The position numbers and the translations under genes are program-made. A DNA stretch of 64,000 bases from Siphonodentalium dalli (Eukaryota; Mollusca; Scaphopoda; Gadilida; Siphonodentaliidae): contig CP136069.1 of the NCBI GenBank assembly GCA_032622095.1, positions 52,994,760 through 53,058,759 on the forward strand, read 5' to 3'. Shown here in pieces: positions 1 to 64,000 of this stretch; position 1 is the first letter of the stretch; every line of letters starts with the position of its first letter. Under the pieces are notes generated by a model. It worked only from the letters and a program-made list of their open reading frames with translations. It searched no databases and had not been told where the DNA came from.

Positions 1-27
1 ATGCCATTAGCTACCCATAATAATGAC

Positions 28-415
28 TTACCAGATCAGATGTACGCTCTTTAAAATGTGTTGTCACTGTGGCCCACGCCATAAAGCGTAACAACGGACA
101 TAAGTCCACTATATGGGCTTATTTCAGATCCAAATACTCCAATATGAACCGTTGTAAATATTATAGATCGATTATGAACCTATTTGAGCTTGGATATGTT
201 ATATTATAGGTTCAATATGGGCGGAAAATAACACGACATACCAGATTTACGCTCTTTAAACTGTGTTATCTCTGTGGCCCGCGCCGTAAAACGGAATAAC
301 GGATATAAGTCCACTATATGGGCCTATTTTAGAATCAAATAAGCAAATATGAACCTATGTGAATATTATAGGTCGATTATGAACCTATTAGCGCGAGGAT
401 ATGTTGGCCTGTCTC
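28..415. repeat. Two direct copies of a dispersed ~190-bp repeat
   Basis: Copy a lies at about 28-200 and copy b at about 237-408. Both run from a 'ccagat..acgctcttta' start through 'tgtggccc(a/g)cgcc', 'aagtccactatatggg' and 'gattatgaacctatt' to 'ggatatgtt'. A third copy lies at 6876-7017. No coding potential was seen. It is probably an unclassified mobile or satellite-type sequence; the copies differ by scattered substitutions and small indels, so they are not recent. Confidence 0.8.
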
Positions 416-420
416 CACAC

Positions 421-2882
421 AGTGCCAAATGAAGAAGAAACGAATCACAACAAAACGGTTGTGTTGAAATAATTATTTTAAAAAGATGTTAGCTCATATG
501 CACAAGTTGACTTACTAGATTATTCAACCCATGTGTCAGTGACAATGCAAGTGGGTTGTGCACTATAGGGACCATCTTACCAAGTTTAGTATTATGTGTT
601 TGTTAACCCTTTCTATACTATATACTCATCCGTGAGTAGTTATCCCTTAGGAAATGCTCACACCATAAGTTCAACAATTGACTAGACGTTTGTTGAATTT
701 CTTAACACTGAATGGATCAGTGTCGCCACATTGTGTGTACAGTTACTAGTAATTTATTTGTCAGTCGGCACGATTATGCCGGCTCACAAAATAGCTTACT
801 GGCATTCGCTTAAACCGGGATTTCACGGCGGATGTTTCGTGGCGGTTTTTGTGGGACATTTAATGTTCGTTGTTTCCATATGAGGAACAAATAACATACC
901 GAGCGCACGTCCCCGCTGCGTGACGTGATTGATATATTGAGCATTTCTTAGCTTATTGACGAGGTAGAGACATAAACCTCGATAATGAACTATTTATGCT
1001 AATTGATATACTTACACAGTAAATGATACACAATTATCACCAGAATAGATCGACATCGCCATGGGGTTTTAAAACAAGGATTAGTATAAGCGTACATAGC
1101 ACGCGACTGAAATATATCAATACCATACACCCCAGAAGGCCCCTGATAAAAACAAATAACCAATACCACAACGGTACATGTGTACCTTAGCTTACTTAAT
1201 TGTAAGATAAACTTCCTTTCTTCATAAATTGGAACTTTTCATAGGTCCTAATGCTACTAAAATGATAATAATATACATGTGCATGTAAAAGACACCGGTG
1301 AATTGACGATATTTATATAGTTTGTTAGTTAATTAGTTACTTATTCAATTAGTTAATTGTGGTTTATCGTCGTTTCATCCGCTTGGCAATATCACGACGT
1401 CATCCGTTTTACGTGTGGAGGAAAGACCACGCAGAGGGTAAATATCACCGGGAAATCACTCCACTGCGTTTAGAAACCACCTACCCCCGGAAAGCAACTG
1501 ACAAACTTGCACAGATACACGAATATGATTGCCCTCCCTTAGCGTGGGTCACAAATCCCCGCTTGTCTGTGTTCGAACCAGATTCGTCAGCGGTGGACGG
1601 CCTGTGACGGTGTGATGCACTGAGCATGCACAGATCACAGAGCATGCACTCTACCGACTGGACTACCACGATATTCCTATAATACTTCCCTTCATAAATT
1701 TTGGAAATACATGTATTGATCCTCTCTTTACGTGTATCTACATATATATCAAGTGGCATATGGGATATCTTTTCTCATACCACCGCGGTTGCAAGCGATT
1801 TTCATCTCCCATAACACACTCCCCCACCTTTCATGCAAAGACCCCTGGTAAAAAAAAATCAATACATGTATATACACAAGTTGCACCTTCTGTATCTAAA
1901 TCTAAGATAAACCTCATCTACCTCGAAATATGGAATATCAAGATGTTCTCACCAACGCCGCCAAAATAGCGATATGCGATATTCATGTACTAAACGTACC
2001 GGGAATTAAATCTAGAAGATAAATCGAATACTAGTATTATTATTGATAAAAAAGTTATTTCTGGATTAATTGCCATCATTTTGAAAAATATGGAGCAGCC
2101 TTTTATTTCGATAGAGAATAGAATATATTGAACGAACCCAGCGGCTTAGTTTGTATATACAATGCATATGTATTTGACTGGGTGCAATTGTCAGCGATTC
2201 CGATCCACTCATACACAAGCATTCATGTCATGTGGCTATTATATTCAAGAAGACGATCCCCTCCGATCACTCTTTCACCCACTACGCCTTCTCGTGGAAC
2301 TGTCATAATTTGAGAACAAGATGGCGGTATTAGTTCCCGGCCGTGCACTTAGAAACCACATAGCAAATTAATCATAATAAGCATAAACTGTAATTAAATG
2401 TAATGAAGTTTTACATCCATTGTTCTGAAGAAAAACAACATGTCTCTATTTTTGTGTTATGAAATATTTTCTTTTGACATCGACGTACCTAAACATATGA
2501 TCAAGGATGATCAAAGTCAAAGATATGATCAAAGATATATAATCAGCTATGACTGCATGTCAGTGCATTTGCGTCTATCGAATTTCCGGTTGTGAGGAAA
2601 TGAGATTTATACAAATTGGAAATGGTAATGTATTTCTGAATTAATTCCCTTTAATTTGACTCATGCATCAGCCATTTGAATATATAATGACATCGGGATA
2701 TCTTCCCTGAATGCACCGGATACCGGGGGGGGGTATTTTCTCCGGGCACGTATGCCGGGGTGGGTGGGTGGTCGATGGGACCAACAAATTTTTTGTTTCC
2801 GCAACTCAAAATTGTTTTTCCTTCAAGTCTTTTTGACTGTTTTTGCAATGAGTTTGGCTCAAAGCACCTTATAATGTCAATA
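421..2882. other. AT-rich stretch without recognisable gene
   Basis: No protein family, RNA gene or bounded mobile element was recognised here. The longest open frames (82 aa at 1359-1607 plus, 92 aa at 1481-1759 minus) overlap on opposite strands and show no motif. A G-rich patch (GGGTGGGTGG type) lies near 2725-2775, and a related one sits at 3690-3780. Confidence 0.6.
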
Positions 2883-2886
2883 TTAA

Positions 2887-3415
2887 CGAACCAAAGCCGG
2901 ACGCTTTGGGTCGTATATAGGCTATATCTGATGTTGTGACGTCACCAATTATTAACTAATACGACGCTCCAATGTTTGAATTTTGGGAGCGCGAATGTTG
3001 CACAGTAGATCGGTGGGACTAAATCATTATTGTCGTAATCGGATGTCAAGAGGCCAACACAAATCAGTCGATGTGCAACATTCTCCTATTTATATAAACG
3101 TCATAAAATCATTTATTTGTTTTTATTTATAAGGGAAAGTAGGTCCATAATGAATTTCTAACGGGTCAACTCCGGCACTCTACTGGATCAAATCATAAAT
3201 AAACTAAAATCACCTAATATAGGCCAAATGGTTAATTTCAGTTCCATGCAGTCTCGTCAACATATATAACTATTTATAATTACCCCACCAAACATAAGCC
3301 TTATGGCTTATGCATGTGAATATTATTTGGTGGGAATCTATAAAGTGATTTTGACAAGAATTGTTTTAAACGCTAGATGCAGAAACCCCTATGTGATTGT
3401 TTTAGCTTTGGTTCG
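2887..3415. mobile_element. TTAA-flanked non-autonomous DNA element, 529 bp
   Basis: An 11-bp perfect terminal inverted repeat (CGAACCAAAGC / GCTTTGGTTCG) bounds the segment. It is flanked on both sides by TTAA (2883-2886 and 3416-3419), the target duplicated by piggyBac-type and a few other transposases. There is no transposase frame inside. A small nested palindrome (CATAAGCC..GGCTTATG) lies near 3293-3312. The ends do not begin with the CCC common in piggyBac-like elements, so superfamily assignment is open. Confidence 0.55.
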
Positions 3416-3419
3416 TTAA

Positions 3420-6400
3420 TTACGCTTGCGTATGATCATATTAACACAAATGAAAAAAATCATGATGATCAGACAAACAGCATAGCCTGTAGCCCATGCT
3501 AATGGATTGAATTTTGAAATCCAAGATGGCAGCTGGCAGCCATGTTTTTTTGGCCGAATAACCCCAAACTGGCTCGTTTCCTAATTACATGTCAATGTTA
3601 ACATCCATGCCAAATAGTATGCACAGAAATTCATATACAGCTGTTCAAAGTGAATTTTCCCCCGCAAATCTCTGTTTTAGTGTTAAAAGGGGGTGGGTGT
3701 CCAAAAATGGTCGGGAAAAAAACTGCCGAAAACGGAACAAATTTTTGACTCGGGGGTGGGTGGGTCCCAACAAGGGGCGAAAGGAAAAAATCAGCACACG
3801 TTTCATGATCGTAAATGTCAGTAGCGCCTTTACACGTAGAACTACATAGATTTTACTTCTCACGTGGGTGGCTGCGGCACATATTTTTTATATGCACTTT
3901 ACCGTCCACAATTGTCACTGTATATTGTTTTCTACGACGACATGCCTGCAACACAAACGGGTGTGCATGTATGATCGTATAACCTTTACTTAGTCCGCGA
4001 TCGATGGATACATTTAAACTTTATTCTCCCAGCCAATGTACATGGTACGGAGACAACGGAATACATAAAAACAATACCAAACGCCTTCATGACGCAGTGC
4101 TATTATCGCCAAGAAAAAAAAACGATTCCAATGCCATCCGATCACATTTACACCCATTATATACCTTCTCATGGGAATGTTATAATCTTTTTCATTTTCT
4201 ATTGAGAACAAAGATTAACAACGGAGGAAGAGACAAAATACACTCACTCATGCTCTCAATCCAATAAATGGAAGAGTTTCGCTTGTCCGTGCACTGGCCT
4301 ACTTTCTTACCTGTGACATGCAATTAGAACATATTTAAATGCACACAATGTGTTCGGACAATTTTAACAAACACCATTCAACTTAAAAGTAAATACGGGA
4401 ATGTTATAATCTGATAACAAGATGGTGACCCCTTCATCAATGGGGTTGGGTATTAAAACCATGCATGAAAGTATATCGGGATGGGTGGGGTATAATACAC
4501 CCGCAAGTAATATGTTTATGACTTTAAAAGTCTTATTCTACATGTATGTTTATTTGACTTTTCGCAGGTATTTGTTCAAACTGTTAAAAGCTTAAAGTAT
4601 AACTTCGAGTAACAGCTTTTAGTCTGGCTCACAGTTGTTTTAACATAACAAGTTTTGAAAGTCAGACTAAAATAAATTAGGTCTTTTGTCATAAAATGTA
4701 ACATAATAAAGTAACAAACAGAAATTACTTGGATCTTCAATAGTCTTATAAAACCCAGAAGTTTGTTTAAATGTTAAATTAAATAAGTTATACAAATTAT
4801 ACAAATAAAATAAAACTGTTTTAAATTCATATGCAGCTTAACATCTGATATAATACTACTTGTCCCCACGGTTGTAGCTAGCAATCTGATTCGTCATCTC
4901 CGGTTTAAACTTGGTTTACGTACACCTCTGGGTTTAAACATCCGTGTGACACATATATTCGAGGTTTAAACGCGCGGGTCCTTGGGTCTAAGTGACGCAT
5001 TCGTCATCTCTGGTTTAAACATGGTCCAACCAGATCCATAGCAGTAGTGTCTCTGTGTCGTCGATAAAATTACTCGTACTTTCCAAATGCGGACCGCGCC
5101 GCGTTCTATCCACAGCCAAACTCGATATCGAGTATAATTTACTAAGCGCGTGTAACTTTAAAGGAAATTGTTTGGGTATACACACCGTAGACATTGATAG
5201 TCTATCCGTTGTGACGTTACGACATCACGTCTACATTTAGAAGGGGCCCACACTTTCATGAGAACCTGTACATAATTTGATGACATATATAGCGCCCTAA
5301 ATGTAATCGCAGCTCTATCCGAGTGGTTTGCGAATCGTCGCTATTAAGAGGATGCGTGCTTTATTCCACCAATACATTTGACAACGTCCGGATATGGAGT
5401 GGCGTCGAAACGACGATACGCTCAGATAATCAACACACTGCAGCCTGCAATAATTAAATTTTTGCTCATTTCACAAATTACGTGGATAGTAGAAAATAAT
5501 CCACACACAAAAGAGCGAATATATCTCGAGAAAACAGAAATAATTGCAATCGAATTTTACACGACGTGATCATTGATCATTGCTATTGGCAGTTGAGAGC
5601 AATAAGATATACAATGTCTTTCCAATAACCGCACTAATCTATATACCATAGCATTTCTTCCCAATTACATGCAATCATACACTGCTCTTAGGAATATTGG
5701 TCTATGTTCTTAGTAGTGGATTCAGCCAAGTTTCATTTTATTCTTAACATCACTTGCCCGCAACTGGCATATCAGATCTTTAATTTGACGGTAAGCCGCA
5801 TATAAACGAGATCGCAAGTTGACAAGAACACCAGCGAATTCTTTGATCTATTCGATTCTTAGATATCGGCAAGGAAGAACTAACTGCTAACATGGATGAA
5901 TAAGCTATCAATGGATACACAAAATGTCATGTGTGAAAAAACATAACACTTAAAAAAGAGATTAACCAGTGATACGACTACACAATGGAAATGAAAAGAA
6001 ATTCAGAAGAGCAGCAGAATATCCTAACAATAATAACCAATGACAGATGCCGTTTATAACTAATATTTATTACATGATCCTACCCTTATTCCATTCAATA
6101 AACCCATTCTAAAATTGTGATATTAAACGTTCGTTTAATAACAGGAAATAGTGCCAGGTGACCTTTGACTTCTGGTTTGTCGTCTATTAACATTCCGTAC
6201 ATTACGTCTCAAAATACTGTGGCTTGCAATATTTTTCTATCAAACTATAATGATTGAAGAGTTTGAAAAGTTACGTGATTCAATATACGCCATTAAATAC
6301 CCAAAAAGAGTCTTTCTTTATCTGGGACTATCTCTTCACGCGGCCAAACAGCGCATAGTTACGTGAAACGTCATTGTATGTCTTTTTGAAACCGATGTTA

Positions 6401-6467
6401 GTTTCATGTCCCGTTTGTTGATTTAAGTATGTTTAATCTTGGTTTATGGATCATGTAATAAATAGAA
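3420..6467. other. Stretch without recognisable gene; short GTTTAAAC repeats
   Basis: No supported gene was found. Four copies of the palindromic core GGTTTAAAC lie at 4902-4910, 4931-4939, 4963-4971 and 5012-5020. Two of them share the longer context 'attcgtcatctc(c/t)ggtttaaac'. Open frames of 60-87 aa overlap on both strands and look incidental. Confidence 0.55.
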
Positions 6468-6610
6468 TCTACAATTCGTCCACAATGTATAGCAGAATTT
6501 ACAAAACTTGTCCAGTAAATTAGGTCTGAACCTCGCCAAATGCTCGGTCCAGACCTAATTTACTGGACTCGTTTTGTAAATTCCGCTATAAACTGTGGAC
6601 TCGTTGCAGA
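6468..6610. repeat. Long near-perfect hairpin, ~65-bp arms
   Basis: The left arm at 6468-6532 is the imperfect reverse complement of 6546-6610, with a 13-nt centre. The arms carry 'ccagtaaattaggtctg' and 'cagacctaatttactgg' as the best-paired part. It could be a foldback MITE or a hairpin RNA source; no flanking target duplication could be confirmed. Confidence 0.85.
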
Positions 6611-6875
6611 TCCTCTATATATATTGCATGTAAGTATTACCGCGAGCTGAGCTGTTGCAACAATTTTATTGTTTACCTTATCATCATCAACTCCAAATAT
6701 CCAACGCCATGCAAGTCACTTGACAGCCATACTATTAAACGTGTCAGCGTATAACTATGTCATTGTCGTTATACGGCCTGTTTTCCCGAAAATAAACTCA
6801 CATTGAACTTATTTCAAAAACACAAATGAGTCCATATCGGCATTATTTGTTTGCGCGTTATACGAACCTAAATTG

Positions 6876-7017
6876 TTTTACCAGATGTTCGCTCTTTATA
6901 ATGTGTTTTCATTGTGGCCCGCGCCATAAAACGGAATAACGTGTATAAGTCCACTATGGGCTTATTTCAGATTCAAATACGTCCAATATGAACCTATTTC
7001 ATCGATGATATGTTGCG
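6876..7017. repeat. Third copy of the dispersed repeat seen at 28-415
   Basis: It has the same order of landmarks as the copies at the window start ('ccagatgttcgctcttta', 'tgtggcccgcgcc', 'ataagtccactatggg', 'atgaaccta', 'gatatgttg'), but lacks the middle 'attataggtcgatt' part. It shows that the family is scattered and not only tandem. Confidence 0.75.
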
Positions 7018-7070
7018 TTATAAGATGATTTGAAGTGGGATTCAAAGCAATGCAATATTAGTTGCAGTAG

Positions 7071-9045
7071 TGGTTTAAACATATTTATTCGCCATATATG
7101 CATATAAATACATACATTCGGCTACGGGATTGAAGAACAAGTGCGGGCCACTTATATACTAATTCTCTCCCGATCACCAGCCACTCAAGTGAAATAAAAA
7201 TATGAACATGGCATTGAACAATTATATATGGTATTAACGTGTATAATGGTAAAGGTTAATTGCTGCTAGTCTCTCCCAACTTCGAATTCATATAGTTCGA
7301 AAGTATATGGTTGCTTTAATGTGTACTGTGCTCATCCATCCTTAACAATGGAAAGGTGGCAGGGCAGAGAATATGCCGTGTTCATATAGAGCGTTTATGA
7401 CTGTTGTCCTATACTCAGAAATATTATTTTTATTGTTTATTGTTTTTGTTTTCAGTAGTAGTCATCTGCTGTTGAAATTCGTATGTTCTCATCCTGGGAT
7501 GTGTCTCTTATAAAGATTTGGACAGCCTTGAAAATGTCTTCATTGTTGGAATTTGATAAGCTTGGATCTCCAAGTTTTTACTGAATAAATATTGAATCGT
7601 AGTAGCTTGTTGCAGTAGTGCATGCATTAGTCGCTGACATGGCAACACATTTCCACCAATGCGCGGAGAGTAAATTGACTCGGAATATCCTCAAGATTAC
7701 CCAGAGTTCCTCACAGACTAATAACATTTACAAGAGAATATCAACAGTCAAACCAAATTTGGCACAGTTTACCATCCCAATAAGAAGCGTGCAAATAGTG
7801 TCTGTCATTTGCAGAATGAGGTCCCCAGAGGGTGATTTTAGTTATGCTAACCCGGATAGCGGGCTAGCATCACCAAATTTACCCTCTGTGGACCTCAATA
7901 TGCTTAGGATTCACCTTCCTGGAAGTATATTATAGTCTAAAATAAACATTGTATATAGTGTACTTTTCCCCTTCTGGGAAGTTTCTGTATCCCCTAATTT
8001 GCAGAAGATAAAATGCATAATCGGGGTGACTAATGTGTGAACATCACCATCAATCTTGTCCTAGGTCTCCCATAGCAATTGAGCATGCATGCGACCACGG
8101 ATGGCGTTAAAATGATAAGCTATGGGTTTAAACATATTATTTAGCAAAATAATATGGTGACGGGATTGGAGGACAAGTGATAGTCACTTAGATGGACCTC
8201 CTCTCCCGACGACAAAACTAAATACAACATATACAAAAATGCATGTATAAATATATAAGAAGGTATACAACAGTTGTGTGTTATAGAGCTAGTACCCCCT
8301 TTAACCCAAGTTTGTGTAATCAGCTTATAGTATCTAATATAACCCCTCTCTACGAGCTTGTTTCAATAATTGACTCGCAGGGTTTTGAAATAGTCGGAAT
8401 CCTACAGGCATATTTCTTTCCAATCTCAGATATGTTGAATGTTTATTGTGTCTGTGGAAGTTGTGTCTCTTTAAAAGTCTTGGGCAGCTTTGAAAATGAA
8501 CTCGTTTTCGTTATTCTCTATGAGATATACCATACCCCCATAACACACAAACCGTTACACGAACACGACGTCACAAATTGTTGACACAATCTACCTAATT
8601 ACTACAAGCGGTCAGCAGAATAATTGGGCGTGCTTTTCAAAGCTCAGCCGAATTGCATCTGAAGCCAGTTATTTATATCGATCACGCTATCTTGCTAAGT
8701 GCTTGGAAATATTATAGTGGGCTGACTTGATGCATGCATGGGCTAGTCTTAAATTCAGCGTTTGTGAAAATGAGAATGAGGGCATCGGGCTATCATCACT
8801 AAATCCACCCTCTGTGGACCTCATACTGCTTAGGCCTCATCTTCTGGGAAGTATATATAGTCTCAAATTAACAGTATTTTAGTTACTTTTTTCCATCTGA
8901 CAAGTTTCTATATCCCCTAATTTGCAGAGTTAAAATGCATAATCGAGGTGACTGAAGGATGCAATCAACAACTTCAACTGCGGAACTTCAATCTTATCCA
9001 AGGTATCCCATAGCAGTTGAGGCCTAAGCAGAATGAGGTTCCCAG
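7071..9045. repeat. Diverged tandem duplication of a ~1-kb unit
   Basis: Unit 1 (about 7071-8080) and unit 2 (about 8126-9045) share blocks in the same order. These are 'tttaaacatatt..gggattg(a/g)(a/g)gaacaagtg' (7076 and 8128), 'tgtgtctctt..gacagccttgaaaatg' (7500 and 8462), and a long block from the CCCTCTG-GACCTC hairpin to 'taatttgcag..aatgcataatcg(g/a)ggtgact' (7810-8035 and 8770-8955). Offsets of 0.96-1.05 kb reflect indels. An open frame at 8243-8584 (113 aa) lies inside unit 2 but has no counterpart in unit 1 and no known motif, so it is not called a gene. Confidence 0.75.
7818..7896. repeat. 79-nt stem-loop inside duplication unit 1
   Basis: GAGGTCCCCAGAGGGT at the left pairs with ACCCTCTGTGGACCTC at the right. 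A second inner palindrome (ATGCTAACCC..GGGCTAGCAT) lies in the loop, giving a two-storey hairpin. The copy in unit 2 near 8775-8822 keeps the right arm but has lost most of the left arm. Confidence 0.7.
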
Positions 9046-9550
9046 AAAGTGAAGCACAATTTCGTGTTGTGGGAAATATTTCCCACTGTGTAATGTAATT
9101 CAGCATAAACTTGAAGCTGTGCTATGTTGATAATAGTCAATGAAGAAAGTAGCAAAAACATAAAGTCGGATTCCGCACAATAATATAATAGTTGAAGTAG
9201 TCTCTTGGAAAATTGAGCAATAACTTAGGTACATTGGCTTGTCATCTCTTCTTCACCATTGAAAATCCCATGTCATACTTTTGTATACATTATATGACGT
9301 CAAATTGTGCAGAGTTGCCCCGCTGTTTCGTGGACGACCGTTTCGTAATCAAATTTAATGTTTTACGATAAGACACGGATTGCGCATCGATACAAAGACG
9401 TCACCAAAAACTAATGGTAGCCGCGGGCTACGACAATGTGCAATTCTTGTGAGGTTCCCATAGCATTATATGTGGCGTTATGTTTCCGTGTTATGCATTA
9501 CTGAGATATATCGATAGTGAGAAATATCACGATACCATACTATCATACAT

Positions 9551-9708
9551 ACACAAAACGACACGATGTGTAAATGGGTGTGTCGATACGACACGAGTGC
9601 TCTCGCAGAAGGGTAGAACTAGAAGCGCTTGCGCCTCGAGTTATAACCTTCCGTGACAGCACGAGTGCCGTATCGACAATCCCATTTACACATCGTGTCG
9701 TTCTGTGT
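9551..9708. repeat. Long imperfect hairpin, ~79-bp arms
   Basis: The sequence from 'acacaaaacgacacgatgtg' is mirrored by 'cacatcgtgtcgttctgtgt', with the apex GCGC-TT-GCGC near 9630. The outer 28 bp of the arms are nearly perfect; the inner part has mismatches and small indels. A 65-aa open frame spans it, as expected for a palindrome, and is not called a gene. Confidence 0.8.
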
Positions 9709-9878
9709 TTATTACACGCTTCGCGTCCTAGAATCCGTGCATTAAAATACAGTCTTAGAAGGTGTATGTAGGCACATAGAGGGCGTGTTTTGTCATGTGT
9801 GATGATGCTTTTATTTTATATATAGTTCCGGTGTTATGGTTGAGGCGAACGTCATGTACGTCATGTTACGTCAACGAG

Positions 9879-9908
9879 ATGCGTATGGAACGTACGTTCC
9901 ATACGTAT
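9879..9908. repeat. 30-bp palindrome
   Basis: It is centred on the ACGT of 'ggaacgtacgttcc', and the arms extend to 'atgcgtat' and 'atacgtat' with one mismatch. It is preceded by repeated 'acgtcatgt(t)acgtca' words (9850-9873). It might be a binding site, but nothing nearby says for what. Confidence 0.6.
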
Positions 9909-10087
9909 TTGTAAATATGGAACAGCAATAACACTGTACTTCTGGGAACAAGCGTGTAACAAAAGACTTGTGATGTGTGCTTTGGTGCCTTTATCTTCGA
10001 TGGTAGTTTTGAGGGACTTGGAATACGTCAATTTGACGGGACGTTCAAATGGGCAGTGGGCGGACACCCACTCACTTTGTGAACCCC

Positions 10088-10539
10088 ATTTTTTTACTTA
10101 AAGAAACAAAAGTCTCGGGTTCCTATCAACAATCAGTTTGATGATTTCGCCCATTACGATGGCGACCGACATTCTCGCCACTTGTATCGCGACAGATACC
10201 GCGCCAATTCTAATGCCGATGTTTCGGGGAGGGGCGTGTGGGGGCAAATAGACTACGAGCCCAGTTGATTTCGACCTTGAACAGGATTTTCGCGTTGATC
10301 GTAACTCTCGACCATCACGGGGTCGCGATAGTAGAAATCGCGACCAGTCACAGCGACGCGATAGATAAAATGTTCATAATTCTCGTAGTGGTCGGCAACA
10401 TAGCCCAGTAAACAGGGCTGTGGTAAATCAAGGGATGCGACAACAATCAAATAGACTTGTGAGGGCAAATAGCCTAACTCTGGGCCATAGTCCACTTTCA
10501 ACACAATGCCACTCTTATGCAGGCCCCATGTCATAGACA
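10088..10539 (+). pseudogene. Possible degraded Arg/Ser-rich coding remnant
   Basis: On the plus strand, one frame (about 10100-10264) reads as a charged, Arg/Asp/His/Ser-rich peptide with words such as DGDRHSRHLYRDRYR. After an apparent frameshift near 10262 another frame continues as RNSRPSRGRDSRNRD, with one stop near 10367, ending at 10534-10536. The continuity of composition across the shift suggests a broken coding sequence, for instance a retroelement nucleocapsid or an RS-type protein. No catalytic or zinc motif was seen, and a chance composition effect cannot be excluded. The 95-aa frame on the opposite strand (10253-10540) is judged a shadow. Confidence 0.25.
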
Positions 10540-10918
10540 TATTTAAACATCCTATGAACCTTATTTAGAATTACTCCATGGAGCGTTGTCGGGTAATATG
10601 TGCAGTGATGCTATAATCAGAGCACACGGTGAATGCACTAATTAGTATACATACATATAAATCTTCATCTCGGTTTACATGAGCATGAAACAAAACTGTT
10701 CCTGTCGCACCAACAATGATGTGTTCGTGCCGATCAGCTGGGCACATGTTCGAATGTTTGGTGTGGTTTTGAGTCTTTAACTCTAACGAGTTTTAATTTA
10801 AGCATCGGTTTGAACTAATCTCAAATTTCAGACGAAGAGCATTGTGCTGTTCCAATATAATGGTAGACAGTTCAGAATGTTTCTCATCATCTCCCGTGAA
10901 AGGGCTTCCTTTTAAATG

Positions 10919-11000
10919 GTGTCCCCGTGGCCGAAGTTGTTAGCGCATGGATACCATCATCGCAGTCTGAGATTGGCGCTGGTTTGAACACAGACATGGG
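10919..11000 (+). repeat. tRNA-like sequence, probably a SINE head or tRNA pseudogene
   Basis: The sequence carries an A-box-like 'tggccgaagttgttagcgc' (compare the TGGCCGAG..AAGGCG of Leu/Ser tRNAs) and, about 45 nt on, a B-box-like 'ggtttgaacac' (consensus GGTTCGAATCC). The acceptor stem does not close and the B box deviates, so a functional tRNA is unlikely. A tRNA-derived SINE start is the more likely reading, but no tail was identified. Confidence 0.35.
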
Positions 11001-12104
11001 CGGACATTGGTCAGATTTACAAGTCTATGAACATAGTCTGGTGGCATATCAATGTTATATTCATTTAAATACATGGCCAATATATTTCGATGATAAATGA
11101 TAAGTTGTTCACGCTCACTGGCACAATCACATCTGAAGAAATGTCCTTGCCTCCATAATTATATTTTGCATTAGGACCACAGATGGGCATGTTTAAGTCA
11201 AATGGAAGAGAAGAAAATGGGACTTCGGCTAAACGGGAGGTGGACACTCCTGCCAATAGAGACTGTTGTGTTACATCCTTGTCGTCACGGACATATTGCT
11301 TGAAAGTATTTCTCGCACCCTGAATTTTTCAATTGGTATCATAAAATTTTCAACAGTCAGAAATTCCAACCTTGTGCTGACTAAAATCAATTATTATTGT
11401 AACCGGCTGTACCAGATACGTTACTGGTGCCGTGCTCTTGTGAGAACTGTGATGATCCCCCTCTTTGGTAAAAGGCCCGTTAAAAGAGTGTGTTCTTTCC
11501 ACACAACAGTTATTGCCAACAACTAGAGTATACGGAACATCCCCCTAGTGTAGAACAGAACGCAGAGACTGTGACTGTAACAGAACACTGAGCATTCAGT
11601 GTTCGCATTGGCACTAGAAAGCTTGTAGCCAAAAGTTTAGACATCTCCATATTCTATTTTGTAAAATGAAAACATTTTAAGCCACTTTTTCCCCAAGGTG
11701 TAATCGACATTTAATAATACAGATTTGGAAGTTATTGTCCATGTTAATATTAATGTTTCAATAACAGTAAAATCGATAATATAACATTGAAATTACTAGC
11801 ACAGTATAGCGCATTCATTTAGGGTATCGCACGTGATGTTTGCAACATACGGAAACTTTTACGATGCAATTCATTGTAGATACCGCTGCCTTCTGCACAA
11901 TCATGCTCGTGAAACACACTCAGCAAGCTTGAATAATTGTCTACAATAGATTGTACACTTCCCTCAACTGATAGCCATTGTGCTGTACATATGGGTGAAA
12001 CTAATATGAAATAGACACACAACGTATACACAACGACTTAATCACACACGCCTTCAAACCGCAGTGAGGCGACTGTGTTTTGTGGAACTGCAATTAGCGG
12101 TTTT
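11001..12104. other. Stretch without recognisable gene
   Basis: Open frames of 63-86 aa (for example 11266-11526 plus, 11819-12031 minus) have no recognisable family. One unit resembling the 12.8-13.05 kb minisatellite ('gtgactgtaacagaacactgagcat') occurs at about 11570-11597. Confidence 0.5.
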
Positions 12105-12712
12105 CAAATTAAAATTCTTTATTGGATATAACCATATTTTATCGTAATCCAAGAATAAAATACATAAATAAATAACATCTTATATATAATCATTAATAAA
12201 TTAAGACCCTATACCATACTCGTGTTAATATTTATTTTTAGTAATATAATTTAGTATAGATTAATTCGAGGGCATGTTGAGTTACGTATATTTAGGGCGT
12301 CTTTGATGAAATTACATATTTACTTTGTTGCAGAGAAGGTTTTTGGGTTCAGTAGCATCTTGTTGTTAATATTTTCTCCCATTTGAAATATGTCATATTT
12401 TCTTCTCAAGTCTTTATACAAAGGACAATAGTATAAAAAGTGGATTTCGTTCTCGGTTGGTTTGGTACAAAAGTTGAACAATCTGTCAGATACGTCTTTT
12501 TGTTGGTCTAGTATATCTACAGGTTTCAAAATGTAGGCCATGGGCACTAATCCTCAATTTAGTTAATTCTTCTCGATTCGGCTTTGGGATGTTATGTGAG
12601 AGATAGTCTTGGAGTTTTGGGTTTCCATACATTTTGCTGTAAAAACGTAGTTTACCTTCATTGAGATTTAGCATTCTTTTATAGTCATTTTCATCTTTTA
12701 AGTATTCATGTT
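12105..12712 (-). pseudogene. 5'-truncated LINE: C-terminal end of a reverse transcriptase ORF plus 3' UTR
   Basis: The minus strand encodes the typical tail of a non-LTR retrotransposon polyprotein. About 12712-12486 gives a leucine/lysine-rich lead followed by LRISAHGLHFETCRYTRP. Another frame (12547-12320) gives ENEIHFLYYCPLYKDLRRKY, the usual C-terminal 'E-x-HFL-x-C-P-x-Y-x-x-L-R' block. The two blocks are in different frames, so at least one indel lies near 12490. After the stop an AT-rich 3' UTR of about 200 bp follows, with AATAAA on the minus strand at 12118-12123. Family knowledge: this end block is shared by CR1/L2-like and related clades, so the exact clade is open. The polymerase core is absent, as expected for incomplete reverse transcription on insertion. 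Confidence 0.7.
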
Positions 12713-12769
12713 AATTCGATCCGCGACAAAGATGTTATGAGGCCGACGCCACTGCCTTATATTACCTTA

Positions 12770-13056
12770 ACATGATGCTGAGTATGATCGTAACCGAACA
12801 ATGATTACGACCGTACAAGGACACTGAGCATGTCCGTAACATTACTGTACACTGAGTTTGACCATAACAGAACATTGAGCATGCCATTGGGAATAATACC
12901 AACTTTATATCTATTGGTTGTTGCTTCTTTGAGTAACATAACACTGATCATTATCGTAACATAACACTGAGCATGGCCCCAACAGAACACTGAGCATGAC
13001 CGTAACAGACCATTGATCATGGCCGTAACAGTACTGTACACTGAGTGTGACCGTAA
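12770..13056. repeat. Degenerate minisatellite, unit CACTGAGCATGACCGTAACAGAA-like
   Basis: Roughly ten variable units of about 23 bp alternate 'actgagcatg' and 'ccgtaaca(g)'. They are interrupted at about 12885-12945 by a non-repeat piece containing 'actttatatctattggttg', a relative of which follows the last unit. A related single unit lies near 11575. The open frames at 12762-13041 are shadows of this array. Confidence 0.75.
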
Positions 13057-13264
13057 CTTTATATATGTTGGTTTTGACCGAAAGAGAACTAGATTTTTAT
13101 TGTTGCTTTAAGTTCATGAATTGTCACCTTGATAACAGTATCATTGCTCTCATTATTTGCGCAAAGGATGTAATATTATGGCTCAGATCATGGTAATTAT
13201 TTAAATAAAATGTTTTAACCAACAAATAACTTTTGCATTCTAAACTCCTGGTGTGAGTAGTTAA

Positions 13265-13646
13265 CCCTTTACCCAACAAACCGGCCAAAACCGGCCAAAT
13301 AAAGCTTCAACAGCCTAAACTATCTTCGGTCTGTCTCAATAGAACCATACAAATATGGATATCATTGGAACCGGCTCCTTGACCACATTGTGATGGTTAC
13401 AGTTATGCCCTGTGCCAATGCATTCTCTTATATATGCGAGTCGACCATAGGTCGCCTCGCATATATAAGAGAATGCATTGGCCTAAAAAAAATCTTTTTT
13501 TACCATTTTTTCTTACATTCTTTAACAATTTTATAATTTTTAATGTGTTAAGCCAATGCATTCTCTTATATATGCGAGGCGACCTATGGTCGACTCGCAT
13601 ATATAAGAGAATGCATTGGCACAGGGCCATTCTGTTGGGTAAAGGG
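13265..13646. mobile_element. piggyBac-like MITE, 382 bp
   Basis: It is bounded by TTAA on both sides (13261-13264, 13647-13650) and by perfect 14-bp terminal inverted repeats, CCCTTTACCCAACA and its complement. TTAA targets with CCC-starting ends are typical of piggyBac-like elements. It encodes no transposase. The right two thirds are occupied by a palindrome complex (13407-13626). It shares the CCCTTT end with the larger element at 15005-16416, so both may have been moved by related transposases. Confidence 0.8.
13407..13626. repeat. Pair of palindromes arranged as a larger palindrome
   Basis: Palindrome 1 (arms 13414-13440 and 13456-13482, loop containing 'gaccataggtc') and palindrome 2 (arms 13552-13578 and 13594-13620) are exact reverse complements of each other. 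They are separated by a ~70-bp T-rich spacer. Because each unit is itself palindromic, four nearly identical 27-bp arms are present, and outer 'gccctgtgcc/ggcacagggc' arms close the whole structure. The DNA could fold as two small cruciforms or one large one. Confidence 0.9.
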
Positions 13647-14240
13647 TTAAAATAGCAGTAGAAGCTAAATCTACATGCGTTTATTACCAACTTATTTTGA
13701 TGCAGAGATGACATTTCCAACTTTTGAAATGGTTGATGTTAGGAATGAGAACGATGACACAATCGCATGTCGTTACGACACGCCTCTGCATGTTAACATC
13801 CATTAACATTTACTGATCATATTGCCAACATATCTGGTGTCTTTGGTACAATAGTAGATATTTGAATGCGCACATCTTCGTGTTCTTGTCTCCGAAGGCA
13901 CTGCCCTGTGTGGATCGATCTTCAGGTTTCTCTACGCCGAGCGACCGTAAGCAGGCATTGCCGTGATTAAGTCTCTAAGACACTTCGCCATGTGCTCGCT
14001 GATCAGTGTGGTCGTATCAGTGAAGCTGATTGGTTCTCCAATGATCAAAATATCACATTGCGCGCGAAATCATATCTTCATAATTCCAGGACTAATTGTT
14101 GGTAAACATATATTTGTGTTTTCATACAGGTATGTAGATTAATAGTGTTAAGTGTTTGGGTATATTGGAGAGGCAGGTTTTCATGCATTTCAGAATTATG
14201 GTGATAAAGACTATTATTTAATGAAGGTATAAACCTAAAT

Positions 14241-14940
14241 AATGGGAATGACCACGCTCATTGCATGGTACATACCGTTCGAGCAGAGGCCTACGTCAGT
14301 GTCACAAATGAAGTTTAGATTACATATCACCAGGTTGACATTGACAAATATATTTAGACATGACAAAGACGTTAATCGCTTGGCAGTGTAACATCGACGT
14401 CGATTATAACAAACTAAAGAACCGCTGCTGCGTTAGAGAGTGACTTAATCATATAGTTATTGTTTGCGGGAAGTGCATGTCTAGCAAATCGGGTACTTTG
14501 ACCATATATAGAAATTTTGGGGTATCATAAAACCTGAACAAACACAGTCGGGTATAACTATGCAAATTAACCTTATCTGACTATTTAATTGCGGATAGAA
14601 TGGAGCGTGAGGTCATCAAACCCAAAATCAGCAAATTTTTAGTTTATTTTTGCGACCGTAAGCACTGGATAGTGAAATGGCATTGCATGACTGGGCGCCG
14701 GGAGCAGGTCTAACATTGAAGTACTGAGCGACGGCAACTGTCTAAGAAAACAATCACCCTGAAACAGACTGGCCGTCTGCGTTACCTGCTTTCACTTTTA
14801 TGGAATAAGCGTTAGTCATTTCTCAATATAATGTGTTCATGTCAACCTGGTGGCAAGTAATCTAAACTTCATTTGTCGCATCACAGAAGGCATCTGACCA
14901 AAAACTATGCACAATGCAATGAGCTTCGTCATTCCCGTTA
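14241..14940. mobile_element. Element with ~100-bp diverged inverted ends, about 700 bp
   Basis: The left arm 14241-14341 ('aatgggaatgacc..gctcattgcat', 'acaaatgaagtttagattac', 'caccaggttgaca') is matched in reverse complement by 14839-14940. The 20 bp 'acaaatgaagtttagattac' is perfect; the rest is roughly 70 percent alike. About 500 bp of non-coding sequence lies between. Exact ends and a target duplication were not found, so the class is unknown. Confidence 0.6.
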
Positions 14941-15004
14941 TATGGATTATTATGTCCCCAACCTCGGACAATCAATGCTCATACTAAAAACCTAAATCTT
15001 TTAA

Positions 15005-16416
15005 CCCTTTCAGTGCCAAGTCCGATTTTTGTATCAACCCATATTTCCTTGATCATTTTTCAAATTTATTGATTATAATAATGCGATACATTAACCATTT
15101 GAACCCTGGCTCCCCACAACGATCGACACCATGACCCTGGGCTCCCAGTGTTATTTTTGATTTATTGTAGACTGTGTTTAGGCGCAGTGTGTTGGTTCTG
15201 TTTGATTGGTGCCACAGATCTGAAACATTACACGTATCTTCCCCATGGACCACTGAGTATTTTAAGATCAGGATTCATTGCCACACGATCACGCCCTGGC
15301 AACGGTTGCTATGCAACTACCCGAAATTGAAAGTAAAATGCAATTATAGCTTTTATCGACGTATTTCAGCCCTTTGGAATGGCGTTTTCGATGCCGCCAA
15401 TGTCCCATTGTGAAGTTATATATATATATGGTCAGATGAGTGAATCTGTAACTTTTGTGTATGGGTAGCAACGGCTGATAAGCAAATACCCCAAACGATC
15501 CAATTAAACCATTGCCCCGAGCATTCAATTGCATTATGCCCCATTTTAGACATTTCCTAGGCGCATGTTAGGTTTTTCCGAAATCACGCGACGAGCGTTT
15601 CGGCTGGTCTCGTCGACAATCAACTGGCAGAATGCATCATGTCAATCTAAATGTAAGTAATCAACCTTGGCGTGTATTGTCCACACTTATTGGAGATGGT
15701 ACATTCTTTGGTCCCGGCTTCTCTTTCGGTGTAAAGGTATCCCTACGTGTAACAAACGAATTTGTGTCCCTTTTCCAGATATGGACATTATGATCACCGT
15801 AACTAATTACAGGTATGAAACCACACCCCCTGCCCTGCCACGCCCACTACCTCGATATAAGCTCCACCCACTTCAACAACACCTCAACTGCCCCGTACAT
15901 TTACATCTTGTCGTATCGGTACTTGAAACAATGTCACCCGCTGCTGGAGTGACCGATGTCTGAATCTCTCCCAGTATCACGGTGCTTTCATTCTCCCATT
16001 CTAACTCACAACTGTCGCAGTCATCATCATCTAAATCTTCCGCGTCCGATTCCAAAATTTGCCGGACCACCCCATCTACCGAAAATGTTTTAGGCTTCAT
16101 AATTCATGACGATGTGTGCTTAAACGCAATAGCAACAAGACACAAACAAAAATAATTATTGGAGATGCAGACGACCGCCACGAAGTTTGTAAACAATAAA
16201 CACGTCGCGGTCGGTATATGGCCGGTTCAGCGGCCGGTATACCGGCCGCTAGGGTATTTGGAGGTTCATGCTGAGGCCGCTCAGGTTCAAATGGTTAATG
16301 GAAAAGAGCTCTAAGAGCTCTTTCCATCAATGTATCACATTATTATAATCAATAAATTTGAAAAATGATCAAGGAAATATGGTTTAATACAAAAATCGGA
16401 CTTGGCACTGAAAGGG
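15005..16416. mobile_element. piggyBac-like DNA transposon, ~1.4 kb, long terminal inverted repeats
   Basis: TTAA target copies flank it at 15001-15004 and 16417-16420. The terminal inverted repeats start CCCTTTCAGTGCCAAGTCCG and match for about 79 bp with only a few differences, so insertion is not ancient. Further inside, a second matching block (TTAACCATTTGAACC) extends the arms to about 110 bp. The right arm additionally holds a GAGCTC-rich palindrome (about 16300-16325), and a perfect 22-bp GC-rich palindrome, AGCGGCCGGTATACCGGCCGCT in two halves, lies at about 16228-16249. The interior is too short for an intact piggyBac transposase (usually about 500-600 aa). Confidence 0.8.
15873..16100 (-). 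pseudogene. Possible N-terminal remnant of a piggyBac-type transposase
   Basis: A 75-aa minus-strand frame begins with an ATG followed by KTFSVDGVVRQILESD and a run of Asp/Glu (residues 18-36). Acidic N-termini with an 'F-S-x-x-x-V-x-x-x-L-x-x-S/D' lead are known from piggyBac-derived transposases. The frame sits 316 bp inside the right end of the TTAA-bounded element and reads inward, which is the expected position for the transposase start. The frame stops at 15873. The catalytic Asp-rich core and C-terminal cysteine-rich finger were not found in the remaining 870 bp, so the gene is deleted internally. The identification rests on context plus a weak motif; a chance acidic ORF is possible. 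Confidence 0.4.
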
Positions 16417-16420
16417 TTAA

Positions 16421-17143
16421 ACAAACTCATCGCGCGTTTTGAAACGGGATATTTTAAAACTTGTTGTACCCCCTAGTGTCTCTCCCGCAAGAAAGTTAGA
16501 ATTGACATTTAAATTCGGTTCAATTTTGATAACAACCTCTTCGCTGCTGAAATAAAAAAACGACACGACGTTGTCTGCTGGGCCGTTGCCGTTGTGCCCA
16601 TTTTGCAATGGAAAAATATAATGGGAATGTCGCGAACACAACACAACTGACTTTACGCAAAGGCTCTTTATTACCATGCATAATACTAGAAAAGTCGATA
16701 TAAACCTGTTAAGTTGTATTATTATTGCATTCTCATTATGAATGATGACCACCTGCTTGTACGCTGATGTATGTCCGTATTCAGCACGGACGTATATCAC
16801 ACAGAGTGATATTTTAGGTGCGTACTCAGTACTATCGTATAGCAACAGAGATGTTAAAACATGCACATAAGCGTGCATTGACCACCATGCATCATCCGAC
16901 CATGCGAGTATGACATCGGGTGGATTTAATGTAGCACTTTATCGCTTAGAAAGTTGGTTTAACGATATTTATTTGCTCCCACATACATACATAGTTACAT
17001 ACATACATAAATACATACATACATATGTGTTTGAACAAAGTATATAATCAGAGGGGATTGGAGGACACGGGCAAACATAAACCAATTATTCAGGGTTCTA
17101 TTTCTTCGGTGTGTGGGCATGAACATATGCAGAAACATGGCAC
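16421..17143. other. Stretch with a 153-aa open frame of unknown status and a tetranucleotide tract
   Basis: A minus-strand frame at 16417-16878 is open for 153 codons. Its stop lies in the TTAA target of the neighbouring transposon. No domain, signal peptide or repeat was recognised, and the N-terminal half is low in coding character. It might hold an exon but is not called. An (ATAC)-type run lies at about 16981-17025, followed by 'ggggattggaggacacggg', a third relative of the block at 7125 and 8160. Confidence 0.4.
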
Positions 17144-17308
17144 ATATAAGGATTAACTGTCATGTGGACTGTTTTTATGGAGATGTATCGGTGAGGTAAG
17201 TGGACATAACTTGTGTAAAACCCGAAGGGTTTTACATACAAGTTATGTCCACTTACCTCACCGTTACATCTCCATAAAAATAGTCCACATGACAGTTAAT
17301 CCTTATAT
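17144..17308. repeat. Near-perfect 165-bp hairpin with GAA loop
   Basis: The left arm 17144-17223 pairs with 17227-17308, with only a few mismatches over about 80 bp. The apex is AAAACCC-GAA-GGGTTTT, i.e. a C-GAA-G triloop. It is probably a foldback MITE; obvious flanking duplications were not seen. Confidence 0.9.
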
Positions 17309-18152
17309 TTATATACATTTAGCGAAAAAGCCGCTTTTGTAAATATATTTAAATCGAAAAGTGTATCGTGACAAAATCTGCCCAAAATACCCAATAGCAC
17401 CCTTGGAAAAAGTTAATAGGAACAATTTCTCTTCATGTTGAAACCCGATGATGTATTAAGTCAATCCTGCGCGAGTCAAAATGCGCCCAAAGCATTACGC
17501 GTTCGTCTTTCCAAACCTAATGACGTATCGATGGTGTTATTAGCTTGGTGTTATGAGGCGTTATGCATTCACCGAGAAATAACTGCAACTAGCCACGTGG
17601 GCGCCGACCAATCAGAATGCTGGATTTAGTGATGACAACACTTAGTGTGTAAATATAATTTAATCACCATCAGGTTCAACGCGCAGAAGCGGCAGAACAC
17701 TTTTTATTATATTTTCAACAACTTTACGTAATATAAATCATATCCCCACTCCCAGAAGATCGAACGTGTTATCCTTCTCTATATGTGTTATACTGCTCCC
17801 AGCACTGCGTAATAAAGTCAATAACGGTATCCTTGCGCGTTATTTTAACTGAAATGGTTAGTGATGTTGTAGTTGTTAGAACGTATTAGATTCAATCGTG
17901 TGTTTCGTTGTGGTCTGAGTCGTAACACACTAGTATATAAACACAAAAGTCAACTGTTCTGAGTCCTCAATATGCAAATACACGAAACACAATTTTGGGA
18001 GAATCCATTTAGTAAAAAAGGGGGTTAAAACTGAAGGCGTTTATGACTCGATGTGAATCAAAGGTATCAAACTCGTGTCATGAAATCTTATATCCCAACA
18101 TAACTCGTAGAATATCCTCTATATCAGTGACAACATGTAGATCAATGCAATT
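17309..18152. other. Stretch without recognisable gene
   Basis: There is a 64-aa open frame at 17435-17629 (plus) with no known motif; nothing else is supported. Confidence 0.45.
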
Positions 18153-18298
18153 AAGAAATAAATACACTGCGCATCGGCGTGTATTGTAGAATTTGACCAC
18201 AAAGAAACTGATTGTAGGACGACGCGAAGCGGAGTCCTACAATCAGTTTCTTTGTCAAATTCTACAATACACGCCGATGCGCAGTATATTTATTTCTT
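18153..18298. repeat. Near-perfect 146-bp hairpin with GCGAAGC tip
   Basis: The left arm 18153-18220 pairs with 18234-18298, differing by a 3-nt indel and one substitution. The centre holds GCGAAGC, giving a C-GAA-G triloop. It lies immediately upstream of the Jockey-like LINE, and the open frame of ORF1 runs through its right arm by chance, so it may mark the truncated 5' edge of the LINE or an insertion beside it. Confidence 0.9.
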
Positions 18299-18318
18299 TT
18301 GTAATTCGACTGTATGTT

Positions 18319-19680
18319 TTGGTCGAAATTATAGTGACATACGTTCAACCTGCTATATATAATAGCCCAGCACCCAGCACCAAACCCAGCACTGTACCGA
18401 ATTTCCAACCTACAACGAGCGCTTTAGCTTTCAACCCAGCCACCCCAAACTTCAATTCACAAATAATGTCGCCCGTCAACTCTCCCACAAGCAGAACCTC
18501 ATCTCCTAAAGATAACAAAAGCATGGATTCACCTAGACAATTTGCCTCTCCCAAAGACAATACGAGCATGGATTATTCAAAACAACAAACCTATGATTCC
18601 TTTTCTATCATTGACAAGGAAGATGCCAACCCCAGCACATGGACTATTAAGAATAAACGAACAAAGAGGAAACTAGACAATGATTTCGAAATCAGTAACA
18701 AAAACCCAATATTCAACACTAACCAGCCCAGTCAAAGTCAGAGTCAAAGATTATCCCTCACAACAGGTCAACCAATTCAAAAACTAACCCTTTTCGCAGA
18801 AAATGCTACATCCGACATGAAGAATAGCCCTTTTTTCTGAAAAACATCTTAAAAGAGCATGACTTTGAAACACAAGTGACTAAAAGTGGAAATCTACTAG
18901 TCTACCCTAGCAATCTAAAAACTAATGAACGAAGCCTCAAAGCACCACCCCATTCTATCAAAGGTCACGTTCCGCCCAACAAGGGGTAAAAGAGACCCAC
19001 CAAACAATCGACACGTGGTAATTTGCGGAGTCGACCCCGAGACCCCGATCGAAGAAATACAAATGGATATTGGGCCCCAGTACGACGCTAGACGAATGTA
19101 CTCCGCCAAACACAATGATGCACCAACTAGAAAGATTAAGGTAACATGCCCGGGTGAACAAAGCAAAGAGTGCATGCTCAAGGGGATCCAACTCGGGTCC
19201 TCCAGAAATAAATTCAAGGTAGTAGAATATAGGCCCCCTACACATATCACCCAATGTCTGAGGTGCTTCGGTTACCAACACAAAGTAGCCGGTTGCACCG
19301 CAGACAGCGAACTATGCAAAAAATGTTCACTACAGCACAACTATAAATCCTGCAACTCAACAATTATGAAATGCATCAACTGCGGAGGAGACCATCCGGC
19401 CTCCTTCAAAGGATGCAGTGCATATACGGCAGAAGCAGAGATTAAGGAAAAAAGAAAGTTAACATACGCCGCCGTGGCAAAGAAACCCATTGAACCAAGT
19501 GAAGCCATTAGATTCGCCGCAACAATAGTTGAATGCCTGCGAGAATTCAAAACAAGTAATGATGATAATGCAATCCTACATAATGTCACCCAAAAAGTTA
19601 GCCAACATTTCAAAACAAACATCTTCAGCTCATGTGTAAGAGATTACACCCGTGAAATAAACAAAATCAATCAGAACTAA
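18319..19680 (+). pseudogene. LINE ORF1, gag-like nucleic-acid-binding protein (frameshifted)
   Basis: This protein would coat the retrotransposon RNA. The N-terminal part (about 18319-18840) is rich in Pro, Ser, Thr, Asn and Gln and includes a duplicated 'SPKDN-S-MD' block, as is usual for the disordered head of Jockey gag. Frame breaks fall between about 18840 and 18925. The frame at 18925-19680 (251 aa) then carries an RNA-binding-like fold region (VVICGVDPETPIEEI) followed by three zinc knuckles: C-X2-C-X4-H-X4-C (CLRCFGYQHKVAGC), C-X2-C-X3-H-X4-C (CKKCSLQHNYKSC) and C-X2-C-X3-H-X6-C (CINCGGDHPASFKGC). Three knuckles in tandem are diagnostic of Jockey-type gag. A Lys-rich 'YAAVAKK' stretch and a short helical tail end the protein. 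The natural start codon is uncertain because the upstream frame runs into the hairpin at 18153-18298. Confidence 0.85.
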
Positions 19681-19687
19681 TGACTAA

Positions 19688-22366
19688 ATATCCTTCTCAA
19701 AACCATATCTATATTCAACAATCTTTACATTCAATATTGAAGATTTAAAAATAACCCATATCAACATTAATGGCCTCAGAGGTCACAAACAAGAAATAAT
19801 AGAATATATCGAAGATTACAAACCACATATAATAGCAATTAACGAAACAAAATTAGACCATAAATCAAAAATCCGTTTCCCAGGATTTAACTTAATACGA
19901 AAAGACCGCAATTGCCACGGCGGAGGTATTGCCTTCCTTATCCAACACGGCCTAAAATACAAACTTGTAGAAAATATCGCACCTATTGATAATGATGGAA
20001 ATGTTATTAATGATGAAGTTATTGCTATAGATATCACTATTAACAACAAAAAAGTCACCATTATCTCCCTGTACTACCCTCCACAAGATACCTCTTTACC
20101 TAATCTAGAAACACTAAAATTCTTTACAAAAAGAAATAAACAATGTATATTTCTAGGCGACTTCAATGCCAAACATCACTTTTTCAATAGCAAATCGACA
20201 AACAAGCATGGAGACATCCTATTTGACATCAAAGAAGAATTAGAACTTATTCACTTAAACGATTCTGGTGAACCAACCCATTGTGCAACAAATACAAGGG
20301 TATGGGACATAATAGACCACGCGTTCGCTACGGAGGAAGCCGCCAAACTCAGCATCGAAACAACCATAGGGGCTGATGTTGGAAGCGACCACCTCCCGCT
20401 CGAACTTAAAATAACAAAATTTAAAATCAGTAAAGCAAAAGTTAAAGTAAGAAGAAACATTGGCAAAGCCGACTGGCAAATATTCAAGCAAGAAATAATT
20501 TCAAATCTGTCCAACTCTGAACTAAAGTCTCCCAGAGCTCTAGAATTAGCTGCAATAAATATATCGGAAACACTTAATAATGCATTAAATTTAGCTTGCC
20601 CCAAAAAAGAGGTAAAATCCCATACGTGGAGGGTGTCCAGGGAAACATTGAATCTTATTAGGTTCAAAAGGAAAATACGGAGACTCTCGGCAAAGAACCC
20701 CTATGACAACGAATATAAAACACTGTATAATAACCTCAATAGACAAGTAAAACAAAAAATTAAAGAGGAAAAAAATGAGTCCTGGAAAAAAATAACAGCC
20801 AGTCTAAATGACCAAAACATGGATAGAAAATTCTGGCAAACATTCAAAATGCTTACGGGCCAAGGGAATAATGCAACATCAGATAACTCTAAAGCAGTGA
20901 CTGACCAAAACGGGAAAAAATCTGAAAACGACCAAGAAAAAGCTCAAATCTTCGCAGAGAGTCTTCGCAAAATCCACATCACTCACGAAGGGGATATATT
21001 TAACAAACGTTTTAAACGTTTTGTCAACGATTATATCGATGACAACTCAGAAATCTTCGCACCACTGCTAAAAGACAAAGTCGAACCGGGCGACGACGAT
21101 CTCCTTATGGCCAAAATCGATTTAGAAGAGGTGAGAAGGAATCTGAACCGGGGAAAACCTAACAAAGCACCGGCGACGACGATATCACATACGGCGTAAT
21201 TAGAAAAGCGCCGAACGAGCTATTTATTCGTCTTACTAACCTATATAATAAATGCCTGAGACTGGGTTACTTCCCCAAAACATGGAAGACTGCAATCGGG
21301 ACAATGATTCCTAAACCCGGCAAGGACCATACAATTCCAACCAACTATAGGCCCATCAGTTTATTGAAATGCACTGGTAAACTTTTTGAAAGGATCATTA
21401 GCACCCGTATAAAGACTCACTTAGAGAGCATTAATTATTTCAACAAATATCAACGGGCTTACAGAAGTGGAAAAGAGGGTATAGAACACGTATATCGATT
21501 AACAGAAGATATTAAAATGGCAATAAGCAAGGGCTGGGAAACTGGGGCCATATTTCTCGATGTTGAAAAAGCTTTCGACTCGGTATGGCACAACGGACTT
21601 AGATACAAACTCAGAACACGCACTGAACTACCACACAAAATAGTTAGACTGCTCTCATCGTTCTTAACACACAGAAACATAGCAGTAAAGATAAACGATG
21701 AAATCTCCGAAACAGTAAATCTTAAAGCTGGTACCCCCCAGGGGTCAGTCTTAAGCCCTCTACTATTTTTAATTTACGTAAACGACATTCCCATTGATCC
21801 TACACACAGTGTATAAGCATCACAATTCGCAGACGACATCGGAATATGGACACTAGCAAAAGGAAATAAATTAATTGAACTTAGACTACAGAAACAACTT
21901 ACAGAACTTGAGAAATGGTGCTCCAAATGGAGAATTAAACTAAATGCAAGTAAAACACAATTGGTGGTTTTTGGAAACCTAACATACAGCTCAAAACCTA
22001 AACTTACTCTATTTAACGAACCAATAAAACAAAACAAAGAAGCAACTCTACTAGGATTCACATTAGACGAACACTTCACACTCAACAAACATATACAGAA
22101 CATATCGAAGAAATCTTTACAACGAACCGCACTCCTAACGAGGCTTAACGAACTTACTTAAAATGCAGCGGGTACAAAATGCAGCGCTTAGAAAAGCCTT
22201 ATCCGAAATTCGCCAAACCCCCATTCGGGCCCTACATTTAACTGCGGACATCCCATACATAAAACAGAGGCTCCAAGAACTCGCCGACCCAGCATTAGCC
22301 AGAATTAGTGAATCCAGTCTCATAACCGAACTTAATCTGAGGAAACTACTCCTCAGCAAACGCTGA
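19688..22366 (+). pseudogene. LINE ORF2, endonuclease-reverse transcriptase (broken)
   Basis: The protein nicks target DNA and copies the element RNA in place. The first frame (open from 19688 to 21199) starts with an exonuclease/endonuclease/phosphatase domain: HININGLRGHK, the catalytic Glu in INETKL, YYPPQD, LGDFNA and GSDHLPLELK. No in-frame ATG occurs before about 20630, so the start is unclear. A frameshift near 21175 (after GKPNKAP) moves RT into the next frame. That frame continues with MIPKPGKD, NYRPISLL, FLDVEKAFDSVWH (catalytic Asp) and GTPQGSVLSPLLFLIYVNDIP. A TAA at 21814-21816 interrupts just before the catalytic QFADDIGIW block; the frame then stays open to 22161. The end (22163-22366, QRVQNAALRKA.. 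TPIRALHL) is in a third frame and the usual connecting region is missing, indicating a deletion. RNase H is not present. Confidence 0.9.
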
Positions 22367-22393
22367 ATCTATTTTACTACTAACACAAATCAT

Positions 22394-22714
22394 AAAACCT
22401 AGGTTAGCGGGCTCACGCCCTAGATGGTTCCTTGGGCGCTGATGAATGTCCTCGGGCGGCATAGATACGCATGTCGTGGCCGTAGTATAAGCCATTGATT
22501 AATTATCTCCTATAAAAAAACTAACAAACTTTGCCTATCTCACCATAATGCTGACAAACATAGCCATTATTACAAATTGACTAACACCAAAATTAAAACA
22601 TAGGTTAGCGGGCTCCGGCCCTAGATGGTTCCTTGGGCGCTGATGAATGTCCTCGGGCGGTGTAGATACCCTTTTGGTGACCGTAGTATAAGCCATCGAA
22701 TAATTATCTCCTCC
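22394..22714. repeat. Duplicated module in the LINE 3' UTR
   Basis: Two copies (22394-22512 and 22594-22714, offset 200 bp) read 'ggttagcgggct..gccctagatg', 'gttccttgggcgctgatgaa', 'tgtcctcgggcgg', 'cgtagtataagccat' and 'taattatctcct'. They differ by about a dozen changes. Repeated 3' modules may be RT recognition structures, as 3' ends are what LINE RTs bind; this role is inferred. Confidence 0.85.
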
Positions 22715-23077
22715 AAACCAAACTAACTAACTGCCTATCTTGTAACATTTACAGAAACTAGCGCTCGTGTCTAACACTTCCACTCACCCGACAACACCTA
22801 TCGAGCGGGACCCGGCATAAAAACCGACCCAGCACTAAGCTTGGGGTGGGGTGCAAGGAAACATCAGACCCATAAGTGGTCATCTAAGCTCTCATCGAGT
22901 TAAGGCCGGACATATACCCTCATATGTTCGGCCGCTTGCTGCTCTGCGACTTTCTTCGGGAGGCCAGGAACGGCCCATCAAGAACACATTGTAATTATCA
23001 ATTTGTACATACATCATTTTACCAAAATAAAATAACCAAAAAAATCATATAAACCAAAAAAATATGTTCACTGTACA

Positions 23078-23278
23078 ATACTTATATATATATAGATGTA
23101 TATCATGTCCTGTTCATTATCGTTCAAAATTACTTCAGCGAATAAAAATCTGAATTAACACTGTATATGATTGTTAAAAATATGATTTCACCTACGCCCG
23201 TGCACGACATGGGGAAGAAGGGTGGGATAGAAAAATGCATCAACACCTCTGGGTAACTCGCCAAACTCCAATCTCCTC

Positions 23279-23324
<46 letters not shown>

Positions 23325-23595
23325 CACATCGATCATCTCGGGTGTTCGCGCCCTTCTTCTCTTCTGATCAACATCACATGCCATTCAATACAACAGTGTT
23401 CAAACATGCTATTGGAATTAAAATCTCTTTCAGTGCAATACAATAGTCATACATATATATAGAGAGTATATCATGTCTTGTTCATTGTCATTCAGATTTA
23501 TTTCAGTGAATAAATAAAAATCTTAATTAACACTATATGAAATTGTCAAAATACGCTTTCACGTACGCCCGTACAATATGGGGGAGGCAAATACA
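23078..23595. repeat. Diverged direct repeat pair with a (CT)20 tract between
   Basis: Block 1 (about 23078-23225) and block 2 (about 23450-23590) share 'tatatcatgtc(c/t)tgttcatt', 'cagtgaataaa', 'aattaacactatat' and 'cacgtacgcccgt'. A perfect CT run of 40 bp lies at 23281-23320. The AATAAA-containing block resembles a 3' end that was copied twice. Confidence 0.7.
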
Positions 23596-24794
23596 ACAAC
23601 ATACGACAACTACGCAAAACTCTAAGTGCAATTGCCGGGCCCTATCTACATGCAATTCTCCCTATGTCTCGCTCTCGCTCTGCGCGTGCCTCATCCGTCT
23701 GGTCCCTGGTCTTCCTGCTTGCGTTTGCTTGAGTTCATACATATGCATACTTTTAAACAACTAACAAAACTAACAAACTTTAACATTACAAAACGGGCCC
23801 CGTTCTTCATTCCAGCGCACCATATGACTCGCTCAGCAACAACAAAATCATTAAAGGGACAACTCGGGACTCCACCATCATACCCCATATTAAAGCTCGT
23901 AGGCCCTCCCTCACACAACATTCAATTCAATTCAACTCAACCTTTGCCGGGTTCAGACATGACAATTTTCTGTGTACAATATCTCCAACAACAACAAACC
24001 GTGGGGTGAAGGAGAAGATCACTCGATCTTTTCGACCGTCCCGGGCGCTTCGCGACCGTCTACTCTCTCTCTCTCTGCGTGGTATGATTTTCCACCAAAC
24101 AGTTCTCCTGTTAGAACTGTAACGTCAAACATGATGTCACTATTGAACGGCAAACCCTTTTCTTTGCCTTTTTGGCAAAACAATTTCAGTTAAGACTTAT
24201 TTTTGTTAAAATTCAATATATTATAGTATGTAGTCATTATATGTCACTTTCTTCAGTCTATATAGCAATGACATTAACCAATGCCCGTGTGGTTTGACTT
24301 CTGAAAGTTTGAGGCGTTGGCAGCATGCACTGATTGCACCACAATTGTTGTGGTACAATTAAGAATATCTATAATTGTACCACAAAACGACGGTCATGTC
24401 TCCATGGGAATACAGGCTACTGACCAATCATGACGAGCATTGTATGTAGGTTTAGGCAATGTCGTATTACAATACAAGTTATATTGCACGATTCTTACCA
24501 GATTTTAATTAAAAGCTCAGGTGTGTAATCATTTGTGGACATCTTGACATGGTGTCCAATCTATTCGTCGATTCGATAGCATTTCAATTGTGTTATATCA
24601 GAAACGACGTGTCGCTAATATATTAGGAGCCAAGCTAATTGGAAGAGCACATACATGTATGCAAAATTTCGTTGCAGCTCAGCTTGAGGTGAACGGTGAG
24701 AGTAATGTGTCCTTTCCCACTCCGTAGGCGGGGTGGGTAAAGTCTCAGTGGGTAAAGTAGATGCGCATTATGCCAACATAAGCGAAGATTGCAT
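23596..24794. other. Stretch without recognisable gene; small hairpin
   Basis: Open frames up to 127 aa (23626-24009) are composed of low-complexity CT-derived sequence and lack motifs. A small hairpin (TTGTGGTACAATT..AATTGTACCACAA) lies at about 24343-24385. Confidence 0.4.
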
Positions 24795-24825
24795 CACGTC
24801 TCTTTGACGCTCACACTGTGAGGGC

Positions 24826-24925
24826 CTCGTGTCCCTTTAAAATTCACATACCGAGAGTGCCGTCCCTTTAACATTGACGCATTGCGAGCGCATTGTCTCC
24901 CTTTAATATTCAGGGTGGAAGCTAC
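24826..24925. repeat. Three short tandem units around 'tccctttaa'
   Basis: Units begin at about 24832, 24863 and 24898 with 'gt(c)tccctttaa(a/c/t)att', a period of about 33 bp, and are moderately diverged. Upstream, two 'gtgggtaaagt' words occur near 24731-24760. Confidence 0.6.
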
Positions 24926-26149
24926 CCATTGTTCATCGAGGTCATCATATAATATACATAACCTGACAGTAGATAACGCAATACACTTAATAATAGTACA
25001 AACGTACACCATTCATAGCGAGTGACACGCCCCATTGTTCTGCGAGGTCATCACGTAATACACGAACCTATTACGTGTGCTGCAGCTTCAATAGGAAGGA
25101 TACTTTTCGTGACGTCATAAAATGCGTGTGTGGACGCCGAAGGGGCGGGTTGTTATCAATCTTATTGTTGTACATGTACATGTATCTTTTTAAATTGAAT
25201 AATTCGATTGGGAATATAAATATCGTTTTGATGAAATACCGTTTCATGTTTTATCCGGTAGTCGGAAGATCGCACTGTTGTGAATAAACGAACATACATT
25301 CTTAGTATTAACTTGCTATTATAGTACCTATATTATAATACAATATACATGGGATTCATTGCGCACTCTGGTCCACCGTACTGATGCTGCGTCTATGGAA
25401 TCGATTCCCGCCCGGCGTGAGCTGTCTAATTGTTGGATAATATTGAACCATGTCATTTCTTCCTTCAAAATGAATCCGCGAACACAATGCCTGCCATCTG
25501 TAGTCTTACAAGTTGCGTATATTGCTTATCACAAACATAACACCCCCTGTTTAAAATGCATAGGATTCGCCGTGTGCTCTGAATAGATATTGGATTACAT
25601 ATCAACATAATAGATATCTGATAAATACTATTATCTCTTCACAGGCTAAAGTAAAGTTGCAATTAATGCGACCATATGAACGCCAGTGTCGCATATGTTT
25701 TGTTCTCAATTGAATTCCATGTGTATAACATTTTACTCTCAAATCAAACAAAGTAATACTAGCTACCAATATCTCGTCACACATTGAAGTAAATTTACTG
25801 GATAAATAAACGAAATGTGCATTACAGAAATATGTATGCCTTACACATTTACGACTTAATATGTTTGTGTTGGAAATGATCGTGGATATCAAATGTCATT
25901 TTCTCTCCTGTTTATATGTTTATAAATAATAAAGGACATTCGTCTCAGTTTCGTTCTCGATAATGTATTTGCTACGATTTCCATAAGTCGGTTTGTGACT
26001 AACAAGTTAAATTATGTTTGCATTTTGTTACTTATCTGCATATTTTGATCCCTGGAACGCGAAAAGAAAGATCAAGATATAAATCCGTTGCTCGAGGGTT
26101 GCTTGGAACTTCGAATAAATGTACTTACTATCACTTGAAAGTAGCTACT
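24926..26149. other. Stretch without recognisable gene
   Basis: The only open frames are short (70-96 aa), lie on both strands and have no recognisable motif. No repeats with clear edges were noticed. Confidence 0.45.
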
Positions 26150-26281
26150 AGTATACACATGCAATGATTTGTTACAACATCCATGCGGTAGTATACCGGA
26201 TTAACTTGATGTAGTCATTGTCTATGTGTAACAAGAGCTTGATTATATCAGAATAAAGGGTAGACACTCGGTTGCCATATA
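26150..26281. repeat. Left half of a dispersed repeat split by a transposon
   Basis: It begins 'agtatacacatgcaatgatt' and ends 'cactcggttgccatata'. The same sequence recurs almost unchanged at 28949-29080, where it continues directly into the sequence that here lies beyond 28384. The two halves therefore belong together and the 26282-28383 segment is an insertion. Confidence 0.9.
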
Positions 26282-27059
26282 CACTCTTAGAACCAGAAGT
26301 TCTTCAGAGAACCCAAAAAGGTTCTTCACCTTGTCACAATAGGAGCACCTTATTTGGTGCTTCAAGGGACCCCTCATAAGGTTCTACCGAAGAAACATAT
26401 CATAAGGTTCAAAAGAAGAACCCCAAGATGGCTCTTAAGGGAACCATAATATGAACATGATTCTTCAGGGAACCTTTATAAAAACCCCAGATGGTACCTC
26501 GGAGGACACAATCGTAAGGGTCACACGAGGGTTCTTCGGGAACCTTTCATATATCAGAACAGGGTTCTTAAGGGAACCATACTCTACCCCAACAGAGAAC
26601 TTCAGAGAACCTGTAAGATGGAATAGCGTACGATGATAATATAGCATGGTTGCGCTCTGCGTATATCGCGAAGTTCCGTACACTTTGATGTGTTTTATAA
26701 TAAATAATAGATTGTCATACCATTGAAGCATGTGGGGAATGATATATACAAGGCAGCTTATACCTACACATTCCATATACAATTCGCTTTATTTTGGTGT
26801 GATTCATTTTCTTGAATACACGAAGGTGCTGAATTAGTCTGCACTTTAATATATATTTGTGTGCATTTTACGATTATCACACGAGGGTTCTTCAGATATA
26901 CTTTTATATATCAGAACAGGGTTCTTAAGGGAACCATAATCTATCCCAAGATGGTTCTTTAGAGAACCTTTATAAGAACTCCAGATGGAATAGCGTACGA
27001 TGATAATATAGCATGTTTTCGCTCTTGCGTATATCGCGACATTCCGTAAACTTTAATGT

Positions 27060-27215
27060 TCCGAGTGCAGTGCCTGTGATTTTTACCATTAGATAGCAAG
27101 TTTTGGCTCAATCGGTCGAGCTGTTTTCGAGTCTATAAAGGACACACACACACGGAAGTTTCAAAATATATAGTAGACTAGCCGATGAGCCCGACGTTGT
27201 CCGGGCTATTCAAAA
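27060..27215. repeat. RTE-like LINE 3'-tail fragment (inferred)
   Basis: It holds the phrase 'tttggctcaatcggtcgagc', 'tgttttcgag', then 'aaggacacacacacac' and 'aaaatatatagta'. 'Tcggtcgagctgttttcgag' followed by an 'acacac' or 'gacagac' run and a TATA-rich end is a common pattern at the 3' ends of RTE-type LINEs in invertebrates. No coding sequence is attached. Confidence 0.4.
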
Positions 27216-27830
27216 ACCAAATTTCAAGTCGATAGCTCCATCAAATTTCAAGTCGATAGCTCCACCCGTTTCCGAGATCTCGTCTGCGCATGCGCGAAGC
27301 TGGCGTCGCACGGGCTCGGCGACCAGATAACATTCGTATCCGGGGCAAGATACATTCACATAGCAAATTTCAAGTCGATAGCTCCACCCGTTTCCGAGAT
27401 CTCGTCTGCGCATGCGCGAAGCTGGCGTCGCACGGGCTCGGCGACCCGATAAAATTCGTATCCGGGGCAAGATACATTCACATAGCAAATTTCAAGTCGA
27501 TAGCTCCACCAGTTTCCGAGATCTCGTCTGCGCATGCGCAAAGCTGGTGTCGCACGGGCTCGGCGACCCGATAAAATTCGTATCCGGGGCAAGATACATT
27601 CACATAGCAAATTTCAAGTCGATAGCTCCACCCGTTTCCGAGATCTCGTCTGCGCATGCGCGAAGCTGGCGTCGCACGGGCTCGGCGACCCGATAAAATT
27701 CGTATCCGGGACAAGATACATTCACATAGCAAATTTCAAGTCGATAGCTCCACCCGTTTCCGAGATCTCGTCTGCGCATGCGCTGCACGGGCGTCGCACG
27801 GGCTCGACAATACGACAACGACCACCGCCT
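27216..27830. repeat. Tandem array of a 122-bp unit, about five copies
   Basis: The unit starts 'caaatttcaagtcgatagct' and contains 'ccgtttccgagatctcgtct', the palindrome GCGCATGCGC, 'gaagctggcgtcgcacgggc', 'tcggcgacccgat' and 'gtatccggggcaagatacat'. GCGCATGCGC recurs exactly every 122 bp at 27286, 27408, 27530, 27652 and 27774. Copies are more than 95 percent alike, except the last, which diverges after the palindrome into 'tgcacgggcgtcgcacggg'. The open frames of 84-148 aa on both strands here are artefacts of the repeat length not introducing stops. Confidence 0.95.
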
Positions 27831-27960
27831 GGTCAAACTACACACACGTACCAAGTTTCGTCCCGATCGGTCGAGAATCGTAGATTTGTATTAATGACAA
27901 ACAGACAGACAAACAGACAGACATACAGACAGACAGAGGTCTTCAAAATATATATGAGAT
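27831..27960 (+). repeat. LINE 3' tail with (CAGA)n run
   Basis: 'ccaagtttcgtcccgatcgg' 'tcgagaatcgtag' is followed by 'acaaacagacagacaaacag' with related CAGA units to about 27940 and 'cttcaaaatatatatgagat'. This is the usual layout of an RTE-type LINE 3' end. It joins the last 122-bp unit, suggesting that the 122-bp array is itself an expanded piece of such a tail. Confidence 0.5.
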
Positions 27961-28383
27961 TACTCACCATATTTGGTTAGTAGTAGGCCTACATTATTTG
28001 CTTTAGGCTACGCGTAAAATTTATGTAATGCAGAAAAGTGTGCAGTACACACTACTTAGCATTATTTGAGAAAATGTAATGCATTGCAATGCACTACCAT
28101 TATACATTACTATTCCCCAACCCTGCGAACAAACACATACTCCTCCTTTCTCTCTGGTTGATGTTTTATTCATGTCAATCACTCAATTCGGCTCCATGGC
28201 ACATGTAACAACTGCATTATTGTTTGGTCATGAAGCCTTCAGCATCCAAGAGAACCCTAGTTACACACCGACGAACCCTATCGATTACGTAGAACCTTTT
28301 CTGACACCGAGGAACCTATGGGTTCTTACAGAGAACCTTTGAGTTCTTCAAAGAACCACAAAGAACCCTTATTTCTTAGAGTG

Positions 28384-28560
28384 TATATAGCTCCTTTTTT
28401 TCAATATTATAAACATAACGGATTCTAGAACGTCTTCAACAGTTTGTTTAGAAATACCACGTAACGTCAGGTTGGATGCTATAGTGCCACGTTCTAAATC
28501 GGTATCAAATCGTACGCGATATTTGTATTGTCAACCGTGTGGTCATTAGCTGGAAAAATT
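28384..28560. repeat. Right half of the split dispersed repeat
   Basis: It continues the repeat interrupted at 26281. 'attctagaacgtcttcaaca' matches 29110-29133. 'agaaataccacgtaacgtca' through 'gtgtggtcattagc' matches a further copy at 45600-45708. Confidence 0.85.
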
Positions 28561-28948
28561 CACCATTTTGAAAATGTCATGCGGGAGGTACATGTAACTC
28601 TATTGACCCGATGTATACGCTTAAAGCCTGGGGAGTTGTGTTATGAGAAGAGAGTGACCTTCACCTAGGTTAAGTATGTTCATGTAATACAATCCCGTTG
28701 TTGACATTCTCAATAGTCGTCAACTAAAGCTTGGACACGCGACATGCTAAATAATTACGGTGCGGATTCGCAATTTCCGACTGATCGCCGAGGTGTCTGC
28801 ACTTCTATTGGTTGAACTTGATTGTTATTATTGGGGGGGGATTGGATGCGACAGTTACTACCTGTGAACCCACGATTTTACGAACCCACGAAAAAGTCAT
28901 AAATGGCTGAACCACGATAATTTATACCAACGAATTTAAAGCCATTCA

Positions 28949-29143
28949 CAGTATACACATGCAATGATTTGTTACAACATCCACGCGGTAGTATACCGGA
29001 TTAACTTGATGTAGTCATTGTCTATGTGTAACAAGAGCTTGATTATATCATAATAAGGGTAGACACTCGGTTGCCATATATATTGTCCTTTTTTTTCCAA
29101 TATCATAAACATAAGGGATTCTAGAACGTCTTCAACAGTTTTA
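28949..29143. repeat. Intact (unoccupied) copy of the split repeat
   Basis: It matches 26150-26281 and then 28384-28445 with only a few substitutions and one or two small indels, without the 2.1-kb insert. It therefore documents the pre-insertion state of the site. Confidence 0.9.
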
Positions 29144-29199
29144 GTAGAGGCCCTTAATGTAAATTGTTTGGCTCCCATGTGCATTTTGTGAAGAAATAT

Positions 29200-30262
29200 A
29201 GCGACTATGCCAGTGACGTTGCTTGATATCTCAGGCACCAGAAAACAAATGTTAGACACCTGAGGGTCGCGACTGGGTGGATTTTTGACGTCATTAAGAT
29301 GGCCGCCATCCAACATTTCAGAGTAGGCACTGAGTCAGTTTGATTAATAGCTAGTAGTGAATTTATGGCAGGAAATATAATATTTCTCTACTGTTGTGAT
29401 ATTATGACAACAGACTTCACTTTGACAAAAAACATTTCCACATTTATCCAAGATGTCCGCCAAAATGGCGACCGAAGTTCAGAAAAAATGATGAATTTTC
29501 ACACATGTCTCTTAAAACATTCACTGTTGTTTGAAATCGGTGGCTAATAACAACTTAATTTTAAATACATTTGAATACCTAACCATTTGAACATGATAAT
29601 ATGTCATACTTTGGGTCTTATTCCTACAAAACATAGTCAAAATGTGAATTCATAAATATGCTATGAAATTTTACCAAATATTGATTTTGTAACTCGAGAC
29701 AAATGTTCGCCAGAAAATAGCTGAATTTGATGACAAAAATGTGCAACAGTTTTAAATATATATATTGCCATATAATTACGACCAAAAAAGTACAGCTATA
29801 TTCAAGATGGCGACCAAAATGGTTGCCGAACTAGATAAATCACTAAAGTTTGTCAAATTTTCTTTGATATCACTCCTAATGTGCGATTTAGTGAATATAG
29901 GTGAATATATTTGCTCCGTTTTGGCGAAATAACATTCAAGAGAATGAAACCACGAAAATGAGATGAAATCATCAAAATGGCAACCATGAACAATTTCAGA
30001 GTTGGAATTGAGTCTGGGAGGAAAATTTAGATAGTGAAATGATTGTTTTGCCATCAATAATACAATTGCATGACACTTCCTCTTAGCAGTGCAATTTGGA
30101 CCTCAAAATCCAAGATGGCTTCCAAATCGGCGACCGAAATTATAATAATTGATGATTTTTCACACTCGCCTCTTAAATCATTCACAGCGGTTTGAAATCG
30201 GTGGCTAATAGCAACCTTATTTTGAATAAATTTTACTATCAAATCTTTCGGCAACGAAGGCA
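29200..30262. repeat. Repeat family with AAGATGGC/GCCGCCAT words, forward copy
   Basis: It contains 'gacacctgagggtcgcgact', 'aagatggccgccatcc' (29299), 'aagatgtccgccaaaatggc' (29451), 'aagatggcgaccaaaatgg' (29804), 'aaaatggcaacc' (29974) and 'aagatggcttcc' (30111). The stretch 29440-29550 recurs at 30100-30215 ('cacactcgcctcttaaatca', 'tttgaaatcggtggctaata'), giving a ~650-bp internal tandem. The same family in inverted orientation lies at 42120-43072. Open frames of 69-93 aa on the minus strand (29776-30263) are not recognised. Confidence 0.75.
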
Positions 30263-33200
30263 TGTTAGATTAACATATTATTATGCATGTGCATCTAAAT
30301 TCAAGATGGTAACTGAGATGGTTACCAAAATGGAGAAATCATCCAAATTTGCTAGTTTTCATTAATAACGATCCTAATAAGGTGGGTTTCAGTGACTACT
30401 GGTAAACACATTTGTTCCACTGTTGACAAAAGACCCAGGAATGCGGATACAATCGATACAATATGAATATTTTGCGAACAGTAGCTGCTTATACCCGAGA
30501 TTTCATGAGAATGGAAACATAGAAACCACGAAAAGTAGTTACATTCATCTGATGTTGACCTATTTGAAAATATCCAAATCTGAATATATGCTGATTATAT
30601 CCATCATTATATGTACATCGGAAATTTCCTGATTGGGTGACTCGACTGGAGAAATATCCCTACCTCAACAATAGGGCTGTCGGTATTGAGCAATACTTTA
30701 ATTACTTCAACTTGATATGGCCCCCTTGTGGGTTTCAATAAGATTTGTTCACTCGACTCCTGTGTTGATCATGTAATGCCATCATACTAAGTCAATTCTA
30801 CCGAAATTCAGATGGTCACGGAAATTAATTGAATGGACATCGGACAATGCAGTACCCAAAACAGTAGGGGTATATAATGCGTTGACATTACAGACATCGA
30901 CTATGTTAACGAGCTTAATACTTAGTGTATACTAAGTCAAAATATAAGAATAGTAGCTAATATTTGTGTGATTCGTCGTCGCTATTAATATACATGTAAA
31001 ACTGAGAAAATGTACAATAGCTCGTCCATGAATAACATCTAGTTCAAATTCAATTCACTGCGTGTCTGCATCCGGGAATTATACGACAATAATAGCTTTG
31101 TCGCAGACTACCAAACGAGAGCCTTCAGATGTGCGACCTATGTGTCTTCTGCGAAGAAGAATCGCGTTGGCGGATTTCTACCAGACCTCTGATTATTACA
31201 TGCGATATATAGCGATTACAGATAAATTATGTTCAGGTTAGTACCAAAAGAGAAACTGACGTGGAGCACTGGACAGCTCATATGTCAACTCACTGACTCC
31301 ACACCCAAGATTGCGAAAGCGTGGCTGATTTTGATCGATATAGAGCTAGGATAGGCAGGTAGCCTCATATAATGAGTTCAATTGGTTTATTCCACAGAGG
31401 CGGTAGTTTTCTGGACATCACATATACTGGAAGTTCGTTCCGTGTGTGATCCCCATCTTCCTGTGCAGAACTGATGCAGGCATCGAGTTTATATTGATAC
31501 ACCATTTCATATTTGTCACATGTGTTATCGAAGTTCTTCCATACTTGCGTTATACGGTCTCATCAACATATCATACAAGAAACATGTTCACACCAAATTT
31601 AGTTTAAATGCCTGCACTTCTGTAATTTTATCGGTTATCGGCAGCGTTCCAGATAACACTAATAGGATACATATTCCCATATCAATGCACAGTTTGACTT
31701 GGCTGTAGGGGCAATTGAACTCAACGACATTCTGAGGTACATGTATTATTATTGGGTGGAAAGTTTGTAGTATTCCTTCCAAATGTTTTATACAGAAACG
31801 TTTGATATCCCACTGCAATGATTTCAGGTCTGCAGAAAACGCAGGTCGTTAAACGTTGAAAATCTTATACCTTCCTGAGCAAGAGTTGAAGTCATTTCAG
31901 TTACGGACTCTTCCAATAGCTAACAATCCACAATCTTCTCTCATTCAAGCATAGCATTGTTATCTATTTCTAACTTCCAACTTTTGCGCAGTATCTATAT
32001 TCCCAGTTTGTAATTGACATTATTGTGGATCCGACTATTATGGTTGTACGGTTTGCCAGCAAATTATATAAACTACATGCATTCGATTGGTAATTAAAAG
32101 AGTTTGTACCAGATTGCGGGATTTCTGTGATACTAAGATATTTACTTTCTGTGAACTAACAGTTATTGTATAATGCTAATGAAAGTCCCCATGGAAGTGT
32201 TGCAAGAACTCTTAATAAATGCTCCATTAAATGGTTTTGATGACCCGTCACTGTATCCACTTGATTCGCTACCCCAGCATATGGCATGGGCCAAAGATGA
32301 GCTTCTGATGTTTCGGTGAGATATTTCATAACTACATATCCAGTCACTAAGCATAGTCATTTTGCTTTTCACGAAATGTTTTCGTTGACAACCAGGATGA
32401 AGTTGAGGAGCGTTACTGTCACTTGATACACTCGACACAACCGAAGCAAACATTCTATGACATATCTGATATGCAGTCAGAGAATTTTCTGGTGAGCTCG
32501 GATGTTAGCCTGCGAGAGGTGTTTGTAATTCAACTGTAGTTGCTGTGGTGAGTTAGTGGTAGATGGACTATCATCACTGTCACCATCTATTGGACGAAGT
32601 AACAAGAGTGGTACATGTACTGACTCATGTCTTGTGAATTGTGACAATGTCTCAACTATTCAAACGAATTTCGGGTGATGAAACACACAAATATGCCGAA
32701 ACAAGAAGCTGCACCCTCCCTAATGCATCTTATTAGACACAAATGTTTCATAATTAGATACGAAATAAGGTTTTCACTAAAATATGTAATGCCTGTGTAA
32801 GTCTAAGTTGAGCAATTATATTTTCCGGTGGCAGTATGATAGCAATGCAGACTTCGACTTCGATTAAGTCAAGGTGTGATATTGTTCCTGGATCTTCTAC
32901 ATTTTTGTGGCCAGACGAAATCAACGTGGTCAACTGTTCATCAAGAACAGACAACGAATAAAGCAGATCTGCCCCAAACGAAATAATATAACCATAAAGT
33001 TGGATTTATCTCTGTATTATGACTGCAGAGGGATTCCTTTGCGTTCGAGTACTCGTTATGCTCTTATAATGATACAGTCAGCTCATATCCGGTTTGAGTT
33101 CCTTCCTAAAAAACGGGCAGGATCAATTAAATTATATTGCGCAATTTCATGTTAGGTTTCTAAGAATCCATTCTGATATATTCTCGGTTATAAACTATTT

Positions 33201-33290
33201 TTGGTCAAACATGGTCACAATTACATAACATGATAGTCTCTAATTTGGGCGAATATATCCACCTCCTTTGCTAAATGCCATTTAAGAATT
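30263..33290. other. Three kilobases without recognisable gene
   Basis: There is one further 'aagatggtaac' word at 30303. Open frames reach 96 aa (32163-32453 minus) and overlap others on both strands without motifs. No clear repeats or RNA genes were noticed. Confidence 0.5.
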
Positions 33291-33560
33291 TAAACATTTG
33301 ACAAATTTTATAATTGTGAGTTTTGGCGACCATTTTGGCGACCACCTTGTGTCAAATAGATCAACGTCGAGTGTAATGGAATGACACTAACCATATTTAA
33401 ACCTGTGTACACTTTTGTTTATTTTAGTATGCCTATTTCTGTTCATGGTTAATCTAGAACATCGAGAAGCAATTTGTTTTTGTGAAATTACATAGCGCAT
33501 TATCTAATTTGCAATTTTCGGAGTGTGGACAACAATTAGACACAAATTACAACATAATAT
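33291..33560. repeat. AAGATGGC-family fragment forming the left flank of the Ngaro element
   Basis: 'gttttggcgaccattttggc' 'gaccaccttgtgtc' (33319-33352) is in the same (reverse) orientation as the family copy right of the element at 42051. The Ngaro element therefore probably inserted into a copy of this repeat. Confidence 0.5.
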
Positions 33561-33878
33561 GTTTTATCCCGCAGGGTCGTAACACAACAAAGACATGTCT
33601 GCCTGATTGACTACCTCTATTTAATGAATTATTAATCAAAAAGGTAGTCGTAAAATTATTGGTAGGGTGTTCACTGTCCGGTTATCCATTTCTTGCTTCG
33701 CGTCTTCCTTTTTTGGCCCCCAATACGCCATGGCCACAAGCAAACAAGCGGAGTCCGTGGGAACCCGGACCTGAAACGAGACACTAGACCCCCTGGTTAG
33801 TGATGTCTGCTGGTCAGTGCCAATCGAATGCTGCAGGATCACAAAATAAACAACAAAAAAAAGGGGGAGGGGGGGGGT
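33561..33878 (-). repeat. Ngaro terminal repeat B2
   Basis: The outer part, 33561-33690, matches 34311-34437 (B1) closely: 'gttttatcccgcagggtcgt', 'tctgcctgattgactacct', 'aaaaggtagtcgtaaaatta'. Both B copies also contain a long G run on the plus strand (33863-33878; 34487-34500). The piece between differs in length: B2 carries about 150 bp absent from B1. Confidence 0.8.
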
Positions 33879-33884
33879 AATTTC

Positions 33885-34310
33885 AAACAAAAACATACTT
33901 TCCCCAATTTTCGAATCTTGCGAAAAGACATTGGCCCTCTCACGACTTGATCACGTGCCTCCGGCGATATAGTTCCGCTCTCCAGATTTACTGAGAACAA
34001 TCAGCGCCCTGGTTATATATTACCCTGATGCTGCTGAGAGTTTTTGGTAACATTGCGAATAAATTACCAGGCAGATGTTGACTTATTAAATCTTATTAAT
34101 GATCATATAATACTGCATGTTAATACCACCAATGGAATTTGTGTATCGATCCGCATGATCCATCAAATCTTTATTTAGCAACTGACCCAATCGGGCACGT
34201 GATCTTGTTTTGGTTCTATTCGTAGTTTTGGTAAACAACTGCAAACGTGTCTCTCTAGCTGTCATGTTTTAGCGACCCGACGGGATAAATGCGGTCGCTG
34301 TGCGACGCTC
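33885..34310 (-). repeat. Ngaro internal repeat A2
   Basis: It is a 426-bp near-identical copy of A1 (41623-42050); differences include 'agacattgg/agaccttgg', 'tctccag/tctcccg', 'tattcgt/tattctt' and 'aatgcgg/aatgtgg'. Its right end 'agcgacccgacgggataaa' is an imperfect reverse complement of the adjoining B1 start 'ttttatcccgcagggtcg', so the A2-B1 junction is a palindrome of about 2x15 bp. In DIRS-type models such a junction templates circle closure. Confidence 0.9.
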
Positions 34311-34500
34311 GTTTTATCCCGCAGGGTCGTAACACAACAAAGACAGGTCTGCCTGATTGACTACCTTTATTCAATGAATTATTAATCAAAAAGGTAGTCG
34401 TAAAATTATTGGTAGGATGTTCACTGTCCAGTTATGCGCCAAAATCGAACTGCGTGCTGCGCAGGCATTTCGATCCCGCCAAAAAAGGGGGGGGGGGGGG
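34311..34500 (-). repeat. Ngaro internal repeat B1
   Basis: It matches B2 over its first ~127 bp and, like B2, ends in a homopolymer run (G14 on the plus strand, 34487-34500). It is located directly between the recombinase 3' region and A2, as expected for split direct repeats. Confidence 0.85.
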
Positions 34501-35023
34501 TGAGTGCTGGAAGGTGGGTCAAATAATCTAAACTGGACCTCGCTCAAGCGAAGGGCCAAGAGTTCCACATAGGCAAAATGACAATTAATTAATGGTTGAC
34601 GCGGAGAGACGGTACCCTGCAGCCCTTGATCAAACAAAGTGCCGCAGGGGCCACAATTGGAGTGAACGACAAATGACCGTAAGGGGTAGCTATCACCCGG
34701 TGAAACCGCAGTGAAACGATATCTGAAGTTGCGATGAAAAGCTGGATGACAGCCCCGGTCGCACCCGCTCAAGCAAGGCGCTACATAGTCTGTCACCCCG
34801 GGGAACGACTAGCGTACCCCGGGCAAAGGAAGCACGAGCGCCCAGTTTTGGTTGCAAAGTTTATTAGAAAGCCATTAAGGAATAACATAATAACAATGAT
34901 GAATAGGCAAGCGAGGCTGACCGCGCTCAAGCGACAGGCAGACTCAATAAGTGACTTACAAATGTAAACTGTGGGTGCGATATTCCACTCGCTCAAGCGT
35001 AGTGAAACCAAGAGGGACCAGTA
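34501..35023 (-). promoter_or_regulatory. Ngaro 3' untranslated region with CGCTCAAGCG words
   Basis: Between the recombinase stop and B1 lie four copies of CGCTCAAGC(G/A), at 34541, 34766, 34924 and 34990. The one at 34990 sits in a CACT/AGTG stem, and the one at 34541 in a CCT/AGG stem. A fifth copy is at 38166 inside gag. The core and downstream 'gaa(a)cca' resemble the loop of the 5' array (CCTAAGCGTAGG-GACCA), suggesting one RNA motif family at both ends. A 136-aa frame (34386-34796) covers B1 and has no recognised domain. Confidence 0.45.
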
Positions 35024-35891
35024 TCAACCCCGGATGTACGACAGAAAGGCATTGGACTTCCACCTACCCATCAACCGTATCTGGGCATCCGAATATCCTC
35101 TCCCCGCCGCCCAGCAAGCCGCACCAATCCGAAATTTATGGGCCTTAATCAGGATGTGGTCTAAAGCGCAATAGGTGAGGCACGTCCGCAACACGGTGAC
35201 GAAGGTGCCATATAATAAAGGGCGGCCATCGGGCCAGCTAAACAAGGAACCAGGATGAGAGCCTCGGAAGCGCAAGTACTGCCGCATGGAATCGATGGGG
35301 CAAATAGGAGTGCGGCCGGCCCCGACGCAAATACGATGAGGAACACCCCCGACATTGTGCTTAAAGTGTCGGAATGTGAGGAACATCCTGTGGTTCCTTG
35401 CAGAGATGCTAATGTCGCTGACTTGTAAGACCAAATTGTGGTCGCGGACCGAGGTTGCCGATGCGTGCAAAAGCAAAGAAGGCGGTAGTGAAGGCAGCCT
35501 GGTACAAATGTTGAGCGTAAGTTGTGTCCGTGACAGAGGTCAGAGACCGGACGAGTTTGCTGAGAATTGATGGCGTGATCGGTTTCCGGCGATCAGGGCA
35601 GCCGCGCAAGCGTCTGGTACCCACCAGCATTTTTTGAATCATAAAATTGGACGCCGGTTCGGGTAGCTCTTTCAATTTACTAAAATATGTAATGGCGGAC
35701 AGACGAGAGCGGATTGTTTTATAAGCCAGGCCTCGCTGGTATAGAGAGGCGATGAAGAGCGAAATTGTATTGGTGCTAGCTGGGAACGGCGGAGAGGCGA
35801 TAGCCTGACAAAATGACATATAGTCGGCGAGTGCCCCATTATATTGGACATGAGTCCCAGGCGCTAGGCCTTGGTGAACTAAGAAGGTCAC
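35024..35891 (-). pseudogene. Ngaro tyrosine recombinase (one frameshift)
   Basis: It would integrate the circular cDNA by strand exchange through a covalent phosphotyrosine. The first frame (35891-35409, 160 aa) contains the SAM-like core-binding region (QGLAPGTHVQYNGALADYM, YKTIRSRLSAITYF) and ends just after the first catalytic Arg, in FARIGNL. A second frame (35476-35024, 150 aa) carries the rest: the beta-strand/Lys region FRHFKHN, the His-x-x-Arg box HKFRIGAA (H113, R116) and GRWKSNAFLSYIR with W139 and the nucleophile Y147. All expected catalytic residues are thus visible but in two frames, so an indel lies near 35450. The upstream frame opens with GTGA overlapping the RT stop by two bases and has no ATG there, so in the intact ancestor it was probably reached by frameshifting or reinitiation, or was fused to RT. 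Confidence 0.9.
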
Positions 35892-37336
35892 AGTGTTATT
35901 AAGTTCTGCAACGTCAACTCGGATGGGATCGGAACAGGGTCCACCAGAGCGCCCGGGAACAGCCGCCGAAAAGCCTGAAATTGAAATCGACTAATCATAT
36001 CAGCCGGAATGTTGGCCGTGCCGGGGACATGCACGGCCCTGAACTGTATGTTATTAATTAAACAAGCGAGAACCAGTTGCCTCAGGAGCTGCAGGATCTG
36101 AACGTCCCGTGTTGTTTGACTGTTGATAATGCTAACGACGGCCTGATTGTCGGAATGAAACAGAATTTTGCGATTTTGTAGTTGTGGTCCCCAAATTCGG
36201 ACTGCCAAAAGAATGGGATAAAATTCCAGAATCGCGATACTCAGAGATTTCTCTGCTGACTGCCAAGGGACCGTTAACCATTCCACCCCTAAAATAGCCC
36301 CGCATCCGTGCGCTCCCGAGGCATCTGTCCATAGACGGAGGGATTGATTAGTCGCCCAGGGTTCCGTGAAGAAGAACGATTTTCCGTTAAATGCCTGCAG
36401 AAAACTGAGCCATATCCGCAGGTCATCCTTGACATTGGTTGTCAAACGAATTTTGTAATACGGCTTTTTGACGCCAATTGTGAGATTAATCAGCCGACGC
36501 AAAAAAGCACGCCCGGGTATTATGACGGAACATGTAAAACTAAGGAGGCCCACTAGGGACTGTAATTCGCGAAGTGTAGTGCTGTGATGGCTGAGAAAAT
36601 AGTTGATCAAGCCTTCGCACTTTACTAGCTTCTCGGAAGGGAGGGGAGCAGATTTCGAAGGTATGTCTAACTCGATGCCGAGAAAGGTAATAGTCTGCGT
36701 TGGTAATATGGTTTTCTCCCCTGCGATGGGGACGCCCAAGAATTCGCACATATCTAAAGCAGTTTCCAGGCTATGCTGACAGGCTAGAAAATCGTTCTCC
36801 ACCACGAGGAAATCGTCCAACACGTGCACCACGTTACCGACACCAACGCTCTGGTAAATCCATGACAAAGCTGTGCTAAACCGTTCGAATATAAAGCAGC
36901 TAGAGGGGCCCCCCATCGGGAGGCATGTATCATAATAAAATTTGCCAGAAAATTGAAGGCCGAGCTGGGGGTAGTTTCTCGGGCTAACGGCGAGTTGTCT
37001 GAAGGAATTTCGTATATCAAATTTTCCGAGGAAGGCTGAAGGACCAATATCAGTGATGAAGGAGATAGCATCTTGAATCGTTTGATAAGAAACCGACGAA
37101 ACTGCTTCCGGTATGCTATCATTAACTGAGGATCCGTACGGAAAAGAGAGATGATGGATCATACGAAAAGTGCCCGAAATAGACTTCTCCACCAGGCCGA
37201 TTGGTGAGATCACGAGATCCGGAAAAGGAGGTTGCGCAAATGGGCCTGCCATCCGTCCGGCTTGCACCTCTTTGTCTAACTTTTCCGCCACTAAGCCAGG
37301 ATTTTCCAGAGCGGATTTAAGGTTACCAATGCCCAT
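35888..37336 (-). CDS. Ngaro reverse transcriptase-RNase H, 482 aa, intact frame
   Basis: It copies the element RNA into cDNA and degrades the RNA strand. RT blocks in order: LVISPIGLVEKS and FRMIHHLSFPYG (residues 41-67), LGKFDIRNSFRQL with catalytic D107, LPMGGPSSCFIFERF (139-153) and the active-site HVLDDFLVV with D174/D175. The L-D-D form, rather than YXDD, is usual in DIRS/Ngaro. RNase H follows without a gap: LWTDASGAHGCGAI (D338), LEFYPILLAVR (E371), HSDNQAVVSI (D396) and NIPADMISRF (D446), i.e. all four catalytic acids. The ATG at 37336 is the first in frame after the gag stop 88 bp upstream. No protease or methyltransferase is attached. This is the only undamaged long ORF of the element. 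Confidence 0.95.
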   Translation of the reverse strand: MGIGNLKSALENPGLVAEKLDKEVQAGRMAGPFAQPPFPDLVISPIGLVEKSISGTFRMIHHLSFPYGSSVNDSIPEAVSSVSYQTIQDAISFITDIGPSAFLGKFDIRNSFRQLAVSPRNYPQLGLQFSGKFYYDTCLPMGGPSSCFIFERFSTALSWIYQSVGVGNVVHVLDDFLVVENDFLACQHSLETALDMCEFLGVPIAGEKTILPTQTITFLGIELDIPSKSAPLPSEKLVKCEGLINYFLSHHSTTLRELQSLVGLLSFTCSVIIPGRAFLRRLINLTIGVKKPYYKIRLTTNVKDDLRIWLSFLQAFNGKSFFFTEPWATNQSLRLWTDASGAHGCGAILGVEWLTVPWQSAEKSLSIAILEFYPILLAVRIWGPQLQNRKILFHSDNQAVVSIINSQTTRDVQILQLLRQLVLACLINNIQFRAVHVPGTANIPADMISRFQFQAFRRLFPGALVDPVPIPSELTLQNLITL

Positions 37337-37423
37337 TGTACCCGTTGGACCCGACTGAGAACAAATATCAAAATCGAATGTACAACCCTTGATAACAAAT
37401 TGAGCTCAAGCATGGACGCCAAT

Positions 37424-38548
37424 CTAGCGACGTTGATGGGGGTTGGGAGCTGATTGGTGTCGCGGAGCTGGTCGGGAACCGACGCGGGGCCCTCCTCCGG
37501 TGCCCTTGCGGAGAAAGGAAGTATACGGAGGACGAGACCCCATTGTACATTGGGTCACCCTATGGAGGCCCCCGCACTTAAAACAACCATGTTTGAAATT
37601 GCATCGCGCGAACGAGCAGAATTTCCCACCGTGGAATCGCTGACAGAAGCCCACATGGACCGGAACCCTCCCCGTGCTAGACTGGTGGCGCGCAGCATAT
37701 GGTCTGCCTGCTAGGGGGGGGCTCCCTGAATTCGCGGGCCTGCATATACAGTTCCCAGTGCCAACAGTCCCACCACAGCCCAGGACTATGTTGTCGCAGC
37801 TCCCGAAAAGAACTATCATAGCCCATCCAATCCGCTTTAACGGCCGCCAAGTGGCGGATATTCGATTGATACTTAACCAATGCGATGGCTGCGACAGGGC
37901 ACTTGAGTAAATAAATGGACATGAATATTTCGTACGCGTCCAACCACCTCTCAATGGTGGAAATGGCGCGAGGTGGAGGGGGAGCTGCGGATAAAATTTG
38001 CCCCACCGGGGAGTCAACCCACTGGGTCTGTGAGACGGAACGGTTGGGGCCCGACGGAAGCAGCCCTGCGAAGTCGACATATTCGTCACCCCATATTTTA
38101 CCCTTCACTGTAGAGGGGACGGAAGTGGACTGAAATTGGGCGGACGTCGGGGTGCAACTCTCTCGCGCTCAAGCGACGTGGCAGAAGCACCCCAAACAGG
38201 ACTAACGGGAGTTTTAATTGATTGTCGAGAAACGTCTGACGAGCCTGAAACTGGCACAGAACGAGCGGGCGAGCTACGCTCACTGGCTGACGCACTACCT
38301 GGTGAAGATGGTTGTCGCGAACGTCTACGGCCCAGTTTGGGAGGAGGTGAACAGCTTGAGGACCCGGAACGTCTAGGCGGAGAAATGGACAGCGCTCTGC
38401 GGGTAGTTTGACGTGTTGCAGGTCGACGCCCAGTTTTACGACCTCTTGCTGATCGGCGGACAGATGCTGGACGGGCCGGACGAGTTTGGTGGTCCGTACG
38501 ACGCTGCGCTGTTGCGCGTCTCGTGGCAGGGCGACCGCGCCCAGGCAT
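37424..38548 (-). pseudogene. Ngaro gag-like protein (two frame breaks)
   Basis: It is the structural/nucleic-acid-binding protein of the particle. The N-terminal frame (38548-38105, 147 aa) starts with an ATG and is an Arg/Ser/Pro-rich basic region. It ends at a TGA that overlaps a GTG of the -1 frame. That frame (38108-37677) gives the capsid-like core typical of DIRS/Ngaro gag: IERWLDAYEIFMSIYLLKCP, LVKYQSNIRHLA and W-x-x-YDSSFREL. A third segment, back in the first frame (37695-37424), has a C-X8-C-X4-C-X3-H finger followed by the knuckle CFKCGGLHRVTQC (C-X2-C-X3-H-X4-C), then a basic Pro-rich tail. The second break probably lies at the G8 run near 37711-37718, a typical slippage site. 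One CGCTCAAGCG word falls inside at 38166. Confidence 0.85.
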
Positions 38549-40916
38549 AACTTATGATGAATCTGTAATCCAACAGCCAGAGGGAACCTGTCGCGAAGAT
38601 GAAGGCAAAGGGTTACGCGCCAGATACCATATGGAAATGTGCCTATCGGGGGAAATCGGGTTGGGCGACCCCAAATATCGACCGTGGAACGACACGGGAC
38701 GGACCGACACCGCTAGTACGAGCAAAATAAACTGCGCCGACATGAAAGCCCACACATGGCCCTGCGCTGGTACCGGCATCCTATCATAAATATTGTTGGC
38801 CACGCGCCGCGGTGCTCCACAATTGTAAATACCAGGTCATCAGATTGACATGTAACAGGAAGACAATGAGCACATCTCAAATAGCATGATGAATTACCGG
38901 TCCGTTGTTAAAACCACACAGATACAAACGGCCAAGTTCAAATATCTCTTCCTTCTAAACCTTGGTTACGTGACGTCGCTAAACACCGGAATGGTGCCTG
39001 CCCTAGGCGTAGGAAAACAGGCATACAAAAACACACAGACAACAGACAGGACGCGACGAAACCCGAGGCAGAGAACGCAAGGGCCATCATGATAACACGG
39101 AGGAGCAACCGGCGATATTATTAAGTAGTGACAGGCGGCGTGACAACCGACTGACCAAAGGAAGGTAAAACGTCAAGCTAGCCCTAGCGAAGGAAATCAA
39201 GCGAGAAGGATAAACGATGGATTACGCGTAACGCACCGACGACGATGAAATTATGCCTGCCAAAAACTGAGGAAGCAAGCTCACTGAAGCCTCGATATAT
39301 CGGCGAATATTATGTAGTGACATAGCGTCTTGCCCTAGGCGTAGGAAGACAAGACGAGCCAGCCCTAAGCGTAGGAAGCTAGGCATATTTAAGCATGTTC
39401 CAAAGAAGCCGGTGAACATTAGAAACATATATAGAGTCAAGTAGCCCGGGCCTATGCGTAGGAAACCGGTCGGACATGGCCTAAGCGTAGGGACCAAGCC
39501 GAAATTAATGAGTGGACCAAGGATGCCGGTGACTAAATACATGCATGTAGCATTGAGGAACGAAAGACGAGCCTATGCGTAGGAACCCGTCGGACTTGGC
39601 CTATGCGAAGGAACCAAGCCATATTGAACAAATCCTGGCGGAGGCCAGAGCCAGCACGGAACACGCCCGATGAACAGCCCGACAAATTGCGCTCTACCTG
39701 TACAACCGTGGAAGACGACGCGTGCCGAAAGGTAAAATTTCGTAACGTAAGACGACACTCGCACGCCAAATTTTAGATCGGGTTCCAAAAATTACATAAG
39801 CCGGATCGGAAACAGCGGATGGATAAGAAAACCCACACTCAGCCATGGACATGTCCGTACAATAATCGACTTCCCTCGGCAGCGAAATTAGTGAGTACCG
39901 TAATGAAAGTGACGGCAAGGCGCTGGAATCCCAACTTGAGAACTGTCGGGAAATGGATGGCGGCAGTGTCGAAAACATTGGGACTATTCCAAGGTTCCCC
40001 CCATGGATGTCAAACCAAAATCAAGTACTTTTCAAAAACTTTCAATTCAAGCAATGGTTCGAATAACTTGAAGCACTTCCCAGACTACTGATTATAGAAA
40101 TATTTGCATTGAAGACGAGCGAGGGAATCCAGCTCTCACAAAATGGTCCGATGCACATCTTATGCTTTGATTGAATGAAGAATAAAACAATAATGCCGTC
40201 CATACTATTACATGTATTGCATTAAATACAAGGGCATACTAGTTTGAATCAAGAGTGTGCATATATTTATATATCCAATTACTGAACATTCATATTTATA
40301 TGATGTACTAAATGATGTACAATGCAAAAATTAATTAACTCTTATTTTCAGGGTGACATATAGGCCCACTAGGGCCGGGTGCGCGATGTAAACTAAATGT
40401 CTAAAAAAAAATTGTAATTTAACAAGCACATGTCACGTAAATAAAAGATATTACTACTACTAGTGGAAAGAAAATATGATCCGGACTGATGATTGTCCCA
40501 TAGATAACTTGATAAAATTTATTAAGTAAAAAGAAGAAATATAGCTGTGGAAATATCTAGCTTGATAATGCGTAGGAAACAAGCGTGTGTCAATAAGTCA
40601 ACACTTGAACACGTAAATCAAGCACGCACAGCACCTTAGTGTGTTTGAGAGACAATTCAATGACATTCAAGGGCTTGAAAATTCCAAAACCTAATCAAGC
40701 ACATGCAAGATATACCGGTACAAGCACACTTATGAATTCCGTATTCTTATGGGAAGCGAGGGGAATTGGTGCGTGGAAATATAAATTGCGACGAGTTACG
40801 GAGGGAAGGAGTGACCTACATGCTAAACGACGAAAAGGCATGGAGGAGTGACGGAGGGGCAAAGCCCCTGCCACGACCCGAGAATATTGATACATGTATA
40901 AGCAGTGACAACGAGG
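38549..40916 (-). promoter_or_regulatory. Ngaro 2.4-kb spacer with a stem-loop array
   Basis: No convincing ORF lies between the hydrolase and gag. Eight copies of a loop CCTAnGCG(T/A)AGG(A)A lie at 39002, 39334, 39364, 39451, 39480, 39572, 39600 and 40564. Each is closed by its own short stem: GCCTG/CAGGC, CGTCTTG/CAAGACG, CC-AGC/GCT-GG, CCGG/CCGG, TGG/CCA, GACG/CGTC, CTTGG/CCAAG and GCTTG/CAAGC. The changing but complementary stems around a constant loop indicate selection for structure in DNA or RNA. It could serve packaging, translation of gag far from the 5' end, or recombination; none is shown. Confidence 0.6.
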
Positions 40917-41580
40917 TTAATGTTTAATACTAGTACTAGTAGTGGTTGAGGAAAAAGAGCAATGCTCCGCGGATGCCCCAGTAATACTTCTGCATCCCCC
41001 CCCAAGGTTGAAATGGACGCCGTCCACCAAGAAGTACCGGACTGCCCTCTCGAGTCGGGTCTGGCGCCAGAGAAGAGTACCGGGTCGGCCTTCGAAGTAG
41101 TTGCCCAGCATAACGTTTGTTGTCTGTATCCGCTGGTTAAGAACGTCTAATGTGATGGAAGAGAATCGGAGTGAAATTGTACTACGTATAAATAGGCGGT
41201 TCAGAAAGACGTCCGAAACTCCATAATGTGCCCGCAGGTGGGTCACATATTCGTCGATCTCGCAGGCGACCACTTCCGGACCCAGGGAACAAAGGTCATT
41301 TGCCCCCACCTGTAACACCACTAAATCAGGACGGAAACGCTCAAGAGTACTCTTTACGTCGCTGTCGACCCTTAACTGCCGTACTGTCGGCCCCGAACGA
41401 CCCAGGAACCGGACGCACACGTGTCGCAAACGATTATTATTTCGCCGATGAGTGCTAATGTTCAACTTTCGGGCGAAATTTGTCAATTTGGGGAATTTCC
41501 TGCACCTCGGCCGGCCCTCCGTATAAATGGCACCCCAGACGATTAACAAAAGAATGGCCGAGAACGAGCACACGAACCAT
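40917..41580 (-). pseudogene. Ngaro-associated SGNH (GDSL-like) hydrolase ORF, frameshifted
   Basis: It encodes an esterase-like fold known from some Ngaro elements and some LINE ORF1s; its substrate in retrotransposons is unknown. The frame starting at ATG 41580 reads VRVLVLGHSFVNRL, block I with the nucleophilic Ser (G-H-S). A second frame (to 40917) holds block II at residues 58-61 (GRSG), block III GANDL (residues 90-94, with the oxyanion-hole Asn) and block V D-G-V-H (Asp184, His187) in FLVDGVHFNLGG. All four SGNH signatures are present but split over two frames, with the shift between about 41455 and 41490. The start codon lies about 40 bp inside repeat A1, so this is the first ORF on the element's RNA. 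A Ser/Thr-rich tail follows the domain. Confidence 0.85.
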
Positions 41581-41622
41581 CGTGGAGACTGGCAAAATAC
41601 TAAATAAAAACTGAGAGCGCAA

Positions 41623-42050
41623 ACAAAAACATACTTTCCCCAATTTTCGAATCTTGCGAAAAGACCTTGGCCCTCTCACGACTTGATCACGTGCCTCCGG
41701 CGATATAGTTCCGCTCTCCCGATTTACTGAGAACGATCAGCGCCCTGGTTATATATTACCCTGATGCTGCTGAGAGTTTTTGGTAACATTGCGAATAAAT
41801 TACCAGGCAGATGTTGACTTATTAAATCTTATTAATGATCATATAATACTGCATGTTAATACCACCAATGGAATTTGTGTATCGATCCGCATGATCCATC
41901 AAATCTTTATTTAGCAACTGACCCAATCGGGCACGTGATCTTGTTTTGGTTCTATTCTTAGTTTTGGTAAACAACTGCAAACGTGTCTCTCTAGCTGTCA
42001 TGTTTTAGCGACCCGACGGGATAAATGTGGTCGCTGTGCGACGCTCGTTT
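41623..42050 (-). repeat. Ngaro terminal repeat A1 (5' end of the element)
   Basis: This is a 428-bp partner of A2. Homology stops abruptly at 42050, where the plus strand continues 'tacaaagtac' instead of the B1 start, fixing the outer end. It presumably holds the promoter. An imperfect inverted pair, 'agcgacc..ggtcgct', lies at 42007-42034. Confidence 0.9.
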
Positions 42051-43072
42051 TACAAAGTACTAGATGTCATAACTGATAAAAAAAATGACAAGTCCTACTT
42101 GCCACATTTTACAAATAACCGAAAATGATGTAAGGGGCAAGTGTGACAATTCAACACATTCTATATTTCGGTCGCCATTTTGACAGCCATCTTTGTTTTG
42201 TTCTTTCCAAAGGAAGCTTGGTGCAATCTAATCATTGCCGTATAAATATTTTTATTTTTCTGTGTTAAATTTTATTCTTCACTTAGTGCCTATTCTGCAA
42301 TAGTTTGTTGCTGCCATGATGATTTGATCTAATGTTCGTGGTATCATTCTGTTGAATTCTCGGGTATAAACAGCTATATGGTTCACCAAATTTACAAATT
42401 ATTTCATCTGTCCATGGATTTCCGCGAACAGGGAGCATATATTCACTTTTCCTCAACACATGAGTGTTATCAATGGAAATTGGATAGATTTGGGTGATTT
42501 CTCAATTTTGGCAGCCATCTTGGCCGCCATCTTAAACGAAAATGCACTATTTTCAGTGTAATTATATGGCAATTCACATATCTAAAACAGTATTACATTA
42601 TCTTCATCAAATTCAGTTATGTTCTGTTCAACTCTTGGCTAGAATGACAGAATCGAATTTTGATAAACTTTCATAGCATAATTTTTAAATCACATTTTAA
42701 AGATAACTCGCATGAATGAGATTCGAAATATGACATATTATGTTGCAGAAATGGTTGGATACTAGAATTTATTCAAATTTAGGTCGCTATTAGTTACAAA
42801 TTTCAAACATCGGTTAATGATTCAAGAGGAAAGTGTGAAAAATCATAAATTTTCCGAAAGTTTGTCGCCATTTTGGTGGCCATCTTGGTTTATGGTAGCC
42901 ACTTTTTCTGTCAAGTGGAAGTATGGTGTATTAGTTTCTATCATAAATTCACAAGTAGATATTAATCAAACTGACTCAGTGCATACTGTGAATTTTTGGA
43001 TGGCGGCCATGCTGATGACGTCATAAATCGACCCAGTCGCGACCCCCAGGTGTCTAACATTTGTTTTATGGT
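42051..43072. repeat. AAGATGGC repeat family, inverted copy
   Basis: Read on the minus strand, 43072-42700 aligns with 29240-29560 in order: 'aaaacaaatgttagacacct', 'gggtcgcgactgggt', 'gccgccatcc', 'cactgagtcagtttgattaa', 'aaaatggcgac' and 'tttgaaat..taactaatag'. Further GCCATTTTG/GCCATCTT words lie at 42172, 42187, 42508 and 42527. Similarity to the 29-kb copy is roughly 70-75 percent by eye. Confidence 0.75.
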
Positions 43073-45469
43073 CGAGGGCGCCGAGCCGAAATAGGTACCC
43101 TACCGAAAAATAGACACATTTCAGCGGGTTGACAGGCAATAGACAACCGGTTGACCGGGCATCAAAATGGGAAAGAATGAACACATCTTTGCAATTGATG
43201 GGGGTTATGTTCACACTTAATCAGATTCGATATTGTTTTTTGCTTTCGTTCTGATTTCGTAACGTCATGGTAAAATATGTAGCGTGACGCGTCAAAAAAT
43301 CATGGCGATTCAGACAAAGTGTCGTGCGTCAACTATATACAAATATAGCATATCTGTCGAATTCTTCCAAGTTATATATTTTTGAAAATGGAAGAGTATT
43401 CCCTACAAAATGATGTTCATATCTGTATTATATATCTCCAAATGGTAAACTAATCGACAAAAGCTTAACCCTCCCCCAATTTCACAAATATCCACTTAAA
43501 TGCATCCATGCAGGATGTTTCCAATAAAACATCGACAATGCATACTTTATAGTATCATACAGGGTAGACCCATCAGGGGACACGGAGAATGTAAGATTTC
43601 GTTCAAATCCTAGATTAGGAAGGTAATAAAATCCAAGATGGCGTCCAAGATGGTCGCCAAGTTTTATATTGGCACTCTGTACACAACGAGTGTGCACACC
43701 GGAATGGAAAATCGCAAGTGCTTTATTGTAACTGATCTTTATTTCACAGAGGCTGTATCGTAATATGTATAAGTCAACTGTTTACGTAAAACCGATGACG
43801 GAGACCAAAATGCGTCCATACAACTAAAAATAATTCTGATAAAATTACCGGCTTCTGAGTTGCAATAGCATCTGCATGTTCTGAGTTTTGTAGCTTATTC
43901 GTTCGTGCATATATGTCTGTGGATAATGTGATCCTAATCCGATAAAACTGTTGGCATTGAGAAAGTAAATGCTCATTATTTTTTTTCTCAAAATCGACAT
44001 GCAATGCCAAATTGCCACAATGGGACTGTGTTTCAACCTGACATCCATTCTGTGGTATACAAGTCAACGTTCTGCTTGATGACGAAACTGCTGAGTTTTA
44101 TATTAGTACAATAAGAATTGAAGCTACAATGCCGACTAACTATGCATATTCAATCCTCAATGACCAATCTAGGTGTCCCATGGTAATGGCTCATTAGACC
44201 CGCTTACACAAAGCGATGACAACCAATTTAGAATCCTGATAAGGGCGGTATGCACAGGATGGACAACGTAGTTTATATATTTCGCCACTGTTGCCAGTGC
44301 GTACTGTGGTCATTGGTTTTCACGTTCAGTGGAGTGATGTTCCATTGAAATAACCGAAACAAATCTTAAACAAACCTGACATAATAAGTATCTGTGTCGT
44401 TATATTCTCGCAGCTGCTAGGGTCCCATCATACGTGAATTTATGCTTATTTGTAAATGCTAATGCTTTAAATGATAATGGTAAGTGTGAGGCCTGGGTAT
44501 TGATTGTGCTAAGTCCCATGAATTTTGGATGCATGAAAGTTGGTCTCACACTGTAGGTACCGCACGACTCTCCGTCACACGTACACAACTATGATAATTA
44601 CGTACAGTACCCGAATGGGATAAGACTATATCATCCAATTTATATATCAGTATGGAGCAATGTAGGCAATTATCCAAAGATCAAATTTCAAGTACAAGGA
44701 TTAGAAAGCCACACAGTTAGAAGACGTGCTCAAATTGTCATATACATGTACTCAGTTGCTCGGGCATTAGAATGATGCTTGTCATACTAAAGTTATCCCT
44801 TTCGCTGATGCTAATCCATTTCAACCAACGGAATGACAACTCGTTGGTCACATGTTACCAGCCATAGCCGCGGAATTAGTTGGTCCACCCAGCGACTACC
44901 ACTACAAGACCACTCAGACTACACAAAGCTTATCTGATCAAAATAGAGTATATCCGCTACAGGTGTATGTAAGACATTCTCGAGAAATATACTAGCCGTT
45001 GTGTACTTTTAACACAAACAATAAGTAGCAGCTCCTTAGCACGATCGCCAATTTTCTGCAATGGAACAACCTATTTATCTGATAAAATTATGTCAAATAT
45101 TCATGATTCTGTTAATTCTCCCCAGGATACATTGTACGATATGCATTTATATGTATCTGACCGAAAGCATATATGCAAGCATGCGATTATCACAGATATC
45201 AGATAATGTACATAGGTGTGGTAGTTATTGTGTGCATTCATCTAAGTAGACGACCCAGGAAACAACTAATTTTGAATCCTTATGTTTATCTTAATATTTG
45301 GGAATTTGAAGCCGTCATTGGTCCGTATTATTTGACTAAGTTTACCATGTGAGCACCATATATAATCAAACCAGGTTCCACAATTTGCAAATATGTTTAC
45401 AATCTTTCCGATTTTGATGCCCTGTTAACCAGTTGGCTAATGCATGTTAACCTCTGACAATATGTCATT
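43073..45469. other. Stretch without recognisable gene
   Basis: One 'aagatggcgtccaagatgg' word occurs at 43634-43652. Open frames up to 97 aa (43774-44067 minus) have no motif. The piece 43072-43125 ('cgccgagccgaaataggtac') is inverted relative to 45475-45535. Confidence 0.45.
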
Positions 45470-45715
45470 TTTTGGTAGGGTGTCCTATGAACCATTGTGA
45501 AAAGTTATATTTTGTCACCTATCTCGGCTCGGCGGCCTCTGAATTCGAAAACTAGATTAATTCCCCCCCCCCCCCCAGCACAGCCTAGACTACTACTATT
45601 TGTTTAGAAATACCACGTAACGTCAGGTTGGATGCTATAGTGCCACATTCTAAATCTGTATCAAATCGTATGCGATATTTGTATTGTCAACCGTGTGGTC
45701 ATTAGCCGGAAATTT
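45470..45715. repeat. Mosaic of two dispersed-repeat fragments around a C14 run
   Basis: 45470-45540 ('ggtagggtgtcct', 'tcggctcggcggcc') is an inverted copy of 43072-43125. After a run of 14 C (45563-45576), 45598-45715 is a near-identical copy of 28446-28556 ('agaaataccacgtaacgtca'). Confidence 0.8.
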
Positions 45716-46103
45716 GCAAGGACAAAGACAAAGACAGTAGTATGTGTACTGTGCTCAATCACCGGCTACAATTACAATTAAAGATTGTTGAGAACAAAAA
45801 TAAATATTTATGATCACAAACATCACGTGGGACTACACCTTTTGAATCAATGTAGAAATACGAAATGTATAGAACACACAATGTAAACATATGCTACGAA
45901 TATTAACATCTCAAAAAATTAAGTTCTTCCCCATATAATAACCTGTGCCCCCTATTATTGGAATTCTGAAGGAATTTGATAACATGGTATATTCAGCACG
46001 TTGTGGAAGTTGATCATCTAGGTCGCTTGCTTAGAAAATTTAATTACGGGCATGATTTTGGACCGCCCCCATATACTGTCCACTACATTCACTCGAAAGG
46101 AAC

Positions 46104-46405
46104 CATGGCCCGTAAGATGGATCAACCAAGGGTCTTAGCCATATGTTTGTTGGTGGCAAACACCCCTGTAACGCAAATCGCTAGTAGATGCATTGTTCTC
46201 CATCGAATGCAATACGAAAACTCACTTTAAAAAAACTGGCTTTGTGAAAACAGCACAACAAGCGATCGTTCGCATGGCAAATTTCCTGAATATGGAGGAG
46301 TTTTCTTATCGCATTCGGCGAAACATTCATCATACTAGCGACCTGATTTACGGGGTTATTTTCCTTGAATAAATATATGGCGATAACCCTTGATTGGACC
46401 GCCAT
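46104..46405. pseudogene. Inverted pair of transposase-like helix-turn-helix fragments
   Basis: Plus strand 46104-46229 encodes a 41-residue peptide with QPRVLAICLLVANTPVTQIASR. Minus strand 46393-46300 encodes QSRVIAIYLFKENNPVNQVA followed by SMMNVSPNAIRKLL. The latter has the helix-turn-helix pattern of N-terminal DNA-binding domains of Tc1/mariner- or pogo-like transposases. The two are homologous at both DNA and protein level (for example 'caaccaagggtcttagccat' versus 'caatcaagggttatcgccat') and point towards each other, with about 80 bp between. It is probably the remnant of a foldback or of two nested elements; no catalytic domain remains. Assignment rests on pattern only. Confidence 0.4.
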
Positions 46406-46691
46406 ACTTGACAGTGATCATATCGGGCGAATGCAATGCATGTAGATCAAATATGCGTCGGTCAAAATCAAGCCTCAATATTACCACAACGTGACAACTG
46501 GACCAAGACAATCCCATGCACTAATGAGGCATTTGACACGTAAAGATACGGGCGGCATTGGCGGTGGGTATGCTGTTAAAATATTCACCTCCGTCAAGAA
46601 CCGCCATAAAAAGAAAGAATAGTGAAACATAGACAAGCTTTGTTCTTATACCAATCAGAAATATGGCATAAACAGTATGTTATTGTCAATT

Positions 46692-46918
46692 GTGTCCCTG
46701 TGTTATGTAAACAAAAGCAAAAAACGTTACGTTTCCTGGCTTTTGTTTAGATCCGGATATGGTAAACATAAATAGCGTTATTTGTTACTGTTTTCCTGAT
46801 ATGGAAATAATAAAGAGCGTTTATATAATTGTTTTGTGATTAACCAATATAATTGCGCTGTGTTATGTAAACAGAAGCACAACTTATGTAACACGATGAG
46901 GCTCTTGTTTACGTACAC
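46692..46918. repeat. Two copies of a ~50-nt stem-loop
   Basis: 'tgtgttatgtaaacaaaagc'..'gcttttgttta' (46699-46749) and 'tgtgttatgtaaacagaagc'..'ggctcttgtttac' (46859-46913) are homologous hairpins 160 bp apart, with loops of about 25 nt. They could be the two ends of a small element, since each end is itself palindromic. Confidence 0.6.
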
Positions 46919-48083
46919 CACCGTACGTCTTGACGACAATATACTTTTTACGCGCTGATTATGATTGGCATATGAACAAAACTATATATATTTTAATATT
47001 CCTTCTGTTGATGGCGATTTGAACAAATGTGAATATTACTGCAACGAACGGCGCCCGTGCCTTTAACCAACGTGTTCATATTAGGAAACAATAATGATAA
47101 TTTACTCGCACGTACCGTAACTACCACGTTCTCATATCGATCAAAATTCCAATACGGTCGGGTGAATAACATACGAGATTAAGGGTATTATGTATATGAT
47201 AATGAATTAAAACTGAAAGAATTTACAGTTTTCAGCTATTATTCGACTTAAAATATAACCGAGTCAATATCGTCATCTCTGATCAGAATGGATTAATCCA
47301 GAATATGGTCAAGGTACCTTAGTGGTACCATGTGGTCGGACCTACCAACCCGCTCATACACTGGCTGCACGGCTTGTGCGATATCTTAACCCACTGTCAA
47401 CTTAATGGATTGGCAGTACCCCATTGCTTGCACAAACGTTGATTGTACAGGACGTACCAAAAATGAACCCCTTCTACGATAGATTTAACCAATATCCTCA
47501 GAGTTTTGCCATTACAATTCGGCAATTGTATTAACTTATTTATGCGCCATATTTATAGGATAACTTGAATGACTGATTGGTGCGGGCGGTATATATATAT
47601 ATATATATAGCTAATCGGCGATTTGGCGATCTTGTATATTGAGATCGTTACTGAAGATCGAAGGACAATACATTGTATCGTAAGGAGTGTTACAACATGC
47701 CACCCGGGAACGGAATAATAGATTCGAGAAACTTTAACAGTTGAAAATGTCTGCGTGAAACAACATTTTAAGTTAGACACCCCTACCCGAATGACGAGGC
47801 TCTATATGTTGGTTGTATCCCTGTTGTCATTTTTCTAGCAATAAATCAGTGTGATACTCGTCTTAGAGAAACCTGTTACCTCCGACACAACGTCAGCTGA
47901 GAATACAGTACGCCCTTATCTTTTGCTTTCTGCATTGTGAATCCCGGTGTAGATACGTGTACATATACCTTACATCAAGCCAATGAAAAGGCCCATGCAT
48001 TCTAACAACACAGACAAGGCGTACATACATCTTAGTCTGTGATTGCGTTATCAATTGATACGGACGACCGATTGACCAAATAC
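46919..48083. other. Stretch without recognisable gene; (TA)n tract
   Basis: A TA run lies at about 47589-47610. No gene, RNA or bounded element was recognised. Confidence 0.45.
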
Positions 48084-48140
48084 AGTAATGCTCTAAGTAG
48101 TCGACTTCTTAACCACAGCAGAATTATTGGTAACTTTTAC
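48084..48140. repeat. Orphan arm of the 61.3-kb hairpin MITE
   Basis: 'cagtaatgctctaagtagtc' through 'cagaattattggtaactttt' matches the left arm at 61301-61360 with about eight changes. No right arm follows, so it is a solo end or a truncated copy. Confidence 0.75.
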
Positions 48141-49150
48141 TGTACACGACATGAGAATGGACCTTCTCAATGACACTAACGAGAATACAACGAAGAAACT
48201 GTCAATTTACATAACGAAGGGGCACACTATCAGTATACACCGTTACAATGTACGCACCTCTTAGACTAATATGCTATACCATGATGTAAGCCGGCGTATA
48301 TATAGTGACGGTGTATAGGGGGAATGCGGATGGGGACCAACGGATCGCTGAATTCTACAAGCCCACGTGCATGGCATATGGTACAAGAAAACCATAGCCA
48401 GAAATGGTAACGCCTCCAAGATCATATTATTAGCCATAAATATAAATTAAAATATAAAATATATTGGTTACATGAATACACCGCCTCATAATTCCGTTAA
48501 AACAACTAATCCTTCAAATTATTACAAAAACTACGGCTTATTACTGCAGGTTTTTCATTCACCAAACCAGAAAGCTTCTAAATGCGGATCAAAAATTGTA
48601 TTCCCGCCATAAAATCTTCAAGTTTGCATGGCCCAGCCATTGTTCATACCTAACATCGAACGCAATTAACGCGGTCATAATAGTTACATACTGCAACTAT
48701 AAGACATCCAGCGAATACACACCCCACGAAAACACGAAATGTGTTGTCCTGCGAGATATCCATCGCTATAGCTCAATTTGACACGGCCAGATTAGCCTTT
48801 CTACAATATCCTAAAACAATAAAGCTTCTCAAATCATCGGCATAGTCAATAGAACTTTCACGAACTTGGACATTCCAACTACAGCCTTTATCGGACTCGG
48901 GGTCGCAGTACAACTTTAACGCGTCCCAAAATAACCGGAAAAAACAATTATCTATTTATAAAATGCCCATAGGACCACAGACTTCTAAAATGTGTAGAAC
49001 AATATACACCGGTTGCGTTAATACTAATGGAATCTACATTAAAACGACCATACGATTTGTTTGTTACATTGTATGAGTGGCGCCTGTCGAACAATGGGAT
49101 ATAACTGAACTATTATTTTGCCAGTCTTGATGTGTTTAAAAATATATAAT
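48141..49150. other. Stretch without recognisable gene
   Basis: There is only one 61-aa open frame (48596-48781), without motif. Confidence 0.4.
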
Positions 49151-49153
49151 ACA

Positions 49154-49489
49154 TCAACAGGGCGAGCGGAAGCAGTGGCCATAGTAACACGAACCAACTT
49201 TCATATTTAGAACCGATAATAGTGATATATCCAAAACTCCAACAGAATGACCACCACTATATTTGGTGGAAATTTGAATAAACACGTTGGGAATTATATT
49301 ATTCGCATATCCGAGATAACGAATAACACAACTTGTATCTGTAAAATCTGGAGGAACCAGTGGACTGGTAGTAATTTCGAAACAGTTTTTTTGTAACAGC
49401 GTGGTCACCGCTGCTGAAGAATTTAACAAAAGTTCACTAAGCACATGTTCGTCGATTGATATAAAGATTGCACACCCTCTGATACACAT
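49154..49489 (-). CDS. Unrecognised open frame, possible exon (112-147 aa)
   Basis: I do not recognise this frame. It is open from about 49597 to a TGA at 49154, the first ATG being at 49489. It is one of the longest non-transposon frames in the window. The peptide is fairly rich in Cys (CEMCIRGC, CFEI, SCVIRY, SCYYGHCFRSPC), which would suit a small secreted or extracellular domain. It has no signal peptide at the visible ATG and no clear membrane segment. No TATA box, polyadenylation context or clean splice acceptor was seen. A chance open frame in AT-rich DNA remains more likely than not. Confidence 0.2.
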   Translation of the reverse strand: MCIRGCAIFISIDEHVLSELLLNSSAAVTTLLQKNCFEITTSPLVPPDFTDTSCVIRYLGYANNIIPNVFIQISTKYSGGHSVGVLDISLLSVLNMKVGSCYYGHCFRSPC

Positions 49490-49949
49490 TTCACAATGCT
49501 GCACCTTTGACACAAAACATTTAAACGGTTGTTTGATGGTGTACGTGCAAGCGGAATGGCAACGTGAGTCAGATGATTTCGTTGGTAATGGCAACACGCG
49601 TTACAAGTTACATGTACTGTGGCTGAACCTGGTTATTAACAATGACTAAACCTCCCAATACGTATAATCTTATACAACTGTGAAGCTATATTATGCGAAG
49701 TAAACATATACAATGATGTAATTTCTTCAACTCAAGTAACTATCAAACGCCTCAGCTTGATAAGGTATGTGTATAATGCATAAATGTGTATAGGAATATT
49801 CCGTGTTTGTCTCATCTTTTAATGTATTGTATTGTTGGGCGATGGGTGCAATAACGTAACCAAACAAATGCGACAGAAGATGATACAATCCGAAAACATT
49901 CATATGCGTTATGTGTCTCGTCAACTCTTGAGAGTTTGTCCTGGATTAT

Positions 49950-50960
49950 TGTTCAAAATGGAATTGAATTATCACCCATGTAGAGGGGCAAAATAAGTTT
50001 ATATTTCACGATTTTCGATCTACTTTCATCAGAAAACTCCGAAATGTTGTCATCTGTAAATGATACCATGGCGTTATCATAATGTTTATCTCGAAGTGGT
50101 TAAACTTCAATATAATAGCACAAAATAATCGGAGTTGTGCTTTTGTATTCTACCATAACGAAATTTCTAAAACTGATTTTGTTTCTTCTGAATTTTGGGG
50201 TGGGGTGACACCATCTATCACCACATATCATATATGGCAAAGAATGACATCCTTATCCTACAAACATATGTAGTATATATTTCCACAAGTTTCTATATTA
50301 TATACGGGATCGACATTCAATGCAATACTGAATAAACGCCTATTAAGAGGGGCGAAACAACTGAAAATGAATGATTTTTTTGTGTCTATTTTCCACGTAA
50401 ATTTAAGAATTTTTTTTACATCTATCACCGCAATCATGACATTTCATTACTTTGTATTTATAAGTGTGTAACCTGCTATATCATAGCACAAACTTATCCC
50501 GAATACCTGTGCTTGTGTATTCATTTGTGCCGAATTTCCCTAAAACGGTGACTTTTTGCTGAATTTTGGGGTGAGGGGTGAAATAATCTTACATAACACA
50601 TCACGTGTTAAATATGATGAAATATTCAGTATACTGTCGTATGCGGTATTTATATATCCGCACTTTTCTAGACTATATACGATATCCCTGGTAAAATCAA
50701 TATTGATCTATCGCCCATTAAGTGAGGCAAAAAAATTGAAAAATTGCGCTGTTTTGTCTATTTTTACAATAAATCTAAAAGAAATCTTCGTTATATCAGA
50801 GAAATCGTACCACTATGATAGTAAATATCTAGATGTATGTAGACTACAATATTTTAGCGCAAAATGTTTGCGTTTCTATACTTCTATTTCTCATTTCGCC
50901 GAATTTTACTAAAACAGGGATTTTTGCTGAATTTTGGCACTTAATCAGCTAAAAATCATC
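49950..50960. repeat. Older, diverged tandem array, unit about 370 bp, three copies
   Basis: Landmarks recur at about 370-bp spacing: 'ctaaaac(t/g)g', 'tgctgaattttgg(ggtg)' at about 50190, 50556 and 50920; 'ccattaa/cctattaagaggggc' at about 49975, 50337 and 50717; and 'agcacaa/agcgcaaaa' at about 50118, 50486 and 50856. Divergence is high, with indels. The 118-aa frame at 50556-50912 lies within it and is not called. Confidence 0.65.
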
Positions 50961-52017
50961 TTTTGCATCATCTGTATATTTCACACTGGGTCCTACCCGA
51001 TGCGAAATGTCATAACCTTCAAAATGATGTATTACAAGCTTGTGTGTGGTCCCGATGGACTAAACTTTCTGAAATCGGTTCCGTCCGCTCCACTATAATG
51101 ATCGATTGGTCATATCACGCAATACTCTTTGTGTATTAGTTTTATTTACAATCATTAATTGGAAGAGCCACGGTCGTAAAATTAGGTGAATAACTCGCGA
51201 GGTTCCATTGGATGAGATCCAGTCAGAAAGTCATACTTTAGCTGGAGCAATGTACGACGGGAAATGTCTTTGGTGCAGTTGAATACTATGGCACGAGAGC
51301 CATATACATTTATATAATACATGTATATATAAATAATAGATGGGGATAGTAATTCCCTTTCATTGGGAATAATAAACTGGCAGTACAGACCAGATCGAAC
51401 TTAAGCAAAGCATACACGTCGGTACCTGCACACAAAAACCATGTTTGCGTTTCTATACTTCTATTTCTCATTTCGCCGAATTTTACAAAAACAGGGATTT
51501 TTGCTGAATTTTGGCACTTAATCAGCTAAAAATCATCGTTTGCATCATCTGTATATTTCACACTGGGTCCTACCCGATGCGAAATGTCATAACCTTCAAA
51601 ATGATGTATTACAAGCTTGTGTGTGGTCCCGATGGACTAAACTTTCTGAAATCGGTTCCGTCCGCTCCACTATAATGATCGATTGGTCATATCACGCAAT
51701 ACTCTTTGTGTATTAGTTTTATTTACAATCATTAATTGGAAGAGCCACGGTCGTAAAATTAGGTGAATAACTCGCGAGGTTCCATTGGATGAGATCCAGT
51801 CAGAAAGTCATACTTTAGCTGGAGCAATGTACGACGGGAAATGTCTTTGGTGCAGTTGAATACTATGGCACGAGAGCCATATACATTTATATAATACATG
51901 TATATATACATAATAGATGGGGATAGTAATTCCCTTTCATTGGGAATAATAAACTGGCAGTACAGACCAGATCGAACTTAAGCAAAGCATACACGTCGGT
52001 ACCTGCACACAAAAACC
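50864..52017. repeat. Recent tandem duplication, 577-bp unit, two copies
   Basis: Unit 1 is 50864-51440 and unit 2 is 51441-52017. They start 'atgtttgcgtttctatactt' and end 'cacacaaaaacc'. Only a handful of differences were seen (for example 'actaaaac/acaaaaac', 'atcttttgc/atcgtttgc', 'tataaataa/tatacataa'), so identity is above 99 percent. Unit 1 begins inside the last copy of the older 370-bp array. Confidence 0.95.
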
Positions 52018-52204
52018 ATGTTCGCAGTTTATTGCATTGGATAAGTTGAAAATACTCATTATGCTGTTAGCAGAATATTTATGCAAAGTTCTATACAACT
52101 GATGTTTTCTTTTATTATAGTAAAATAAAATTAATAGCAGACGACTTAAACGCCTCCACTGCTGTTGCAATTAATGTAATATGTTATAAGGAAATACGTC
52201 TCGC
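52018..52204. other. Short stretch without feature
   Basis: Nothing was recognised between the 577-bp duplication and the hAT element's target duplication. Confidence 0.4.
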
Positions 52205-52212
52205 ACCGCAAC

Positions 52213-52819
52213 CAGGGTCCGCGCTAGACTGAAATTAACATTTGCCAAATAATTTGCCAAATGAAAATATTTTTGCCAAATTATATTAGAATTTGCCAAA
52301 TGTTATCCCTGATAGTATAATTTTCTGCAACCTTGATTGAGTTTTTATGTTTCGACACTCGCGGTTTGAACGACGTTTGATATCGATAGGAAAGCCGTTA
52401 GTTAATAATTATACTCGCATCTCTATTGTGGTTTATCATACAACAATAAACCAATCACCAAACAATAAAATGATAAAAGAGTTGCTTCATCAGAAGGGAG
52501 CATCACAAGAGGAGTAGCTACGTAAACACTACCATCAAACTAAATATTGATAATCCCTCCACCCATCGATAATAATGTTACTAGATTAACTGCATCTTAA
52601 TGGAGGTGTTAACTTTTCCAAAACCATATACAACACCTCTAATATAATTATATTGTTATAGTTTCCTAAAATGAATGTTATTGGTTGACCGATATTTTTC
52701 AACTGTATTGAGGAATTAATAAGTGACTTGCCAAAACTTTTGCTAAATGAAAATATTTTTTGCCAAATGTGAATTATTTTTGCCATTGGCAAATTTGGAA
52801 AGTGGCAGCGCGAACCCTG
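52213..52819. mobile_element. Non-autonomous hAT-type element, 607 bp, with perfect 8-bp target duplication
   Basis: The 8-bp direct repeat ACCGCAAC flanks the element exactly (52205-52212 and 52820-52827). The ends are CAGGGTCCGCGCT and its imperfect complement AGCGCGAACCCTG. An 8-bp duplication with CAGGG-type ends is diagnostic of the hAT superfamily. Subterminal regions carry repeated TTTGCCAAAT words in both orientations (52243-52300, 52728-52795), which in hAT elements serve as transposase binding sites. No transposase is encoded. Confidence 0.93.
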
Positions 52820-52827
52820 ACCGCAAC

Positions 52828-54930
52828 TGATCGTGGTCAACGCTGTTTGCATTTTAGATTGAGAACACAACATTGGCTTCCCTGTTACGATTATATATGT
52901 AAACAATTGATTTTCAACATGCGGAATCCCATCACTGGACTGTTATTGATGACGATAAAATACACACGTAAGAACAAATTCGTTCTATTTTTCGTGCTCC
53001 TCTTGATTATACTGGTTTAAAGTGATATGAAACACTACGGTAGGGTGATCAAATAGAAATGAAGAATATTCTTGCTTGAAGTAGTTATTTTTACAAATAT
53101 TATATCCAAATTAACTACACACATCGTCATTCTTATTTATTTATTAATTAAATAAAGTGACTTTCAATGGCGATATCGTTTTCGATAGTTTATCGCCGGT
53201 AGATGTGCCCCGAACCGAGTAGTAAATATTAACAATTGAGAACTACGAACGATGTTTTCTATGGAGTGGTATGGTCGATTTGCTTGAGATTTTCGGCGCT
53301 GTTACTAGAATGCTACGTTCCTCCAGTTGGCATAGCTCCTGCCTGCATACCAGCATCAGTTTCACGCACACGAACAAGTCCATAATATGTCATTAACAAG
53401 TGTTATATAATTTTCCAGCTGCACCGACCGCGAACGCCTTCCGTATCTTTATGTTCAAGCATTTGGTATCTTTAAGTTAATCACGAATAAACATGCTGTG
53501 ACGGCGATTGCGGCTGGGTTTCCAAACGCTATCGCGGGAGGTTTAGTATAATTAAGCTTGCTCATATTGCGTGTTCGATAATGGTTTCCAAAAACAAGCC
53601 TGGCAGCTGACGCCTTGATTACTAAAAGCAGCATCACATAATTCCAGTATTCAGTATGGTGTAGTTACATGCCTTTCCCGGACGTGTAATTTGTTAGAAG
53701 TGTAACAAGACGTCAACGCCATGTGACGGTCATATAAAATAATCAAATGTAATACTATATGAAGTTCAGTGCTTCTGGCAGGGCGACGGATATAAACGAC
53801 TAGGCATGTAAAGACTTCGTTAGTGCCACCACAGATGCTGCGATTTTATAGAGCAGATGGGGTAATATCGCGGGTGGAGAAAAGATGCAAGCCCGCTGCT
53901 GCTGCGGTGCTGTGATGTTAGACTATTCTACTAGTTGAAGTGCTGTATAGGTCTCTAGTATGAAAACAAAGCCGAAAAGGCAAAGGGTTATATATCATTC
54001 ACCTCATTATCATAATGCAATTATTAATACATGGCAGGTATCTCATGTTTCTAAACTAAACACCAGGTTATTTGTTTATTCGAACTAAACCTCTTGAAGA
54101 ATAAATTATATTTTTCATTTGTTTTATGTTGTACCCATCAATTTCTGCACCTTTCGCAATGTCGGCAATTGCGGTGCCCGGGACAGTGGCCCTCTTTTCT
54201 CTGTCGGCGTAGCAGTGGGTAGTACCATTATACAAATACTCCCTTTCCTGCCTCAACTCAATTAAAAGTTTCTCCTTTGAAGTCCAACAGGTTGCTTTTG
54301 TTGGTTGCGCATGTTGTCAAGGATACGCAACGAACTTCCTGGTAAAAATTGAACATTGTTTGATCGCTACGATAGGATACGAAATACCTGCGGTCTTCTC
54401 GTGAGCATGCGCAGTGGGTGCTCCGCCAGTGAAGCAGTGCTGCCAGTCACAAAGAAATAGATCACAGACACAACAATAATTATAAAAGACGACCACAGCC
54501 AACAACAGCAAGAGCAAAGAAAACTTTTATAAATTTGCTAGAAGAAAAACATTTGCTAAAAGAACAAGGTCACAGACATAGCAAGCAAATAAAAGTGCAT
54601 AATATGCTAGAAGAAAAAGGTCACAGAAAAGTACAAATAACAGAAAGCAAATAAACATACTAATTTGATTAACGAAAACATTCCACTTAAATTCCCACGC
54701 AAAATCGCCCGAGTTGTGTCGAACAGTACTTCTAAAGTTAACTCAACCACAGGTACTTAGAAAACTCCAATCTCACAGTTTTAATATGTAAAGGTATCAG
54801 TTTACAACTACACACTGTTCATGGAATAACCGTCAGCAGAATCCACCGAATATACCAACCAAGATAGTTTATTTAGTCGCAGTAAAAATATGGAAAGAAA
54901 AAGTCATCTCAATGCGGTTAGTAATTCGGT
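52828..54930. other. Two kilobases without recognisable gene
   Basis: Open frames of 60-86 aa without motifs occur on both strands. A weak repeat of 'gctagaagaaaaa' with 'aaggtcacag' occurs at 54537-54620. Confidence 0.45.
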
Positions 54931-55107
54931 CAATCATGACATAACAGCGCCCAATCATGACATAACTGCGCCCAATCATGACATAGCAGCGCCCAACCAA
55001 TTATTTCAATTGCACACCGGACAAGACGCTCAGAATACCCTTATTTCACAAGAAAGTGGAACATATAGTGTTAGGGATAGCAGGAGACAGAAAGAGAAAG
55101 AGATGGC

Positions 55108-55141
<34 letters not shown>

Positions 55142-55158
55142 GAGAGAGAGGAGAGAGC
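54931..55158. repeat. 21-bp tandem (three units) and GA microsatellite
   Basis: Three units of 'caatcatgacataacagcgc' plus one base start at 54931, 54952 and 54973. A GA/GAGA run occupies about 55107-55158. A 103-aa frame covers both but is made of them and is not called. Confidence 0.9.
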
Positions 55159-55201
55159 GAGTGAGGAGAAACATGAAGACCGTAGGGGGGGGGACAGATG
55201 A

Positions 55202-57661
55202 AGTCGCGAGATAATGACAGTGGTGGGCTGTGTTCAATAAGTGGGTTGTTTTGTAATAAAAATGATGCTCGTCTATAGTAATCATCATGCCTCAGGTGCC
55301 ATGGGAATGGGTCAATCACATCTGGTTATATACATCCGTCAATAAATAATTAAACAAACACCACAGCTTCGAGTGTCCATAATAAAATAAATGTTCTGAA
55401 CTCATTCGATCAGCGCCAAATGCATGACTCGTTACCGCAACCGATGGAAGTAAATCACGTTGGAGAACCCATCGTAATCATTTTTCCGATAGATCTGTGT
55501 ATAATAGGACATTGTACCGAGGCAATCATCACTCAACCTCCGTATTTCGAGCGCCATTACAGTTTGTGAACGCTAAATTTAATACATCATAATATCCACC
55601 ACGATCGCATTAACAGCATTGACTACACTTCAAACCGGCCAAACTTCTCAAATAGAATCAAACGCCAGTTATATGCATTATGCAAGATGACTAATCAATG
55701 ACATACAAAGTTGTCGAAGACGCGCTGATAATAAACAATATTTAAACTGGTCAGAATATCGTTGAAGAAGCCGCAAGGACATTCTATATTTCCCAATCAT
55801 CACCATTGATCATATCACAATGCTATGTCTAAAACTAAAACCTTTTCCAAAGCGCCTCCAAAGTAAGTTAATATAAATAGGTTCGCATCAAATAGCTCAA
55901 AGCCAAATAGCTATTCAACTAGACCATTCACAGGTAAAGAGGGCGCCGACCAGAGGTGATGTATAACCTGCTGTGTCAGACTTTTAGGTAGAACAAGATT
56001 TCATTTACATACACTACATACACAATTAGCACGTGTCACTACACGCGAACAGAGACTTCACTCAGATCGGGGCAATATATTGAAAATAAAACCGACTCAT
56101 GTGTACATATTCAGAATCAACTACACCAATGTCTCTCTACATGAACATATCCACAAATTGGTAGCATCAAAACGCGATCATGAAACAAACTCCTTTTTTC
56201 AACTGAACCGTGCAACCTTTATGATATTTTAGCTCAATACGAGTAACCAAACTCCAAACAAAGTCAGGGAACCAATCATTTTCGTCAACCGAGCCATATA
56301 ACCCATATGTTAACCCAACAAGTAACACAACGAAGAGCGTAAGAAACAGGACAACCCAACCGCGATAAATATGACATCTTGACAGAATATTATGACCCTT
56401 TCGATACAATCACCCAAACTGACCAAAATAGTGCACATGACCAGCCACATAGCATGTCGATGTAATGCTAAATATTTTAAATTACATGTACAAAACAATT
56501 AGATAACATGCATATTATGATGAACATAACCTCCGAAAGTCAAAACATATCCAAATAAGCAGGAAACGAAAACAGCTATAATCCACGTATAAACGTCAAC
56601 CAAACAATACTCACGAACTAGCTTTTAGAACACAAAATGGAAAACAAAACCATTTACGAATTATATTGGATAATAATTTCAACCTATCGTAAGTAGCACA
56701 CACTCTATCATAAATGACACACGTACAAATAAATATACAGAGCACAACGATCATCTTAATATGGAATCGAACGAGTTGCGGATGGCGCATGGATATATTT
56801 GTATAAATTTAACTATGTGCCGTCCGCAACGAGTTCGATAAAATAATTCTAAATTATGATATAAGTTGCGTTGTGTATTTATTCTACACCGTTGCAATGT
56901 GTCAGATAAGTTCAATCCATGACTGTCACCTTCATTGAAACTATAGCTACCATTATTGTGATTTATGTCTGATGAATAACCAGTAATGATCGGGGCATCA
57001 CCCAAAGCAGATAGTTGACGTAATGTACGACATCTTTCTTGGCGACAACGTCAACAAAAATTGTTCCGGCTTGTATTCCACTAGAGCTATACACTACTAT
57101 GTATTCATTTGCTGGGATTATGTTTAATACATGTGCCTCAATGTGTGTGGATTAAAACCTTATGTTAAACTTATACCTATCAGCCTGCCTATACCAGCGT
57201 GCGTATATATAACACATAGCAGTCACACATGCAAACACGCATATGCCAGTCGTCGTCGCTAACCAGCCCATATTTCCATTAAAAGACGAATCATTTAAAT
57301 GGCAAGAGCCCTCTAAATGCACATTTCAATAATTCACTAATACTTGAAGATAACGAAATAGCTATCAACACTATTGCACCCCTCCCCAATTAAATGCGAT
57401 ATCCGATTATTCACGATTGAAATCGTCGCGATTACGTGCAGGTAAAACGTGGATCCTTATATATGAGATCCAGCCAAGAAGACGATCAGAGCCTGGTCAA
57501 CTTTGGTTTCACCTGGACCAAGCGTGTCACTCAGTATAGTGGCGCGGAAACGCATATGAACTTAGTTTTCAGATATATCGGTTCAGACCATCTGTTAAAG
57601 TATAAGCCATTTCTAGCACTAAAACTTATTAGCTTCAATAGTAGATGTTAGCTAATGAAGC
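55202..57661. other. Stretch without clear gene; one frame with a membrane-like segment
   Basis: The minus-strand frame 56409-56167 contains a hydrophobic run, WVVLFLTLFVVLLVGLTYGL, preceded by basic residues. Such a pattern would suit a signal anchor, but the frame has no ATG at its start, no recognised family and no clear splice sites. A plus-strand frame at 57436-57651 (71 aa) is also unassigned. Confidence 0.3.
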
Positions 57662-57836
57662 AATAACATGATTTTCAAGGGCGTTATGGTTCAGTACGGC
57701 CCGACAGGAATGATGAACAGCCCGAGGGCCTATTAGCGGCCCGAGACGAAGTCGATGGCGGCTAATAGCCCGAGGGCTATTAATCATTACTGGAGGGCCG
57801 GTTCTGAACCATAACGCCCTTGAAAATCATGTTATT
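57662..57836. repeat. Long hairpin, ~86-bp arms, GAA tip
   Basis: 'aataacatgattttcaaggg' at the left is mirrored by 'cccttgaaaatcatgttatt' at the right, and the outer 33 bp are perfect. The apex is GAC-GAA-GTC. The inner arms carry GGGCC/GGCCC words. Confidence 0.9.
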
Positions 57837-57848
57837 ACTATTATTATC

Positions 57849-57938
57849 ACAGGGCCGTTAATGACTTCATAACATTTCACTGGGCCGTTAATGACTTCAT
57901 AACATTTCACTGGACCGTTATTGACTTCATGACATTGT
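57849..57938. repeat. Three tandem 30-bp units
   Basis: Units start at 57849, 57879 and 57909 and read 'gggccgttaatgacttcata'-'acatttcact'-like; the third has three changes. The core GGGCCGTTA(A/T)TGA recurs at 58449 inside the GC-only hairpin, linking the whole 57.66-58.50 kb region as one element. Confidence 0.9.
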
Positions 57939-58440
57939 TTATTTCAATTAAAGTCCAATATATGGGCCTTTTTGTGGGGTGGGGAAGAGGGGGATAATAA
58001 TAAAACTTTTTTTCTTCAATTCAATAAATCTTTCAACTTTGATTTTCAAATCATAACAGCATAATAAGATTGTCACTTCAACGTTCACTTTAACATGTCT
58101 TTATTTCGATAAATACTGGATTGTGCAGTTATTGAATGTACCACCGGTTATCATGGTTGCATGGTTCCTAATCACGTGACATTTGATTGCATCGAATATA
58201 GGTGATAAATCAACCAAGTATTGAGGACGATTTGCGAAAATTGAGACATTGGCATATCAAAATAACTATGTATACTAACCTTTGGGGTAATAATCCTTCG
58301 AAAAACAGGAATTATCCGACTGTAAATTAGTGGAAAACATGAGTAAATTAGTGATAATTATTTCCCATTTTTCGTTAGCGATTTGCCTAAAACGGAAGCG
58401 CAAATTGAGAAGGGGGGTAATTATGCTGCGAATAATTTCT

Positions 58441-58494
58441 GCGGGCCGCGGGCCGTTATTGAAAAGCACGATCCAATATCGGCCCGCGGCCCGC
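58441..58494. repeat. GC-only hairpin
   Basis: GCGGGCCGCGGGCC (58441-58454) pairs with GGCCCGCGGCCCGC (58481-58494) around a 26-nt AT-richer loop. It is strikingly GC-rich in an AT-rich neighbourhood. Confidence 0.85.
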
Positions 58495-58611
58495 AAAAAT
58501 GCCGAGTCTTACGTCATTTCGAACGCCCGGTATAACAGTGCTAATGGCATATAGAACGCCTTATAAAGTGATAATAATGTGTATTAACAACATATAAATC
58601 TACAAACATGT

Positions 58612-58916
58612 GTGGGGCATCGGTGGGTCAGCCGGTAATGGGCTATGCTCCAGACCGACTCGCTCTTCAGCGCTGGTGATATGGGTTCAATTCCGAGTGC
58701 ATGGAGTCATCGTTGACTTTGTATCCCATGTATATTGCTATCTGGGGGAGTTGCTAGTTACTTGCCGATGATTGGTGGTTTCGCCGGGAGAAATGGGTCA
58801 TTCTTCCAGCCAATGAAATCACTGCTAGATTTACCTTAGTGCCTCCAACAATAAAACTGGCAACGTCATGATATATCCCTGGCTGCTGAAAGCGACGTTA
58901 AACACCAATAAATAAG
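58612..58916 (+). mobile_element. tRNA-derived SINE, ~305 bp
   Basis: The head has an A-box-like 'ggtgggtcagccggtaatgg' and a B box 'gggttcaattcc' (58683-58694), spaced as in a tRNA. The body continues with 'tgggggagttgctagttact' and ends 'gctgaaagcgacgttaaaca' with an (AATA)-type tail. Degenerate target copies TACAAACATGT (58601-58611) and TACAACTATGT (58917-58927) match at 9 of 11. The 'gaaagcgacgttaaac' tail is of a kind I associate with molluscan and related SINEs. A SINE relies on a partner LINE's RT for movement; the partner is not identifiable here. Confidence 0.85.
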
Positions 58917-58927
58917 TACAACTATGT

Positions 58928-59791
58928 TATGATTCATAACTTTATTAACGCATAAATAGACAATAAATAGGTATGTAAATAAATAGACAAATAAAAACAA
59001 ACGAATGATCCCATCGCAACTCAGTTCGATTCCTGACTTAATAACAAACCCCAGTAAAGGAGACATATACATAGAAGGAATTAAACTGGACCAAGTAGGC
59101 CGATTTAACGGATAATGGTGACGTCACGATTTTCGAAGTTGACTCTATGTATAGCTTCAAATCCAACTATCCAGTTGATATCTTACGCTAGCATCAACCA
59201 TACTACACATTTCAGTTTCAATGGTGTAGAACAATGGCAACCTATTGTTGATTCAGTCGCCTGAACCCCTAATATTCTATACTTCAAATCCTCCCACCAA
59301 CCAATTCCATTTCCCTTCCTCAATTTTAAGACACCCTTCATTCCTTACAACCAATTTCTTCTCAATCGCATCATTTTAATTATTTAACGCTCATGCAAAG
59401 CATGGTTATTATCGCCATATGTATAATCATTATCTTTCAATTCCGCTTTCACTTTATCACAATCGAATTCCTCCGGAAATACATGTTTTGGAAACGCACA
59501 TATGATCGTAATAAAGAGAAAGTTGTCCACATGCCAGACATTCATTCTGCCGCTGCCACCATATGAAAAACCACACCGCGATGTGACATGTATGTCAGGA
59601 GTAGTCATGTTTCGTGATCACGTAGAGCTTCAGGTTACGATTGATCAGTGGTTGCAGACCAATCGACGACAATATGCTTTAGCTTTTTCGCTAACCCTTA
59701 AGTTACGTTATGTATGTTTAATAACTGGATCCTGACTTGGCAAGAAAGGGTATTATTATGTACACTATTTACAATATACCTATCAGTATCT
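58928..59791. other. Stretch without recognisable gene
   Basis: There are short open frames (68-77 aa) on both strands without motif; nothing else was noticed. Confidence 0.4.
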
Positions 59792-59978
59792 TCGTCATCA
59801 TCATCATCATCAGCATCGTCGTCATCTGCATCTTCATCTTGAACTTCATATTCATCATCACCATCTTCATCATCGTCATCATCACCATCATCATCATCTC
59901 ATAATCATCATCATCATCATGATCATCATCATCATCATCAACATCATCATCATCATCAACATCACCATCACCACCACC

Positions 59979-60012
<34 letters not shown>

Positions 60013-60333
60013 ACATCAACATCAACACTACCATCACCACGACCACCACGACCACCATCATCATCATCATCATCATCAACATCATAATCAATATCACCAC
60101 CACCACCATCACCATCACCACCACCACCATCAAGATTCATCAGATTGTCATAATCATCATCTCATAATCATCATGATCATCATCATCAACATGCCCATCA
60201 CCACCACCGCCACCACCACCACCATCTCCATCACCATCATCATCACCATCAACATCATAATCATCATCACCACCACCACCACCACCACACCATCACCATC
60301 ACCATCATCACCACCACCATCACGATTCATCAG
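59792..60333. repeat. Compound CAT/CAC trinucleotide array, ~540 bp
   Basis: Mostly (ATC)n and (ACC)n blocks alternate. A non-repeat tag 'gattcatcagattgt(c/t)at' occurs at about 60132-60150 and again at 60322-60341, so the array also contains a larger duplication. Frames reading poly-Asp (minus) or poly-Ile/Thr (plus) are artefacts. Confidence 0.95.
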
Positions 60334-60499
60334 ATTGTTATCGCTGCCATCATACGGTATACATTTAACTATATCCCCAGAAACGACCCGTCATAAGACG
60401 GTTTGACCTTGTGTGCGTAAGCATCGTCGTCGCGCGAGTGAAGGTGGCTTTCGTTGGCAGTGACAACACACATTAAATTACACGTAAGTGTGTCTGATC

Positions 60500-60735
60500 G
60501 TGGAGAGCTTTCCGATGAATGGCAAGAAGTCCTATTTCCGACTAAATCCTGAAAAGGTACCCATAATTCTGCTGTTGTTAAGGAGTCGATTACTTAGGGC
60601 ATTACTGTGCTGATCGAGAAACGATAGCACATCGAGGTGTGATATTGACGATACTCTGTTCTCGCTGACCGTAAGTCCCGCGGCGTTTGATACCTCGTAT
60701 AACACCGAGTTATTACGCGCGCTCCGTGTGTATAC
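60500..60735. repeat. Duplicated block, copy 1: hairpin-MITE end plus flank
   Basis: 'gagagctttccgatgaatgg' (60505-60524), then the arm 'atcctgaaaaggtacccata'..'gggcattactgtg' (60546-60611) and the flank 'gctgatcgagaaacgatagc' through 'ctgttctcgctgaccgtaag' to about 60720 correspond to parts of 61340-61580. The internal segment lies in the opposite orientation relative to the arm, compared with copy 2. Confidence 0.8.
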
Positions 60736-61300
60736 TGGGGTAGATATTCTTGTTTCGACTGGGCGCATGGGTGTTTTATTTATAGAATGGGAAGTTTTGG
60801 GAGGATTAAAAGTCGAACCGCGACCGGAGGCCGGGTCCGGTAAAAGGTGTAGTTGGGAATTTCAATCTCGTTTATTGTCGTTAACATTATGTCAATAATG
60901 TTGATTTTTTGGTTTGTGATAAGCTATGCCAATTACAAATAAAAGAAAAGAAAAAGATAATTTGTAAGTCTTATATATAATATATTTCAACTTGTATAGA
61001 CATTTTTCTTTCTGCAGCCCACTGGGGGTTATGGTCGGGGATGGCCGAGTCGGCCGCCGGTTCGTTAATTAGCTGCTGGTTGTTATTGTTATTTTAACGG
61101 AATTCTGAGTTGGTCATTCACGAAACCAATATATTTTATATTCTACAATTACAATCATGGGTATATACTATATGATCTTGAGCGCGTTCCCATTTCTGAC
61201 ATTGTTTTCTTATCATATATGTTATATATTCGGCGCAAGCCACCTCGTCAGCAGAGGCCATGGTTCGATATCAGGCTGATTCACGGTGATGCTCACATAC

Positions 61301-61477
61301 AGTAATGCCCTAAGTAATCGACTCCTTAACCAAAGCAGAATTATGGGTAACTTTTCAGGATGTAATCGGAAATATGGCTTGTTGCCATTCATCGGAAAGC
61401 TCTCCCCGAGAAAATCCTGAAAAGTTACCCATAATTCTGCTATGGTTAAGGAGTCGATTAGTTAGGGCATTATTGTG
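61301..61477. mobile_element. Hairpin MITE, ~62-bp inverted ends
   Basis: The left arm starts 'cagtaatgccctaagtaatc' and ends 'gggtaacttttcaggat'. The right arm starts 'atcctgaaaagttaccc' and ends 'gggcattattgtgctg'. A ~50-bp centre carries 'gttgccattcatcggaaagc'. The arms match with a few differences. The flanking sequence to about 61590 is the duplicate of 60611-60735. Confidence 0.85.
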
Positions 61478-61589
61478 CTGATCGATAAACGATAGCACAT
61501 CTATAGATGTGATATTGACGATACTCTGTTCTCGCTGACCGTAAGTCTCGTGGCGTTTGATGCATCGTATAATACCGAGTTATTTTCGC

Positions 61590-63718
61590 ATTGGCCACGT
61601 TGCTGCCCTGTTCCGGGGATAATTTATTTATGATATTTTATTGCCTCCTCTCGGGTGAGTTTATATTTACACATATATATGATTACATTTAAATTACATA
61701 TAATATACAGTAAGTTGGCCCTTAGTTGGGTAACAAACTATGTCTTATTCGTACTGTCTATCATCGAGTAGATGAACGATAAACATGTATATGCATTAGT
61801 ATATATCTTTAGTGGCTGCCGCTGTTGTTTACCATTTTACACATGGTATAAAAATGAACCTGTGTCTATGATAATCATGTTCAAACAATCGTGGATTTCC
61901 GCTGATGGCGACGGGGTCTGACCTCCCATTAACACAGTCATCAGCTCCATTGGTGCCAGCGAGGACAAGAAGATATACATGAAAACTCCGTGTTTGTTGA
62001 TAATCATGTCCCAGTACATATCTACCAGATATATCATTGTGGTTGACCTGCATGACCAAAATATATGGTATAACTCATTATTATAATGAGAGTTACATAT
62101 TTTACATATTATATAGTTCGATATCATGATGATTCACGCTGATGCTCACAAGTAGTACATGGGGCTCCTTGACCCCAATCGTAAAATTGGGCATACGTGT
62201 ATTTTGAGTATGTTAGTACTATAGTACTATATATTTGAGAATCGTTGATAAAAATGGGCGTAAGTATATTTTCGATATTTGAGCGTCACATGTGTTTATA
62301 TTTTTGGTGAAGTTGCTTTGTAATCTCGGCCGACTATTGCGTGTCTGCAAATAACATTAACCAATTCATAGAGCAGGTCGCCAGAGCGTCATGTGTGTAT
62401 ATTGTTGACTAACAAGTCATCGTGTGAAGTTGCTTTGTAATCTCGGCCGACACATCAACTAAATAATCTCAGCTTAAGACGGCTAAATTATGTGTTTAAA
62501 GGTTCAGACAGGCATACATCTTACTGAAAATATTCACGGCCGACTATTAAATGTCTGACACATCAACTAAATAATCTCAGCTGCTTATCGCGTTAATGCT
62601 AATACGTCACATAATCTTATCACACGTACATATTAGCAGTTTATCGAACTATGCATACATACGATCAAATAATATGTACCAGTGGGTATACATGCAATAC
62701 TTGAAGTTACTTTGATGTTATTGTTATTTTGAACAAACTGAAAACATGATGATGCAAGAAATTTTCAATTTGTTATGCTTATCGCTGTACCAATTGATTG
62801 TTTGTAATCAACGACAAAATGACCAACACGCCGAGAATGATTCATACAATGCTGATGATAAACACTGGAATGTATGCATTCATACTGATTGTGACAATGG
62901 CCAAGATTACAGCGACTCGGACCAGTCCATCAGACGCCATCCCGTCTATTCCATCATATAATTGTCTCCACAATGTTTTACCTGAAATAATTTGACGCCA
63001 TTGCTCTTACATAAATAATAAAGAGCGTTTATTCTTTACTTCTCTATCACGATGAAGTTATTGAGCATCGTGTATCGCTATTTCACCAGAGGTCACACGT
63101 TAGACCGTGTACACGTATATGCATATGTAACATCAGACTAAACAAAGCTGATATGTTTCGATTATTCGCGATTGTGACTGTAAATAGGTCTATCGAGTAT
63201 ATGGCATATAGCGCCACTTACCCGCACCTATTCATGCGCGTACACAATGTGTACGTGTCGGAGCACAAGACATCCAAATAATGAGTATTAGCTCGTAGTA
63301 AAGCCACGCTCTTTATTCATCTTTCAGCATAAATGGCATCCGTGTATTATCGAGAATTATTGGAAAACATAGTAATGCGATAGCGAACATCAAACGAGTC
63401 TGCGCACGCATCTCTGTCAAAAGATACAATAGCAGTCATTGGTCAATTTATCCACGGTGTCAGCTCAGTACACAATCGGCACGAAGCCGGAGGTCAACTC
63501 AGTACACAATCGATTTCATCATGTCACCAGGTTACACATATCTATATAATAGAGTGTTCATATTGAAATCACTCATAATTGCATTGACATTTGGATATGT
63601 AGGTTGTATTGTAGCCAATGTGATAAATTTGTATCCAGTACAAAGAACACGAAGAGACGTTGTGAACGACAGCCTGAACTAGTTAACTAGTCCAACCACG
63701 TTTCCCTTGTTTCTGTTC
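61590..63718. other. Stretch without clear gene; short direct repeats
   Basis: 'agttgctttgtaatctcggc'-'cgac' occurs at 62310-62333 and 62429-62452, and 'gacacatcaactaaataatc'-'tcagct' at 62450-62475 and 62556-62582. 'agctcagtacacaatcg' and 'aactcagtacacaatcg' lie at about 63460 and 63496. Two overlapping frames at 62746-62995 (71 and 65 aa) have no recognised motif. Confidence 0.5.
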
Positions 63719-63730
63719 TATATAAATATA
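63719..63730 (+). promoter_or_regulatory. TATA-box-like element upstream of the zinc-finger ORF
   Basis: TATATAAATATA lies 43-54 bp before the ATG at 63773, so transcription would start at roughly 63750 with a very short leader. AT-rich background makes chance matches common. No initiator was identified. Confidence 0.35.
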
Positions 63731-63772
63731 GGTGCATAGAAGAATGCTTGATTTCACTGATTATATAGGAAA

Positions 63773-64000
63773 ATGAAGTATCAATGTGAAGAGTGCTTAA
63801 GTGTCTATGCTTGGCAAGATAGTTTGAAGCGTCATATCAAAGTTAAACACACACATTCAGAACAACAACAACAACAACAGTATCATCAACCACAACAACA
63901 ACAACAACAGCAACAACAACAACACCAACAACACCAACAACAACAGCACCAACAACAACAGCAGCATCATCAGCCGCCACAACAACAACAACAACAGCAG
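63773..64000 (+). CDS. C2H2 zinc-finger / polyglutamine protein, N-terminal part, runs off the window
   Basis: The ATG at 63773 opens a frame that is still open at the window end (76 codons seen). Residues 3-28 form one C2H2 finger: Y3-x-C5-x2-C8-x12-H21-x4-H26, with a Trp at position 14 of the finger region. The spacing is canonical for DNA- or protein-binding fingers. From residue 31 the chain is almost entirely Gln with His and Pro (Q6, then Q-rich blocks with HQ and HQP breaks), encoded by CAA/CAG. A lone N-terminal finger followed by a long polyQ/H tract suggests a transcription-factor-like nuclear protein or one domain of a longer multi-finger protein. An overlapping short frame (ATG 63744, stop TGA 63774-63776) ends on the ATG itself (ATGA); it matters only if transcription starts upstream of it. 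No other host-type gene is as well supported here. The family is not identified. Confidence 0.7.
   Translation, partial: MKYQCEECLSVYAWQDSLKRHIKVKHTHSEQQQQQQYHQPQQQQQQQQQQHQQHQQQQHQQQQQHHQPPQQQQQQQ

Follow-up and report, generated by a model that had tools for sequence, protein, structure and literature searches.

What does a series of short, near-palindromic motifs do in the leader of a retrotransposon? The question arises in the window, the whole 64,000-nucleotide stretch of Siphonodentalium dalli DNA analysed here, which holds an Ngaro element on its minus strand. The motifs lie between the hydrolase and gag genes, in the leader, and their sense strand is likewise the minus strand.

The element and its hairpins

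Split direct repeats in the order A1 ... B1 A2 B2 are part of the definition of Ngaro-type elements in the available text of PMC9210276 and PMC6681497, and the window element has them (A 433 bp, 98.8%; B 125 bp, 96%). Its features, in the direction of the transcript, are as follows.

41620..42052, minus strand: A1, the element's terminal repeat at the 5' end (98.8% identity with 33884-34316 across 433 bp)
40917..41675, minus strand: SGNH/GDSL hydrolase open frame, 5' of gag (Pfam PF13472, 7.9e-8; PF00657, 1.5e-6)
37424..38551, minus strand: gag region, three overlapping open frames in the window copy (open frames; tblastn to other copies)
35888..37405, minus strand: reverse transcriptase (RT)/RNase H (Pfam RVT_1, 5.1e-7, above cutoff; RT_RNaseH, 0.0018, below its cutoff)
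35024..35990, minus strand: putative tyrosine recombinase, two overlapping frames in the window copy (Phage_int_SAM_4, 1.8e-5, below its Pfam cutoff)
34311..34435, minus strand: B1 (96% identity with 33561-33685)
33884..34316, minus strand: A2 (match to A1)
33561..33685, minus strand: B2, 3' end of the element (match to B1)

The N-terminal part of the hydrolase (MVRVLVLGHSF..., ~41582) stands in a different frame in the window copy, a frame break judged by eye. The gag region had no Pfam match at E<=0.05 and contains zinc-finger-like C-x8-C-x4-C-x3-H and C-x2-C-x3-H-x4-C arrangements at ~37547-37646, with spacing also read by eye. For the putative tyrosine recombinase, the sub-cutoff match is to the N-terminal SAM-like domain, and the C-terminal frame is without a Pfam match.

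A sequence-only reading of this DNA had proposed eight motif copies across 38996-40584. We found seven exact CCTANGCGWAGG cores on the plus strand, at 39002, 39334, 39364, 39451, 39480, 39572 and 39600. With up to one mismatch allowed, the two strands of the window gave 14 matches (shuffle mean 0.48), namely the seven cores, six opposite-strand echoes that arise because the core is near-palindromic, and one unrelated match (28658). A covariance model run over the window returned seven matches, all with E<0.05, all on the minus strand and all within 38995-39620, which becomes the corrected span of the array.

39593..39620, minus strand: hairpin 7, leading in RNA sense and forming a doublet with 39566-39591; 3-bp inner stem (cmsearch 23.2 bits, E 0.0029)
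39566..39591, minus strand: hairpin 6 (20.5 bits, E 0.015)
39473..39500, minus strand: hairpin 5, doublet with 39444-39471 (26.9 bits, E 2.9e-4)
39444..39471, minus strand: hairpin 4 (20.8 bits, E 0.012)
39358..39384, minus strand: hairpin 3, doublet with 39327-39355 (18.6 bits, E 0.049)
39327..39355, minus strand: hairpin 2 (43.3 bits, E 1.1e-8; among the model-building hairpins)
38995..39023, minus strand: hairpin 1, last in RNA sense, single (38.9 bits, E 1.6e-7; among the model-building hairpins)
40561..40584, minus strand: decayed outlying eighth copy, outer stem GCTTG/CAAGC kept, inner stem gone (no model match at E<=1; z -1.36)

Seven of the eight proposed copies are thus real, and the eighth, which still has its 5-bp outer stem, is a decayed one. 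A degenerate copy near 39184 was rejected, having no covariance-model match and folding worse than most shuffles (z +1.22). Rfam covariance models gave 0 matches at E<=1 in window 38700-41000.

In the sense strand each motif reads variable outer stem, 5' U-rich bulge, CCNA-[YGCN]-UNGG, outer stem. The fixed loop proposed earlier, CCTAnGCG(T/A)AGG(A)A, was too long: CCTA/TAGG is an inner stem that itself varies, and the invariant part is therefore limited to the loop CGCN/YGCN and the 5' U-rich bulge. Hairpins commonly stand back to back, with a linker of 1-2 nt in 26 of 92 sense intervals and one of 4-20 nt in none.

Thermodynamic support for the hairpins is modest. Folded singly, the seven gave z-scores of -0.43 to -2.66, with the inner stem in the lowest-energy fold of five (L030:1450-1485 was left out of the single-hairpin folds). 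The stability of the 656-nt region is not unusual (z -0.14); its lowest-energy fold forms both stems in four of the seven (HP1, HP4, HP6 and HP7), and the centroid adds HP3.

Covariation of the stems

That each copy is enclosed by its own complementary stem was borne out by swapping arms. In the six strict-core hairpins of the window, 30 of 36 outer-stem pairs are Watson-Crick with their own arms, against 22.4 +- 2.3 with arms swapped; the own-arm value was reached in 10 of 10000 permutations, only 720 orders being possible. The 37 unique hairpins of the non-coding elements described below gave 162/222 pairs against 140.7 +- 4.3 permuted (0/10000). Among unique hairpins of N2, 7084 of 10000 arm permutations reach the observed value, the stems there being so alike that the swap is uninformative.

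The sequence-only reading had named stems that fail to covary among further copies as a refutation; with more hairpins compared, the stems do covary. The model alignment has 105 rows, 70 of them distinct, seven opposite-strand echoes having been taken out of 112. In the 70 distinct sense hairpins, 94.2% of cells are paired against 85.1% in shuffles, with 57 double changes against 8.4, although shuffles overstate significance because all hairpins come from one genome and are related by descent. The outer stem alone has 93.2% paired against 82.0% and 47 double changes against 6.6 (0/500 shuffles for each); pairs with any double change number 5 against 2.7 (14/500 shuffles). In the inner stem only one pair changed on both sides, which 403 of 500 shuffles equalled.

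Cores were selected with inner pairs 1, 2 and 4 fixed, so that only the third inner pair is a free test. It is Watson-Crick in 114 of 117 sense cores (TA 93, GC 18, AT 3), with AA, GA and TG once each; in the matches to the genome-wide pattern given below (n=91) the counts are TA 52, GC 36, GT 1, TT 1 and AA 1. We rejected the 100% pairing of the inner stem as evidence, since part of it follows from the selection itself: core choice fixed three of the four inner pairs, clustering had removed the three aberrant cores, and folding was the reason for including the L032 hairpin.

Interior non-Watson-Crick pairs in the sense reading comprise 16 G.U, 4 A.C and 15 others, in registers set by Watson-Crick pairs only and with three weak-stemmed hairpins out of 62 left aside; this count replaces one from registers favouring G.U, which was set aside. 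The model alignment has 38 G.U against 5 A.C cells, a figure in which the model may favour G.U. The array is very probably a real RNA structure.

Spread through the genome and retention in gene-less elements

The sequence-only reading had named beforehand the absence of the motif from other copies of the element as grounds for refutation; the motif is present in L010, L013 and L028. Across the whole genome, the pattern CTTGN{2,5}CCNACGCNTNGGN{0,1}CAAG has 91 matches against 0 in the reversed control. A short exact pattern was discarded as genome-wide evidence, being near chance (75+105 places against 69+78 in the backward control), so only clusters and the longer pattern are informative. Of its 91 matches, 43 are found 1.65-2.8 kb upstream of an Ngaro RT on our list and, without exception, on the strand of that RT (the list has 24 of 25 rows with >=60% identity; C6:62876148 is the same element as C6:62874855). 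The other 48 have no listed RT nearby: 39 of them, in 20 of 27 clusters, sit at array places of the non-coding elements, and nine (7 clusters) fall outside them, C3:128857552 (L019) being the only one of these that was fetched. Six matches in viral contigs included no relative.

YGCN hairpin doublets occur in N1, N2 and the non-coding family. The RTs of N1 and N2 are ~72% identical, and blastn of the window against the fetched N2 spacers matches only parts of gag and hydrolase. More distant families in the same genome gave no covariance-model match at E<=1, either in 14 sampled spacers of families with ~50% RT identity (L035-L048) or in L032 and L033 (61% RT identity), and the wider lineage thus does without this hairpin. 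Scans of L035-L048 gave sense matches near the shuffled rate, none of the YGCN plan, and the strict scan of L036 found AT repeats only. L032 and L033 have in common a hairpin, TTGCATG-gttt-CCAC-tgct-GTGG-CATGCAA, which resembles those of the array and is beyond the model's reach.

The non-coding family consists of elements of 7.4-8.5 kb with Ngaro split direct repeats (in L012, A 394 bp, 99%, and B 156 bp, 98.7%). The window Ngaro proteins had no tblastn match at 1e-4 in L009, L012 or L016-L027; the longest frame is within 20 shuffles for L012, L020 and L027, and slightly above in L024 (171 aa against 167). Compared at the DNA level, three of these elements resemble the window Ngaro solely in the array and in the region of the 3' end. 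The latter region (pre-B1 flank, B and junction) is 73-79% similar to that of the window element, over short segments of 60-97 bp.

The array is kept in 11 of 12 two-ended non-coding copies, C8:162896726 being the one without an array match. This tally used 19 of 29 and 21 of 28 rows of two match lists, weak partial matches being left out, and 31 array places that stand for 93 rows, neighbouring rows of one array having been merged. Of 40 scored matches to the family's A repeat (among 354 candidates; 11 of 29 and 6 of 28 rows of the two match lists were used for sorting), seven are A1 with interior, three are A2 of an element, 26 run directly into spacer and B2 without 3' interior before, and four showed none of these at the places listed. 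Array-less A copies were accordingly rejected as counter-examples, since those 26 look like solo A+B2 remnants.

Possible functions and comparison with known systems

Covariation, sense-strand bias, position, doublets and retention in gene-less relatives with Ngaro-type ends are all observed, and the last of these, the array kept by a gene-less non-coding family, is the strongest functional clue. They point to an array that is probably cis-acting in retrotransposition. Our preferred reading, to which we give a probability of about 0.5, sees the array as a multivalent RNA signal that acts in cis within the hydrolase-gag leader of one Ngaro lineage and is read, most likely by Gag, for packaging. 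Each unit of the sense transcript would present an outer stem nearly free in sequence, a U-rich bulge on the 5' side and a CC-rich inner stem of 4 bp capped by a YGCN tetraloop, units often being paired as doublets over a 1-2 nt linker. A trans-acting element protein, most likely Gag with its CCCH/CCHC-like fingers (seen by eye), would read loop and bulge by shape, and binding of many copies would mark the transcript for particle assembly and reverse transcription. For the non-coding elements the array would serve as a ticket into the particles of the autonomous element, and would be kept for that reason.

Packaging appears the best of the roles listed in the sequence-only reading; that the array is a packaging signal specifically has, in our estimate, slightly less than an even chance. 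Its retention by gene-less copies suggests that the array may be a tag by which the element machinery recognises its own RNA. We put forward only tentatively the broader idea that lineage-specific structured RNA repeats before gag, such as the YGCN doublets of N1, N2 and the non-coding family and the different motif of the L037/L039 family described below, serve as an identity code for the Gag of the same element.

Among the alternatives, a signal for nuclear export or RNA localisation that a host factor recognises, through which the long unspliced transcript and likewise the non-coding elements would leave the nucleus, seems unlikely. Simple retroviruses have an export element of that kind, the constitutive transport element; the array is probably sense RNA kept by gene-less elements, and many copies with an unchanging loop and bulge could well serve a host RNA-binding protein. 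However, the 14 sampled spacers with ~50% RT identity come from the same host and are without the hairpin, and the L037/L039 family has a different repeated palindromic motif, CTAGC-RCTNTA-GCTAG, in the corresponding place (50 matches against 14 in the control; no covariation evidence comes from these, as their stems hardly vary). Indirectly, a sequence so lineage-specific speaks more for a reader encoded by the element than for a host factor common to all families.

Less likely still is a neutral origin, in which a palindromic unit was multiplied by spacer duplication and complementarity was inherited rather than selected. Duplications are indeed visible (39447-39500 and 39568-39620 are 87% alike; L012 has one of 361 bp), and in four N1 copies the core is no better conserved than the spacer (6/72 against 40/499 variable sites). 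Inheritance alone, however, explains neither why the arms differ and yet each fit their own partner nor why the third inner pair is TA, GC or AT, and the hairpin plan persists across the divergence between N1 and N2.

A DNA-level feature is in our view quite improbable, be it a palindromic site bound by the tyrosine recombinase or by a host dimer, or hairpins extruded from single-stranded cDNA. The 12-bp core is near-palindromic, symmetric half-site changes (CCTA/TAGG to CCGA/TCGG) are also expected of a dimeric site, and tyrosine recombinases can read folded single strands, as with integron attC. But the outer stems stand at unequal, variable gaps from the core (2-5 nt on one side and 0-1 nt on the other in 27 representatives, the range allowed by the scan), palindromic-dimer spacing symmetry including the outer arms is absent among these 27, and flanks vary yet stay complementary. 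The sense-strand cores are all internal in four delimited non-coding elements, and the excess of G.U over A.C favours folding of the sense RNA; the recombinase site raised in the sequence-only reading is disfavoured on these grounds. Equally improbable is control of gag translation by internal entry, also raised there, or by shunting or repression, for although the array forms the leader of gag and in N2 ends ~280 nt before its ATG (~3950 and 4228 in L029), elements without a recognisable gene, with seemingly nothing to translate, keep the array.

To our knowledge, how DIRS/Ngaro-type retrotransposons choose their RNA is undescribed, and none of the papers listed by our literature search treats a cis-acting RNA structure of an Ngaro element; the sequence-only reading likewise knew of no such element. 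If the identity code is real, tyrosine-recombinase retrotransposons would have a packaging code, a kind of which the search showed no description, and a parasitic element would need only ends and code for mobilisation. The array also gives a way to match non-autonomous elements to the machinery by which they are mobilised, and, being covarying and kept by gene-less partners, it opens the question of RNA choice to a direct test that needs one protein and a short RNA.

Retroviral psi is a packaging signal, and such signals can be common to autonomous and non-autonomous LTR elements, a subject on which our search found no paper. Like psi, the array is leader RNA upstream of gag that gene-less relatives keep; unlike it, it belongs to a tyrosine-recombinase element with split direct repeats instead of LTRs and a hydrolase gene upstream. 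The Xist A-repeat, in which spacers set apart some eight hairpins, is alike in being an array of short hairpins whose tetraloop is constant, whereas Xist, in the source text available, is a host lncRNA that recruits SPEN, and its sequence is unrelated. The packaging signals of RNA viruses and HBV, in the available text of PMC6281560 and PMC7612645, are similarly multivalent in assembly, with several short stem-loops and a common loop motif, and are dispersed along the genome and tied to a coat or core protein; the Ngaro array, in contrast, is clustered in one spacer, often as doublets linked by 1-2 nt, with Gag as its putative reader. SIRE, described in the part of PMC6681497 available as a non-autonomous relative of VIPER (~185 + 30 + 220 bp), is likewise a gene-less partner of a tyrosine-recombinase retrotransposon with its ends kept, but the non-coding elements here are 7.4-8.5 kb long and contain a hairpin array. 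Amphibian Ngaro elements, as far as the available text of PMC9210276 describes them, have the same RT/RH, SGNH hydrolase and A1 ... B1 A2 B2 repeats, and a tyrosine recombinase as the window element putatively does; their hydrolase follows the recombinase, whereas that of the window element lies ahead of gag and is separated from it by the hairpin array.

Hairpins in the window element

The genome analysed here comprises 2.23 Gb in nine contigs. On the minus strand of the window lies a Ngaro-type retrotransposon, the window element, with split direct repeats (A1, B1, A2 and B2) and an array of small hairpins in its spacer.

Features of the window element, in sense order
42052-41620, minus strand: A1, first
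41675-40917, minus strand: GDSL/SGNH hydrolase frame, 5' of gag
39620-38995, minus strand: hairpin array, between hydrolase and gag
38551-37424, minus strand: gag frames, downstream of the array
37405-35888, minus strand: RT/RH, after gag
35990-35024, minus strand: YR, after RT/RH
34435-33561, minus strand: B1, A2 and B2, last

The hydrolase start at about 41582 reads in a different frame in the window copy. Elsewhere in the window, a 122-bp tandem repeat lies at 27242-27806 (4.6 copies, 97%), with open frames there resembling some in L025 (a non-coding element), and long trinucleotide arrays of TCA and AAC at 59795-60322 and 63861-63996.

Each hairpin is predicted to consist of an outer stem, a 5' U-rich bulge, an inner stem and a YGCN loop. 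The sequence-only reading had proposed eight stem-loop copies, with cores written on the plus strand. Seven cores are present, greatly exceeding chance expectation, but the sense of the element is minus, so that the core reads CCTACGCNTAGG, or CCTTCGCATAGG in one case, with a U-rich stretch directly before it. The claim that each core lies between its own complementary flanks was borne out, with 30 of 36 pairs formed over six hairpins, against 22.4 ± 2.3 when partners were exchanged. Two others, the copy at 40561 and a remnant near 39184, are degenerate and lack support. A covariance-model search of the window at E ≤ 1 matched the seven hairpins and nothing else, two of the seven being among the eight from which the model was built.

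Distribution of the array in the genome

An RT search of the entire genome listed 87 places (85 scored of 2742 candidates), which were grouped by identity to the window RT into N1 (88-100%), N2 (71-72%), N3 (60-61%) and others near 50%; one element at 62%, which carries the same array, was placed in N2. Spacer DNA upstream of the RT was obtained for 8 elements and 12 more. Four N2-type spacers (L029, L030, L031 and L034) contained 6, 7, 5 and 6 strict cores, upstream of gag in 4/4. The cores of L029, L030 and L034 also follow a hydrolase match; no hydrolase match was found in the L031 spacer. Of the N2 inner stems, 17 were CCGA/TCGG, 4 CCTA/TAGG and 3 CCAA/TTGG, with the loop CGC unchanged, and therefore CCTA/TAGG, previously read as part of a constant loop, is a stem that varies on both sides. 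Between the hairpins, N2 arrays also have a linear motif, GTAAACTTT, present about five times (L030, sense 3325-3900). In N3, one hairpin of the same plan was common to both fetched copies. When 14 elements at greater distance were searched, their spacers showed no covariance-model match at E ≤ 1. In the Ngaro family of L037 (1256-1690) and L039 (sense 1308-1725), another palindrome, CTAGC-RCTNTA-GCTAG, occurs 8-9 times, with stems that hardly vary; this array ends about 95 nt upstream of an open frame that, from its position, we take for gag. In a third Ngaro family, L041 (1569-2180) has five CATGTA[GC]CTGC copies with short hairpins, downstream of a hydrolase-like frame.

The genome-wide pattern CTTGN{2,5}CCNACGCNTNGGN{0,1}CAAG, which leaves the third inner pair free, gave 91 matches, against 0 for the reversed control; the free pair was TA in 52, GC in 36, and GT, TT and AA in 1 each. 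Using the listed RTs of at least 60% identity (24 rows entered), 43 of the 91 matches lay 1.65-2.8 kb upstream of a matched RT stretch, on the same strand in 43/43. Fourteen of the 24 rows had an upstream match, and the ten others comprised seven N3 rows, the N1 element L010 (whose array is mutated at the matched hairpin), a second row of an already counted element and one N2 fragment. Among the 48 remaining matches, 39 fell at array places of non-coding elements.

These non-coding elements account for ten further array clusters (L009, L012, L020-L027), are up to 97% alike among themselves, and gave no match to the window Ngaro proteins.

Delimited non-coding elements (7.4-8.5 kb)
L012: 724-8512
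L020: 670-9145
L024: 364-8372
L027: 397-7772

The split direct repeats of L012 measure 394 bp (A) and 156 bp (B). The longest open frames of L012, L020 and L027 were within the range of 20 shuffles and that of L024 slightly above it (171 vs 167 aa). Sense cores numbered 6, 6, 11 and 9 in the four elements and antisense cores 0, 0, 1 and 1. Compared with window Ngaro DNA (E ≤ 0.01), L012, L027 and L022 showed likeness only at the array and the 3' end region around B, in short stretches of 73-83% identity; L022 had additional short matches to L028 flanking DNA and, in L035, to a stretch far upstream. End-segment searches counted 19 five-prime and 21 three-prime places, with the array at 15 and 19 of them, respectively; both ends were present at 12 places, 11 with the array in between. 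B2 directly followed A, without interior, in 26 of 40 scored copies of A (of 354 first-look candidates; a second search scored 40 of 405), and these look like solo remnants. The 7.4-8.5 kb family, with its Ngaro split direct repeats and numerous A+B2-only copies, is seemingly a large non-autonomous Ngaro partner.

Folding strand and covariation of the stems

Interior mismatches in 59 hairpins, with the register set by Watson-Crick pairs alone, comprised 16 sense G.U, 4 antisense-only G.U and 15 others; the model alignment held 38 G.U cells in sense vs 5 in antisense, although the model may favour G.U. The lowest-energy fold of the 656-nt sense region contained 4 of the 7 full hairpins and was not unusually stable, and the antisense fold (z 0.38) was no better. 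Hairpins also stand back to back in N1, N2 and non-coding elements, a feature absent from the sequence-only reading: 26 of 92 sense intervals between neighbours were 1 or 2 nt, none was 3-20 nt and the remainder were longer (counted in the 13 sources that had model matches, at E ≤ 0.1; 3 opposite-strand echo intervals excluded from 95; homologous doublets of related copies enter more than once).

Core selection required C, C, A, Y, G, C, T, G, G and placed no constraint on the third inner pair; in 117 sense cores from the loci used, this pair was TA in 93, GC in 18, AT in 3, and AA, GA and TG in 1 each. In 27 representatives every inner cell was paired, though three of the four inner pairs were fixed by core choice; paired cells, double-change cells and covariation were each reached by 0/500 shuffles, pairs with double change by 14/500 and further types by 5/500. 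The model was searched against the window and 26 other loci and 14 loci of non-coding type and kin, and 14 sources were chosen for alignment, giving 112 matches, 74 distinct, of which 70 distinct remained once opposite-strand echoes (7 matches) were set aside. In these 70 rows, all from one genome and with kinship among copies inflating shuffle tests, 94.2% of cells were paired vs 85.1% shuffled and double-change cells numbered 57 vs 8.4 (0/500 each), with 6 vs 3.7 pairs showing any double change (26/500); the outer stem by itself gave 93.2% vs 82.0% and 47 vs 6.6. Sliding the partner strand along abolished the signal in the 112-match alignment.

Because the alignment is fitted to the structure while arm permutations repeat the best-register search, the latter are the fairer test. 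The observed value was reached by 0/10000 permutations for 37 unique hairpins of non-coding elements (13 to 362 for single elements) and by 1/10000 for unique N1 hairpins, and the window order was near the best possible. Values for N2 (7084/10000 for unique hairpins, 2807-3335 for single elements) are uninformative because N2 stems are alike. Among four N1 copies, core conservation was not above that of the spacer (variable sites 6/72 vs 40/499; stems 3/87, bulge 0/24), which is expected of dead copies and lends little positive support.

Possible role of the array and gene order

The ends and the array are kept by gene-less and partly recent copies (two are 97% alike), as predicted for a cis-acting signal through which such copies would be mobilised in trans. 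The gag fingers of the element may bind the hairpins for packaging. The window gag frame, which matched no Pfam model, has C-x8-C-x4-C-x3-H and C-x2-C-x3-H-x4-C spacings that we take to be RNA-binding fingers. Judging from sequence, we favour packaging by the element's Gag over an export element read by a host factor, because the sampled distant Ngaro families of the same host are without the hairpin and the L037/L039 family has another repeated palindrome before its presumed gag. A role in gag translation, also suggested by the sequence-only reading, would not be needed in gene-less copies that carry the array, and a DNA dimer site fails to account for variable yet complementary flanks at unequal spacing. 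Among the papers that the literature searches listed, none described a cis-acting RNA structure in a Ngaro element.

The window Ngaro also differs in gene order from amphibian Ngaro elements: its hydrolase lies before gag, whereas theirs, as described in PMC9210276, comes after YR.
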